Assembly (NCBI GenBank): GCA_030549175.1
Contig: JAUKUA010000004.1
Span: 5,146,001 to 5,210,000 of the forward strand
Length of the DNA stretch: 64,000 bases
Origin: Lasiosphaeris hirsuta
Lineage: Eukaryota > Ascomycota > Sordariomycetes > Sordariales > Lasiosphaeriaceae
Direction of reading: 5' to 3'
Below, piece by piece: positions 1 to 64,000 of the stretch. Both the position numbers and the translations under genes were made by a program. The notes under the pieces were generated by a model. It ran no database searches. It saw only the letters and a list, made by a program, of their open reading frames with translations, and was not told the origin of the DNA. Positions within the stretch are counted from its first letter, which is position 1. Every line of letters starts with the position of its first letter.

Positions 1-430
1 TTATAGTCAGCTGCATTGTTATGGAGGTCAATGCAAAAAAAAAAAAAAAAAAAAAAAAAAAGAAAAGTAAATATGGCCGTCAGTTACTAATTCAGCTCGC
101 CGTGGCTCCGCTCCCGAGCATCGAGGGTCCAAGGCAACCGAGTGGGGCGGGAATCCTTCGACGTCCTTATCACGGCGGCCGACGCCACGGATTGGCTCAC
201 CGTCGAACCAGATCCACGACAACTCTAGGCTGAAGTGCCGCTGTCTGCGGTTTGCTCCTCCAGGCGGGGTATGGCTGCCTGGCCTTCGACCCAATTGTGC
301 AACATGCCCCTGAACCATATTCGCCGATCCTGGCACCAGGAAGCTAGCCTATTGGTCAATGAGTAGTGTCGATGGGTCGTCTGAGGGCTTGCACTTGGGG
401 CTTGATGCCTGTGTAACAACCAGACGAGGC
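1..430. other. Left-edge spacer with a poly(A) tract
   Basis: No gene is supported here. A run of about 26 A residues lies near 36-61. Open frames are short and low complexity. The tract could be simple sequence or the end of a retro-element, but no flanking duplication is visible. Confidence 0.5.
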
Positions 431-431
431 T

Positions 432-447
432 CTATATATATATATAA
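432..447 (+). promoter_or_regulatory. TATA-like core promoter of the AAA ATPase gene
   Basis: An alternating TA tract is followed by a CT-rich leader (about 468-520), as in fungal core promoters. No ATG occurs between this box and 597, so the ATG at 597 is the first AUG of the predicted mRNA and fixes the start of the H3-like N terminus. Confidence 0.6.
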
Positions 448-596
448 GTCTTGATCTCTCACGCTCTTCCTTCTTTTTTCTTTTCCTTCAAAAGCTCTTC
501 TTCTTCATCTACTACTCTTGTTGACTTCCTCATCACAAGACCTGTGGCCTGTCTTATTTTATACAGAGACTTTTGGGTATTCCTACAAGACTCAAC

Positions 597-2654
597 ATGG
601 CTCGCACCAGACAGACAGCCCGACGCAGCGTACCGGACCCCGACCCCAATGGTGTGCCCGACGAGGAGGAGCAGCAGGAGATGCTCGGCCACCTGACGGA
701 AGAGGAAAAGGCGCGGCGGGCCGAGCTCGAGAAGGCGCCGATGCAGGCCGAGCTCAAGCACCTCGAGAAGCGGTGGACCAAGAAGGGCCGGGGGTACATC
801 ACCGAGCCCAAGGACGACGACGAGCTGCCCGAGGACAAGTTCAACTGGTACGACAAGTTCGCGCTGTGCGTGACGCGCCAGTACGACATGCAGAACAAGT
901 ACGTGCAGCGCACCAGCCTCCAGATCAACTCGCAGGCCCTCAAGGACATCCTGTCCGAAATCATTGCGGCCTACCCGGGCCAATCCTTCGCCACGGCCGA
1001 CGTCGCCATCGACTTCCCGGCCCACTGCCTGTACCACTACCAGCCCGAGCTGGACGCGGCCGTGGCCAAGCAGGAGCCCGGGTCTGACGGGGCCGCCCAC
1101 CTGCCCATCCTGCTCGATTTCATCGATGAGCACTTTGCCGACGAGATCAAGCAAGGCGACAACCTTCGCGACAAGGGGCTGGTGTCGTACGAGCACCTGT
1201 GGACCCTCTTCCGCCCGGGCTCGCTCGTCTTCGGGAGCAAAAAGGGGCAGGCGCGCGTGTTCAAGCTGGACAACTACCACTACGCGGGCGGGCAGTGCGC
1301 AGGGCTGCAGCTGCAGGTCCAGTTCACCGACTACGACGGCGACGACTTTGGTACGCGCTTCGACGGGCTCTTCATCCCGCAGTTCGCGGGCGCCGTGCCC
1401 ATCGCGTCGCTGCCGGCGCTGCCGCTGCAGTTCCACCCGGACCCTGAGGGCGTGCGGCGCGCCCTGACGGCCCGCGGCCGCCGTTGGGAGGCCCTGGCCG
1501 GCCAGAACTTCCGCGAGTACAAGGGCGTGGCCACCGACGCCGACGGCGGCCGCTTCAACATCGACGGCCGCGTCATGGTCGATACCCACACCTTCCACCG
1601 CATCGAGGCCGACGACGCCTACAACGTGGCGCCCTTCCCCAAGCCCAAGCCGGCCGTGCCCTTTGGCACCAAGCGCAAGCAGTCCCTGACCTCGGACGAC
1701 TGGGACCTCATCCCCGAGCAAGACGCGGCGGCCGAGAGGAAGGCGCTCGCGCCCCTGACGGACGACCAGGCGCTGCTGGCCTCGGCCGTCGTCCGCGGCT
1801 TCTCCTTCACCGAGAAGAAGTTCCTCGAGTTCTTCGTCGACAGGCTGCGGCCTGTCGACTGGAACACGTCGTGCTTTGAGCAGCTGGTGCTGCCCGAGTC
1901 GCAGAAGGAGCTGGTGCAGGCGCTGGTGGCCGAGCACACGCAGCGGTCGGCCGCGGCCGGCCGCGGCTTCGACGACATCGTCAAGGGCAAGGGTCAGGGG
2001 CTGATCCTGGTGCTGCACGGCCCGCCGGGCGTGGGCAAGACGCTGACGGCCGAGTGCGTGGCCGAGTTTAGCAGGAGGCCGCTGTACATTGTGTCGAGCG
2101 GGGACCTGGGCACGACGGCGTCGACGCTGGACGAGAAGCTGAGCCGGACCCTGGACCTGGCGTCGACGTGGAACGCCGTGCTGCTGATCGACGAGGCCGA
2201 CGTCTTCCTCGAGCGGCGCTCGCTGCACGACATGAACCGCAACGGGCTCGTGTCCATCTTCCTGCGCACGCTCGAGTACTACTCGGGCATCCTGTTCATG
2301 ACGACGAACCGCGTGCGCACCTTTGACGACGCCTTCAAGTCGCGCATCCACGTGCCGCTCAAGTACACCGACCTGTCGCCCGAGAGCCGGCTCAAGGTCT
2401 GGCGCAACTTCCTCGCCCGCATCGAGGGCGGCATCGACATCGACGAGGACGGCTACCGCCAGCTCGCCAAGGGCAAGCTCAACGGCCGCCAGATCAAGAA
2501 CGTCGTCCGCACCGCCAAGAGCCTGGCCAGCTACAAGCGCCGCAAGCTCGACCAGAAGCAGCTGCAGCAGGTCATGGACATCCAGATGTCCTTTGAGCAC
2601 GACCTGGACTCGGCGAGCAAGGGCGATCAGGATATTGACATGGTCCAGCGGTGA
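597..2654 (+). CDS. AAA+ ATPase with a histone H3 tail-like N terminus
   Basis: Single-exon protein of 685 aa. The C-terminal half is an AAA+ module: Walker A GPPGVGKT at 475-482, Walker B VLLIDEADVFLE near 528-539, sensor MTTN at 568-571 and an arginine-rich stretch ending in SRIHVPLKY near 582-590. The middle part (about 195-300, LWTLFRPGSLVFG onward) resembles the DUF7025-type domain found before the AAA module in many uncharacterised fungal ATPases. Residues 1-11 read MARTRQTARRS, which is the H3 tail MARTKQTARKS with K4R and K9R. The start is secure: first AUG after the TATA box, C-A-A-C before ATG-G, and no intron. Substrate and location are unknown. Chromatin association through the tail is inference only. 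Confidence 0.85.
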   Translation: MARTRQTARRSVPDPDPNGVPDEEEQQEMLGHLTEEEKARRAELEKAPMQAELKHLEKRWTKKGRGYITEPKDDDELPEDKFNWYDKFALCVTRQYDMQNKYVQRTSLQINSQALKDILSEIIAAYPGQSFATADVAIDFPAHCLYHYQPELDAAVAKQEPGSDGAAHLPILLDFIDEHFADEIKQGDNLRDKGLVSYEHLWTLFRPGSLVFGSKKGQARVFKLDNYHYAGGQCAGLQLQVQFTDYDGDDFGTRFDGLFIPQFAGAVPIASLPALPLQFHPDPEGVRRALTARGRRWEALAGQNFREYKGVATDADGGRFNIDGRVMVDTHTFHRIEADDAYNVAPFPKPKPAVPFGTKRKQSLTSDDWDLIPEQDAAAERKALAPLTDDQALLASAVVRGFSFTEKKFLEFFVDRLRPVDWNTSCFEQLVLPESQKELVQALVAEHTQRSAAAGRGFDDIVKGKGQGLILVLHGPPGVGKTLTAECVAEFSRRPLYIVSSGDLGTTASTLDEKLSRTLDLASTWNAVLLIDEADVFLERRSLHDMNRNGLVSIFLRTLEYYSGILFMTTNRVRTFDDAFKSRIHVPLKYTDLSPESRLKVWRNFLARIEGGIDIDEDGYRQLAKGKLNGRQIKNVVRTAKSLASYKRRKLDQKQLQQVMDIQMSFEHDLDSASKGDQDIDMVQR

Positions 2655-3029
2655 TGGGTGTTTGGATTCTCTTGTCCTTCTGGCCATCTTGTTGGCAATA
2701 GGGCTTTGGAGTTTGGTGAAGAACCGGTAGTAGTAGTACTAACTAGCATACTTGATATGAATCAATTTAAATCTCGGCATTAAATGTTAAACGTCCAAGA
2801 CCATCTTCCTGATCCGATATCCACGTCGTCAGCCGCCGAGACTGAACCAGGCGCTACCCCTTTCGACTAGATGCCGCGCTTTCTTTATGTAGACCTGCTG
2901 GACGGTAAGGTTGTAGTCAGGGGTGACGCCGGTGAAATGTGTTCTCACGGGTAGGTTGGCTAGGCCCAAGGTGCAATTCCTTGACCCGGAGTCGATTTGA
3001 ACCGTTCGCGCTGTAGAACAAAGCTCTCT
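2655..3029. other. Spacer downstream of the AAA ATPase
   Basis: AT-rich 3' flank that probably holds the transcript end. No coding signal was seen. Confidence 0.4.
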
Positions 3030-3192
3030 TCACGCTCTTCTTTGGTAGGAGGAACACGGAACAGATCCACAACATCCCCCTCGCCCGTTTCGCCATCTTT
3101 TACCAGCAAATCTCCAAATCGAGTTGCGACAAATCATGAGAACAATAGGGGACATCGCCTTCTTGAGCGGTGTTCGGTCCGGAGTGGGCATG

Positions 3193-3846
3193 TTAGCAGG
3201 AGCGAATCGAGCCTTCGTCCGATTTGAATGCCGCAGCAATCAAGGGTGTTAGCCCATCCCTCGCTTTTTGATCGACATTAGCTCCCAAGACCAGCAATTC
3301 GCCCACAATCGTCACATCTCTTACCGCACAGGCACAATGTAACGGGGCACAGCGGTGATCCTGACAGTTCACGGCACAGAGACCTGCCTGCCCCTTGTTC
3401 CACAAGAGCTCGAACAGTAGCGATACTGCTACTTGCCACCGCCATGTTGAGCAGAGTAATGCCACCTGTGCTCTCGTCAATTTTAGTACCTCTTTGAACC
3501 AGGAGGCTCATGACTCCAATGTTGCCCTTGAACACAGCGTTGTGGAGAGGGGAGGATCTTTCGTTGCCCGAGGTTTGACCGACCGACGCTCCCGCGTCGA
3601 GCAACGCTTTGGCGATTTCTGGTTCATCCGCGAAATATAACGGTGCCATTCCGGGCATGAGTGTTGACGTCGATACCGGCGCCGGCATGTAGGAGCGCTG
3701 ACAAGATGGGTTTGTTGTCTAAGGGTCGCTACCCAGTGAAGTAAGGTCATCCCGTCTGAATCTCTGCAGGAAATGTCTGTTTTGTGCGACGAATCTGGGC
3801 ACACAAAATTTTCTTTTTCGTACCTTGAGCATGTGACGTTACTCAC
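3193..3846 (-). pseudogene. Ankyrin-repeat gene remnant, frameshifted
   Basis: Ankyrin-like signatures occur on the minus strand in three different frames. From the 5' side these are DSDGMTLLHWVATL (about 3740-3790), then ERSSPLHNAVFKGNIGVMSLLVQRG and a following repeat (about 3430-3570), then CAPLHCACAVRDVTIVGELL with DGLTPLIAAAF (about 3215-3370). Repeats keep their spacing but change frame, and no splice pair joins them cleanly, so this looks like a decayed gene. Degraded sequence may continue to about 3030. The intact family would be a protein-interaction scaffold, often a STAND or HET partner in fungi. A multi-intron gene with poor splice sites remains possible. Confidence 0.65.
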
Positions 3847-5343
3847 CCTGGCTCAGGCTCGGCTCAGTCCCTTCTCAGGCTGGCTCACCTTTGCTTACCC
3901 TTTCTGCACAGCGGAGAAGAGAGGTGGGAGCGAGCGAGCGAGCGAGCACATACAAGATGGCCAGTTTTGTGTGCCAACAGCAGCTTCATGAGTCTTGCGA
4001 GACAGATACACCTTATCAGCCTCTCAGGGGGTGGCGGCTTCCGGGAAGGCGGGGGCGTCTTCATGTTCTTCGAGGATGGTGCGGAGAGGGGGACTCGGGC
4101 TGAAGTGCTGGTGCAGTCAGTACCTGTAGAGCAATCTTCTTGAAAGTCGGCGGCGTGGCCTCGAACCCCGTTGCTTGTGGCTTGAAAAGGTACTCGAGAT
4201 CAACGGTAGCTCGGTATCGTTGCTGTTGGCTAATAACAGCTCTGCGACAATGTTCGATTTTAGGCGGGAGTGCTAGATGCCCTCTGAACGTAGAGCAGAG
4301 GTGGTGACGTAGGAGCAACAAACTTTCGGCAAATAAAATTTCAGCCCTTGTCCCCGCTAAAAATATCTTGAATCTCTAGGTGAAAATGAACCCTCTCATC
4401 ACGGCGTGGTAAAGTCATAAACTAGGGTACATACCAGAGGTCACGTAGGTACATTACAAGCAAAACGTCGGGCCTTGTTTCCCCTCTTATCAGCTATGGA
4501 AATAGCCATACATGTGAAGAAGGCTGAATCCTACGAAGAGGTCTATAAGAGGTTATCGTTGGAAGCCAAAACCTCACACAGAAGCAACACAATCAAGCAA
4601 TTGCAGCCACTTCAAATCCATCATATCTAGAGTGTAGTGTTTCTGACACTAATGGAGGCCGTAAACTAAGTTTTATGTGACTTTAGGTGAAAAGGAAGAG
4701 GAGCGAATAAAGGGTGGTGTGATGGTCCCAGTTTTGGGCCACCTGTGTCCCAAAAGCTGAGAGCTCGCGAAAAGTTACTTTTTGAACTGCAAAGCACTGC
4801 CTACTCGTCTAAACTATGTTTGGCCATTTCTCTGATCATTTACTGAACAGTGCCTAGGTAACGCCTAAGCAAAGTGGCTAGGGGTGGTGCGGGTAACTGG
4901 GCGTTGGTGAGGGCAACTTTAGGCTTAAACAACACCCCAGGCGTACTGCCTTGCAGTCTGTTATCTTACCGGGTGCACTAGTATGTACCAGTATACTTCA
5001 GGCCAGTACGTTATGTACTGGTATATTCTAGGTGCTAGTTTATTATGTTCCAGCCCATCTAATATACTGGTATATTAAATACTGACCCAATTTTGATACC
5101 AAAATACTATGTACTATCCTAGGGATTAGACTACGATGCCACGTGCTATCCCCTAATATGTACCAGTATATGCCAGAAACGTGGACACTGCGGGTGACAT
5201 CGAAAGGGAACTTTAGCCTAGGGGACTGAGAATGGGCCTCTGAGGTTGTGCAGCTGCGACGTATGGGATCACCCTAGCTCAGGGAAGAATCAGGGAAAGC
5301 TCGGGACAAATCAGTCACATCTCACCCCAGCTCAGGAGTACGG
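3847..5343. repeat. Repeat-rich, gene-free block
   Basis: About 1.5 kb without usable frames, lying between two inverted ankyrin-related segments. It holds several copies of a TCACCC(T/C)(G/A)GCTCAG motif (near 3842, 5270 and 5318) and a set of TAcCAGTAta/TACTGGTAta boxes (4982-5172). It looks like an old, mutated mobile or repeated element, but no transposase was recognised. Confidence 0.4.
4982..5172. repeat. Four alternating inverted 14-15 bp boxes
   Basis: Copies of TATGTACCAGTATAC lie at 4982-4996 and 5157-5171. Near reverse complements (TATGTACTGGTATAT) lie at 5012-5026 and 5062-5075. The arrangement could fold into hairpins or be binding sites; the function is unknown. Confidence 0.6.
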
Positions 5344-5523
5344 ATGAAAAAGGAGATTTCGTGTGCCCAGATTCGTCGTATACAACCAGGCTGTTTTCAT
5401 CGATATGAGGAGGTCGACAGCATCGGCGCACTCAGCCTCGACGGCTCACCGCAGAGAGGCGGTCGCGTCGAAGTCGAGGGCTTGCACATTGAAACCTGCA
5501 ATCCTGAGCTCCTCCTCGACTAG
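5344..5523 (+). CDS. Small 59-aa ORF beginning in an inverted ankyrin fragment
   Basis: ATG at 5344, stop at 5521-5523, continuous frame ending in PELLLD. The DNA at about 5342-5370 is a near match in inverted orientation to the ankyrin remnant near 3790-3830, with an identical 18-bp core GTGTGCCCAGATTCGTCG. In another frame it encodes FVCPDSS, as the ankyrin remnant does. The ORF may therefore be a by-product of a duplicated fragment. No family was recognised. Confidence 0.2.
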   Translation: MKKEISCAQIRRIQPGCFHRYEEVDSIGALSLDGSPQRGGRVEVEGLHIETCNPELLLD

Positions 5524-6072
5524 GGCCAAGTCCATCTTTCTCTTGACGTGGGGATCCGAGGCAGGAAACAAGGGAGAACGAGCAAGGTTTTGGGCCTATT
5601 TCTGCAGCCTGGAAGAAAACATCCTGCTGCAAGATTATACAATGCCGAGCGTAGCTTCCATATCTTTCACAGGCGAAAACCAAACTTGTCCACCAACTTG
5701 ACATGGAACCGGCGCCGTGCTCCTGCCTAACCCTGCTCAACTCGCCCGCTGATGATCATTGAATCTGGATATGCTGGCTGTAGAAACCAGAACAGACAAA
5801 TGTATCAACAATCTACGGAATACAAATATAGGTGATAGATACTTCGCTGCAGCTCGTAATGTGCCATCGATATTGATCATCGTGATATTCGTGATTAGCC
5901 CCTTTCAATAATGTAGTCAACATACATACATGCAAATACACTCAACCACCTCTAGTACAACAACCGACCATCAGGTGTCCCTAACAATGTATTCATTCCT
6001 CTTCGAGTTACAAAAGAACAAGCCCAAGGGCAACATCACCTAAAGTAGAACCTCAAAAATAGAGGTTATTTT
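5524..6072. other. Spacer
   Basis: AT-rich sequence with no supported gene, leading up to the tRNA. Confidence 0.4.
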
Positions 6073-6158
6073 CTCCCCCGGGTGGGCTCGAACCACCAGC
6101 CTCCAGATGACCTATTGAGATAACAGTCTGACGCGCTAGCCAATTGCGCCACGGGGGA
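6073..6158 (-). tRNA. tRNA-Asn (anticodon GTT) with a short intron
   Basis: On the minus strand the acceptor arms are TCCCCCG and CGGGGGA with a G discriminator. The D arm is GCGC-AATTGGCTA-GCGC and the T arm is GGTGG-TTCGAGC-CCACC. The anticodon stem TCAGA/TCTGG encloses CTGTTA, then about 12 extra bases, then A, which places anticodon GTT at 34-36 and an intron after position 37, the usual place for eukaryotic tRNA introns. Isotype is by analogy with the fungal tRNA-Asn anticodon arm. Confidence 0.88.
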
Positions 6159-6733
6159 TTGATGTTTCAGAGCTTCCTAATTGGAATCCTTCGACGGCGG
6201 GGTGGCTGCACAGTGGGGTCTCACTCAACCCCGAACTCCACACCTCAGCAACACCGGCGCCCACTTTAACAATACCGGCGTCTTGTTCAATTTTAGTTCG
6301 GCAATGGGGTTTTTAGCAGCCGTTTCACCCGTCTCAAGTGGACGATTGGACCAGCGCATACACCGCCGGCGGTTACAAGCGTGACATGTCACCAGAACCA
6401 AAGTCAAGCTGTTAGGATAGACCAACAGTTTGCATACGAGCAGCACTCTATCTGAGAGCAAACACTAACAGTAGTATATCTACATCTCCAGCCGCACTCC
6501 GCACTCCTCGCTCCCATCCGTGCCCAACAAATCCTCCAACCAAGCCAATCCGTTCAAAATGCCAACAACGCCTAGTTGACTCCGCTCCGCCTTTTGACAC
6601 CAGGTTTCCTGGAAAAGGGTATGGTATTACGGAATAACAGCCACGATTAAGCCAAGGCAAAGCAGGCTAATAACAAAAATGATAATAAGCCAACAAGCTG
6701 CAACAAAAAAACAACATACCGTGAGACTTGCAA
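6159..6733. other. Spacer
   Basis: Probably the 5' flank of the tRNA and the 3' region of the minus-strand gene that ends at 6734. No further gene seen. Confidence 0.4.
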
Positions 6734-8045
6734 TTAGCTCTCGGCAGAAGCAGCCGCCTCAGAAACATCCTCCATCGCGGGGACCGGTGATGCAGGCACA
6801 TCACCTTCGTCCCGAGCGCTTCCGCTCTCCCACAGCTCAAAGCTCTCGCCAGTGCCCTCGATGGGCTGCAGCAACGCTGCCTTGGCCGCAGGTTCGTCCT
6901 TACCCATCAACAGGTCCACGCTAGAAGCCTCGGCCTCAGGCAGAACTTCCGCCGGCGCAAACTCGAACGACTCTTCAAAGTTCTCGTCGGGATGGGGGAA
7001 CTCGTCTTCAGCAATGGACTCGGGGAGCAGTGCTGGCTCGGTCTCGTCAATGACGGTCTCGGCCTCATCGTCGTCGCCGGGCACAATAATGACACTGGTG
7101 TCATCACAGCCCTGTGCGTAAAAGTCGGAAACGTCCATCTCGATGAGCGGACCACGCTGCTTCTCGATGATCATGTCGTCAAAACCAGGAGCAGCCCGAG
7201 CACGGGCAGATGTCTGGCTGACGTCATCGGCAGGAGCGATGTTCTCTTTATCACGGCCCTCATCACGGTCGCGCCGCGCCTTGCGCTCCGACTCCTCGTC
7301 GCTGCTGATGTCGAGCGTGCAGGTACCGTGCTGCAGCAGATTGGTCATCTCTTGCTCAGGTGTGTCCTCGTGGATGTCAAAGAACCAAGATGACTTCAGA
7401 TCAGGCTGCTGGAGCGAGCTGGACGAGGCGCTGCTGCGGACGCTCCCAGAGTAACTCGGGATGGTGCCCTTAAGCGCGGCATCGAGGGAGAATGGGGCGG
7501 CGGCACTAAGACCGAATGACGGTGGGTCGACACGCTGAGTGCGGCGCCGAGAGAGAATCCCGATCCGCTTAGAGCCCCGAGTGGGTGAGCGGCCTGCGGG
7601 TGCCGTGAGTGATGAGACCGAAATGCTAGTGTTCAGGCGAGCGGCCGGAGACTTGGGCTGCAGCACACTGCGCGGCCTCGCCGACGTGAGCTTGCTGGGA
7701 GGGCTGAGGATATCCCTGGCGGAGGGGAGGCTGGGCGTCGAGACGGCCTTGGTGAGGATGAAGTTGGAGGGCTTGAAGAAGTCCTTGGCGAAATCCTTGT
7801 CGGCGCCCGCGCCCTTGGATCGCTTAGAAAAGAACGATGGGTCGACATTTTCGGAGTCGTCAACTTCGACCTCGGCGGCCTTCCGCTTCACAGGGGCATT
7901 TGAGATGGCTGTACAAGGTCAGTCTCTATACCAAGCTGACATGAGAGGGGGGCAACTTACAGTTCTGACGGTTCTTCAAGTTGGTCAGGTTCTGCAGCCG
8001 AGTCCCATCGAGGGGTGCAAATGGCTGACGGACAACAGCGGCCAT
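6734..8045 (-). CDS. Conserved-looking hypothetical protein with KEN box and acidic C terminus
   Basis: Two exons: 8045-7961 and 7908-6734. The intron has GTAAGT at the donor and TACAG at the acceptor, joining ...LKNRQN to SISNAPVKRKAAE. The product is 419 aa. It has a short N-terminal block (QPFAPLDGTRLQNLTNLKN), a basic stretch with KRK and SKRSK, a low-complexity Ser/Pro/Arg middle, a motif WFFDIHEDTPEQEMTNLL followed by DISSDEESE, a KEN box (DKENIAP, about 249-251) and a long Glu/Asp-rich tail. It appears largely disordered. The KEN box suggests an APC/C-type degron and possible cell-cycle turnover, but that is inference and no enzymatic domain is seen. A start further upstream in the same frame exists, but ATG 8045 is preferred. 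Confidence 0.75.
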
Positions 8046-10904
8046 AGTGGAGAATGGGGGGTGAGGTAGTGCTGTCGTGGCGAGATGTGGTTGATTGCGG
8101 TAGTCCAATTGCTCGCTGCGGGGCGTTGTTGCTCAACCCGAAAGCCCAACTACCTTCCTTCCCAAAGGGGGGGGGGATCTTGTCCAACACTAACACTCGC
8201 AGGCAAGTGTTTGTTTATTTTTCTGTCCGTCTCAGGATCGCTCTCGCTTCGGGTGGGTGCAGCAGAATGTATATCTGCCAAAGAGTAGCGAGAATTGGTG
8301 GGGGGGGGGGGGAGAGCGAGAGGAGGCGAGAGGGCGCCGAGACGAGGGATGTGTGCCAGTCTTATTGCACCAAGTGGCCGTGCGATACGGTCGGATTGGC
8401 GGGGCGAAGGCGGTCTCTATCGTCGAGGCCCGGGCTATGGCAGACGTAATGCAAATTCAAGTCGGCGAGAGGCTAGCGGACAGCGAACGAGGGAGCTGGT
8501 CGGCGGTGGTAGGTTGAGGGAAGGGTGCGAGGCAGGCCAATGCAGGCAATGTCGAGTATCTGCCGGAGATGCTGTGGTCTTGTCTGATGAAGCGCTCGGG
8601 TGTGCGAAAGATTGTGGGAGGACGGGTCTGACAGCCCGAATTGAAGGCAGCGAGTGGCAGGAGGGGGGGAGGGAGTGCAACGGGACTGGAATGGGCTGGC
8701 AGAGACGGCGAGCCAAAGAGAGGATGGAGAGTGGGCAGTTGGGGAAACTCGGGGTGAGTGGAGGACGCCGAGGGCAGGCTGCAAGGGATGGCAAGTGCAG
8801 CGAGAATGCGAGAAAATGAATGGCAGTTGCTCGCTCAGGCCTCAGACGAGCTTGCTGAATGTGCAGGTGCAGGTGCAGGTGCAGGTGGGACGGAGAGCGC
8901 TGGCTTGGCTGGGTCGGCTGCAGGCCGATATTGGGCTGCTCCTTCTCTGCTTGACGTGCGTTTTCGTGGTAAAACGCTACGCGTACAACTGAGCGAGGAG
9001 CTGCCTCCAATGGGAAAAGGGGCGACGGGATCACGAGCGGGGAAGCGAGAGGCACGAGAGGCACGAGCCCTTGGTTTACACAGTGGCAGCGCGACGCAGA
9101 TCGCAGAGGGGGTGCAGGCGCAAGGTCTGAGATTGTCCTGGGGGAGCCTGCAGTAGGCGTGCGGGCGTGCAGTAGCCCACAGGCTCTCCTTCATGCAAAC
9201 CGAGCTCAGAGCTCGTTGATTTGGCAGAGCTCGCAAGACGTCGCAGAGCTGGCGATTAACGCTGCAGCGGTCCGCAAATCAAGGCTCGAGAGGCGCCTGG
9301 CTGAGCTTGGCGAGCACACGCTTGCCCAACGCGGTGTGTATCCGCTCACTTTAAATAAAAGCTGCTGAGTGGCCGGCCGGCCAGGATTAATCAGGCTCGA
9401 GCTAATCAACGCGTCGTGCCCTCGGCGGCCCGAGCACAGGCTGGGGACATCGCGTCTTACAGGCTACGCAGCCCCACCCTGGAAGCCCCCACACTGGTGT
9501 TTCCACACGAAAAATCGCCAAAAAAGTCGAGAGTCCATTTGTCGCGGTCTTAAAGGACCAGGCTCCCAGACATTCCCATTCCAAGAATGATCCAGTCGGC
9601 GTCCCTGTTTGAGTTGCTCGCCACAGTTTTATGAGCAGGAGATGACGGCATCGAGACGACATTGATGTCAGATCCTCTCTCGATGGCTGGTGCATCGATT
9701 GACAGATCCGTACAGAGTATTCGTACTCCGTACCGATTGAACAATCGGACAATCCACCCACCTCCACATCAACTACAACTTCAATGCAACCACTCGACGA
9801 CTCGACCGCAAGGCTCCAAGCCTAGGGCATCGCGAGTCCTGGTCCCCGATAAAGTCTAGCAAACTGCCTTGGTCGTGTCGCATGCGACCTCTTCTCTGAC
9901 AGACCGTGTTAATAATCCTCTCAATGCTCTCTGACGTCCCAGCCGTGTCGCCGCCCCGAGGGCCCCGATCGATTGGATGTCGTTGCCCCCCAGTGCAAAC
10001 CTTGACCCGCGCGCACTCAAACACACTCGGCCAGCACGTCTCAAGCCCAAGGGCAGTTAGCGGAGAAGAGGGTCTCTTCATTTCGAAAGGTCCAGATTAT
10101 GTATTAAGGTAATTAACTAATAAGATTCCGTAAGACAGTAAATGTATGTCGGGTACGCCTGAGCATACCCCCTTTCAAGGGTTTGAGCTCTGAGTGCATG
10201 AGCTCCCCTAGGGTTAGGGTTGTATCTGTAAGTCATCGAAAAGGGGCCAAAAGGGGGCTGTAATGGATTCGACTATTTCCCTCCCCGTTTCACAGCCCAT
10301 CCAGATTTGCGGTATACAGATAGCGGGTTAGCTATATGACAATGCTGGCAAGTCTCAGCTTGTCCACCTTGATCTTCATTTTCTTTATGGCCTCACGCGA
10401 ATTTAATTCGGGATCTCTTTAGTTCCAGGGGGGTCTCAACCCAACCAACACCAAACCCCCTCCCCCCAAACGCCAAACGCCAGTATCGCCCCGCCCGGGG
10501 CGCCCTCACTGCAGGAAAAAAAAAAAAGAAAAAAAAACACCCCCGAAACACGCCTCGCCCGGTACTAGACCATCCCCGCCGCCTTGAGGACAGACAAGCT
10601 CGAGTTGTTTATCCACATCCAGATGCGAAAAGAACCAAACCTTCCTGTAAGGATCCCCAAGCTGTCCCTGCTATGCGCACCAAAGAGTTGGAAAAGATGT
10701 ACACCGCTGCCAGCATAGCCCGGAACCCCACAAACCCCCTATGACATCGCTCGTCTTAGGGTCCAAGTCCCTCTCGCGATTGTGCGGTTGCGGCGTCCGC
10801 CGGGTTGGAACGCCTGCCCACACGACATATCGAAGACCTCCATAGGTATGTCGGTGACGATGGGCTCCGTCTAGCTCTGTTCTGTCGTCCGCATCCGGAC
10901 ATTA
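8046..10904. other. Long gene-poor spacer
   Basis: About 2.9 kb. It holds a G run near 8300-8312, a hexanucleotide GTGCAG array (about 8861-8887), a short telomere-like CCCTAGGGTTAGGGTTG (10206-10222) and an A-rich tract (about 10516-10537). Long frames on both strands between 8300 and 9240 are mutual shadows in GC-rich DNA with no recognisable domain. The left part is presumably the promoter of the gene starting at 8045. Confidence 0.45.
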
Positions 10905-11765
10905 TTATTGGTATCCACATACGCTCCGGCTCCTCCTTGCCGCTCTTGCATGTCCCTGCCACCTCGCGTATGTTGCAAAGGTGTATATGTTGAGGATGTT
11001 GGTATATGAACTGGAGATGATCAAATGTTGCGCCCAGCTGGTAAACAGGTGCCACGGGTCGAGAGCTAGAATCTTGGCGGCAATGTGGACGCCAAACAGG
11101 GAGACGCCCTTGATAAGGACGGTCAGCTCGCCGACTTTGGCATAGTACTCATTGATGAAGGCGTACTTGATGCCCCCGTTTGTGTCAAGCTTGAAGTCAG
11201 CCAGTCGCCTCGTCAAATACAGCGGGTCCATCAAGAGATAGACCTGTTGGTAATATCTTTGCCATGCTTCCGGGGCCTACCTACAAAGAATCACACGCTA
11301 CACAGAACTTTTGTCGTTGTAACGAGGTTCCAAGGCAACAAGAGCCTTTCCCTCGACAGCATACACGTTGACGACAATCTTGGGGTTCAGAGTCTTGCCA
11401 AAAGCGCCGCGGATCCGGCGATATGAGTTGATCTCGTCGGCATTCTGAGTTTTGAGCGGTAGAATGAGCTGCGCTGGTGCCATGACCTCAGAAACCATCA
11501 TCCCGGGGGTGGACAAGGCTCTAGGCCGAGGTGATAATCAGCTGCGTTGTGCATTCGAACTGGAATGCTGCGTCAGTATCAACCATCCAGGCTTTAGGTG
11601 CAGTCAACGAGCAATGACAGGAGCGCCTTAACCTACTTGATCATGATATTACCCTGGAAGATGCTTATGACAGCCAAGGCGTCGGCAACACGCTTATCAC
11701 ACGGCTCCTATTGTTCATGACGACACACAACCATCTTCTGATGTGCAGGGTTGGCTTTGTTTTTC
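10905..11765 (-). pseudogene. Chitin synthase relic (internally deleted)
   Basis: Minus-strand segments line up with conserved blocks of fungal class I-III chitin synthases. From the 5' side: MVVCRHEQ with a stop, then KRVADALAVISIFQGNIMIK (about 11650-11760); DAAFQFECTTQLIITSA (about 11535-11585, cf. the EYTTQ block); APAQLILPLKTQNADEINSYRR...GAFGKTLNPKI (about 11350-11480); and LALDPWHLFTSWAQHLI...YTNILNIYTFATY (about 10960-11085), the C-terminal membrane block. In-frame stops, frame changes and absence of the central catalytic part (no QxxRW) show that it cannot make an enzyme. The intact enzyme would polymerise UDP-GlcNAc at the plasma membrane. Confidence 0.75.
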
Positions 11766-12555
11766 GGGATACCGCGGCATTGAGTGATCATAATGATTTA
11801 GCTAGTCCGTAACTTCGGGCAGGGTGAGCCATTGCGGAGTACTAGAGACCCCCTGTAATTGACTAAAGATGATTGCCGATATGTCTCGATTGAGGGACGA
11901 GAAAAGAACAGAGGCCGACGAAAGTGTTAGACAACTTTCTTGGAGCAACGACGACATGGCAGAATCGGGCCTTGTCATTGGGTAGTGCGCCAAGGTTGAA
12001 TCGATCTGGTCTTTCGATCTGGACTCTGCAGCAAGTGGCAGCGCAACCCAAGAGGCTCCGGGCTCAGCACCTCTGCACACGGGCAGTGTGAGATTGGAGC
12101 GGCATGCTTGGCACTGCAGCTGTCTGCACGGGAGCTGAGCGAATGTCGAGAGTCTAGACCTCATCGTGAAGGTGCTTGTCAATTGATCCTGCCTTGATAT
12201 CACTCGAATTGGAACGGTAGGTTGGTGTGTAGCATGAGATAGTATTCTGGTAAAGAAAGTCGGGAGGGTTTGCCACAATTGATGAAGTTCTGATTGAAGT
12301 TCAAGCGTCGAAGTCGAATTAATGCAGGGGACGACAAGGGACAATGGAACAGCTGAGGTGAACACCACACCACTCCCACGTGCCTGAGCCCCGCCATGGG
12401 CAGGCACAGCTCAACCAGCGGCGGGCAAGAATGGCCTGACTGTGCACCGTTGCGCATCAACTTGAAGTTCCCCTCGTTCGCCTCTCAAGACCCTCAAGAT
12501 CCCCAAGATTCTCTCAGCTGCATTCGCAAAGCGCAATTGACCCTCCAGATTCGCA
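11766..12555. other. Promoter region of thymidylate kinase and spacer
   Basis: No recognisable domain. A minus-strand frame at 11802-12407 lacks family features and was not called. Confidence 0.4.
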
Positions 12556-13509
12556 ATGGCCTCAATTAACGACCTAGCCACGGCCGCATCGGCGCTCTCC
12601 GCCGTTGGCGATGCCTCCTTGACGCGGGGCGCATTGGTGATTCTAGAAGGACTCGACCGCAGTGGCAAGACGACTCAAGTGAAGCTGCTCGAGCAGCGCT
12701 TCGTTGAGCTCGGGAAGAAAGTCAAAGTGATGCGGTTTCCTGGTGTGCCATGCCCTCCCCCCCTCAACAGTCAAACAGCCCCCTAACCCCACCATCCCCA
12801 CAGACCGCACAACTCCCATCGGCCAGATGATCGACAGCTACCTCAAAAGCCAAGTCGAGATGGACGACCATGTGATCCACCTCCTCTTCAGCGCCAACCG
12901 GTGGGAAGCCGCGTACGCCCCTCCTCCCCTCCCCCTTCAGACTCCAACTCATCCCCCTCTAGGAAAACTATCACCCACCTCCTCAACACCAACGTAACAG
13001 TGCTCTGCGACCGCTACTACTACAGCGGCATCGTCTACTCAGCCGCCAAGCAGAACCCGTCGCTAAGCCTGCCCTGGGCTCGCGCGCCCGAGGTGGGCCT
13101 GCCCCGTCCCGACCTCGTCCTCTTCCTCGACCTGGAGGAGAGCCAGGCCAAGGCGCGCGGCGGGTGGGGGGGCGAAGTGTACGAGAAGGCCGAGATGCAG
13201 CGGCGCGTGCGCCAGCTGTTCTGGGGGCTGAGCATGGGCAAGATCGAGACGGCGTATCTCGCGCCGGGGGGGAGTGCCGCGGCCGCGGCTAGCGGCGAGG
13301 GCGAGGAGGTGGCGGTTGGGGCGCCGACCCCTGACGAGGATACGCCCGGGTTGGAGTACCGGTTCCGGCAGGAGGAGGAGGATCTCGTTGTGGTGGATGC
13401 GAGTCCGGCTGTCGAGGAGGTGGCGGAGGAGGTGTGGAAGGTGGTCCAGGCGAGGGTGCAGGCGGTGGAGAACGGCGAGGTTGGCAAGTTGGTCAGGAGG
13501 GTTTCGTGA
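12556..13509 (+). CDS. CDC8: Thymidylate (dTMP) kinase
   Basis: Three exons: 12556-12742, 12804-12912 and 12963-13509, giving 280 aa. The enzyme phosphorylates dTMP to dTDP with ATP, an essential step in dTTP supply. The P-loop EGLDRSGKTTQ lies near 31-41. RTTPIGQMIDSYL and the DRYYYSG motif follow, with PDLVLFLDL further on. The splice joins restore the expected motifs (MRFP-DRTTPIG and NRWEAA-KTITHLL). It is longer than the roughly 200-215 aa typical of the family because of a Gly/Ala/Glu-rich insert (about 190-215) between the LID-like region and the C-terminal helices. It is separated by about 490 bp from convergent GTP cyclohydrolase. Confidence 0.93.
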
Positions 13510-13995
13510 CGGGACAAGGCAGGTGGAACGCTGCATGTACGATTAAGATGCGGAGTGATGAAGGGTTTGGGTATGTGATACAAGTTGCGGCGATGATTGC
13601 CAACAACGACTTCGGTTGAGTGAAGTATCTAAGGTATCCATCCATATCTACCCCGAACGCTGTACCTATGCAGCCCCGGCCAAAAGGAACGCTGTACAGC
13701 AAGATGGTTGATGCCGTGTTGAAGCAATGCCACAAAATCAGATAGCCAAGCTGGCCCAGTCGTATCTCCGCAATTTGATCCGATGTTGAGACCCACCAGT
13801 ATTGCCCCTATGCTGGTTCTTTTGCTGCCTCGCCCAAAACGCCATTTCAATGCAGATTGCCAAACAGAAATACCGCAACCTCGTAACAAAATTCCCACCC
13901 GGCATTGCTGCCGCCAAGAGACAAAGTCTCTCCCTCTGTCTTGGTTGAACCAGATACACCCCCTAATATGCTATTGTTGAATTGTGAACGTTGGC
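13510..13995. other. Convergent 3' spacer
   Basis: Lies between the ends of thymidylate kinase and GTP cyclohydrolase I. It should hold both polyadenylation regions; no gene seen. Confidence 0.4.
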
Positions 13996-14952
13996 TCATC
14001 GGCGGTTGACGCCAATCAAGCTCAGGAACTCGTTCCTCGTCTTCTCCTTGCTCTCGAAACACCCCAGCACGCAGCTCGTGATGGTGGAGCTGCTCGTCTT
14101 CTGGACACCACGCATGACCATGCACAGATGGTTAGACTCCATGACGACATGAACACCCTGGGGCTTCAGAACCTCCATGATGGCGTTGGCCACCTCCCTG
14201 GTCAGACGCTCCTGGATCTGCAGGCGGCGGGAAAACATCTCCGCAATGCGCGGCAGCTTCGAGATGCCGATGACAGCGTTGGAGGGTATGTATCCGATGT
14301 GCATCTTGCCGATGAAGGGCACCAGGTGGTGCTCGCACATGCTGAAGATCTCAATGTCCTTGACAATGACCATCTCGTTGTGGCCCTCCTGGAAGATGGC
14401 GTTGTTGACAATGTCGCCCACGTTCTCCTGGTAGCCCTTGGTGAAGAAGAGCATGGCCTTGGCGTAGCGCTCGGGGGTCGCCAGGAGCCCCTCGCGGTCG
14501 GGGTCCTCGCCCACACATTCCAGCAGCGTTCTGACGGCGCCCTTCATCTTCTCCAGCCGCTCTTTCTTCTGCACGTCGGTCTCCTCGAGACGCTCGCGGG
14601 TGCCCACGCTGGGCCGACTCAGGCCGTCAAAGTCGATGACGGGGCTCGGCGACCGAGTAGATACCTCGTCAGCTTCGATGGGGGCGAGGGCCGGTTCTAT
14701 TGCAGCAGCTACAGCGTCCGGCCTCCCCTTCCTCTTCTTGCTCTTGGGACTGGGCTCGGGCTGGTCGCGGAGGTCGCGCGCGGGCTTACTGACGCTGGAC
14801 CGGCGTTCTCCTTTCTTGTGGGTGCCGTTCGCGACGAGGGATTTGCTGGTGTCGTCGGCATGGGACCTCTTGTTGCCCTTGCCCTTTTTCTCGCCGCTTA
14901 CAGGCGACCCCGAGGGGACGTCGGAGTCGACCTGTGCCTCGAGCTGAACCAT
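13996..14952 (-). CDS. FOL2: GTP cyclohydrolase I
   Basis: Single exon, 318 aa. It converts GTP to 7,8-dihydroneopterin triphosphate, the entry to folate and tetrahydropterin synthesis. The catalytic domain begins near residue 130 ([31 protein letters not shown]). The zinc-binding CEHH ([11 protein letters not shown]) and the later [10 protein letters not shown] with its Cys ligand are intact, as are the GYIP and [10 protein letters not shown] blocks. The first 125 or so residues are a polar extension with basic clusters (KSKKRKGRP, about 70-78), longer than in most homologues and possibly a nuclear localisation signal. Transcribed away from TAF11 across a spacer of about 1 kb. Confidence 0.96.
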
Positions 14953-15935
14953 TTTGCGAGCTCAATTGGGATCCCTCTTCTAGAATAGTAGTTAGAAATA
15001 GTTGTACAAGGGAGGATAGAGCTGGGATAGACGCACTGCGAATTCGATGAGGACCCCGAGAGGCGGGCTGGGGTATGACACAGCGGGGCAAGCAGCAATT
15101 GCGCAACTTTCACAGGCGATCAGGCCCTCCTGACGAGTCGAAATTTTAACACTAGCACCCCGGATTGACCGGATTCGGAGCGCGATGGAAACCTGGAGCG
15201 ACTTTTCTTATCTTATCGGTTTGACGTCAGAATGGCAACGATTTCCAAAACAACAACAATGGGTGGCGGGCAGCAGAAAATAAAGGTGAAGAGAAAGAAG
15301 AAGAAAAAAAAAGAAGAAAAAAAAAGAAGAAAAAAGGTATGTTAAATTTGTCTCAATGAGGTACTTTATACGATTTGAGCCGCTATGGAGTGAGGCAGGA
15401 GTTAGCGGGCTTCTATTGTTTGTCACGAGGTTTTTAAAGTCGAATGGTCTCAACAAGGGCCTGTCTTTTTTTTCTCTCCAGGTTCTCCAACTTCAGCACA
15501 TCGATGGCGGGGGCAGCCAAGCAGGCGGCAGGTGGGCCTCGCCGCGCCCGGTGGGCCTTCTGTATCCGCACCTTCCCAGCGGGCACTTGCATTGTTGAGC
15601 GGTGACTTGCAGGGACCCGTCGTGTTTGTGCCGCTGTACCTCGTTCTTGCCTGGGCCGTGCTGTGGATTTGACCTTCTCATTCTGCCGCTCCCCAAACAA
15701 GACGTCAGCCGCATTTTATTTCCAGAGCAAACACGGGCACTGGCAGTAATATTTGCTCCTCCCTGCTTCCGCCAGCTTCAGCACGTTCGATCGCCGCAAG
15801 TCGACTGGTTTTACACTAGCGCATCGGGCTGCTGTGTGGGTCGGTAAATAACGGTCCAGAAGTAGCAAGCACACACTGGCTCCCGTCGACAGGGCCCCTG
15901 ACTTCAGCACAAGGCCCGGGCTTCTCTCCCAGACC
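14953..15935. promoter_or_regulatory. Divergent promoter region between FOL2 and TAF11
   Basis: About 980 bp between two divergent starts. Purine/A-rich tracts occur at about 15295-15335 and a T/C tract near 15465-15482. Individual factor sites could not be assigned. Confidence 0.4.
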
Positions 15936-17062
15936 ATGGCCACGTCGCCACCGTACTCGTACTCCCCAATCGCCCTCTCTCCACCATACCCATCGCATTC
16001 GCAGCTCCCGCCCATCAACACGATGACGAACAAGAAGCGCACCTCGGAAGGCGGCGGCGCCCCGTCCCTCAAGCGCCGCAAGGCGTCGACCATGTCGATC
16101 AACTCGGCCGCTGGGTCCGCCCACCCGCTGCGACAGACGTCCTTCCCCCCCGACGAACCCGGCACACCCTACGACATGCGATCGCCCTCGGTCGACGTCG
16201 ACAATATGAGCTTCGTCAGCGGCAGCCAGGTCAGCACCGCGCCTGTTAAGAAGAAGCGCGGTCGCAAGTCCAAGGCAGACAAGGCACGCGAGCGCGAGCA
16301 GACGCCCTCGGTCGTCGGCGGCCGCGCCACCACGGCCGCGAGCGGCATTAGCGATGGCCCCGGACGTGGTGGTAAGAGCGCTGCAGGCGGGCAGGGTGCT
16401 GGGGAGGAGGGCGAGGAGGATAACGACGGCCCTACCGAGGTCGCCGCCACGGCCAACGCCATGACTGCCGAGCAAAAAGAAGCGGAACACAAGGCGCGAG
16501 GAGTTCTCATTGACAACTTCTCGTCGATGCAGTTTGAACGTTTCGAGAATTGGCGTGCTGCCAACCTGAGCAAAGCCGGTGTGCGAAGGGTATGGCTACC
16601 TGCTCGTGCATTTTGCGCCCATCGTTTGCTAACCTTCTTCCATAGCTCATCAACGCAACCATCTCCCAGTCGGTGACGGAGAACGTCGTCATTGGCATGC
16701 GTGCCGTGACCAAGGTCTACCTTGGCGACATCATTGAGAGCGCGCGTCGGATACAGACCGAGTGGATCGAGAAGACGGGCGAGAAGCAGACAGACCTACC
16801 CACACCACCTGCTTCTGCTGGCACATCACCCAATGAAAATGGCGGAGAGAGAGGAGAGGGCGGAGAGCAGCAGAAGGATGCATCGGAATTGGACGGCAGA
16901 CGAGGACCGCTGCGGCCCGAGCACCTCCGCGAGGCCGTCCGGCGGTATAAGAAGGCCTTTGAGGGCGGCGGCGTCGGAGTGCACGCCATCTGGCACCAGC
17001 AGCAGCAGAGCGGTGTTGACAGGTTCCCTTCCCGGACTGGGGGCCGGAGAATCTTCCGCTGA
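15936..17062 (+). CDS. TAF11: TFIID subunit TAF11 (histone-fold)
   Basis: Two exons, 15936-16589 and 16646-17062, giving 356 aa. The intron is GTATGG...CATAG and joins AGVRR to LINATISQSV. TAF11 pairs with TAF13 in TFIID and helps position TBP at promoters. The N-terminal half is low complexity, with a basic KKKRGRKSK patch near 104-112. The histone-fold domain starts at LIDNFSSMQFERFENWR and continues through LINATISQSVTENVVIGMRAVTKVYLGDIIE. The last helix, RPEHLREAVRRYK, follows a polar insert of about 50 residues rich in Glu, Gly and Pro, which makes the histone fold longer than in yeast or animals. The end FPSRTGGRRIFR resembles the conserved C terminus of the family. Confidence 0.92.
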
Positions 17063-17402
17063 AGCTGCTGTGGTGTGTGCACGTTTATTTGGCTTGGCGC
17101 TATGGGGGATTACGGCACGGATGGGATGGGATAGAACTTGGTGTAGATGTGGGCGTATGAGCATTCGATACCCGCGACTCGGAGGAGGCGCTTTGATTTA
17201 GAATAGACACAGTAATGATAGCTTGGGGCGTTATATGGGATACTTGTTGTCTCTGCGTTCGATGAGAACTCCTTAGGTGCTTGGACCGCTGCAAATTAAG
17301 TCCCATGTTCAACGGATACCACTCCCAAAGCCCCACCAATACAGACCCAGCATCGTCATTCTTCATGAGACGTGCCGCCAGCAGGGGACCACGGACTTGC
17401 TC

Positions 17403-18134
17403 TTACAAAAGAGACACTTGGAAGTCTAACTCGCAGCCACAGCAGACCTTGGAATCGGGATATCCATCAGCACCGCATCCGAGGCGTGCCTCCTCAGAGG
17501 GGGACGAATCGTATCCGCCACCGACAACCATCACCGGCTTACTTCCCCCGAAAACCGGCACCTTTGTATCGCCATTGCTGAGCATGAGCTTGCAGGTCGT
17601 GATGTTGGCCTTTTCCGTGTTCACAGCTGCAGTCCTGGAAGAGGTTTCGACTATTTCCCGGTGGTCTAATAGATGACCTCTCCCGCTGCAGCTTGTCTTG
17701 CCTTTTGCGAGGCTGATCTCTCTTATGTGGATCCCGGAACCACACCACTTGGATATCTGGCTTGTGCTTGAGGTCCGTTGGGTGTTGTTGTATGAGACGG
17801 AGTGCGAATCTGTGCCGATCCCAAAGTCGATGGGCGGTAGGTCGGGGACTGGGAACATTTCTCTCCGCCTCGGCCGGGACCGCCTTGATCGTCCCACATT
17901 ACTTACCAATGATAGCCAAAGACAGGGCCGGAAATACCAGCTCATTAATGTGATTCGCCAGATCTTTGAATAGTCTGGTGTTGCTTGTTGAGTCCTAAGA
18001 TGGAGGAGATGAGGTAAAGATATGCCACCCCGGAAGGGGTGTTTGCCATTGGGGGAGCGCCCATTCATCCGGGATAGCGCCTGTGGTGCAGTGCTTCTCC
18101 GAAAATCCGCTGAAGAAGTTGGAAATGTCCTCAC
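17403..18134 (-). CDS. Uncharacterised open frame, doubtful
   Basis: 243 codons without stops on the minus strand. It contains a Cys-rich tail (GCGADGYPDSKVCCGCELDF) and a short hydrophobic patch (YFRPCLWLSLV). No domain was recognised. A donor-like GTAAGT occurs inside, so if real the gene may be spliced. Neighbouring sequence between 17063 and 18505 holds nothing else supportable. It could be a decayed gene or a chance frame. Confidence 0.2.
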   Translation of the reverse strand: MRTFPTSSADFRRSTAPQALSRMNGRSPNGKHPFRGGISLPHLLHLRTQQATPDYSKIWRITLMSWYFRPCLWLSLVSNVGRSRRSRPRRREMFPVPDLPPIDFGIGTDSHSVSYNNTQRTSSTSQISKWCGSGIHIREISLAKGKTSCSGRGHLLDHREIVETSSRTAAVNTEKANITTCKLMLSNGDTKVPVFGGSKPVMVVGGGYDSSPSEEARLGCGADGYPDSKVCCGCELDFQVSLL

Positions 18135-18505
18135 ACTGGGGTTGATCTATGGTATGATGCTTCAAGTTGCAACATAAAAATCTTTATGACAGCTATCCAG
18201 TTGGCATAGGACCAAACTGCCGCCGTCATCCCCCAGTGGCAAGACAGATATAGCTAGCTCATCAGTCTTGAGCAAAGGTCTGACCTTGGGAGAAAACCAC
18301 GAGATGATCGATTTGTGCCCCCGTTCAAGGTTCTGGAACGAAGAGTCACATAAGGCAGCAATCGCCCCCTTTTCATTCTCATCGCTTGCAATCGTGCATA
18401 TGCGTTCACTTTGTCACAGATTGCCGGTATTGACGGCCACCAGGGGCATGGCTTGAATATACATCACAACACGGTAAAATCACACTGGCCCGCAGGCCTT
18501 ACCAT

Positions 18506-21117
18506 TTACCAATCCTGGTCGTTCGCCGTCGACACCGAGGTGACGTGTAGGGTCGCCTTGGTGTGGAACGGGTTCGTGACGGAGCACGCCACACCCCTCC
18601 TGACCTTCCACATGCCGTTGAGGCTGATCTGGAACTCGTCGGCCCCGCCGATCTTGACCCGGACGACGCCCTGCGCGACCGAGCAGATGCGCAGGTCGGT
18701 CTTATCGACCTGCCACTGCAGGGTGTTGCTGGGCTGGATCTCGTGGATCCGAAAGGCGCTGTCGTCCGAGGTCCTGATCGTGATGTTTGTGGAGAGGTAG
18801 GCCGAGGAGAAGGCGACGTCTGTGAACGTGTAAGTGTCAGTAAGAGTCTTGGTGGGTTGGGACGGAATGATGGTGACATCGGACGCAAGGAGCTGCAACT
18901 TACACTCCGACCGATCCCCAGTCTCATCCCGGATGATGCCTGGCGCCCTTTCCCAGGTCTGCACAGCCATCAAGCCCATGTCAAAGTCCCCCTGGCTGGC
19001 CAGAGCATCACGAGCATCTAGCTTCTTGGTCTGGCCGCGCTTTGTCTTGGATCCAGAGATGGGCTCTCTTTCCATCGCGGCTTTGGCAGCCGTCTCCTCC
19101 TCTGCCTTCTTCCGAGCCTCTTCCGCCTCTGCCTCCTTCCGTCGCAAAAGGAGAGTATTCTGCTCCCGCATTGCAAGCCGGCCAGACCGACGAACCTCTG
19201 CCACGCCCTCCTCTTCTCCACCTGGTCCCTCCCCCGTAGTCTCGGCACGCGGCGCCTCTGGCGACACTGGACGAACCACCTCTGGCGCCTCGGCCACAGC
19301 GGAACCACCCGGCTGCGCGTCGAGGACACCCGCAACTCCCTCCGCATCGCCCCCCTCGTTAGGGACCCGCGGCGCAAACACCTGGTCGGGATACAGTCCT
19401 GGACCCGCCTCAGCACCCGCCTCCGGCCGGACATTCGCACCGCAAAACATACCAAAGACATTACAGCAATCGCCCCCAAAGAAGCTCCGCAGGCCCTTCG
19501 ACCTCCCCTCCGCAAGGGCAAAACATCCCTCGAATGCCCGGGCCGAAGCAATCTTCTTGCGGGCGCAGAAGGCACACGGCACCGGGGCCTCGCGGCCCGT
19601 GACGTGGACGATCAGGAGGCACAGCGTCTTGAAATTGGGCAGGGCGTTGTGGGCGAAGCGCGCCTCCCAGCGGGCGGGTATGTCGCGGCGGCGGGGCAGG
19701 GAAAGGAGCTCCGAGAGGAGCGTGCTCTCTTGCTGCGTGATATTGTCAGGCAGCCATCGGCAAATGAGCTTTCGCCAGTCCCGTTCGGATTGAAGAGAGG
19801 CGGGCTCGGGAAGGGGGCTGGCTGGGGCGGTGTCACTTGCGCTGTTCGGACCGGGCTCGGAAAGGCCAGGGCTGACAAGCACGGGGTGGGCGCTCTTGGC
19901 CTGCGGGTCCCGCAACGCTGCCACTTCCGTTCCCGGGACCCGAGGCGGCGTAATGGGGGGGCCGGTGGCCAGGTCGAGAGGGATTTGGGAGATAACTATA
20001 GCTGGGCTCTTAACCCCTTCCATATATGGACGCTCGCCAACAATAGACATGGTTCCATCGCAATTGTCATTGAGAAGGACCCTCCGGTGGGCAGCCTAAA
20101 GCTGGTGAGCAAGTGAACCGTAGCGTGGTGATGGAGAGGACCTACTTTGAAATGACAACCGAGGTTATGTGCTCCGGAAAAGATAGCCTGGCAGTCGCAG
20201 ATGGGGCAAACCCAGGGATTCTCGTCGCCTTCGCGAGGCTGGTAGCCCTTGGGGAACAGAGTACCGTGTCCCGAGACAATCTGTTGAGTGCCGTCTAGAC
20301 AAGCGGTGGTGAGTAAGTCGCCAGAAAAAAGGTAGTGGCCTTGCACAACTTACGAAAGATACCAAACCACTCTCCATATTTCCTCTTTCCGCAAAAATGT
20401 ATCTGCTTCCCATTGTAGGGGGGTTCCCGGCCCCGTCGAATGTTGAACCCCGTAATCTCGACATCGGAATCGCTGTCGCCCTCGATCTCGATGCAATCCT
20501 TAGCCGGCTCAGGAAACTTGCCCGTGCTGGGTGCGCCCCCGGACCCACTCGCTGTGGTACTCGGCAGCGACATCGGGCCGGCAGTGCTCCGGAATGGCAT
20601 CGGCGCCGTGCTGCCGGCCTTGGTAGGAGTATCGCGGGTGGCAGCAAGCTGGTATCCCGGAGGGAAGCGGATCGCGGGATGAGTCTTTGGCGCACCACCC
20701 CCTCGGAGTCCGAGGAGACTTCCAGAGCCCGACTCTTCATTGCTAGCTGTGCGCGTGGTCGTGTCTGCATATTTGCTGGCCGTGACCCGGGGCCGCTTTG
20801 GGCTCCGAACCACCTCGGGATCGAATCCAAATGTCCGCTTCGCCGAAGGGAAAGCTGGGGAATCCGCCGGGCCCGGCAGCAATTCGACGTCGATACGCCC
20901 TCCCATCCCACTGTCGCGGGCTGATATCGGACATGTTAGCTGTGCTACGCCCACATCGAGCCCGATCGTGGGAGGAGGACTTACAAGAGCCAGCAGACGA
21001 TGCAGCTGAGCGAGGAGGGCGGAGGTTCAGGTCCGCGGGGGTTGGGGTCCTCTTTCGCAGCGGCAATTGAAGCGCCCTATTGTTTGGCGCCTTGTCGGCG
21101 CTCTCTGCCTGGCCCAT
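18506..21117 (-). CDS. C2H2 zinc-finger protein with cysteine-rich (DUF3716-like) and cupin-like C-terminal regions
   Basis: Four exons: 21117-20985, 20920-20354, 20294-20146 and 20095-18506, giving 812 aa. All junctions have GT...AG and keep frame. A single C2H2 finger straddles the last intron (CPICDCQAIFSGAHNLGCHF + KAAH). The central cysteine cluster PCAFCARKK...FEGCF...CCNVFGMFC resembles the DUF3716 family of fungal proteins. It is followed by an acidic/proline linker, a Glu/Lys-rich coiled-coil stretch (RRKEAEAEEARKKAEEE) and a basic KTKRGQTKK patch. The last 110 residues (TDTYTFTDVAFSSAY...GGADEFQISLNGMWKVRRGVAC...TLHVTSVS) read like a small beta-barrel, comparable to CENP-C-type cupins; this is inference. 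Probably nuclear. The start at 21117 is chosen over an in-frame ATG at 21168 because a possible UTR splice acceptor lies between them. Confidence 0.8.
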
Positions 21118-22562
21118 ACTTCGCTGTGAGACAAACCATGGAAAATGAGAAAAGGAATGAAGCTGCAAGGGAGATAGAGTGAGAATTGAATATCCCTTGC
21201 ATCACCCTCGCCCCGTGCTCGATGATCTGGCTTCGATGATCACGACAGCAAACAAGTTGTACGGAGAATGGGCTTTCCGCTGTGTTGTTCCCTTGTTCGT
21301 AGATAGCTCAAGGTGGTTCATCGATTCCCTCTGCACTATAGCTGAAAGTCGGAGTTGACCCTGGTTTCTATGATGTTGACTGTGAATAAAGGGGGCGGGT
21401 GGAAATAACTCTGGACTTGAACACAAACGAAAGTCTGGTACGTCACTTCTATTTGCAGTTCGAATATGTCACTGGGGCGATTCGGATAACCTACCCACTT
21501 TTGACAACTGCGGTCGTGAAATGGGGCGATTCGAATAACCTTCTTTTGACGACTACTGTCGTGAAAATTATTTGTATGGAGGATAATGAGATACCTCGAA
21601 GATGAAGGTTATCCCCCGAGTTGCCCCTTTGCACTTGGAAAGTTTGAGGCCTGGATCGTTGCTTCATTTGCACTGCAGCTGAAGACTTGACCCTATACTT
21701 TGGTTGTTCTGATGGTTGCCAATAAAGGGGGGGAACGTCTGAGACAACACGACAAAGAAAGTGAACAAAACCTCCCGGAATGGTTAGACGCATTCTTGTG
21801 AAAACAATGGGGTGAGCCTAGCCAGTTGGGCCAACGCAAAAAATATGGTTCTGAGGAATGAAGCGCTGGCTTAACACGTCCGAATCCGTGAAGAGGGTAC
21901 GGATAAAGCCGAGGAGTGTGAATCGCAATGGGAATTGGCGAGAAAGGAGGCGGCGAGCTGAGGACACGTCGGGTAGGGAATCCGCCTAATCCACAAAAGC
22001 CATAATTCTTGTTCTAGCAGCACGCGGGCGGACGAAAGTACACCGATGGAAATTTAAAGATTAGGCGGAAGATTAAGGTAGCGGTGAAGCGAAATGTAAA
22101 GCAGTATGTGAAGCGGTCAGAGAAGGTTTCGTCGTCTAATGGCGAGTCGGTTAAGCGAGCGACTTAGGGACGTGTCCTCGAACCACTGCCTTGTTCTGGA
22201 AGCGTTTAAACCGGATGGAAGTTTGACGGACGGAAGAGTACAGACGTGAAGTAAAGGGTGAAGCGGAAGGTAAAGTAAAAGGTCAAGAAGCAGGTGAGAT
22301 GGAAGGGGGGATGGAAATAAAGTGGCGAGAAGGCCGTAGTCTAATAGCGGGTCAGTCAAACAAAAAAACCCAAGGCGCCGTACTTACCGAGTCTTAAAAC
22401 CTTGCCCTGTCCTGGCTGCGTGTGAGCAGATCAAAAATGTACATATTTCATTTCATTGTGACAATATTTCTACAGCGACCTTGCGGTCGATCCAGACGCA
22501 TCCAGGAGGCCAACATCCTAAGCCCCCTAGGCCTGGAACCTGGGGGTAATATACGACGCCGC
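21118..22562. repeat. Spacer with degenerate duplications
   Basis: Two adjacent copies of a roughly 47-bp unit starting GGGGCGATTCG lie at 21474-21522 and 21523-21568. Sequence around 21332-21399 (AGCTGAA...TTGACC...AATAAAGGGGG) recurs at 21670-21735. A second weak duplication joins about 22130-22200 and 22335-22410 (GTCTAAT(G/A)GCG...CTTG...CTG). No gene recognised; purine-rich on the plus strand. Confidence 0.5.
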
Positions 22563-23758
22563 TCAAGCCTTGATCTCCTTGGTATCGGTCTTGGTATTGG
22601 TCTTCTTCGACTTGGCCTCGTTCGCCACTGCTGCCGCAGCCTTCTTCTCGCTGTCAGCGCTAGCCCTCTCGGCTCTGGCAGCCGCCATCTTGATCCGTTT
22701 GTCCCACACAAATTTCTTGTACTGGATGCGACGGTCGCTCTTGGCCAAGGCGCGCGTCTTGAAGTCGAGGAAGTGGAGGTTGCGGTTCTTCCTGCGGGCG
22801 CGGAGCTTGGCCTTCCGCGACCAGACCTTCTCGGTGCCGGCGATGGTGCCGGGGTCGCCGACCAGCCGTCCAATCTCCCAGTTTGACTCGCGATAACTGT
22901 AGTCTTTTTGCAAACGCAATATACGTGTGCCCTTGCGTGCTGCGAGTTCCTCCTCTTGCTTGAGGCGCAGCTCCTCCTTCTTGATCTCATGTCCTTGGCG
23001 GCTCCTGATCTTCTGCCTGATCAGGGCGGCAATGACCGAGTTGCCGTTGGTGAAAACGATCGGTTCCTCCTCTGCCAGCAGCGCAGCCTTCTTTTTGCTG
23101 CTGGATGCTCCCTCCATCAACGGGGCGGCGTCAATCTCCTCGTGGCGCGTTACTGAGTAAGGGATGCCACTTGGCCCAACAGCGTCTTGGTCCGCTAAAT
23201 TTTCCTTTCTGACGGTGGCGAACAGACCGACCTTGCGCTTGCGGGCCATGCCGACCGGGTAGGGCAGCTTGTCCTCCTTGTTGTAGACGATGCCGATGTA
23301 CTGACGCTTCGGGTGGCGCTGAGGATCACGGTAGTACTTGACGTAGCCGGCTATAGCCGAGTGGATTGTGTGGTCTCGGCCCATAATTGTGTTCTCGCCT
23401 GGGTGCCATATCGTACCGCGCTGCTTGTAGATGATGTTGCCGGGGATCACGTATTGGTCTGGACAGGGAGCTGTCAGCATGGCGTCCCTCCTCTTTTGCC
23501 CGAAACCAACGTACCGCCCGTCTTCTTAGCACCTAACTTCTTTGGGATCGTCTTCTTGTTGGTGATCTTGTAGGCACCCTGGGATTTGACGCTGGCATAG
23601 CGGCGGCCCTCGACGGCGGCACCGCATGTTGGAGAGTTGATGCGAAGCTGCGCAAATTGCTCGGAGAAGGTCGTCGTCGGCCGCAGCACGGGCGCGAATT
23701 GGCGACAGCTGCTAGCAGCAACCCGTTGCAAGGACCGCCGCAGCTGTATGAGATGCAT
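22563..23758 (-). CDS. MRP7: Mitochondrial large-subunit ribosomal protein bL27m
   Basis: Two exons, 23758-23515 and 23458-22563, giving 379 aa. The acceptor GTCCAG before ACC was chosen because it restores [19 protein letters not shown], the conserved bL27 core. Motifs [27 protein letters not shown] follow. The N terminus ([26 protein letters not shown]) is Arg/Ser-rich and without acids, as in mitochondrial presequences. The long basic, Lys/Glu-rich C-terminal half ([20 protein letters not shown]... to KTDTKEIKA) is typical of fungal mitochondrial bL27 and absent from bacterial L27. It lies near the tRNA-binding side of the ribosome in known structures. Divergent from LCL2 with about 375 bp between. 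Confidence 0.93.
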
Positions 23759-24134
23759 CGGAGTCTGCTCGGGGGCTTCCCTGGCGACAATGGATCGCAG
23801 GGGCAGACGGGAGGCGAGGTTAAGCAGGAAGACAAAACACGAGATGCAATTAATTGCAATTGCAACTCGACGAGACCCGCTGCGGAATTGGGATTGGAGT
23901 GAAGTTTTCTGCTTACCTAACACATACCCCGGCCCAGCAGCAAGCCCCTAAGGAACGATAAGATAAGAATTTACGACTGACAGGCAGGTCCACGAATTGG
24001 CCAGCAAGTCACTTTCACGCATCCATGAATCCGCATTGTCAAGCTCGCCGTCGACCCCCCTATCCCACCTCAACTTCCATTTCAACACACCCACACCCAC
24101 ACATACACACGGCTGCATCATCACAACCGCCAAA
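23759..24134. promoter_or_regulatory. Divergent promoter bL27m/LCL2
   Basis: Short shared upstream region of two divergent genes. It holds a CA-rich leader (about 24085-24112) just before LCL2. No individual sites assigned. Confidence 0.4.
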
Positions 24135-24566
24135 ATGCGCCTCCTCGCCCTCCTCCTCCTGACCCTGTCAACCGCCGCTTCGGCGCAATTCAACGGCTTC
24201 TTCGACCAAATGTTCGGCGGCGGCGGCGGCGGCCAGCAGCACCCGCAGCAGCCCCAAAACGTGCCCAGCGACTCCAACGCCTACCGCGCCAACTACGCGC
24301 GCTCGCACTGCGACAAGTTCCTGTGCCCCGACACCCTCGGTGCGTCCTCCCCTGCCAATCATTCCAAAAGGTCCAACCCAAGCTGACCAGCAACTTAAAA
24401 AAAAACAGCCTGCGTCCACTTCCCGCATCACTGCCCCTGCGCGTGGCCGGCGCACGAAGACAAGTTCGAACTCGGCGAGGGCCATCGCATCTGTGTGTCC
24501 AAGGGGGGCTTCAAGGCGGGGGAGGCGGCACGGAAGGTGGAGCTTGCTCGCAAGGGACTGCTCTGA
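24135..24566 (+). CDS. LCL2: LCL2-like secretory-pathway protein
   Basis: Two exons, 24135-24339 and 24409-24566, giving 120 aa. The signal peptide is [17 protein letters not shown] with cleavage expected before QFNGFF. A Gly/Gln stretch follows, then the cysteine-rich core: [45 protein letters not shown]. This matches the fungal long-chronological-lifespan protein 2 family, linked genetically in yeast to ER-associated degradation and lifespan. The splice joins CPDTL to ACVHF. Single copy of each expected block, with no truncation. Confidence 0.9.
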
Positions 24567-25401
24567 GCGAGACTGGGTGTGGCGAGAGAAGAAAGAGATG
24601 CATTGTTAGGTTTGGTTTGGCGTCGAGGGATATCGAAGCAAGTTCAAGGCGTGGCGATGGCTTTGAGTTGCTGCGCTGGCAGGCAGCCTGTTGCAGATCC
24701 CATGGCGCTGCTTTCGGAGAGCAGGCACCAGCCGCAGCTCCAGTTGCATAGTGGTGACAGTTTTGGAGTTTCGCGGCGTTTATGGCTGGTAGAATGTCTT
24801 TGTGTGCAATGCCCAAGTGTTGTATGCGATATGCGCAAAAAGTAGAGTGGTGGATTGAGCTATCTTGCGACGGCCATGTGTACCCTCTATGGAAAGAGTC
24901 GCTATGAAATTAAGCTAAAACACCCAGGGCTACCTACCATCTTGCACATTTTAACGTACAGTCAACGGCCAAGTACGGTATCAACAGTCATGCGAACCGA
25001 CCGCTTGATGACAGTTCGACTCAAAAGTGCCAGCCGTCATCTTGCTCTGGAGGTGAAGCTCCCAAAATAATCGCGAAAAGGGATACACGACCATAACCAT
25101 ACACCAGTAACACCAGTCCCTATCTCGGCCAGATACAAATAAAGAGCCCGAGCAGGGTTTCATGACACTCCTGACCTTGGACAACCAATAAACAAGTTTA
25201 GACATTCCCATCTCTCGGAAACAACCCGATACCGCAAAATGCATAATGTATTTTCCACCCCAGCAAATCATTATGTTGTCAAGCTCAAGTTGTCGTATGC
25301 TAATGCCGCCTCGCTTCCATGTCTCCATGGTTCTTTGCCATCTACTCGTGTTCCCGGCAAAGAACTGTCGAGATCTCGACTTTTGTGGGAGTGAGAGCTG
25401 A
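24567..25401. other. Convergent 3' spacer
   Basis: Between the ends of LCL2 and the phosphatase inhibitor gene. No further gene supported. Confidence 0.4.
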
Positions 25402-26360
25402 CTATGACGTGCCATTAATCCGCGCAGCCAGAGACGGCACAGCCGGGGTATCGTCATCCTCTTCATCCTCGACCTCGAGGTCTTCGGGATGTCCAAGCAG
25501 AGAGGCGACGTCCCTCATCTCGTAATGGCGCTTGCGCATCTCTTCGAAGCGACGATGCTTCTCGCGCTCCTCGGGGCTTAGGCCAGCCAAGTCATCGTCA
25601 TCGAGATCGTGGCCGCTACCGTTGCTATCGACGTGCACTGCGCGAGGGCGCCTAGATGACGGCTCGCCAAACTCGCTCTCGGGGACGGCCTCTTCGGGCT
25701 CGCCAAGTGACAGGCCTGGGATTTCGTCATCGGTACCGGGGCGCTGGCGCTTGGTGGGGGCGGGCAGGCCGTCCACACGGTCCATGTCAATGTCGTTGGG
25801 ATCAATCGGCTCGGCCATGTCCTCGTCGTCTGACGGGTCCTCTGCGGGGTCATAGTGCTTTGCGTACGGGGTCTTGGGCTCGTCGATCTTCATGGTGCTG
25901 CTCCGCTCCTGCTCCGTAAGGTACAGATTTGCCTCATCCCACTTGAGGCGCTGGATTGCATCCTCATTCTCATCGCCCTGCATGCTCGGCGTGCGCGAAC
26001 TTTGCCTGCGAGATCCCGCGGGACGCGAGCCAGCAGCGGATGAGGAACGACGGTGTCCGGCATTGTAGTGCGTATTCGCGATGGTGATTTCCTTGGCGTC
26101 CTTTGACGAGAGGTCGAGGCCGGACGAGTTGCTGTGGAAGAGCACTGGGTGGTGCGTTTGCTCGACAGGGGAGACTTGCGGGGGAGAATTGCGGTACGAG
26201 TTCTTGAGAATGCCTGGTAGTGGGAAATGGTTAGTACGGCGGATAATGGGTTGCGAGAAGACTGGCTGGCTGGCTGGCTGGCTGGCTCACCTTTTGGTCG
26301 CGTAACATGAGGACCTGGCGGGGAGTGAGGGGTCGGGCTCACGTTCATAACGGCTGCCAT
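25402..26360 (-). CDS. GLC8: Protein phosphatase 1 inhibitor-2 homologue
   Basis: Two exons, 26360-26291 and 26213-25402, giving 293 aa. Three inhibitor-2 hallmarks are present: KGILKNS (formed across the splice junction, residues about 23-29), the [27 protein letters not shown] block containing the regulatory threonine in PKTPY, and the C-terminal KRHYEMRD helix. The family binds and modulates PP1; phosphorylation of the PxTP threonine switches yeast Glc8 to an activator. The product is mostly disordered and acidic, as expected. The intron contains a (CAGC)n microsatellite just after the donor. Confidence 0.93.
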
Positions 26361-27734
26361 TTTGTTGGTAGTTGTGTTCTAGAGTGGTGGTAGAGTGCGA
26401 TATGGTTCTCAAAGGGCGGTTTTGTTGTGTAGCTGGCTACGTAGTTGAGGGGGAAATGCGGAATGCGTTGGCATAAGTTGGAGTTTGGGGTTCGGGGGCA
26501 ATTGTTTGAGGGCAGGCACAGTTCAAGATGCGGGAGCCGGGTGGAGTGACCTGACTGGGTGGTGGGGTTCGTCAGCCAAGACGACGCTTTGTTTGGGTGG
26601 TGAAGGCTTGCCGCACCAACCACTTGCGGGCGGAAGCCTCGGCCACTTTAATCGAAGTGTCTAAGTGTGGAATGTTCGAAGGCTTGAAGCGAAGAAGGAG
26701 AGAGGCACAGAGGCCAGACGCAAACGAAGGCGTCGTCAGATCTCAAATGCCGGAAAAGCTGGCAAAATGGAATGTGTCGCTCGACGGAAGAATTTTACTG
26801 ATCAACTGTCGATCTCCAGTATTCGTAACCGACCTGTCTACCTTCTTGTGCTTTTTGATAATACCGCGTACTGTGTGAGTGTGTGTCAAGGGCTGTCTGC
26901 GGCTGCGTGAAGATGGTGTGATACGACGAGACGAGGGGTTTCTTCCATGTACCTTGTGGAGGTTGAACGTTGTCGCTCGTGGGCACGTCGGGTGGCAGCG
27001 AGCTAGGCACCTGCCATTTGGCGCCCTAACAGCTATCAAGGTGCGGTACGCTGTGTGGCGGGGTAACAGCGCAGAGTCCCGCTGTTTCGCCGTATCTGTG
27101 GGATCGGAGAGTTAGCCTCCTATCCCGCAACACTAACAACGCTTGCAGCGCATCAAACCCACCGCATTACATCATCGCACCTTCACCCAGAGCCACGACC
27201 GCGATCGGGTCCAATTCCAACGTCAACTCTAACGACGTCACTGACGGCCTCGCCTCTCTATTCCATCAGCCTCAATGAGCGAAAAAGACGGTCAAGTTGC
27301 CGTGGTAGGCGCCCGGCCATTCCAACGGTTGGTAAGGCGAACGCAGATCGTAGGTGCATTGTCATTACTTCTGTCCCGCCGTTATCTGAGGCTCTACATA
27401 CACAATATAATACAGCGCGCAGCAAGACACGGCTGTCCTGTGCGCATATTGGCCCTCCAAATCGAAATCTTGTATGTGGCATCTGAAACACGGCAGCCCT
27501 CCATCACCATCCGCTCAGCGCCCCGCCCCCGACCTGCTGTAACCTTTATCGCAACCCAGGAATTCGTCAACAGCCACCGCGTCCACGTGCGGCAGGGAAC
27601 GCACCTCGCAGGCCAAATTCAAGAGCCGAGTCAAGTCAGCCCAGTGTACATTCCCGTTCCGGCAAACCGAGATGCGCCGGCCTTCACCCGACAGCCCGAG
27701 TTCACCGGGCCCGGCGTTGCATGCAGCCTGTTAT
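26361..27734. other. Spacer upstream of GLC8 and downstream of the transporter
   Basis: Short promoter-like pyrimidine stretches. A long plus-strand frame at 27275-27964 overlaps the transporter's last exon antisense and lacks any domain, so it is not called. Confidence 0.4.
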
Positions 27735-29811
27735 CAGCATGCCAGATGTGGCGGATGGGCCCTATGCGGCGCTTTCTTTGGACGCATGTAGCCCCTGCAA
27801 CCGTTTTTCGTAATTTTCCAGCACACTGTCGTCGACCTTCTCCTCAAACACATCCACCTTGGCCGTTGCGAACTTACGCGCGCTTACACCCCGCTCGAAA
27901 AGGAGGTCCAGCTCGGCGAAAGAACGCCCGGACGGCTCGGGTACGCGGAAATATGTGTAGATGATGCACAGGAAGCAGATAGAGCCCTAGCTACACTCGT
28001 CAGCATCTCCAGCACACCGCTCCGACAGATACTACGTACCCAGAAGAAGCCGGCGTAATTGCTCCAATTCCAAGCGCCGGGATTAAGCATGTATGGGGTC
28101 AGGACACTGCAGACAATGTTGACGATGATACTGCGGGGAATGTTAGTTAAAACATCGGCAAGCGGCAAATGCTCTCAAGGCTTACTATCCGATGCGACCA
28201 AAGGCTACCGTCTTGATTTGCAGCCTTCTTGTCGAGATTTCGCTAACAAGCGAGTAGCACACAGTTCCAACAGTCAGCTGGTAAGTCAAGGCCCAGCCAA
28301 GCATGATGCTGCCCGTGGCGAGGGACCCCTCACGCCTGTGCTCGTCGGGCACAAGCCCCAAGAAGCCGAGAATAAAGAGCATGATACACAGACCGCACAG
28401 ACCGTAAAGATAGAGCGATCGTCGTCCGACATCGCAGCCCATCAAGAACCAGGCCCCAAAGACACCCACCATGTTGATGCCGTATTGCCCAAGGGCGAAT
28501 CCATAGGCACTTGTGGCATCGAGGCCCGCCTGCTTCAGGAAATAGGTTGAGTAGTTGGAAAAGGAGTTGCCGCTAAGGTTCTGGATGACCCAGACCATAC
28601 ATACAATCTCTGTCCGTCGCAAGTCATTTCCCTTGAAGCAGTCCCAGAAGGAAGCGCTGCCCGTTGTGCTTTGCTCGAGGGCTGTGGTGTGGACCATCAT
28701 AGCGACTGTCTCGTCGGCGTCAAAGTCGGTTTCGCGATTTTTGCTAGTCAAGCGGAGCAAAGACTGCTTAGCCTCTTCCGGTTTCCCCTTCCGGACGAGC
28801 CACCATGGAGACTCGGGTGCGAGGTAGATTCCAATGATCAGCGGGACGGGCCACATCCACTGCAGGGCATAGGGGATTCTGTAAGCCCACTCGTCTTGCC
28901 GCTTCAACATAACCATGATAACACCGATACCGATCTCTTGGCCGAGGCCCCAACAGAAGTTTACGTAGGTGGTCAAGTAGCCGCGCAGTTCAACAGGGCA
29001 GACCTCAGAAGCATACGTGATAGTGAGAGTCTGGAATACACCCCATGGCTGCACATATTTTGTAAGTGATGGGCGAATAGTCAAACCTACCGCTTAGGGA
29101 CGGGCAAGGGATGCTTACAATACCACATAGAATTTCAGCAGCAAGGAGCGTCTGGACATTCTGCGCGGTGTAAAAGAAAGACGTCCAGGCGATGATGAGG
29201 GTCAAGCAGACAATAACCGTGTAACGGTAACCAAAGCGTTCAGACACATAGCCGTTGATGAGGAGGCCGATGAGCTCCCCCACGTTGGCGCCCTACCACG
29301 GTTAGAATATTCGACTTGCATGATGCGGAAAGGGGCTGCACCTACATTGCTGAGGCCGGCCTGCCAACGGGCTGGCACCTCCCAGTTCCCCTCGACTAAC
29401 TGCCCATTGGACAAGTCCTCGCCGTATTTCTTGTTGAACTGCGGGAATGCATCTTTTGGGCCGCCTGGTTAGTCTGGGGGAACCAATCAGATGGGACGGA
29501 AGATGAATAAAAAAAGAAGACAAACAAAAGTTGTTGATCAAGCAAATGTCATAGCCCTCCATCACGATGCAGGTCGAGATAAGCATGCTCCACATAATGG
29601 CTTTCGGATACAGCCGAATGCCCTGCATGAGTGTCATGTTATGCTCCTTCTCCGTGGCCATTTTGGCGCTGTGAATAACGCGCTCCTTGGCCTCACGCTG
29701 GGCCATGTTGGCCTCGTCCTGGATCCCGGTCCCGGACTCGGGCTTGTCGCTGTGGTCTAGAGAGGTGTTGCTGGCGGCTATCGCAAGATCGGCGGGCGCC
29801 ATGGACGCCAT
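27735..29811 (-). CDS. MFS sugar transporter, alpha-glucoside:H+ symporter type
   Basis: Six exons: 29811-29526, 29464-29346, 29292-29119, 29048-28186, 28130-28040 and 27986-27735, giving 594 aa. All acceptors are AG; the first donor is GTTTGT. It is expected to be a 12-helix plasma-membrane permease. Sugar-porter motifs include GYVSERFGYRYT after TM2, EILCGIPWGVFQTL and PVELRGYLTTYVNFCWGLGQ, PESPWWLVRKGKPEEAK in the central loop, DVGRRSLYLYG after TM8, and PEPSGRSFAELDLLFERGV at the end. The PWGVFQT and NP.AWNW.NYAGFFWG blocks point to the maltose/alpha-glucoside subgroup. The regulator at 31-33 kb is transcribed away from it and could control it, though that is only positional inference. 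Substrate cannot be fixed from sequence. Confidence 0.92.
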
Positions 29812-31200
29812 GGTTCACCCAAGGCCAGACTGGAATGGAAGCTGGTACCTTGCTCGGGTGCTTCTGCTCCTGCTGCTGCGCTTGCTCGGGTGACTAAGAC
29901 AAACAGCTGGCGGACGAAGACGAGTGGCACCTGGAGAGGAAAAGGAGGGGGGATGCCTTTGAAGAAAACAGAAAAACGGATGCGACCCCATCGTGCTGGA
30001 GTGCATTTTGCGCCCTCGACCCTGGACTCGGGTCAGCAGGTGGAAGACTGGTTCTTCGAATGCCGTTCGAAATCCGGGGTTGCCCATGTTTCGTTTCGTC
30101 TTAGTGTCCACAATGGATTCAGCCAGACAAACACATGGGACGGACACGGCGACGAGAAGGGAAGGTGAAGCCAAAGGTGCACTAAAGTCAGACATCAACC
30201 TCAGGCGGGGTTGCAAGAGGTAGAATTTTTGTCTCTTCATTCTTAGGTCGCCGGTTCCAATGCCCGCTAAGGTGCTGCTGTCCATGTGGAATGGAAAGAA
30301 CGTCTCCAATGGAGATGGATGTAGGTGGTAACTTCCGCTGCGCTGGCGCTTGATTGCCTGAGGCGGTCCACTGTATTGCTTGGACTCTGTGCAACACCAC
30401 TTCCAGGGCGCACAGCTGGCAGCTCGACACGAGACTGCCCCGGTCTTGTCTGGCAACACAAACACAACACTCGGTCACTTGCCACTTCCTGCCAGTGCTG
30501 CCCCGCCATCAGTCGTCCGATCCGACCGCCTCGATCTTCCCCGTCCCGTCTCCTCCATTTCGGGTCCCCTCCCCAGATTCTGGCCCCGCGAGTCCTCGCC
30601 CGCTGTCACTGTCTCCCGTCCCGCCAAATCTGCCTACCGAGAACCAAGCGAGAGGCCATCGTCGCGCGGGGTGCATGGCCTGTTCCCAACTCGCGCTGAT
30701 CAACCGGGCTTAATTTCCCTCGACATCCACGGCGGTTGGCTGGGCTTCGGAGTCTTTCGCCCTGTTTGACCGAATTTGCTGAGCTCGCTGGAGACGTCGC
30801 ACCTAGAACCTTGTGCTCCCCCTCCATTCACCTCGCCTGTCTCCTTCACCATCCTGTCGCCTGCCTCCCGGAGTCCAGGCTCCGTCGCCGCGCCGCCAAG
30901 TATGCTGACGCCTTCCCGTTGGGCGTGAGCTTCTGGCCCGTCACAAGATCCTCTAGATGCCATCTCCTACCACCCCAAACTTGGCGTCTCCTCCCCAGAG
31001 CCTGGCCACCTTTGGATGGTGAGTCCTCGGTATTTGTGCATCGGGGACGTTTATATTGGCTGATGAAACGCACAGCGAGAATTGTCGACAGCAGCATCTA
31101 AAATGTTGGCACCCCTCCCCCCCTCCATCTCCAAGCTCCTCACGTTCGCCTCCAGTCCCATCCCTGCCCAATTTACAGCAGTCTAGCATACTTCCAACTA
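29812..31200. promoter_or_regulatory. Divergent region between transporter and regulator
   Basis: About 1.4 kb of promoter-like, GC-rich sequence. Overlapping frames on both strands show no domain. It may contain the missing 5' exon of the regulator. Confidence 0.35.
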
Positions 31201-33278
31201 TACTGCAGCAAGCATACTAGACGGGCCGGAAATGCTTGTGTGGGGGCATATAGACTTCAGCTCCTGTTTGCTGACACAGCCAACTTGCAGGTGATCGAGT
31301 GACACCTACCTGTGGCAGATGCCAAATCGCCCGTCGAGAATGTCGGCGGGCTGCCCTCAAGATCCGTGTAACCAAGAGTTTGTTTAGCCCCAACCATCAT
31401 CTATAGCGCCGTCGGCTCACTTGGTCACTTCTAGAAAACTTCACCAAGAAACAGAAGTGGGTCAAAACACCAAGGCGATGTTTGTACCCCTTTTCCCGCT
31501 CTGCCGCTCCCGCACTGACCATATTGGAAGTGGTCTTTATCGATGAGACCAAGACGGTTGTCAGCGATGCCGCAAGCCAGGATAGCGGCGCCGATGACGC
31601 CGACGTCGGCATTGGCTCCCCCTGTATTTCCGAGGACTCGTATCCTCCGGACGCACTCTTATCCGCGGGCGTAGTGTCTGTATCAACTCCTTCGGTGGGC
31701 CATGGTGGTTCCCCAACCGATCGCTTCATCCAGCGTGAGATGATGACACCCAGGAACGATGAGAGTCCCGTTTCGCCCACAGAGCTCGGGCCTCACGCCC
31801 GCGTCCGCGCCATTCCGGATCCCAAGTTTCGCTTCCTCATGGAACAGGTCTATGTGGACAATCCCATGTGGCCTCTCTCAGACCCAACAGAAGCTGTGCT
31901 CTTCAGGCATTTCGTGCAAAAGCTGGCAATCTGGGTATGGAGCTTAACAACGCCTATCCAATATCGTGTCTGTTCTAACACTTGATGCTCAGCTTGATTT
32001 GTGCGATCCGGAACAAAACTTCCAGACCAAAATCCCCAAGCAAGCCGGTACCTGTACGGTCCTGATGAATGCCATATTTGCGCTCGCATCACGGCACATG
32101 AGCCACGTCAGCGACCACGACCCGCTCGCATCTAACCGGTACATTGGGGAGTGCTTGAGGCATCTCAAACCCATACTGCACTACCCAGACACAATGCGCG
32201 ACGAAAACCTGTTCGCTGCGACCATCATTCAGCGAGTGTGGGAGGAGATGGAAGGTAAGCCGTCCTATATCTCGGCGGTTTCCCGGCTGTCTCTAATCGT
32301 GCTGTCTCGCCAGTGGTGATAATGGGCCAAGATCACCAAGGATACATGCTCAGTATTCACCGGTTTGTCGAAAATGGACGTCTAACCCCAGGGAGTCTAA
32401 GCGCCGCAGCATTTTGGATTGGCCTCCGCCAGGAGATCTACATTGCGGTCATGTCGTGCGAGAAGGTTAGAGTTCGGCTCGTCCCGTCACTCATAGACCA
32501 GTCCTTCTCCGAGGCTAGTGACTACACGTGGGCCAACCGAGCTGTTGTACATTGTGCTGAGGTATTGAACTTTTGCTTTGGTGACGAATACCGCTCAGCG
32601 ACGCGACCAGCACGATGGAGCGAGCTGGACGCCTGGAATAGGCAGTGGTCAATCAACCTTCCCACTTATTGTACGCCAATATTCCATGATAAAGACAGTG
32701 ATAGCCGGTTCCCGGAGATTTGGTATCACAAAAGCTGCCATGGTAGGTTGAAGTGTGTTGCCGGTTTTGTGAAGCTGCGGGCTAACGTTTGGTGATGCCA
32801 ATAGCGATTGGTGCTCAACACCATATCCTCGCTGCGCTATTTCTCGCGCGTTATGACCCCAACATGGGCGCATACACAGACATGAAGGTTAGGAGAGAAA
32901 GATCTACAACTCAGCCGAACCATCTAACCCGCTAAATGCACAGGAACGCATACAGTCCCTCGTTCGAAGGATTTGCGGCATTGGCCTCGGCAACCAATGG
33001 ACGCCGCCGAGCATGTTCACGGCCTGCATGGCAATCGCAGCCTGTAAGTTCGCATGCCGCGCTCCCAGAAACAGCAACTGGGTAGCTAACCATGCGCAGT
33101 TGCCGGAGAGTGCTTTTATGACCGCCGAGACCAAGAAGCAATATTGAGCATTTTGAGGAAGACGGAAAAGGACCACGCCCGACCAACCAAAGCCGTACAG
33201 GAGAAAATGATGAAGAAGTGGAATTGGGCTCCCAAAGATGCCGGAATGCCGATGGCACTTGATGAGCAGTCCGAATAG
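31201..33278 (+). CDS. Fungal transcription-factor-like protein (PF11951 type) with an atypical Zn2Cys6 half-cluster
   Basis: Exons read as about 31201-31236 (uncertain), 31291-31377, 31435-31934, 31993-32254, 32314-32742, 32805-32887, 32944-33043 and 33100-33278. From 31435 on every junction is GT...AG and in frame. The second part of a binuclear zinc cluster is clear: CDRVTPTCGRCQIARREC. The upstream part reads C-S-K-H-TRRAGNA, with His where the second Cys should stand and one extra residue before the third Cys. No start codon could be placed. The body (DPKFRFLMEQVYVDNPMWPL...ALASRHMSHVSD...HLKPILHYPD...LFAATIIQRVWEEME) is typical of the Fungal_trans_2 domain and ends in LDEQSE. It could be a functional regulator with a missed first exon or an early-stage pseudogene. 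Confidence 0.65.
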
Positions 33279-35463
33279 AGAAGAGTGGTATGGCGAGAAA
33301 CAAGAACCGGAGCTGGCACCCAAGCAGCCTCTGTCTCAAATCACTGTTTGACGACCCAAGCACGAACGAGCATTTCCGGTCGTCGAGACCCTATCCGATC
33401 GGACTCGGCCCCTCTGGGTGCGGCTCACCGATATATGAAGAGCCGTGGCAGGCAGCGACGGGCGGCTACGGGGGACGATCGTTGAGATTGCGGGCTGTTC
33501 CACCGCTCCCCCCACGCTGCTGACTTGGACATTTTGTGCGCCTCGTCGTCAGCGGTCAGCGCTGGGCTGATTCTCGATCAATCCCCGGCTCATTTTACTC
33601 AACGCCACGTGGGCCCCGGCGGCTGGCAAGGGTTGCATTTTGAGAAGAGGCGGGCCAGCGTGGGATTTTCCAGAGCGTTAGGTCGCTAAAATGTAAATCT
33701 CTGTATTCCCACGTGAGCTTGCCTCGGAAAAGGCCTGCATCCAACCGAAGGATTGCAGGGCTAAAACGCCACCAAAAAATAAAAAATAAAAAAAAGGAAC
33801 GAGAGGGGGTTGGCAAACTAGGGAAGGGTCGATTTGGCGGTCAACGGTTGGGCATTATTGGCAGTCTTCAATCCACGGCGACGTGCGGATTGGCCGGCTT
33901 GAAGAGGCACATTACTCGGGCGGGCGACAGAGCCGGTTGCATCTTGCGGGCACGTCTTGGGGTTGCCTTTATTTGGATTTGGTGGATAGTACCTCGTGGG
34001 TAATGGAAGAGCTCGTCTCAATCTTTGGACCCTGTGGCAGTACCACATCACCGGGCCTGCGTCCTGCTTGCTGCACATGCCCGCCAGTAGCAAGGTGAGC
34101 AAACAATCGATTGTCCAGGTGATCAGACCCAAAAGCAGGTACCGCTGTTCTCAATATGGAAGCCGGCGTGCCCCGTGATGAGCATAGCATCTCTTGTCTC
34201 ATTGTCGTCGCCCAATTGTGGGGTGAGACGTCTTGGGCACCTCGAGGTGCCAAGGATGCTGCCAAGGGTGCGTCCAACTGGGGGGGCCCAAGGGGACGGC
34301 CCAGCAATCGGTCTGGCCTCTTGCCCCGCAATTTCCTACCCTGTTCCCCCAAAGCGGGAAGTGAGCTAACCCTCAGCTAGCCGCCATTCGGAGAAAATTG
34401 CCCAGTCGTTGGGAGACAGGCATTTTACCCCGGGTTTCAGGGACTTTCAGGGAAGGACAACAAAGATCGCTTGTCCACAAACATGCAGCTTAGATCGGGA
34501 AGAAGACGAAAAAGAAAGCAGACCAGGGATAAGGGCCCCTCCCTTGCTTGACCCTGACCGGCGGCCAAGGCGGTTCACGATAAACGAGGAGCACGTCTAG
34601 CGGTGCGCCCCAGCCGCCATGGCCCTGGCCCCGAGTTCGCCCAAACCGCCGAAACCGCCAACGTGGACATCGCCAAGTGGTCACGGGAAGTGTATGGTAG
34701 ATATGGCAGGCTCGATGCGGTCATGATGCGCGTCGAAGCGTGCTCCGTTGGTCATTTAAGCGAACTCGGCGTATGCCTCGTCGGAGTATTTCTCTGCTTG
34801 ATGCGTCTGTCTGTATGTGCAACTTCCCGATCTCTACTTTGACAAGCCCCCTTCCCCTCCCCCCCTGTGCCCTGTGGGATGGGGATGGGATGGTGTTACC
34901 CGGGTTGGGTGAGGGTCGTATTGGCGGATTTTCTTCTTTTTTTTTTTTTTTTTTGCCGCGGAGAATTTTCATGATGCTGCTAGCGACTTGCCTGCCCTGG
35001 TTGTGAGATGGGGGAGTGAGGCCCGGGTATGGAGGTGACGACGTCCTGTCTCGTTGCCTTGCGGGCTGGCGGTGGGCGTGTGCCACCGGTGACGAAAGGG
35101 GCTGCTATTGCGCTGGTTTTACGAAACTGCCACGAGCGTAGTCGCAGCACACGTTGCGATTGACGTGGGACTTGTGTATATAAGACGGGCGTTGCCGCTG
35201 TCGGCTGAAGCTCGTCATGCCACGATTTGTCTCAACCATTGTTTCTCGATTCGCTTCCAAGGCGAGTCCATATCCCGTACGCCACATACCGTGATCTCCC
35301 AAGACAAGTCAGCAGGCTTTATCTCATCGGCGAAGAGAGCATCACAGCGACCATTCATCAGCCTGTGTCTCCATCTCAATCACATATCGACCGTCCCCTT
35401 CGCTTCTGACTTATCCACCCCCTCCCCCCCCCCCCTCCCCTTCCTGTTCTCTCACAACCACAT
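33279..35463. promoter_or_regulatory. Long spacer and inositol oxygenase promoter
   Basis: About 2.2 kb with no supported gene. A T-rich run lies at about 34930-34953 and a CT-rich leader (about 35420-35450) lies directly before the MIOX start. Confidence 0.45.
35175..35184 (+). promoter_or_regulatory. TATA-like box upstream of MIOX
   Basis: TGTATATAAG about 285 bp before the ATG, plausible as a core promoter given a long CT-rich leader. Confidence 0.4.
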
Positions 35464-36503
35464 ATGATGGCACCATCCGCCGTTTACGGCGGCCCAATCC
35501 ACCATGACGGAGCCGCCCTCGAAGCCACATCAGACGCCATCGACGATGTCAACGTGCTCAAGGCCCGCGCCGCGGAAAAGAAGAGGCGCCTAGAGCTCCG
35601 CCAGGGCTCCTCAGCCGATTTCGACGCAGATTCGCAGTTCGACGCAACAAAAGACAAGTCAGCCTTCCGGCAGTACGAAGCGGCCTGCGACCGCGTCAAG
35701 AACTTCTACATCGAACAGCACGCCAAACAAACGGTCGCGTACAACCTCACGGCCCGGCAGCGCTTCCACGCGGCCTCGCGCGTCCGTCCCGAGCTCTCGG
35801 TGTGGGACGCCATCGAGAAGCTCAACACGCTCGTCGACGAGAGCGACCCCGACACGGAACTCAGCCAGATCCAGCACCTGCTGCAGAGCGCCGAGGCGAT
35901 CCGCCGCGACGGCAAGCCGCGGTGGATGCAGCTCGTGGGCCTGGTGCACGACCTGGGCAAGCTGATGCTCTTCTTCGACGGCGCCCAGGGCCAGTGGGAC
36001 GTTGTGGGCGACTCGTTCCCCGTCGGGTGCCGCTTTGACGGCCGTTGCATCTTCCCTGACACGTTTGCGGCGAACCCCGACAGCGTGCATCCTGTGTTCG
36101 GAACCGAGCTGGGCATCTACGCCCCCGGCTGTGGGATTAGGAACTTGATCATGAGCTGGGGCCATGACGAGTACCTGTATCTGGTGCTGCGCGACCAGAG
36201 CACCATCCCGCCTGAGGGGCTGGCCATGATTCGGTACCACTCTTTCTACCCCTGGCACCACGACGGGGCGTACCGCGAGTTCATGGCGGACGGGGACGAG
36301 AAGCTGTTGAATGCCGTGAGGGCGTTCAACCCCTACGATCTATACAGCAAGAGCAACGAGGTGCTGATAGTCGAGGAGCTCAAGGTGAGTCTTGTTCTGC
36401 GGATACTGTCAACTTATGCATCGATTAATAGAGATTTTTGTTGCAGCCTTACTACTTGGAACTTATCGATGAGTTCTTTCCACAGAGGAAGATAAAGTGG
36501 TAG
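35464..36503 (+). CDS. MIOX: Inositol oxygenase
   Basis: Two exons, 35464-36384 and 36447-36503, giving 325 aa. It is a non-heme di-iron enzyme that cleaves myo-inositol with O2 to D-glucuronate, the first step of inositol catabolism. The HD-type metal ligands are visible: LVGLVHDLGKLM, SWGHDEYLYLVL and the later RYHSFYPWHHDGAYREFM. The substrate-binding region GQWDVVGDSFPVGC is intact. The second exon (PYYLELIDEFFPQRKIKW) supplies the conserved C terminus ending in W. Two adjacent ATGs exist (MMAP); the choice does not alter the protein meaningfully. The N-terminal 45 residues are a polar extension. Confidence 0.95.
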
Positions 36504-37998
36504 CTCTTAGGTGAGTGTAATGTAGTGGGAGGACTGGCGGGACTCGGCGACGGTTTGGCCAAGGAGGGCTGGTTTGTTCAAAAGTTAAGATACTCGGTGC
36601 TTTCATGTTGTAGCGATAATCCCGGGCAAGCCGGGTCTCGGTTTCTGTTGCCGGAATGGGGGGTTTCTTTACACGCAGTTCAATTTTTGACGGCATCGCA
36701 AAACATGCCCTTGTGGAATAACGAGGCTCCGCTGACTCGCATCCCCCCGTCTAAAGAAAGGGCTTCCGCCTCGCATCCAAGGTACCTTGGCCTAAAACAA
36801 GCACCGCAGGCTCAGCTGTGACATACTGCAACAAATATCTCCGTTGTAACTTTCATCCTGTGAAAGGCCCTTCTCGGCAGGGTAGGCCCCACATCATGAT
36901 AAAATCCCCGCAGGGTGGGAGTCTTATCGTAAGGAAAGCTGTTGGGATTCGCTGCTAGTGCCCACGTTGACAGCGCTGCCGCCAATAACTGCCCTCTGGT
37001 CACGGCAACCAAGCCTCCGGACCAGAAATCGCTGTCAATGACAGTTGCAACCGTTAGAGCAGCACGTGAGCAGCCAGCTTTGGCCCTGCACCGCGCTTAT
37101 AGGATGCGTCAAACAGCCTTGTGCAGAATAAGATAGGTGTGGTCGAGTAGTGTAGTAGTGTTGAGCTAATCCGTCACGTCCGTGCAAGACGCAATTCAAG
37201 AATCGCATCAGGACGAGACGGGCGATTTTGGAGAATTGCATGTCGTCCGGACAAACGGCTTGGCTGGCAGTGGCAGACAGTTGGCAGATGACGCGCACAA
37301 ACCAAGGATGGGCTGAGAGCGCAGAGTGGACGCGTGTGATTGGGGAAGACTCGGGCCTGTGGCTGTGGAGGCCGTGCGGGAGACAGGGGGGGGACAGGGG
37401 AAATAGCAAAGGGAGGAGACTATGACCTCATCGCTCTGACTTTGCGAAAGAGAAGTCTCACACATCGGGGCCGTGTCCTCTCCCGCGTCTGCTCAGGCCA
37501 GCGACCCCAGTGACCCTAGTGACCCCAGTGACCCTAGCGGGTGGTTTGCTTGGCCGGCTGGCGCTGGCGCCTTCCTCGATTGCTCGATTCTCGATTGCGT
37601 TCTCGATTCCTGCCGATTGAAGTGTGCTCGTCTCGATCTTCGCGCGACGGGTCTGCGCACTACTACGTAGCAGCATGCTCCCGGGGCTGGAGTCGGTGGC
37701 TTGGCATCCATCCGCGCCATCGTCGCGCCTCACCCCGAACAAACGGCCCTCAGGCTCTGCAGACTCTGCACGCTTCAAACGCTTTGGATCGACGTGCATG
37801 ACGCTCTGGAGCCCTTGAGTCCCCGATTCGTCTGTCCCTCTCCCATAGAATCTTTACTCCTTCCAGCCGCTTCCCTCGCGTCTGGTCGTCTCCAGTGCCC
37901 AATCCCGTCCCGTACCTGCCCTCCATCTCCCTCTCGTGATTCCGTCGCCGTTGTCGTGTCTCGTCTTCTATTGTGTCATCCCTGGGCCGCATGTGTTC
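36504..37998. other. Spacer with a short minisatellite
   Basis: Four 9-bp units (GACCC(C/T)AGT) at about 37503-37538. The remainder to UVE1 is CT-rich promoter-like DNA. No gene supported. Confidence 0.4.
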
Positions 37999-40241
37999 AT
38001 GTGCCTTGCCCTTTATCTCGCCAGAACCCTCACCCCGCCAGTCTGTCTGCTGCGACCCTACGCAAGCGGCGCCCTGACGACGAGTTTCGGACGTCTCTTC
38101 TCCGTCTCCCCGACCACAACCCCCCCTCGACAGCCCTTTTCCACGACGCTGCCCAGCCGCCCAGCGGCCCCTCTGCTCGCCATGGCCCGCAAGTCCAAGG
38201 CATCCTCCACGCCCGGGAATGACGAGTCGGCCACAACCAGCGACGTCGCAACTCCCACGCGCCCCGAGGTCCAGCTACGACGGTCCAGCCGCCGCATTAC
38301 CCAGCAATCGCACGACATGGAGGAAGACAAGACACGCGAGATACAGGGGATGGTCATGGGCATCAAGCCCGACGAAGAGGGTGAGCTCCATGACGAAGAC
38401 GAGGAGGAGCGCAAGCAAACGACCAAGGAAGGCGTCGAACTCGCCCTTGAGGGGCTGGCCAGGATGGAGCAGCGGCTGAAGAGAGCAACCAAGCGACAGA
38501 AGCTCAAAGTTGAGGAAACGCAGTTTTTCGATGCTCGCAATCCTCGTGCCGACCCTGCCAAGCCATCCATCCAACCAACGACGATGAGGGAGGCGACACT
38601 AAAGCACAACACGGTGAAGGTCAAGCCGACGCCGGGCGAGGCTTCCGTCGCAACAGACGAGAAACAAGGGGCGGACCCAGATGTTGGAGAGGCTGACGCC
38701 GACCTCCCAGAAGAGGTGCCTGACGCTCCCGAGCGGGGAGCGGCGCGATGCCCGCCCGTCAACAGCAGCTACCTGCCGCTCCCGTGGAAGGGCCGCATAG
38801 GCTATGTCAGTCCCCCTCCACGTTGATTCCCGGTGTGATCGAATTGCGCGTTGATAGTCGAGCTAGGCCTGTCTCAACACGTACCTGCGCGCCGCCAAGC
38901 CGCCCGTCTTTAGCTCTCGAACATGCCGCATGTCGTCCATTATAGAACATCGCTACCCGCTTCAAGACCCGAGCCAGCCCGAGCATCCCGTCAAGAACCG
39001 ACCCGACAAGTCTAAGAAGCCGAACATGGAACTAGGAGATAAGTTCGTTCAGGAGCTCGGTCTCGCCAACGCCAAGGACATTGTCAAGATGTTGCGCTGG
39101 AACGGCAAGTATGGTATCAAGTTCATGCGCCTGAGCTCCGAGATGTTCCCTTTTGCCAGCCATGAGGAGTACGGGTACAAGCTCGCCCCGTTTGCCTCTG
39201 AGATACTGGCTGAAGCGGGCAGGGTGGCGGCCGAACTGGGTCACCGGCTGACCACTCACCCTGGTCAAGTACGCGCTTTCTTCCCCAGCCCCATCGCATT
39301 CAAAGAACCTGACATGACCGCAGTTTACCCAGCTTGGGTCGCCACGAAAGGAAGTTGTCACGGCAGCTATCCGAGACTTGGAGTACCACGATGAACTGCT
39401 ATCTCTGCTTCGACTTCCCGAGCAGCAGGACCGCGATGCCGTCATGATACTGCACATGGGTGGTACCTTTGGCGACAAAGCGGCAACACTCGACCGGTTC
39501 CGCGAGAACTACGCCAAGCTTTCACCCTCGGTGAAGGCACGTCTTGTTCTGGAAAATGACGATGTTGGGTGGAGTGTGCACGACTTGCTTCCCATCTGCG
39601 AGGAGCTCAACATCCCGCTGGTTCTGGACTACCATCACCACAACATCATATTCGACAGCAGCCAATGCCGGGAGGGCACGTACGACATCAGCCAGCCCGA
39701 GATATCGCAACGCATCGCGGCGACTTGGAAACGAAAGGGCATCACACAAAAGGTGCACTACAGCGAGCCATGCGCAGGGGCCGTTACACCGCGCGATCGA
39801 CGGAAGCACAGCCCGCGCGTCATGACGTTGCCGCCGTGCTCGCCCGACATGGACCTAATGATTGAGGCCAAGGATAAGGAGCAAGCGGTTTTTGAGCTAA
39901 TGCGGACCTTTAAACTACCCGGGTTCGAGAAGATCAACGATGTCATCCCTCACGAGCGCGCGGACGAGAGCCGACCAGCGCCCAAGGTACCGAAAAAGAA
40001 AAAGAACGGCAAGAACCCCAAAAGAAAGAGGGTGCTGGATGAAGACGCAATGGGCATTAACGATACCGTGGAGGAGGACGAGGAAGAGGCACCCAAGGGG
40101 TCCGAGGTGTCGGAAGAGGATTTCGGGATGGGCGGGCCGGAGAATAGGGTGTACTGGCCGCCGGGGATGGAGGAGTGGCTGCGGCCCAAGAAGAGGGAGG
40201 TCAAGAAAGGAAAGGTCGACGACGGGGATGCTGTGCTATAG
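37999..40241 (+). CDS. UVE1: UV-damage endonuclease UVE1 (UVDE, mus-18 type)
   Basis: Exons 37999-38805, 38867-39268 and 39324-40241, giving 708 aa from ATG 37999 or 647 aa from the in-frame ATG 38182 (MARKSKASST). It is a TIM-barrel metalloenzyme that nicks DNA 5' of UV photoproducts and other lesions. The catalytic domain runs from GYACLNTYLRAAKPPVFSSRTCR through KFMRLSSEMFPFASHEEYG, LTTHPGQFTQLGSP, MILHMGGTFGDK, LVLENDDVGWSVHDLLPICEE, LDYHHHNI and KVHYSEPC. These metal-ligand regions are intact. The acidic/basic N-terminal region has AT-hook-like and coiled segments. The extension before the second ATG is Arg/Leu/Ser-rich without acids (LARTLTPPVCLLRPYASG) and looks like a mitochondrial presequence. 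The C terminus has lysine-rich NLS-like stretches (KKKKNGKNPKRKR). Confidence 0.94.
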
Positions 40242-41413
40242 ATGTGGCGGCTAGGTGTGTGGTTAGGTGTGTTGGGCAGGCGTAGCGTCGTGGCGGCGGC
40301 GGCGGAGTTTACTTTTGGATAGCGTAGCCATCAGGCGGGATGGTGAATGTAAGAGCGGTGTTTTGCTTCGCAGCACTGGAAATGGGACAGAAGGATCGAG
40401 AAGGACAGGTTTGTTGTTCTGGATGTGTCGGTGTCGGTGTCGGTGTCGGTTTCGGGATCGGCTCGGGTTCAATATCGGGGATATTCAGGGGTACTAACGA
40501 AAGACGTGCGTGTCCCTTGGACTAGCGGTCTGGGCGGGGCCGAACGGTATAACCGCGAAGGCGCAGCGTGAGAAAACGGCTCAGTTGTATCAAGGTGTCT
40601 GTTGTTCCGATAGGTGGCAAGCGCTTCAACAAAGGACCCGCGCTTGTGATCGCCTATCTGCGGCCGTCTGCGAGGAGCGCACCCGATTAGCGCACTATCA
40701 AGATCAGGTAGAGGAGGCAATGGAATCTCGATAGCAGACAACCTGTCAAGCAGCGGTAGGCAGCAGCATCTGTGGGAATCCTGCTTCGCCCGCCCGGTTG
40801 CACGTCTAACAGGGAGTACTGTGCGGCAGCTACATGCGCCGGGAACTGAGGGGACGAGACGGCAGCCAGATCAACAATTTGGGAGTCAATCTCGGGCGAG
40901 TTCTGTTAGGTGGCGGCGGAGGAAAAGCTCCGGGCGGTCGTTGAGGAGAAGGGAGATGGTGGGGTCGCCAGCAGCGAATCAGTGCTGGCCACAAGTTGTC
41001 CGAGTCGTCGGCCGCTCTTTCTTCGTCGCGTCCAAAAGACGTAACGTCCCCCCCAAGCACACCGTCAGATGACGTAGACGCGGTACCCACGATGCCCTGG
41101 TTGGGACCGCCCCTAACCTGTTGTAGGTGCCTGCCATGACCGTGCCTGCGGGTAATCGTTGGGTGCCAGACTGCGTAGGGACGCGGCAGACCCTGTTCCA
41201 TCATGGCGATGCCCGATCTTGGACGGGGTGCAGGCCCTGGGTTTGTTTGGAAGGGGGTCCGAGAGAGGGGCAGAAGCTGGGAGAAGACGTTGCTATCATC
41301 ATGTGCGCCCGCGGGAGATTCATGGGCTCGGCCCCTTTTTTCTATTCTTCTCTTCTGCTCTGTATCTTCAAGCAATCCCAAGCACTCACGTCCACGTACT
41401 GCCGAGTTGGGGT

Positions 41414-41453
<40 letters not shown>

Positions 41454-41827
41454 ATCCCTTTGCGGCGCCTTTCTTTGACTGCGATCGCGATATCCCGGCA
41501 TCCCCCGCATTCCCCGGACCCTAATGCGAAACGGGCTGACTGCCACTTCAGCCACAGGAGCGAAGGGAACGTTGGGGCTTGACTGAAAGTGGCGAGGGGT
41601 TTTTGTTTACCGGCGAGGTGCTGCTGTCGATAATCAAGGATATCGACATCTTGCGACACCATCATCTGCGTTGGAAGTGTGTGTATGTTGCTGCCACCAC
41701 CCGCCACATCCTTCACTCAGCAAGTCTGAGATCATGCCATTATACTTACTAACGACGTCAACAGCTGAGTCACGGCACTCGTTGCCCATATACCCTTCTT
41801 CCCTCTCCCCAGCAGCCTCGTTCTCGC
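40242..41827. other. Spacer
   Basis: No supported gene. It contains a (CA)n microsatellite at about 41417-41448 and GTGTCG repeats near 40428-40450. Confidence 0.45.
41417..41448. repeat. (CA)16 microsatellite
   Basis: Uninterrupted dinucleotide run. Confidence 0.95.
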
Positions 41828-41902
41828 CACCACTACCACCACTACCACTACCACCACCACCACTACCACTACCACCACCACCACCACCACCACCACCATC
41901 AT
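41828..41902. repeat. (ACC)n/(ACT)n trinucleotide array
   Basis: About 25 triplets of ACC with interspersed ACT. It would read as poly-Pro or poly-Thr on the plus strand and as Gly/Ser or Val runs on the minus strand; this explains the apparent long frames here. Confidence 0.9.
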
Positions 41903-41912
41903 CAGGGGCACC

Positions 41913-42071
41913 ATGTGCGGCACCAAGATCAGCTACGCCTGCTCCACCACCCTCATCTCGCAGTCCATCATGTGTCACTGCGATACCATCATCGCCTGCG
42001 GGAAAAGCACTCTCTACTGCGGCACCTGCAGCCACCCGCGATGCAAGGAGCTGCGGGGCCAGCTGGTCTAG
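41913..42071 (+). CDS. Small cysteine-rich ORF, 52 aa
   Basis: ATG follows the trinucleotide array directly and the frame stops with TAG at 42069-42071. The product has eight Cys at positions 2, 10, 21, 23, 29, 36, 39 and 44, including MCHCD and CGTCSHPRCKEL, an arrangement that could bind zinc or form disulfides. There is no signal peptide. Unlike the neighbouring frame the composition is balanced and not repeat-derived. It may be a whole mini-gene or the last exon of a spliced gene whose upstream exon lies in or before the triplet array. No family recognised. Confidence 0.35.
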   Translation: MCGTKISYACSTTLISQSIMCHCDTIIACGKSTLYCGTCSHPRCKELRGQLV

Positions 42072-42384
42072 CACGAACGGGCCGCCAAGGATGATGCGGG
42101 CTTGATCTTCCTTGCGCGATCTGACAGCTTTGGCACCGAATTATGGCGGACATAGAGTCGGCATCATGAGTCAGGCCGTCCAACCGCGGTGGCTAGGGGG
42201 TTGGGTTTTTTCTTGTAATTATTTTGGTTTTGGGTGGTGGCTATTGGTCGGGGAACGAGTCGGGGGAACCGAACTTGGCTTCGCATCATTGCGGACGGCG
42301 TTTCAGGGGTGGTGTTTTCGGCGGGTTTGGGTTTGCAAACCATACGTGCTCAAACAGGAAACAGGGAGAATATCAAATCAATAT

Positions 42385-42494
42385 GGCTCCGTGGTCTAGT
42401 GGTATGATTCGTGCTTCGGGTATTCACCGTATCCATCACCTGGAAACAGGCGAGAGCATGTGCGAGGTCTCGGGTTCGAATCCCGACGGAGCCC
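42385..42494 (+). tRNA. tRNA-Pro (anticodon CGG) with an intron of about 36 nt
   Basis: Acceptor arms are GGCTCCG and CGGAGCC, and the T arm contains GGGTTCGAATCCC. The 5' half, GGTCTAGTGGTATGATTCGTGCTTCGGG, matches fungal proline tRNAs. Stem CGTGC/GTGCG flanks TTCGGG, the intron, and T. An oligo-T run after 42495 (CTTCTTTTT) fits a Pol III terminator. Confidence 0.88.
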
Positions 42495-43182
42495 CTTCTT
42501 TTTGCGCACCCCCCTGATGGGTGCATCAGTTTCGTTCTTGGGGCGTGGCAGTGGGTGAGTCACTTGATTGGAATGGCGTTCTAAACTCAATATTGGATTA
42601 TTTGGGCTTTCGAGCCGTGATTCTGGGCTTGTCTCTGAGTCACTACGACAGGGGTGATGTGCCAGGATTTCTATCCTCGGTTCAACATCTACCACACCGA
42701 CCGTTTTAATTTCTTCGGATAGGTTAACTTTGGAAAGGAGATATCTGATTCAGCAACTGCAGCGGTAACTTGCCCAGAACACATTAAACGATTGGATGTA
42801 AACAAATGATCCGTCTAAGGCTTTTACTTTAAAGGGGGTTTAACTCCTGTATGATTTCTCCTATTCTGTGAGCAAGCCACCACACATTCCAGGCCCTGGT
42901 TTTGACGGGATGAGTTATTATCAGGCATCATCGATGGTATGAGAGACTCAGCGAAACCCTGCGGGATTGGGGGTTCGAACACGACCAACCGTCTCACCGT
43001 ATGCTTCTTAGTTTTAGTACTCTACTCGAGTTGTCTCTCCAGCGTGTGATCGCTAACCTCGCCGCAACCGCAAAAGCTTGTGATTGAAATGATTTGTGCC
43101 AGGAGTTAGGTATTTGCGAGCAAGGATAATGGACCAAGATGGTGCTGGAGACCTTGCTGTCCCATTAGGGGCCCCCCAAACT
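42495..43182. other. Spacer
   Basis: No supported gene. A GGTTCGAACAC sequence near 42970 resembles a B box but has no cloverleaf around it. Confidence 0.45.
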
Positions 43183-44246
43183 TCACCACCCCTCCTCTTG
43201 TTTCTTGGAGATCTGCGCTACAAGATCAACCACAGACTCTCTGAGCCGGCGGTACGAGATCCCGAGCTCTCTCGCCGCCGTCTCCCCGTCGATATCCTTA
43301 GTCTGATCCGGAACCAGCGACCCCTCCACCACCCTCGCCCTGGCAAACTCAAACTCCTCACTCACAATCTTCGCCACCAGCGCATAATTGAACCGCTCAG
43401 GCGACGCAACCAGGAACCTCTTACCGCCCGCCTCAGGCCTCAACAACGCCTGAACATGCGCCACCGCCAGGTCCCTAACGTCGACCCAGAACGCCACCCT
43501 CGCAACCGGCCGCGGCTCCCGGCCCTCGGCCGCCCTCCACAGCACCGCTGCGCTGTCATTCAGCTCAGCCACGCCGCCGACCGGGTGAACGACGGGCCCA
43601 AACACCATGGGCGGCGCAATCGTGACCAAATCGAACCCGGCCTTCCCGCTCTCGGCAAATTCCCACGCGGCCAGCTCCGCAAACTTCTTGCTTGCCCGGT
43701 ACGCCTCCACCGGACTGTCCGCGACGCCTTCGGCGTACGTGATCGGGTTCCAGTCCGCGGCCGTGTACGTCCCGCTGGTGCGGTTGATATCCAACACAGC
43801 TGCGAAGCTCGATGTCAGGACCATCCGCTTGACGCTCCCCGCTGCTGCCGCTGCTTTGAGAATGGCCTCGACACCACGGATCGCTGGCTGGATTAGTTCT
43901 GCCTCGTTGTCGGTGATGTCGTACGTCACGGGTGATGCCGCGTGGATCACGCCGTCAATGCCGCCGGCTAGCGCAGGCGTTAGGTCGAGTTCGGGCGAGG
44001 CGAAGTCTGGGATAGTCACTGTCGAGAGCCGGGCGGCGTGGGACGCGCGGGCGGCGAGTAGGGCGGTGCCCTTGTGAGGGGAACGTACCGCGACGCGGAT
44101 GTTGGCGGATGTGTGAGCTAGCAGGGCGTCTAGGATGTGCGCGCCGATGAAGCCTGTCGCGCCGGTGAGGAGGATGTGGGTGGGTGGTCTGGAGTGGTTA
44201 GAGGGGGGGTTTTGTAAGTCGGAAGGGAGGAGGCGTACGAGGACAT
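43183..44246 (-). CDS. NAD(P)-dependent epimerase/reductase (extended SDR, dihydroflavonol reductase/GRE2-like)
   Basis: An 8-nt first exon (44246-44239, ATGTCCTC) and exon 2 (44188-43183) give 337 aa. The intron has donor GTACGC, branch CTAACC and acceptor CCAG, and yields MSSPPTHILLTGATGFIGAHIL, the normal start of this family. The unspliced frame would add about 40 unrelated residues, so splicing is preferred. Rossmann motif GATGFIG, DGVIHAASPV, LTSSFAAV and catalytic YxxxK (AYRASKK) are intact. Such enzymes reduce ketones or aldehydes with NADPH; the substrate cannot be named. A later VDVRDLAVAHVQAL block is typical of the family. Confidence 0.9.
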
Positions 44247-44445
44247 TGTGATTTGAGTGGCTGGGTGGGGTGTGGTGAGATGTTGCGCAAGTGTTTTGTA
44301 GATTCATAAGAGATGGGATGCTATCACGAGCGATTAAATGGCGTGATGAGGGGGAGGTGCTGGAGGAGTTGGTTTGGCTGGTTGGGGGTTAGGGTTGCAG
44401 ATGGGAAGCGTGTAGATGGGGATCTTGTGTCTTGTTTGGTCTTGC

Positions 44446-45222
44446 TTAATAAACCCTGTACGTAAAGGGCAATCCCAGTTCTTTACTCTCCCATAAGAGA
44501 CTCGCATGCACATCGTCATCTGTCTCTAAGACTCGGATCCCACCGCGGGGCTGGCGGGGCTTGCGGGAGACGAAGAGTCGCGAGTGAGCAATATCATCAG
44601 GCTGGCTGGTATTCTCCGCCAGCTCTTCCGAGTCGTGCAGCCGTTGTTCGCGCCTCCTCTTGTGAGGGTGCGACAATCGAGACTCGCAGAGAGCGAAGAA
44701 CCTTCCAACCATACACGAATACGTCCGAAGAAACCCCCATTTAAATGGGCCATGGATGGCTTCTCGCAGTTTTATGCGGGTTCCTCTTGTATCCAAGGTT
44801 GGCGTCTTATCCTCGCTGGAGGCCCAAGAAGCTTTGCTGTCTTCATCGTCAGTCTCACGGGCCTCGACGTTGGTTTCAACCCGGTCAATATCCTCACTTC
44901 CCACCACCGCATCGCCGCTATCGGTACCTGTCGCGCCATCATTGCCGTAATTACCCTCCTCGTTGACACCCTCATGGGAATGCCTCCGGAGGGATTCATC
45001 TCCGTGCTTGGAAGACGGCCACGAGATCTCTTGCACTGTCAGCGAGAGAGATTCTCGTCCCGCCCCGAAACCAATCCATTCCCTCAGCGAGTGAACTGCT
45101 GATCTTGCCCTTGGCTGTTCCATGCTGTCGCTTGCCAGGGCCTCAATCAACTGCCACACATAATTGGCCACGGCCAGCACCCAAGCCGGGGCTCTTGCCT
45201 TGTTGTGCGTCCTATCGCGCAT
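44446..45222 (-). CDS. Uncharacterised acidic frame, possible 3' part of the STAND remnant
   Basis: 258 open codons, with an acidic Ser/Glu/Asp middle (EARETDDEDSKASWASSED), a basic HPHKRRREQR patch and an end LGLPFTYRVY. The start lies about 100 bp downstream of the Walker B segment of the NACHT remnant and is on the same strand, so it may be the tail of that gene. No domain recognised. Confidence 0.3.
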   Translation of the reverse strand: MRDRTHNKARAPAWVLAVANYVWQLIEALASDSMEQPRARSAVHSLREWIGFGAGRESLSLTVQEISWPSSKHGDESLRRHSHEGVNEEGNYGNDGATGTDSGDAVVGSEDIDRVETNVEARETDDEDSKASWASSEDKTPTLDTRGTRIKLREAIHGPFKWGFLRTYSCMVGRFFALCESRLSHPHKRRREQRLHDSEELAENTSQPDDIAHSRLFVSRKPRQPRGGIRVLETDDDVHASLLWESKELGLPFTYRVY

Positions 45223-45231
45223 GGCGACAAA

Positions 45232-46400
45232 GTCATGATATCAGCTTGCCACATCCACGCCTGCAGCTACTGCGCCAGTTCCCAGTGCGCCGCGCTGTCG
45301 CCATGGTATTCGTCCAGCCCATCAATAAACAGGCAGAATCGGTGGGTGGGGTTGGAAGCCAGGACATGAAGTCAGATCGTGTGTAATAGGGTTGGTGACG
45401 TCTTTGTTGCGTAAGGATTGGTTCCCCAGTCGCTGTTTCGGCATGCTCGGCGTGCTCGATATGCTCTGCTCCCGCTGCCAGTGTTCCGGTCTCCTCGGGG
45501 CCGTCCAACGGTACAAAATGTTCACTGTCATTGTCACTCTGGCCATCGCTTCTTCAAAGATCAAGCCCCAGCCAAAATCTGGACTTGGCGATCTGTCTGC
45601 AGACTCAGAATATTCTCCATCCGAGTCAGAGCTGTCATCTTCGAGGCTACTCCGAAGCATCCACTCATATGTGCCTGTTTCGGCGTCTTGAATGGTGTCC
45701 TCCCGAGAGTACCTCGATCTGAAGTCGAGCTGCCGCAAGATTTCATGTTTGATACTGACGTCCTTAGTCAGAGAGACGAGCTCCATCAGGAGGCCGTGAA
45801 CGCCGCGTAGAGACTCTTTCCCTGTTGGTGGACCCAGTATCTCTTCGGCCAGGGCCCCGTCTTCCTCAGCGAGCATTTCAGAGCCCGATCCGATTCTCGA
45901 GTCATATTCATCTTCTCGCCTTCGGAAAGCCGTTACCCGGCCAAGATTTCGCTACGGAGCGTGTCGAGCTGCGGCGCAGTAACAGTATTGAGCTGACTGG
46001 CCTCTTTGCGAATCTGCTCGAGCTGAACTTTGATGGAGGATTGCTGGTCACTACACGTTATGGCAAATCAGCTCAGGCACTCTGTGAAAAGCCAACATTT
46101 TTAGGTACCTCATCATCAAGATCAGACGCAGCATTATTTCACTCCGGTACTCACGGAGGCTCTCCACCATCGACTCAACATCGCTCGCCTTGCGTATGCT
46201 TGCCCACTTGACCCGCAAGCTGCCCCAGACCGAATTCTTCTTCTCGTGGCGCTTCAGCTTTTTGAGCAGACTCATCAGCTCGACCGACAGCTCCGAACAC
46301 TCGGCCGCGAGCCTCCGCAGCGCCTTTTCGTGTTTGGAGTCGCCAGTCAGAGGTCTCCAAATATTTAGAAGGGTCATGGGAGGACCATAGCTCAACTGAA
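45232..46400 (-). pseudogene. NACHT/STAND (NLR-like) gene remnant without Walker A
   Basis: Minus-strand pieces match the layout of fungal NACHT proteins. From the 5' side: helical LAAECSELSVELMSLLKKLKR...LREYRSEIMLRLIL (about 46130-46330); SSIKVQLEQIRKEASQLNTV (about 45960-46050, different frame); KHEILRQLDFRSRYSREDTIQDAETGTYEWML (about 45650-45760), the linker that usually precedes the P-loop; and RFCLFIDGLDEYHGD (about 45297-45336), a Walker B. Between linker and Walker B no GxxGxGKS motif is found, and a stop (45268-45270) follows Walker B. These genes mediate self/non-self or heterokaryon incompatibility responses; this copy looks dead. A heavily spliced but altered gene cannot be excluded. 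Confidence 0.6.
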
Positions 46401-48874
46401 GTTATCGTTGTCGAACGTAGCGAGTTTAGGAAACATGTCGCCTCCCATATGGAACAGCCTGCCCCTTTTTGCCATTCCCCGGACAACTGAATCAGAGGGT
46501 GCTCTCTCGGCAACAAAACCAGGTGGACACGCCAAAGTTCTTGCCGCCCAAGTTATAGAGCTTCTGACATACTGGCAGTCCGGCGGCCTGCAGATGCAGC
46601 CCAATCGTGCAATAAAGTGGCTGAGCAAATCCAAAACCAACCCAATGCTTTTCTATCACAGAAACCTGCCGCAACTTGCGGAGCGTTTTGTGGGGGCCGA
46701 TCACATTCCAGTCGAAGAGATGAACAACTTCAAGAAAAACTGCACATAAGTGATGAGATTGATAGCGATGCAAGCGCTGAAGACGTTGTATACAGCTGAG
46801 TAGAAGCAGATAATAGCACGGGAAGAGAAAAGTCTTGAATGAATGGAGCCTTCGCTAGTGCTTGCCCGATTGTGATAGATACCTTGGTCACGGTAAGTAT
46901 AGCCGGCTCCTTGAGCTTGCCCCGGCCCATGTGGTTGCGTCATCTTGATTCAGGCCCTGTGGCTAATATGGATATCGTTAGAACGGTACGTCAAGTAAGA
47001 CAATGTAGGCATACTTTGAAAACATACAAACGCAAACATCTTCGGATTGTGTTTGGAAAATATCGGTGTACTGTATCAATTAGGGCATAGTCTCAAGTTC
47101 AAGCGCATCATCACTTGACTTCAGCCCTTTACCTATCGAAAAGTGCATTTCTTGTTCGCATCCAATTTGGAAAATTTGGGTTTCCGTGTGATTGGTACTT
47201 TAGAACTGGAAAGGGAGAGGTGGAAGATGGGCGAGTCGAAGATATCGTCGTAGGTGACCCTCAACGCGTCACCTGCCGGTAGCCAGAGCTGATAGGTATC
47301 CTGAAAATGAATTCCTGCGCGGTCATCATAGGATGGTATTATCCGAGTCTGGTTGCCATGGTGAAGACGGGAAGTCGGATTGGTCTGATTATATCAGAGT
47401 GTGGTGGTGCCTTTGAGTGGGTGGAGAGAACTTGGTGGTCTGACTTTGCGTTGTTGCAGGTATAAGTTGTAACTTCAAATTGTAAGGCAAGATGGGTGAG
47501 GCTCAAAGTCTGACAATCTCATCGGGATCAGGTGAAGCTGCCACCGTTATATATTATTCGATGCTGCAATGTCACAAATGTCAGAGGAATAATCGCTTTC
47601 ATGTCGAAAACTGGCTGTTTCTTTGTCCTCTAGCTGGAGCAGCCTCGAGTATCAGCGCTGTCGAGTACATGAGACAGGCCTTATTGTTCCTCGTCTATTG
47701 TTTATGTCTTGATGAGCGGGAAGTCGTTCGCCCACCAGCGTTTTCGGCGACGCGCATTGTCAGGGAGGTAACCGCCCAAGGGCAAGATTCCACCACGCCG
47801 TCACATGCCCGGATAATCGTGAATTGCGCCAAGTCCATCTCATCCATCCACTTGTTTTGCTGTGTGGCCGATTAGGTAAAAAATGTCGAGTTCCTCAAAA
47901 TCTTGAAGATGGCTGGTGAGGGCTGGGTGGTGCCTAACATGTTGTTGGGGTGCTGTGGATTCCAGGGCCACTTTCGGCATTGTTGCCTCCTGGTGCCTGG
48001 GGCTCAGGTGGATTCGCACCAAAAGTCTTGTTCAGGGGCCGTGGTTGCCTGCTCGACACGGACACGCTTGCCCAATTGATCCAAAACATCCCAAATATTT
48101 GAACAGTGACATGTCGTGCATTTGCCTGAGTGTGCTCTCTTCATTTCACGATCATTCTCGCCGTCTTCCATCACATGCCTACTATTCCGGTCACGTGCCT
48201 TCAACTTGAACCACCCTTGTCTTTTTGTCAGCACTTCAAAGTGCAGACGATAGGGAACCTTCCGCATTGCTAAACCTAATTCACCCCTTGGAGAAACCCA
48301 TTTACCGCGAGAAGAAATCCATTGCCGTTGGAAGAAGCCCATTTACCATTGGAGGAAACCTAGTTATCGCTAGAAGAAACCTATTTACCCTCTGCATCAT
48401 CAAGCCATGCCTATCTAGCAGTATAATATACCTCTTCACGTCGATGAAACGCATTTCCAGATGCTCGGCACACCTTTTCACATGCCCAAAAGGTGTTTTC
48501 AAGGGCCCAAAAGCCTTTTCTGACGAGGAAACAGGCATTGTGCTGCATATGTGACCTATCGTGAAATTCGTCTCCTCCCTCACAGTTTCAATAAGCTTCG
48601 GCCAATCATTGTGCGGCTCTTTCCTCACATTAATACCTGCCTATGAGCCTCCTTCCTCGAACCAAAACTCGTTTCGCGGGCCGCCCGCACGCCCCACGCG
48701 CCCTACGTACCCCACGCGCCCCCACCACGGAACTCACCCACACCTCTTCCACCCTCCTCACCCACACCTCTTCCACCTTCCTCACCCCACCTGTGCACGA
48801 GCCACCTCACGTGATATCGGGCGCAGTTCGCGTCAACACCATTAACGCGACGCGACGCGACGCGACGTGACACG
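46401..48874. other. Long spacer upstream of PARP
   Basis: Mostly without recognisable genes. A 127-codon plus-strand frame at 47492-47875 has no domain. CT-rich tandem units (CTCACCCACACCTCTTCCAC) lie at about 48732-48785, and GCGAC repeats stand directly before the PARP start. Confidence 0.4.
48288..48390. repeat. Five imperfect tandem 21-bp units
   Basis: Units begin near 48288, 48309, 48329, 48350 and 48371 and share the pattern (T)GGAGAAACCCATTTACC with point changes. It lies about 500 bp upstream of PARP. Confidence 0.75.
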
Positions 48875-51048
48875 ATGCCTCCAAAGAAGGCGACGACGAC
48901 GGGCACTGGTGCCCTGGCCAACTGCACCATCGTCTTCAGTGGCCAGTTTACTGGCTTCACACAGGCCACTCTGAAGAAGCAGGCCGAAGGACTGGGCGCA
49001 AAGGTTACGGCCACGGTGACCAGCGCCACAACCCACCTCGTCGCCACCAAGAGCGACTTCCTCACCACGTCAAGCAAAGTTTCCAAGGCTGGGGACCTGG
49101 GAATCCCCATCGTGGCCCTGCCATGGCTCACTAGTTCTGACACCAACAAGGCTAGGGAGCCAGAGGCCAAGTACGCCTTTGCCTCGACCGGAGACGACGA
49201 GGACGAGCAGGATGACGAGGATGGCGCCCAGAAGGGCACATCGCACAAGAGAAGCCGCACCGAGATGGAAGGTGCAGCGACGGAAGACGGCCCCGCGATG
49301 ATGAAAGGTTCGGTCCGAGCAATGCCAAAGCCTAAGATTCACGTCCCGCTCGACGAGCACTGCCCCTTCGCCAACTGCTCTGTCCTCATCGGCCACGGGG
49401 GCATGGTCTACGATGCCGCTCTGAACCAGACCAATGCCAGCCACAACAATAACAAGTTCTACCGGATCCAAGCGAGTACCCTCCAATCGTCTATGCCTCT
49501 GCGCCACAGACTAACAAGATCCCAGCTTCTCACCGAGGGCGACGGAGCCTACAGAGTTTGGACCCGCTGGGGCCGTGTTGGAGAGCAAGGCCAGACTGGT
49601 AAGGACACCACGGCCCTCCCCCTCGAAGCCGCCATCCGTCTGTTCGACAAGAAGTTCAGAGATAAGACGGGACTTTCTTGGATAACCGTAACGAGGATCC
49701 CAAGCCCGGCAAGTACGTCTTTGTCGAGCGCAACTATACCGTCGACTCAGACGACTCAGACCCGGAGACCGAGGACACCAAGGACACGACAAAGGCGGCC
49801 GACTGGGAGCCGCCCAAGTCGGCCCTCGCCCCACCCGTGCAGGATCTGATGGCGCTCATCTTCAACGCGCAGTTCTTCAGCGCGGCCATGTCGGACCTCA
49901 ACTACGACGCCAACAAGCTGCCACTGGGCAAGCTGAGCAAGGGTGTCATCACACGCGGCTTCCAGGCGCTCAAGGACTTGTCGGACCTGCTCAACGACCA
50001 CTCGCTGGCGCAGACGACGTACGCCAAGGCCTTTCCGGCGGCCGTCGAGGACCTCTCCAACGCCTTTTACTCGTTGATCCCGCACGCCTTCGGCCGCAGC
50101 CGGCCGCCCATCATCCATACCCAGCTCATGGTCAAGAAAGAGATAGAGCTTCTGGAAAGCCTGAGCGACATGAAGGACGCCGCCCTCATCATGCGGCTCG
50201 AGAACGGCAGCGCCAAGGACGCTGTGCACCCCATGGACCGCCAGTTCGCCGCCCTGAACCTCGGCGAGATGACCCCGCTGGACCCGGCCTCGGCCGAGTT
50301 CCACCACCTGCAGGACTACCTGGTAAAGACCCACGGCGCCACGCACTCCAACGTTAAGTACGCAGTCGAGGCCATCTTCCGCGTCGAGCGCCAAGGGGAG
50401 CGGGAGAGTTTCGCGTTCCGGTTCCCGGGACCCGCGCAAGACCGGCGGCTGCTGTGGCACGGGTCGCGCACGACCAACTTCGGCGGCATCCTGTCGCAGG
50501 GCCTACGCATCGCCCCGCCCGAAGCTCCGGTCAACGGCTACATGTTCGGCAAGGGCGTGTACCTGGCCGACATGTCGTCCAAGTCGGCCAACTACTGCAT
50601 GGCCGGGGCCTCTGGCGGTACGGGGTTGCTCCTGCTGTGCGAGGCCGAGCTGGGCCGGCCTATGCACGAGCTTACCCGCGCGTCGTACAGCGCCGCCGAG
50701 GATGCCAAGAAGGGCGGTATGCTGGCTACCTGGGGCCAGGGCACCACCGGCCCGCAGCGTTGGAAGGACGCCGAGTGCGTGCATCCCGACCTCGAGGGGG
50801 TCACCATGGTAAGAAAAGCACCTTTTTGGAGCGAAAGTAGGCCTATTTCAACCCCCAAAACGCCTATTTGCCTCGCAAAAACCCCTTTTTTTGCTCCTCA
50901 AAAGGCATTTGCTAACTCAAAATAGCCCGATACTACTGTCGCGCCGGGCCCCACGGGCGTCGCCGGAGCCTCGTTGTTCTACAACGAGTACATCTGCTAC
51001 GACACGGCGCAGTTACGGCTCCGGTACCTGTTCCGTGTCAAGATGTGA
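48875..51048 (+). CDS. Poly(ADP-ribose) polymerase (BRCT-WGR-PARP), apparent frameshift
   Basis: Exons 48875-49471, 49526-50808 and 50926-51048. It adds ADP-ribose from NAD+ to proteins in the nucleus in response to DNA damage. BRCT lies at the N terminus (LANCTIVFSGQFTGFTQATLKKQAEGLGAKV). WGR spans the first intron (NKFYRIQ-LLTEGDGAYRVWTRWGRVGEQGQ). The helical regulatory domain follows, then the catalytic domain with the H-Y-E triad: LLWHGSR, GKGVYLADMSSKSANY and NEYICYD. Intron 1 is GC-AG (GCGAGT...CCCAG, 54 nt, with an ACTAAC branch point). At 49679-49683 the WGR frame (...KTGLSW) and the following frame (DNRNEDPKPGKY) are offset by one base, as if one G were missing from TTGG(G)AT. This is either a genuine mutation or a sequence error. 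Confidence 0.9.
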
Positions 51049-53971
51049 GGGGAGGCCTTTGGGCGGGTAGAAAAGGCCCATTTGGGGCCAGGAGAGGGCT
51101 TTTGGGAAGAGTTTTGGGGGGGGGGGTTTAATGGGAGGAAAAAGGTGTTTTTGGGAGGATTTGGGAGGATTTGGGAGGATAATTGTGTTTTCATTTTCAT
51201 TGCGTCGATTCCTTTTTTGCTCTAAAAAAGAGCTAGATATGAATGAAATGCCGCGTTGAGTTTTCAAAATACGGGTTTTCTGTGACTTCAATGGCCTTGC
51301 ATGAGCAGTGAAACCCCCTTTGGCATACAAAACACACAATTCTCCTTCCTTCCTACAACCAAGGTGGGATTGTTACCTTGTACGTCGGTGTTTTAAGAAA
51401 GGCCGAGCTAGGATGGTGACCAAAGGCCTCGTGGAGAGGAAGTAGGGGTGGCGTGATTGCCAGGGATGCCATCCGGGAACACTACGCGTTCCCACCTTGG
51501 CTCCCCACACCTGGGAGGTATGGGATGCGGCACAAAGCCCTGTTTGATGGGCGAATTCGGGCTATATATCTCGAAATCGGTTTCGGCGTCGGACCCCTCC
51601 CCGTTACAAGTTGGCGTTAGAGTTATAGGGGGCACGGCTGGGCATAGGCATGGGTGGCGGCTGGAGCGGTTCGGCCGCTGCTGTTAGTGCTGGGTGGTCG
51701 ACTTTATCTCACCGCCGTATGCGGGATATCCACTCGTTGGAGGAAACCCCACCTCAAAGACTGGCCTGGCGCCGGCGGTGCGCGAGAAGATGCTTGGAGG
51801 TTGGGGCATCACAAAATAGCCCACCGTCCATACCAAGCCCGCCCCACCGCCCGCTCGCGATACGGCGCCTCAACATCGGGTAGGTCCCCAGGTAAAACGA
51901 GCGCCCCAAGATATCCGTCAACATAGAAGATAAAAAATTGCGGGGAAGACTGCGGAGCCGAAGAAAAAAAAAACAACTTGAAAAACAACCTGAAAACAGC
52001 GCCAGAAGGAAACCCAAAAACAGCGCCGGAAAGAAAAAAAAAACAGCAGCGCTGGAAAGAAAAGAAACGGCTTGACAAGGAGGAACGATGTGAGGAAGAC
52101 AACCGGCTCGAAGAAGAAAACGAAAGCTTCTCCCCCGTAATGCCCTTGAGCTCCTCCACAGGCAAAAGGCACCCAGCGCGGAATGATCCCATCTACAGTG
52201 CCCGACCTGGGCCTGGGATTGGGTTGCTTTGCCGAAGCCTACTCCCCACCCGTAGAGCCCAAGGCGTCCATCTCAACATTCAAGATGTCGAGGAGTGACA
52301 GCAGGCCGTCGTAGTCCACATGACCGAGAAGGTTGCCGACTCTCCCAAGGGGAACGGCGAACCATTCGGCGTCAGAGACACCCCCAGGGGTTTCAACGCC
52401 AAGCTTGACCAAGTTCCCGCCCATGTGACAGACGAGCTTCCCGAGTATGAGCTCAATGAGGCCGGCTCTGTTGATAATCTCGAGTGATGGATGATAGAGA
52501 CGCTCGCCCAACGAGCGTATCTCTGGTGACGTTTTGTAGGGGGGAGGGCCAGAACTGGCGAGAGATCCCCGATCCCCTTTGACTCCGTTGATGACCACTT
52601 CTTGCTCAACATCAGTCGGCACAACTTGCACTCGACATAAACGACGTAAGAAGCCAAAAGAAGAAAAGCCCCTCAGTCTCAATGAAGTGGCATATCGGTA
52701 TTTCCAGGAGCGCCAATCCAAGTATCCTGAACTGTAGGCTGCACTTGAGAATCACAACCCAGAGAAGCATACAGACATCAAAGAGTCTGCCACCAAGCTC
52801 CACAAGGATCTTGCTGGAGCAGTTTGCCGGCACCGCTACTGCCACGCCGCATGCGGGATGTCTTTCAAAACTAGGGGGCGTGCCGGCCTAAGGCTCGATC
52901 CGCGGGCGACGCACCTGTTCCAATCTCCTTTGCCAGCGAATTTTGCGGCCAAGTGGCTTAGCAAGGGAACCGCGGAAAAGCCGACCGTTGTGCGCTACAG
53001 TTTATATTGGAAGAAGAAGATATATTGATTGGAAGATTTAGAAGATTAGATTCAGATCAGAAGAAGAAGACGCTCTTGGGCCTGATCCATGATGTCAAGA
53101 ACCCTCACCCACCCGGGCAAGCCGTCCAAGACCAAAAAAGGTAAAAAGACTGGGTGAGGAAAAAGGTCCCTCGAGAGGATGCAGAGGAGCCTCTGGACCA
53201 ACCCGTCGATATTTAGAAGGGGATGCTGTCAGTTGGTCCTTGTTGTCTTGGATGAAGTCAAGTAGCCCGTCGGTAGCACCGGATCAGGCGATAGCTTCAA
53301 GAAGAAACGGCCTTTGGGACAGCCAAGCAGGCCTTATTGGGCGTGAAAGAGGTCTTATGGGAACTGCCGCGGTTGTATTCTTGGATGCCAGGGACGATGG
53401 GCATGTCGAGCTTATCGAGAGAATCTCAACATCAGACTGGGAGCTAGACTGGACTCCAGGCTCGGTGCCTTGCTCTGGTACATCACCGGGACCAATTAGG
53501 CAGTGTAAAGCCCGCGAGGGGTAGGTATCTCGGCGAGTCCTCAGCTAAACGCAGCCGGACTTAAGCGGACGGCACAATGGAGAGAAGAAGCATAACTCCG
53601 GCCCTGGTTTAATATGCAGAAAGCTGTGGTCAAAACTGTTCGTTAGTCGGGCATTGGCGGCAGCGCGGGAGCGTTGCAGAGGAGCTAATCAATTCTGGAC
53701 TAGCGGCGCCGACAGCCGACAGGGCGTCGCCGACGCCAAGCCATCCTTCCCGACAACGACCATGCCCAGCGCTGCTTGATGCAACGCCGATTGTGTTACA
53801 ATCGGGGGCTGCGAGAGATGTAGGTAATTCAGAACTGCGTATAAGTAGTACCATGACTCCTCTTCCATTTTCTACGTGCCTCAGCATTGCACATCGTCCA
53901 GATCACCTCGAGCTGCAACTTCATAAGCTGTCACCAACCACCAGATACAATAAACCCCCCCACCACTCAAA
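51049..53971. other. Long gene-poor spacer
   Basis: Immediately after PARP: G-rich DNA with tandem GGGAGGATTT units (about 51150-51180). At 51960-52080 an A-rich stretch repeats AACAGCGCC(A/G)GAA(A/G). At 52239-52721 a minus-strand frame of 160 codons lacks a recognised domain. Lower-complexity GAAGAAGA tracts lie at about 53010-53075. No gene is convincingly supported. Confidence 0.4.
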
Positions 53972-54775
53972 ATGTCCACCCCAAAGTACACCAACAAACT
54001 CCAGGGGAAGAACGTCCTCGTCCTGGGCGGCACCTCGGGCATCGGCTTCAGCGTAGCCGAAGCCGCCCTGGAATACGGCGCGACCATCACCGTCTCGGGC
54101 TCGCGCGAAGCCAAACTCGCCTCGGCGCTGACCCGCCTGCGCGCGACCCTGCCCGCCTCCTCCCCATCCGCCCTCGTCTCAGGAACAACCTGCGACCTCG
54201 CGGACCCGACTACCCTCGAGGCCAACCTCGACGCCCTCCTCCGCTTCGCCACCGCCGACGGCACGCGCCCCCTCGACCACATCGTCTTCACGGCAGGCGA
54301 CGCTATTGCCGTCACGCCCGTTTCGCAGGCCACCCCGGCCGCTGTGGCGGCGTCGCTGGCGGTGCGCTTCGTGGCGCCTGTGATTCTGGCCAAGCTGGTG
54401 CCGCGCTATGTGCGCCAGAGCTCCGAGAGCTCGCTAACCTTGACGGGCGGGGTGGCTTCGTACAAGCCGGCACAGAACTGGGCCATTATTGCCGGGGTGG
54501 GCGCGGGTGTGGAAGGGCTGACCAGGGGGTTGGCCGTGGACTTGGCACCGGTGAGGGTCAATGCCGTGGCACCCGGGGCTGTGCATACCGAGTTCTTTGA
54601 CCATTTTCTTGCCAAGGACCAGCTGGAGGGGTTCCTTGAGTTCCATGCGAAGGAGTCATTGACAAAGACTGTTGGCAAGCCGCAGGATTGTGCCGAGGCG
54701 TACTTGTATTGCATGAGAGATTACTTCATCACTGGAGGGCTGATTTCGACGAATGGCGGGAAGCTGTTGGCGTAG
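53972..54775 (+). CDS. Short-chain dehydrogenase/reductase lacking the YxxxK motif
   Basis: Single exon, 267 aa, ATG preceded by CAAA. The cofactor motif GGTSGIG is at 19-25, and the adenine-ring DL (TCDLAD) and FTAGD (cf. NNAG) are present. Where the classical Ser...Tyr-x3-Lys should stand, the protein reads LTGGVASYKPAQNWAIIAGVGAG, so Trp170 occupies the usual Tyr place and Ala174 the usual Lys place. The following EGLTRGLAVDLAPVRVNAVAPGAVHTEFF is a normal SDR dimerisation and PG region. The end is GGLISTNGGKLLA. It may be a non-catalytic or mechanistically different SDR; such atypical members occur near fungal biosynthetic genes. The downstream regulator is transcribed convergently. Confidence 0.9.
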   Translation: MSTPKYTNKLQGKNVLVLGGTSGIGFSVAEAALEYGATITVSGSREAKLASALTRLRATLPASSPSALVSGTTCDLADPTTLEANLDALLRFATADGTRPLDHIVFTAGDAIAVTPVSQATPAAVAASLAVRFVAPVILAKLVPRYVRQSSESSLTLTGGVASYKPAQNWAIIAGVGAGVEGLTRGLAVDLAPVRVNAVAPGAVHTEFFDHFLAKDQLEGFLEFHAKESLTKTVGKPQDCAEAYLYCMRDYFITGGLISTNGGKLLA

Positions 54776-54900
54776 AGAGTACGCGTAGAATAACGTCTTT
54801 GCTTGGTTGTAAAATCGTTCTGCTCCCTAGTTTGGAGGGCCGGTCCCCGGTCTTTGACGTTCCAAATTGTCCGCCAACAAGACCCTTTTGGCTGTTCAGT

Positions 54901-56864
54901 CTAATCCGGAATGCACAGCCCTTCAACCTCTTGCAACGTCGGCCAGTCGCCACAGCAGCTGAGAAGCCCCCTGCTCCCACACGCTTTGACCTCTCTCGCG
55001 CAATATTCATCCTGGTGTAAGTGGTACAAAAGCCCCACGCGGTACTTTTGGAACACACCGCCAAACACTTCGTGCAGTCGGTCGAACACTGAGATCATGA
55101 CTTCGAGATCGGACCGCAAGGCTGGGTTTTGTTGCTGCCGCTGACCTTCGACCGACGAAAGCAAGTACTCAACCGCGAGAACGCGGCTGCAGGTAAAAAT
55201 GGGCGCTGATATGTGAGGGTTCATGAGAAGGTCGGTTGACACACGGCAAGCTTCGCGGATCGCAAGGGCAGTATTGTGGGCCGCACCGACGCAATGTTGC
55301 CAACTGCCCAGACTCCCAGAATCTACGGCGCCGGAAGCCGCTTCGTCTGCTATCTCGACATATCCACTCTGCGGTTGGTGATGTAGAAGGACCGTGTTTA
55401 CATTCATCAAGACATTGAGCCAGACAACATACCTGAAGTCCTGATAGCGTGCAGCCGCGAGATCGGTGGCACACCGCGGGAGCATCAGTCTAGTCTGTGC
55501 CATGTGCTGCTCAAGCTCGTTTCGTTCAGATCGGCGAGCCGTATCATCTTCATTGTAATCGGGCGAGAACATGTGCCCAACAATACGGCCAAGCAGCAGG
55601 TAGGCGAGGATCAAGTAGTGGGATGGGTTGTGGGATTTCCGCCGCGCTTGGCACCGCAAGGCCGCAATGAGTTTTTGGAGATCATGAGAGAAGAAAACGG
55701 TTTCCGATTTTTCAGGAGGCTGGAGGGAACTGTCAGCGCAGTGCTACTGGCGAGAGAACGAGGTGCAACATACCGTCTCGGAGCGCTGGAACGCCTCCTC
55801 GGCCATGGGGAGAAACAGCCTGAGACAGCGGTCATCGATGGCATGAGGAAGCCCTACCGGGAAACAGATACCTCTGTCAAGTATGAACAAAGCCCAGACA
55901 ACCCGCCGCCGCTGTTCCGCCTGGCGCCAATCATCCGTCGGCGGCAGGGTCACGCCAGACACGACAACCCGAGTCGGCGAGTCATTCTGGTGAATGCCAA
56001 TGATGGTAGCTTGCCTCGCAGCCTTGGCTACGACAAGCACGGCGGTCGAGTGTTCGCCGTGTGTGACAGCTTGGAGGGCGAGACAGGCGGCAGCCTGCAG
56101 AGTCTCCAGTGCAAAATCTGGCTTGTGGCTTGTCTGCTCATAGAGGTTCTTCGCTTCATCATACCATCGCTCCCGGCTCGCTCTGATCTCGGGGTCGGGA
56201 TGCGCATAGGCGGCACTGGCAATAACGGAAAGTAGCAAAAGGCAATTGCTGCCTTGGGCTCCGTGTGTGGACACGGAGTGTAGGAGACTCTGTCGGTGAA
56301 GAATGGGGAGAAAACAGTGAATCCGGTCAAAGAACAACTCGACCAGCTCAACCAGTTTGGCCTGGGGAGGAAAGTGATTCGGGTTGGTGGTGATTGGGTT
56401 ATCGGGAGTGGGAGTGGAAGCTCGTGTAGGGGGGTTCCATGGGTCGGCGCCCACTTCTTGGGGGAACTGGGGCAGGATGAAGCTGTCGAAGAGAGCAGCA
56501 TGGTCAAAAGTCTCAGGGGCGAAGGTCGGTGATGCAATCGAATTTGCGGGTATTATAGACCACGTGGGCAATGGAGAGGAATGGAATGGGATGGGAGGGT
56601 GAGGGGTGTTCCAATCCAGGAAGACACCGTGGGGTCCGGGGCTCGGGCCGAGACTGGAGGCCGAGCCGGTGTAGGTGCAAAGGACGTTCCTCTTGCGGCA
56701 CGGGGAGCAGGCAGGTTGCTCGCCCTACACAAGCACCGAGGATGAAGTCAGCGACAATGCGGAGGTTGGTTACTGGGAAGAGTATAGCATAAACATACAT
56801 CGCATTTCTTCTTCCTGGCGCGGCAAGCAGTGCAGATCACCTTGTTTCGTGCCGAATTTGCCAT
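54901..56864 (-). CDS. Zn(II)2Cys6 transcription factor with Fungal_trans domain
   Basis: Exons 56864-56799, 56724-55774 and 55719-54901, giving 611 aa. The start ATG at 56864 gives MANSARNKVICTACRARKKKCD, and splicing adds GEQPACSPCRKRNVLC, a perfect C-x2-C-x6-C-x6-C-x2-C-x6-C cluster (Cys 11, 14, 21, 28, 31, 38). The middle-homology (PF04082) domain begins at AKLVELVELFFDRIHCFLPILHRQSLLHS and includes AARQATIIGIHQND and RRRVVWALFILDRGICFPVGLPHAIDD. An intron within the cluster, just after KKKCD, is common in fungi. DNA-binding regulator in the nucleus; targets unknown, although the SDR and membrane protein beside it are candidates. Confidence 0.92.
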
Positions 56865-57769
56865 CGGGATTAGAGCAGAGACACTGCTCGGTGACAAGTT
56901 CTTGGCGAGAAGGGAGGTGCGGTTCGCTAGTGGAAGCCGTGGCGCGGTCAGTGTAGGTAGAGTTGGCGGGGTTGCTTGGGCGCTGAACAGCCAGCATTTC
57001 TCTTGATTAGGGCCTCGAATTTTCCACGGGGCTCATTTCGGAGCAAACGGATCGATCCGTCAGCACGCTTTCTGGCACGGTATATGGGCTGTCTGTTTTC
57101 ATGACCGTTTGAAGACTTGAAGGGTGCCTTGCAGAGGTTGTGCAGCGTCAATGGATTGAGCATCCACCAAGAGAAGGCAGGCAAATCGTGAATGGAGTAT
57201 GGTTGTTGTTGTAGGACTAGGTTGGTTGGCATTTGCCAACTTAGCCGGCCACGGAAAGGAAGAGTCCTTGCCCGAATGAAGAAGCCGCACGCTGCATGCA
57301 TTTCTTATTGGCACGAGAGCTGTGGCGGACAAAAGTTCACCTCGAAAATGTATTCGACACGGGAGAAAGAGGAAGGTATTGGTCAGCACATTGAAGAAGG
57401 ACAGGAGACGGGATTCCGCCAAGCCGACCGTCAAGCTGACTCCCAGCGCTCTTGCCGCTTTGGAGATGGGCTGGAGGGATGGGACGTCCCCACGTGACCC
57501 CGCGCGGGAAGCGGTTGGAGCCTTGCCCACGAGTGCCCCACCTGCCGCTCAGCAGATCACGAACCTCGGGGATCAGCGGCTCGACGGCGGCCAAACAAAA
57601 ACAGAGCGCCTGACATCACGAGCTTCATCTTTGCGACCGCAGGTCGTCTTTCGACCTAGCATTTAACCTGTCAACGTCAGCTCATAGACGAAAATTACTA
57701 TCGCCCTGGAACGTCAACAAACACCATACTATCGACGGCAGAAGAAAAAAAAAAAAAGCACCAAAAATA
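56865..57769. promoter_or_regulatory. Divergent region between regulator and membrane protein
   Basis: About 900 bp separating two divergent genes, with an A-rich tract (about 57746-57757) just before the membrane-protein start. No extra gene supported. Confidence 0.4.
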
Positions 57770-58888
57770 ATGGACACGCCCTCGGCCCGCCCGCGACAAG
57801 CGGTGCACCACTTCTCGCTGCAGTACCTGCTCGTGGTGCCCATCCTGCTCGCCCTGCTAACGGGCTACATCCTCTTCCTGCACGGCGACACCGACATCTA
57901 CATGCTGTGGTCGCAGTGCCACGCGCGGTCGCGCATCCCGTGGCTCTCGCACATCCCATTGCTCGGCACGCCGTCGTGCTTCCTCGTCAGCTTCTTCCAG
58001 GAGGCGCTGGCGGGCCACCGCGCAGCGGGGATCATGGCCGTCGTCCTGTCCTTCGTCGGTGGCCTGCTAACCATCAGCACGGTGGAGGCGGCGCGCATCT
58101 GCAACTCGCCGTCGGTGCTGATCGCGTACCCGACGGGAGCCTGGCTAGCCTTCAACCTGGTCGGCGGCGCCATCGTGTGGGAGCTGGTCATCATTCCGGC
58201 CTTCTTCCACCGCAGCCGGGCCATCATTGCGGCGCGCGAAACCTCATCACCATCGCCGACCGCCGGCCCGTCCGACCCCAACTTCGGCGAGTCCATGCGC
58301 CACCTGACGCAGATCGCCGAGACGGTTGCCATCCCGGCCGCCGTCGCCCTCGGCTACTTCGTCCCCTCGCTGCTGATCCTGCTCCTCGACTCGCCCGCCT
58401 CCATCGTCGTCTGGCTCTTCTTCCCCGTCTGGGTCTCCCTGATCCGCCAGGGCCTGCGCCGCGCCGTGCTCGCCCTCAAGCGCCACTGGCACGGCACCTT
58501 CCACCTGGAGAGCAACAAGGCCGCGCTGATTGGCATGTACGCGGTCCCGATCCTCTGCTCGGTGCTATCGCAAGGCCTGCTCATCTGGAGCCTGACGCAG
58601 CGCGACGACCGCAAGGAGATGACGCGCGCGACGACCAAGTTTATCGTGATCGACGTCTTCTTCATCGGGCTGACGGTGCTGTACTGGGTGCTGGTGGAGG
58701 CCGGGTGGCGCGTGACGGCCGTCATGGTCGGGGCGGCCGTGGTGTTGGGGCCGGGCGCGGGCGTGTGCATCGGCTGGATCTACCGCGAGAGTACGGTGGA
58801 TCCAGATCGGAGCGTGACGGTGGTGGCCGTGGGGGGCCGGTCGAGCGGTGAGGCCACTCCGTCCGAGGAGACGCCACTGCTGCGCTGA
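57770..58888 (+). CDS. Polytopic membrane protein, about eight helices
   Basis: Single exon, 372 aa, ATG preceded by AATA. Hydrophobic spans lie near 19-37, 84-105, 122-146, 184-205, 209-226, 249-273, 286-307 and 310-333, giving about eight membrane helices. The loops between the third and fourth spans and after the sixth are charged. The C-terminal tail ends EETPLLR, an acidic dileucine signal of the type used for endosomal or vacuolar sorting. No catalytic motif was recognised. Similar small polytopic proteins occur in fungal secondary-metabolite loci as cyclase-like or transport-like accessories, but that is weak inference. Neighbours are two zinc-cluster regulators and an SDR. Confidence 0.85.
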   Translation: MDTPSARPRQAVHHFSLQYLLVVPILLALLTGYILFLHGDTDIYMLWSQCHARSRIPWLSHIPLLGTPSCFLVSFFQEALAGHRAAGIMAVVLSFVGGLLTISTVEAARICNSPSVLIAYPTGAWLAFNLVGGAIVWELVIIPAFFHRSRAIIAARETSSPSPTAGPSDPNFGESMRHLTQIAETVAIPAAVALGYFVPSLLILLLDSPASIVVWLFFPVWVSLIRQGLRRAVLALKRHWHGTFHLESNKAALIGMYAVPILCSVLSQGLLIWSLTQRDDRKEMTRATTKFIVIDVFFIGLTVLYWVLVEAGWRVTAVMVGAAVVLGPGAGVCIGWIYRESTVDPDRSVTVVAVGGRSSGEATPSEETPLLR

Positions 58889-59428
58889 ACCCCGTCGTGT
58901 GCATTTGTGCATTTGGACTGGCATGGGATGGATGCATCAATGGAAAGCGACAAAAAGCCTGCAGATTTGCTATTCTGTGTACCTAATAATCACCGCTGTA
59001 TTTTAATGACCTCTATGAGCCAACGAGATACCAACTATTAATCATAACTCATCAGGATTCTGTTACGAGACACGTCCGCATCGAGTCATCGCCAGCGTTC
59101 AATCATCATCGTGCGCAGGTTGATCCCCCAACAGCAGCGAGGGTGTGCCCGCCGCTAATGCAGTGCGCAGATGGCGACATCGCCGCCTGAAATGGCGTCA
59201 CGAGCCACTGTGCCCATTAAAACTAATTCCCCTCCCCGCCGACCCCTACGGCGCTTCAACCTGCTAGAAAATTACTGATGGACGCCAAATGCTGACTCTT
59301 ATTCCCGGCATGCTGAATTCTTGTTTGCAATTTTCCAACACTCCCAGTCGTGTATGCTCTGAGGAATGAAATAAAATAAATGCGAAAGAAAAAAAAAAAA
59401 ATCTGCGAAAGAGCAAAAGGAAATGGGA
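58889..59428. other. Convergent 3' spacer
   Basis: AT-rich 3' flank between the membrane protein and the double-cluster regulator. No gene. Confidence 0.45.
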
Positions 59429-61752
59429 TCAGTTGGCACCCCCACCCGGGGGGAAATTCCCCATGTTCAACCAGTCGACCGAGAAGTTCGCCCACGCATC
59501 TGTCGCAAACATCTCGGGCCCAAAGCTGAAGCCGTCGATGGCTTCCTCAAACGCGTTGCTCCCGCTCGTCCCCGCGCTTACGTTTGAAGGAGCCACCGGG
59601 GCAACGCCCGCCATATCCGCTGACAAGTCTAGCGCATCCATCGACATGCTTGGCATCCCGTGTCCAGCAATCTGAGAAGAGGAAGGAATTGACCCAATAC
59701 CGCCGGGCGGAAGGATGCTCGATCCCTCGCTGCCATGCATGGCACCTGGCACAGCACCGGAGGGATCCGACGCACTGACCAGTTGGAGGCCTTGGGCAAT
59801 GAGTTTTTCGATATCGGCTTGCTAAATGGATTGTCAATATGGGCACAATACCCTTGGCAGGTCAGGTCACTTACGATACTGACACAAGCCGCCCCAGCCG
59901 TCGTCTGCCGAGCAGCCCTCAGGCAAACCGCGGCAAGCTCTTGCACGCCTTCGGCAAAGAAGCCCATCTCACCGCCGGCCGTCTGCAGGCCATGGTATAG
60001 CATTCTCGCGCATTGCAGCGCGCAGCCAGGCAAATCGATATCGGTGACAGGCGCACTGCTGCTCAGCGATAGCACCTGAGCAAACATGTCAGCCATCGCC
60101 CTCGCGTGCTCGTAGCACCGCTGGCGGCTCTGTGCCACAAACTGCGGGTCCAGCTGTGCGAGGGCGACCGGCGGGAGCGCTTCTTTGAGGCCGGCGAGAA
60201 AGACCCGGTAAAGGTCGATGTGGCACTGCCTCCACCAAACATGCGTCATCACAAAGATACCGAGTCGAGGAGAGTACGTCCGAAGGCGCAAATTCCCTTC
60301 GGACCAGCGAAACGACAAAGGTAGTCTGGACTCGAAGGCTTGGAGCTCTGCGGCAAGTGTTGCGCACTGTATCGGCAGCGCGGCCAACTCTTCAGCTGAG
60401 GGTACCGTGGTCGCCTTCGTGGTGCACTGGAGGACCCTGGAACGCATCCAGTGGATGCGTACATGGAGCGCCATGAAGCCGACCATGTCGGGCAGCGGAG
60501 GCACAGTACCGTCGGGTCCGGGAGAGGGTGGCAGCAGCGGCTCGGTGACTTCTGGCAGATCAAACTCAAAGTGACGTTCGTTGCAGGGAAGCTGGATCCG
60601 AATTTGGCGCTCGGCATCGGCCCAGAGAGCAAAGTCCGGCTGGCCGCCGGCGAGTGCCGAGTCGGTCATATATATGGACCACATCAGCCGACGGCGCGAC
60701 TCCCGGGCTAGAAAGCACAGGTTCGGGTTTTCTTGGTTCAGACGCAGCGCCGTGGCGAAGCGGCTGGCGATGGCATGCAGCATAAAGGCACTCGAAAACC
60801 GCTTGGAGAGGATGCGATACTTGACGACAATGACGAGCGCCTGGAGCCGGAGGATGGAGGGTCTCTCGAGCTCCGCCAAGCACAAAGATGCGGCCTCGTC
60901 GATGCACTTCTCCCCGTATTCTTCTGTGCCCGGGCCGAGATCGGCTAGCAAAGATGTAATGCCGATCAGCGCGAGAAGGAGGGAGCGATCAAGCGATCCA
61001 GCATGGTATCGTTCCATGAGCGAGGCGCGATGCATAAACGAGAACATGGGGATGTGATGGACATGGCTGAAGAACTCGTCAAAGGCTCGCAGGGCAAGGG
61101 ACTCTTCGGGTTCCGGCATCTCGAGGGTTCCCCCGGTGGGGCTGGACGTGCTGTTTGTGAAGGGACCCTGATCATATCCAGCCCCCAGGTCGGACTCGTC
61201 GCGCATCACCACATCAGTCGAGCCGCCAGCGGCGCCACCCGCAGCGGTGTTGGGCAGTGGCAGAGACCGTTTGCCGGGGCGATACAGACACTCGAGGCCG
61301 TGCAGCTGGCAGCGGTCGCACTTGGGCATGGATCCGCTGCACCGGGCCTTCTTGGCATGGCAGTTCAAACAGGCCTGTCGGGCGCGGCGGCGCGGCACGG
61401 CGATGGCGTTGGGCATGTGGGTCTCAACCTGGACGACCTCGACGCCGACACTCTCGTCGTACGAGCAGGCAAAGCCGAGGCGCTCGCAATTGGTGCAGAT
61501 GGCGCGGCGGCCATCGCATCGGACCTTGCGCGCGCGACATGTCACGCACGTGCCGGCTGTCCGCTTCTGGGGTCGGGGCGAGGCGCTCATGAGCAGTGGG
61601 ATATGTTGGGACGAGGATCGGGCGTGGTGTTTGGGGGGTCGGGATCGGGGTCGCGTCGGATCCGGGATGGCGCCGTCATCGACTCCGGTTATCGGCTGTC
61701 GTCGACCATGGATGGCAGGCGAGCGGGGCGGTCGGGGCGAGGAACTCGACAC
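59429..61752 (-). CDS. Transcription factor with two tandem Zn(II)2Cys6 clusters
   Basis: Exons 61752-59875 and 59821-59429, giving 756 aa from the first ATG; an in-frame ATG at 61590 (MSASPRPQKRT) is an alternative start and keeps both clusters. Cluster 1 uses Cys 69, 72, 79, 86, 89 and 96; cluster 2 uses Cys 128, 131, 138, 145, 148 and 155. Both have the canonical x2-x6-x6-x2-x6 spacing and basic RxRKVRC / HAKKARC signatures. The fungal-specific regulatory domain starts at FDEFFSHVHHIPMFSFMHRASLMERY and continues through AIASRFATALRLNQENP and RRRLMWSIYMTDSALAGG. The second exon is Ser/Gly/Pro/Met-rich, acidic-hydrophobic near its end (FATDAWANFSVDWLNMG), and could be an activation domain. 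Paired clusters are unusual, as most members have one. Confidence 0.9.
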
Positions 61753-63471
61753 GAACGCAGCCTAGTGCGACCGAGGTTGGCGACGGTTTTCGGTGTGTGG
61801 GTGGGATCGGGCTCGAAAAGTGTGCAAACCATGATGGGACGGCAAAGAGTCAGGTGTGCCCAAGACAACCACACAACCAAGGAACCAAAGGCAATCGAGG
61901 CCGGCTTTAGTTGGCTAGGTCAATTCAGCTCAGTGGTGGGTTCAGTGGGCTTAACCGACACAGTGGACACTTGTGGGTTCGGGTCGCCGCTTTGCTGCAA
62001 TTGAAGGGGAGCAAACACGTTGAAAAACTAGAAGCAAATAGGCCAAATGGTTGGGTCCAAGGAAGCACCGTGGGGATGGAGATCTCCGCTTTGCCCCGCC
62101 ATTCCGTGAAGAAAACCCACAGGCCTCCACACGCTTGGGCAGTTGCCTCTTCCGCGCCCAGACCTTCCAGACCGCAGTTGCGAGTTGGCTCCCAAATTAC
62201 TTTACCTTCTGATTATGTTGCCTCCCAGCCGCTATTTCCCAATGCGAGACTGCTCGCCCAAAGCTGTTGGTTCAATAGGGGAAGGGGCAGAGCTCGATGT
62301 GGACCTGCAGTCAAATTCTGTTTGCCACCGCTGGGCAGTGGCGTGATCTTTTCAGCTGAGTCACAGCAATCAACCCTAACCCTAGGGAAAGTCGTCAGAG
62401 GTTGCCCAGAATGTCATGAAGCAGGAACGAGCTATCACTGAATCCGAAAACGAGAACCATCAACGAAAAAGAATACAATGCAACCTCTGGTCATTTTTCA
62501 ACGTGGGGCTTCAAAGCTGTAAGTAGGTATGAGAAGGATGCCTCCATGTGGACCTGGGAAAGGCCCCTCAAGTGTCAGAAAAGCCCCTTCAAGGTGGTAA
62601 GGCCTTGTGAAATACCACAAAGGCATTTCCGGAGCTGCAAGATCTCCGTTTGGGTCTTTAAGGAAGTTATGTGCTAAAAACAAACCAAGATTGGATTTTA
62701 GAAGATTGAGACGAAGGAAGTTCAGGGGAAAAGGGGCAAGCAGCCGAAAAGGGGTGATCAAAGTGCTCTCGTGTAGCGGAGTTTCGCAGCTACATCTGGT
62801 TGGCCCGGGCTTGAAGCAGAAATTTTTGAACTAGAGGCTCTTTCAGGCCGGACTTGAATCGTTGTTAACCTAGAAACTTCTTGGAAGTCACAATTCAACA
62901 CTGGTTTCTTTGCTAGCATGTGGCCTTTGGGAGAAGGTCCCAAGGGGATATTGAAGGCCGGGAAAGGCTTTCGAGCAGCAGAAACAGTAATTTTTCACAT
63001 TGAAAAAGGCATAATCGATATCTTACAAGGCCTTTTATTGTATGCGAAAGCTCTTTTGGGGCTTCAACGGGCTCACCTTCTGCAAGTGTTACGCGCTAAC
63101 AAACAACCCAGGGTTGGATGATTGTACACTTACACTCCTCAATCTCACAGAACCTGGGGGCTATTCCGATCAAGCCTGCCATTGTGCCAGGTCTAGCACT
63201 TTTGGGAAGGCTCCAAGACGCTCCTCCCTTCAACCGCAGTCATGTTCCCATCCAGAAGGACTAGAATTGAGACAATTTCTGTTTTCCAGAACCCACTGAA
63301 GTGCATGCATTTTGCTATAGAGCATCCAAGCACCAGCTCATTGCTCCACATCCTGCATATGTATCCACGCTCGCTCCGAGTCTCCTACCAGTGTTGCAAC
63401 CCGACGCAGACATAATCGGCATTGGCAGGATTCCCAGCAGTCCAGTGTCTTTGCAGATTCAATTCGACAAA
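61753..63471. other. Spacer
   Basis: About 1.7 kb without a supported gene. A telomere-like CAACCCTAACCCTAGGG lies at 62371-62387. AGGCC(T/C)-containing, GGGAA-rich sequence at 62500-63060 looks weakly repetitive. Confidence 0.4.
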
Positions 63472-64000
63472 ATGACGTTCCTCGAGCCGTTGCCGGTATG
63501 TTGTTGCTCGGCTCTCTCCCAATATGAATCCTCGGGATGTTTAACACAACACTGACCCTATTTCCTATCTTCCAGCATTTCTTTCGCAACTACCCGCCAT
63601 ACCCGCCCAGTCATTCACCCAGCGGTCCGCCCAGAGGTGTTTACATCCCCGGCGCGGCCTTTCAAGTTCCCATCCCCGGAGCGGTCGCTCGAGTTCCCAT
63701 CCGAGTCCCCCACGGACCAGCTATCCCGACGACGCTCACCCCACTCTTCGGCACCACCCTGAGCGAGCGGATTTTAGGCATCCCTTACCATGGCCTTTCC
63801 GGGTTTTTGACCCTCCCGTCTTTCAGCTTCTGGAACTTCACCTACGGCGTCGCGGGGCTCGAGCTCGGTTACGTCGCTATCTCGAGAGCGCTCGCTGTTA
63901 CCTTGCCCTTTTCCAGTCCGCTCCGTCGCTGGCTGTACATCGACCCCGAGGGGCGATTCGGGGGTTCTCTCCGCGCGAGGGTCGTGGTATTTGGCACCCT
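63472..64000 (+). CDS. Unrecognised gene, 5' part only (runs off the window)
   Basis: Exon 1 63472-63495 (MTFLEPLP) and exon 2 from 63576 to the window end, with an 80-nt intron GTATGT...TTCCAG. The ATG has ACAAA before it. The second exon stays open for all 425 bases with balanced composition. It reads HFFRNYPPYPPSHSP, a Pro/Val/Ile-rich quasi-repeat (IPGAAFQVPIPGAVARVPIRVP), and then TLSERILGIPYHGLSGFLTL and FSFWNFTYGVAGLELGYVAI, partly hydrophobic. No family recognised; function unknown. The single-codon-scale first exon and clean splice make it more credible than a chance frame. Confidence 0.5.

What the first reader, a model, noticed from the sequence alone, without database searches (positions are those of the whole stretch)
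597..2654. AAA+ ATPase carrying a histone H3 tail mimic with K4R and K9R
Seen: the first 11 codons specify MARTRQTARRS. Canonical H3 begins MARTKQTARKS. Nine of eleven residues are identical, and the two differences fall exactly on the two regulatory lysines, both changed to arginine. The ATG is the first after a TATA box and leader, and no intron intervenes, so the tail is at the true N terminus. Ala at position 2 predicts Met removal, leaving the same free N terminus as H3. Known: H3 readers and writers contact A1, R2, T3, K4, R8, K9 and S10; lysine-to-arginine keeps charge but blocks methylation by lysine methyltransferases. Inference: the ATPase could dock on H3-tail-binding modules as a constitutively unmethylated-like decoy, or recruit an AAA motor to chromatin. 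I know of no described fungal ATPase of this kind.
Basis: partly seen in the sequence, partly recalled or inferred. Interest (0 to 1): 0.93.

Follow-up and report, generated by a model that had tools for sequence, protein, structure and literature searches.

The report
Fungal ATPase wearing histone H3's tail
A family of fungal AAA+ ATPases starts with a conserved copy of the histone H3 tail, most likely used as a hook for proteins that grip the end of H3; the two lysines that readers of histone marks care about turn out to be the most dispensable part of it.

Summary
In detail: the ORF at 597-2654 begins MARTRQTARRS at the first ATG after a TATA box. It belongs to a fungal DUF7025-AAA-AAA_lid_13 family. 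Of 120 listed rows (window protein included), 107 have a complete N-terminus and 74 of those match H3 1-10 at 6 or more positions, in Sordariomycetes, Eurotiomycetes and Dothideomycetes; two match H3 1-22 at 21 of 22. The kept element is A1-R2-T3-x-Q5-T6-A7-R8, with an edge after R8. K4 and K9 are the fastest-changing of the first nine positions, so K4R/K9R is a local variant of a conserved mimic, not its point. H3-like starts recur in 4 of 120 listed sister-paralogue rows, in three places of the tree. Rows with lost or degraded tails tend to have faster-evolving cores. Best explanation: a lysine-independent docking hook on a classical AAA ATPase for a pocket that holds the free H3 N-terminus (KDM1/LSD1 or RbAp48/Caf1 type). 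The partner is inferred, not shown. Seven literature searches aimed at it found no description.

The parts
597..2654 (+). AAA+ ATPase gene, 685 aa, one uninterrupted frame
   Evidence: relatives of similar length align over most or all of it
597..629 (+). H3-tail mimic MARTRQTARRS; conserved core A-R-T-x-Q-T-A-R is codons 2-9 (600-623)
630..740 (+). acidic linker (residues 12-48), fast-evolving at its start, with two predicted helices (23-30, 35-46)
   Evidence: site rates; predicted structure; median net charge -7 over the 26 residues behind the core in 74 tail rows
1158..1439 (+). DUF7025 domain (residues 188-281)
   Evidence: Pfam PF22942, 1.1e-24
2010..2351 (+). AAA ATPase domain (residues 472-585); Walker A GPPGVGKT 475-482, Walker B LLIDEAD 529-535
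2373..2621 (+). fungal AAA lid (residues 593-675)
   Evidence: Pfam PF23232, 4.1e-07
433..447 (+). TATA-box-like TATATATATATATAA upstream of the only ATG in the leader

Best explanation
The first nine codons encode a short linear motif copied from histone H3: after Met removal (inferred from Ala at position 2) it presents a free N-terminus A-R-T-x-Q-T-A-R on a flexible tip ahead of an acidic linker and a classical AAA+ ATPase. It works as a constitutive hook: it docks in a pocket that normally holds the unmodified N-terminus of H3 and reads A1, R2, T3, Q5, T6, A7 and R8, and so brings the ATPase to a chromatin complex or draws that complex off H3. Lysine methylation plays no necessary part. 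The likeliest pocket types are the KDM1/LSD1 groove (used by SNAG-motif proteins) and the RbAp48/Caf1 central pocket (which coordinates A1 and R2); neither fits perfectly. A hexameric ring would offer six tails (inferred from the AAA fold). Shown: sequence, family, conservation footprint, low model confidence at the tip, presence of KDM1-like and RbAp48-like genes. Inferred: Met removal, nuclear location, docking, partner, outcome.
For: 74 of 107 complete N-termini keep 6 or more of 10 H3 residues. Fitch changes on 73 rows: A1 4, R2 1, T3 4, K4 18, Q5 3, T6 9, A7 3, R8 4, K9 27, S10 26, positions 11-20 29-41. Site rates: A1 0.26, R2 0.07, T3 0.29, Q5 0.39, T6 0.68, A7 0.55, R8 0.50 against a core median of 0.42; K4 1.69, K9 1.84, positions 11-20 at the ceiling 3.85. 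Matches of 21 of 22 residues (P0089, P0098) point to a real H3 origin or strong mimicry. H3-like starts recur in 4 of 120 listed sister-paralogue rows, all four at residue 1, in 3 places of the tree. Rows with lost or degraded tails have longer core branches in 23 of 26 nearest-pair comparisons. Residues 1-10 have mean pLDDT 49 in a model of mean 86. The genome encodes a SWIRM plus amine-oxidase protein in one frame at C1:6867491-6869527 and two CAF1C_H4-bd matches. Precedents: SNAG resembles the H3 N-terminus and binds KDM1A (PMC6794713, passages); Caf1 coordinates H3 A1 and R2 (PMC10148413, passages).
Against: No binding, localisation or expression data. K4 is still K in 53 of 74 rows and basic in 61, so it may matter somewhat. 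Against KDM1: in GFI1/GFI1B the change P2A abolishes KDM1A binding and methylation of K8 is needed for efficient binding, whereas here residue 2 is Ala and lysine is dispensable (H3 itself has Ala there). Against RbAp48: K4 methylation weakens Caf1 binding and the lysine of the RBBP4 motif is essential (PMC11602157, passages). Of 107 complete models, 22 score under 3 and 11 score 3-5, so the tail is dispensable in some lineages, though at least 4 of the 22 look like mis-set starts. A crude nuclear-signal pattern was found in 45 of 119 rows and not in the window protein. Positions were counted only in rows already scoring as tails, which inflates the absolute level but not the ranking of positions.
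Confidence: 0.52

Rival explanations
1. Methylation-sensitive decoy or switch: the tail is read or written at K4 and K9, and in this lineage K4R/K9R locks it in an unmethylated-like state.
For: K4 is K in 53 of 74 and K9 is K in 28 of 74 rows; 22 rows keep both. SNAG binding of KDM1A in GFI1B depends on a methylated lysine (PMC6794713, passages).
Against: Positions 4 and 9 are the fastest-changing of the first nine, with replacements to R, A, L, T, G and others; 15 of 74 rows have lysine at neither.
Confidence: 0.13
2. The tail is an arginine-modification site: R2 and R8 are substrates of a PRMT, and the ATPase is regulated by that mark.
For: R2 is the most conserved residue (73 of 74) and R8 is kept in 68 of 74.
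Against: It does not by itself explain why A1, T3, Q5 and A7 are about equally kept; no PRMT was tested.
Confidence: 0.1
3. Pseudosubstrate: the ATPase acts on histone H3 by taking its tail into the ring pore, as Abo1/ATAD2 do, and its own tail competes or autoinhibits.
For: Abo1 and ATAD2 bind the H3 tail at the AAA+ pore (PMC6917787, PMC10539301; passages). The domain fits p97/FtsH-type AAA folds.
Against: The pore-loop-1 region lacks the aromatic residue typical of threading AAA proteins (typicality recalled; Abo1 has W345): no W, F or Y between SSGDL and LD in 115 of 116 rows where the segment was found, 4 of 120 not found; it aligns to the WVG segment of fidgetin-like 1 without an aromatic. 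No bromodomain in Pfam.
Confidence: 0.12
4. Neutral relic: an H3 first exon was captured once by chance and the remainder is slowly eroding without function.
For: Residues 11-22 did erode, and several lineages lost the tail.
Against: Positions 1-3 and 5-8 evolve at about the pace of the folded core while their neighbours saturate; H3-like starts appear again in sister paralogues.
Confidence: 0.05

Closest known systems
SNAG motif (SNAIL1, GFI1/GFI1B) docking on KDM1A/LSD1
   Same: An N-terminal hook that resembles the H3 N-terminus and binds KDM1A much as the H3 tail does (PMC6794713, passages); position 4 is not lysine in SNAG motifs (recalled)
   Different: GFI1-type SNAG needs Pro at residue 2 and a methylated K8; here residue 2 is Ala, the sequence is H3's own ART.QTAR, and the carrier is an AAA+ ATPase. 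LSD1 binding was not tested
N-terminal NuRD interaction motif RRKQxxP (FOG-1, SALL, BCL11) docking on RBBP4/RbAp48
   Same: A short N-terminal basic motif bound by a histone-binding WD40 protein (PMC11602157, passages)
   Different: No tail row contains RRKQxxP or RxKQxxP (0 of 74)
Swi6/HP1 of fission yeast, auto-inhibited by an H3 mimic sequence
   Same: An H3 mimic inside a fungal chromatin protein (mentioned in PMC7192584, passages)
   Different: There it acts within the same protein; the present mimic is a free N-terminus on an ATPase (my comparison; the Swi6 paper itself was not seen)
ATAD2/Abo1/Yta7 bromodomain AAA+ histone chaperones
   Same: AAA+ ATPase linked to the H3 tail (PMC6917787, PMC10539301; passages)
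   Different: There the tail is the substrate; here it is part of the ATPase. No bromodomain, a different N-terminal domain, no aromatic pore loop
Fungal DUF7025-AAA-AAA_lid_13 ATPases, labelled ATAD3B or 'AAA family ATPase' in databases
   Same: Domain order and 91% identity to a Lasiosphaeria hispida protein
   Different: In the sister paralogue family 116 of 120 listed rows score 3 or less of 10, truncated models included

Membership tests
DUF7025-AAA-AAA_lid_13 fungal ATPases | PF22942, PF00004 and PF23232 in order above curated cut-offs | tested here: met
   87, 60.8 and 30.7 bits against cut-offs 27, 21.2 and 27
DUF7025-AAA-AAA_lid_13 fungal ATPases | Intact Walker A and B | tested here: met
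   Present here; GPPGVGKT in 115 and LL[IL]DE[AC]D in 117 of 120 listed rows
Histone H3 | Histone fold | tested here: not met
   No histone family in the Pfam table at E up to 1; the resemblance ends after H3 position 10
SNAG-type KDM1/LSD1 hook | Direct binding to KDM1 in its H3 groove | not testable with these tools
   Only the presence of a SWIRM plus amine-oxidase gene was shown
SNAG-type KDM1/LSD1 hook | Arg as second residue after the start Met is removed, at the true N-terminus | tested here: met
   Tail at residue 1 in 66 of 74 models; R2 in 73 of 74
SNAG-type KDM1/LSD1 hook | Pro right after the start Met, required in GFI1/GFI1B | tested here: not met
   Ala here; Pro in 2 of 74 tail rows
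RRKQxxP NuRD interaction motif | The motif RRKQxxP | tested here: not met
   0 of 74
ATAD2/Abo1/Yta7 | Bromodomain | tested here: not met
   None in Pfam at E up to 1
ATAD2/Abo1/Yta7 | Aromatic pore loop 1 | tested here: not met
   Absent in 115 of 116 rows where the segment was found, of 120; aligned without an aromatic to fidgetin-like 1

The most novel reading that the evidence does not exclude
Filamentous ascomycetes have repeatedly put the H3 N-terminus onto members of one AAA+ ATPase family, making six-valent rings of H3 tails that no lysine mark can switch off. Such rings would capture and mechanically remove H3-end-binding enzymes from chromatin, a class of chromatin regulator that my searches did not find described.
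Probability: 0.2. Interest if true: 0.88.

Novelty: new variant of a known kind. Interest (0 to 1): 0.72.

Why it matters
Known H3 mimics are mostly short internal motifs or animal and viral factors (general knowledge). A free-ended H3 tail kept on an ATPase across three classes of fungi is a natural mutagenesis of the H3 N-terminus: it separates what an H3-end pocket may need (A1, R2, T3, Q5, T6, A7, R8) from what marks need (K4, K9). It points to a possible unknown chromatin role for a large fungal ATPase family. It also means anti-H3 tail antibodies could cross-react in these fungi (inference).

Tried and rejected
A search with residues 1-45 of a long-tailed relative, meant to find other proteins bearing H3 tails, returned 691 hits of which 120 were listed; apart from the query the listed rows were proteins with histone domains named from animals and plants, which told nothing about fungi. 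The first structure model, from 25 rows, was poor (mean pLDDT 63) and was replaced by one from 136 rows. The PDB comparison covered mainly model residues 405-672; the fold of the DUF7025 part was not resolved, and no claim is made about it. Ten ORFs of the window were scanned with Pfam; none is a histone gene, one weak TAFII28 match (below cut-off) and a PARP are the nearest to chromatin. A crude nuclear-signal pattern was inconclusive (45 of 119). Promoter capture from an H3 gene was considered; only the codons and a short upstream stretch were printed, and many third positions differ.

Rows dropped or set aside: the 120 rows include the window protein itself. 13 of 120 had incomplete N-termini. 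P0117 counts among the 107 and the 74 but was left out of the tree, the rate run, the Fitch count of 73 rows and the branch test. In one search, 7 further models with doubtful starts were left out, and the nearest pairs are not strictly independent. A2 held 136 of the 240 proteins listed. The tree used 33 of the 120 window-family rows, chosen by hand, and all 120 listed sister rows; 42 of its 151 inner branches are weak, and it warns of long branches at the outgroup.

Full report

The tail is a family trait. Of 590 hits the best 120 were listed, the window protein among them. Of these, 107 have complete N-termini: 74 match H3 1-10 at 6 or more positions, 11 at 3-5, and 22 at fewer. Tail-bearing rows include named Sordariomycetes (Coniochaeta, Colletotrichum, Gaeumannomyces, Tolypocladium; classes recalled), Exophiala xenobiotica (P0050, Chaetothyriales, Eurotiomycetes) and Septoria linicola (P0084, Mycosphaerellales, Dothideomycetes) (scores). 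Knufia obscura (P0063), in the same clade as Exophiala, has largely lost it (MARGTRRV). In the Dothideomycete part of the tree the match runs much further: P0089 and P0098 agree with H3 1-22 at 21 of 22 positions and P0084 at 20. One database name for P0084 already reads 'Putative histone H3/CENP-A, AAA+ ATPase domain', probably from automatic annotation. In the Sordariomycete part P0004 and P0012 keep 13 residues, ARTKQTARKSTGG. The simplest history is one capture of an H3 tail before these classes split, with erosion from its inner end; convergence or exchange is possible.

What is kept. On a tree made from the core alone, positions 1-3 and 5-8 changed 1-9 times in 73 rows, position 4 changed 18 times, 9 and 10 changed 27 and 26 times, and 11-20 changed 29-41 times. 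Site rates agree: R2 0.07, A1 0.26, T3 0.29, Q5 0.39, R8 0.50, A7 0.55 and T6 0.68, against a core median of 0.42; K4 1.69, K9 1.84, and the ceiling of 3.85 from position 11. So the kept element is A-R-T-x-Q-T-A-R, with a sharp edge. Both lysines lie outside the strong constraint, though K4 is still K in 53 of 74 rows. R at both 4 and 9 is found only here and in the close relative P0002.

Signs of use. The sister paralogue family was searched with the first exon of the host's own copy (537 aa; 249 hits, 120 listed). Its commonest start is MAPG (53 of 120, or 64 counting MAPS and MAPA). Yet 4 of 120 rows start with an H3-like tail (P0276 at 10 of 10; P0252, P0277 and P0290 at 6 of 10), all at residue 1, in three places of the tree: P0276 with P0252 (support 99), P0277 beside a MAPG row (91), P0290 beside a MAPS row (100). 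By chance about 0.001 to 0.005 such rows would be expected (own estimate: 7.8e-6 per Met, one to about five Mets, 120 rows). Exchange between paralogues could also explain P0276. Where the tail is lost or degraded, the ATPase core branch is longer than in the nearest unused tail-bearing row in 23 of 26 pairs; gene-model errors could contribute.

How it most likely works. A free N-terminal Ala, Arg 2 and the QTAR segment, without need of lysine, is what one expects of a hook for a pocket that holds the unmodified H3 end. SNAG motifs do this in KDM1A (PMC6794713, passages), and RbAp48/Caf1 coordinates A1 and R2 in its central pocket (PMC10148413, passages). The host genome encodes a SWIRM plus amine-oxidase protein in one 1020-aa frame and has two matches to the CAF1C domain. 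Neither partner fits perfectly. GFI1-type SNAG needs Pro at residue 2 and a methylated lysine; RBBP4 motifs need their lysine (PMC11602157, passages), and Caf1 binding falls with K4 methylation. The classical AAA body suggests a ring offering six tails (inference). Threading of H3 through its own pore, as in Abo1/ATAD2, is less likely, because the aromatic pore-loop residue is missing. The partner and outcome remain inference.

Literature. Seven searches aimed at the finding of a library of open papers gave no listing that looks like an account of such an ATPase, and none names DUF7025. Searches listed 17, 7 and 3 papers; of these only passages of PMC7192584 were looked at, the rest were judged by title and abstract start. 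Three more searches were for precedents. The library lacks most subscription journals.

Noticed in passing
window 459-2687 (-): A 742-aa open frame lies antisense over the whole ATPase gene; third-position GC of the ATPase is 0.95, so this is probably a composition shadow.
   Followed up: no
window 597-632: Third-position GC of the first 12 codons is 0.58 against 0.95 for the whole gene.
   Followed up: no
window about 3193-3852 (-): By eye, ankyrin-like repeats spread over several frames, like a decayed gene; not tested against Pfam.
   Followed up: partly
window 48875-50925 (+): BRCT and WGR domains followed directly by PARP regulatory and catalytic domains in another frame: probably one PARP gene with an intron.
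   Followed up: partly
host genome G000: The DUF7025-AAA family is expanded: 66 exon-level matches to the window protein in one genome, some with stops inside.
   Followed up: no
P0009, P0100, P0103: Three relatives are modelled as starting MQTAR or MQSAR, as if the true start were MARTMQ(T/S)AR with Met at position 4; DNA not available.
   Followed up: no
P0117: A record named Quercus suber carries this fungal protein with the tail, probably fungal contamination of a plant assembly.
   Followed up: no
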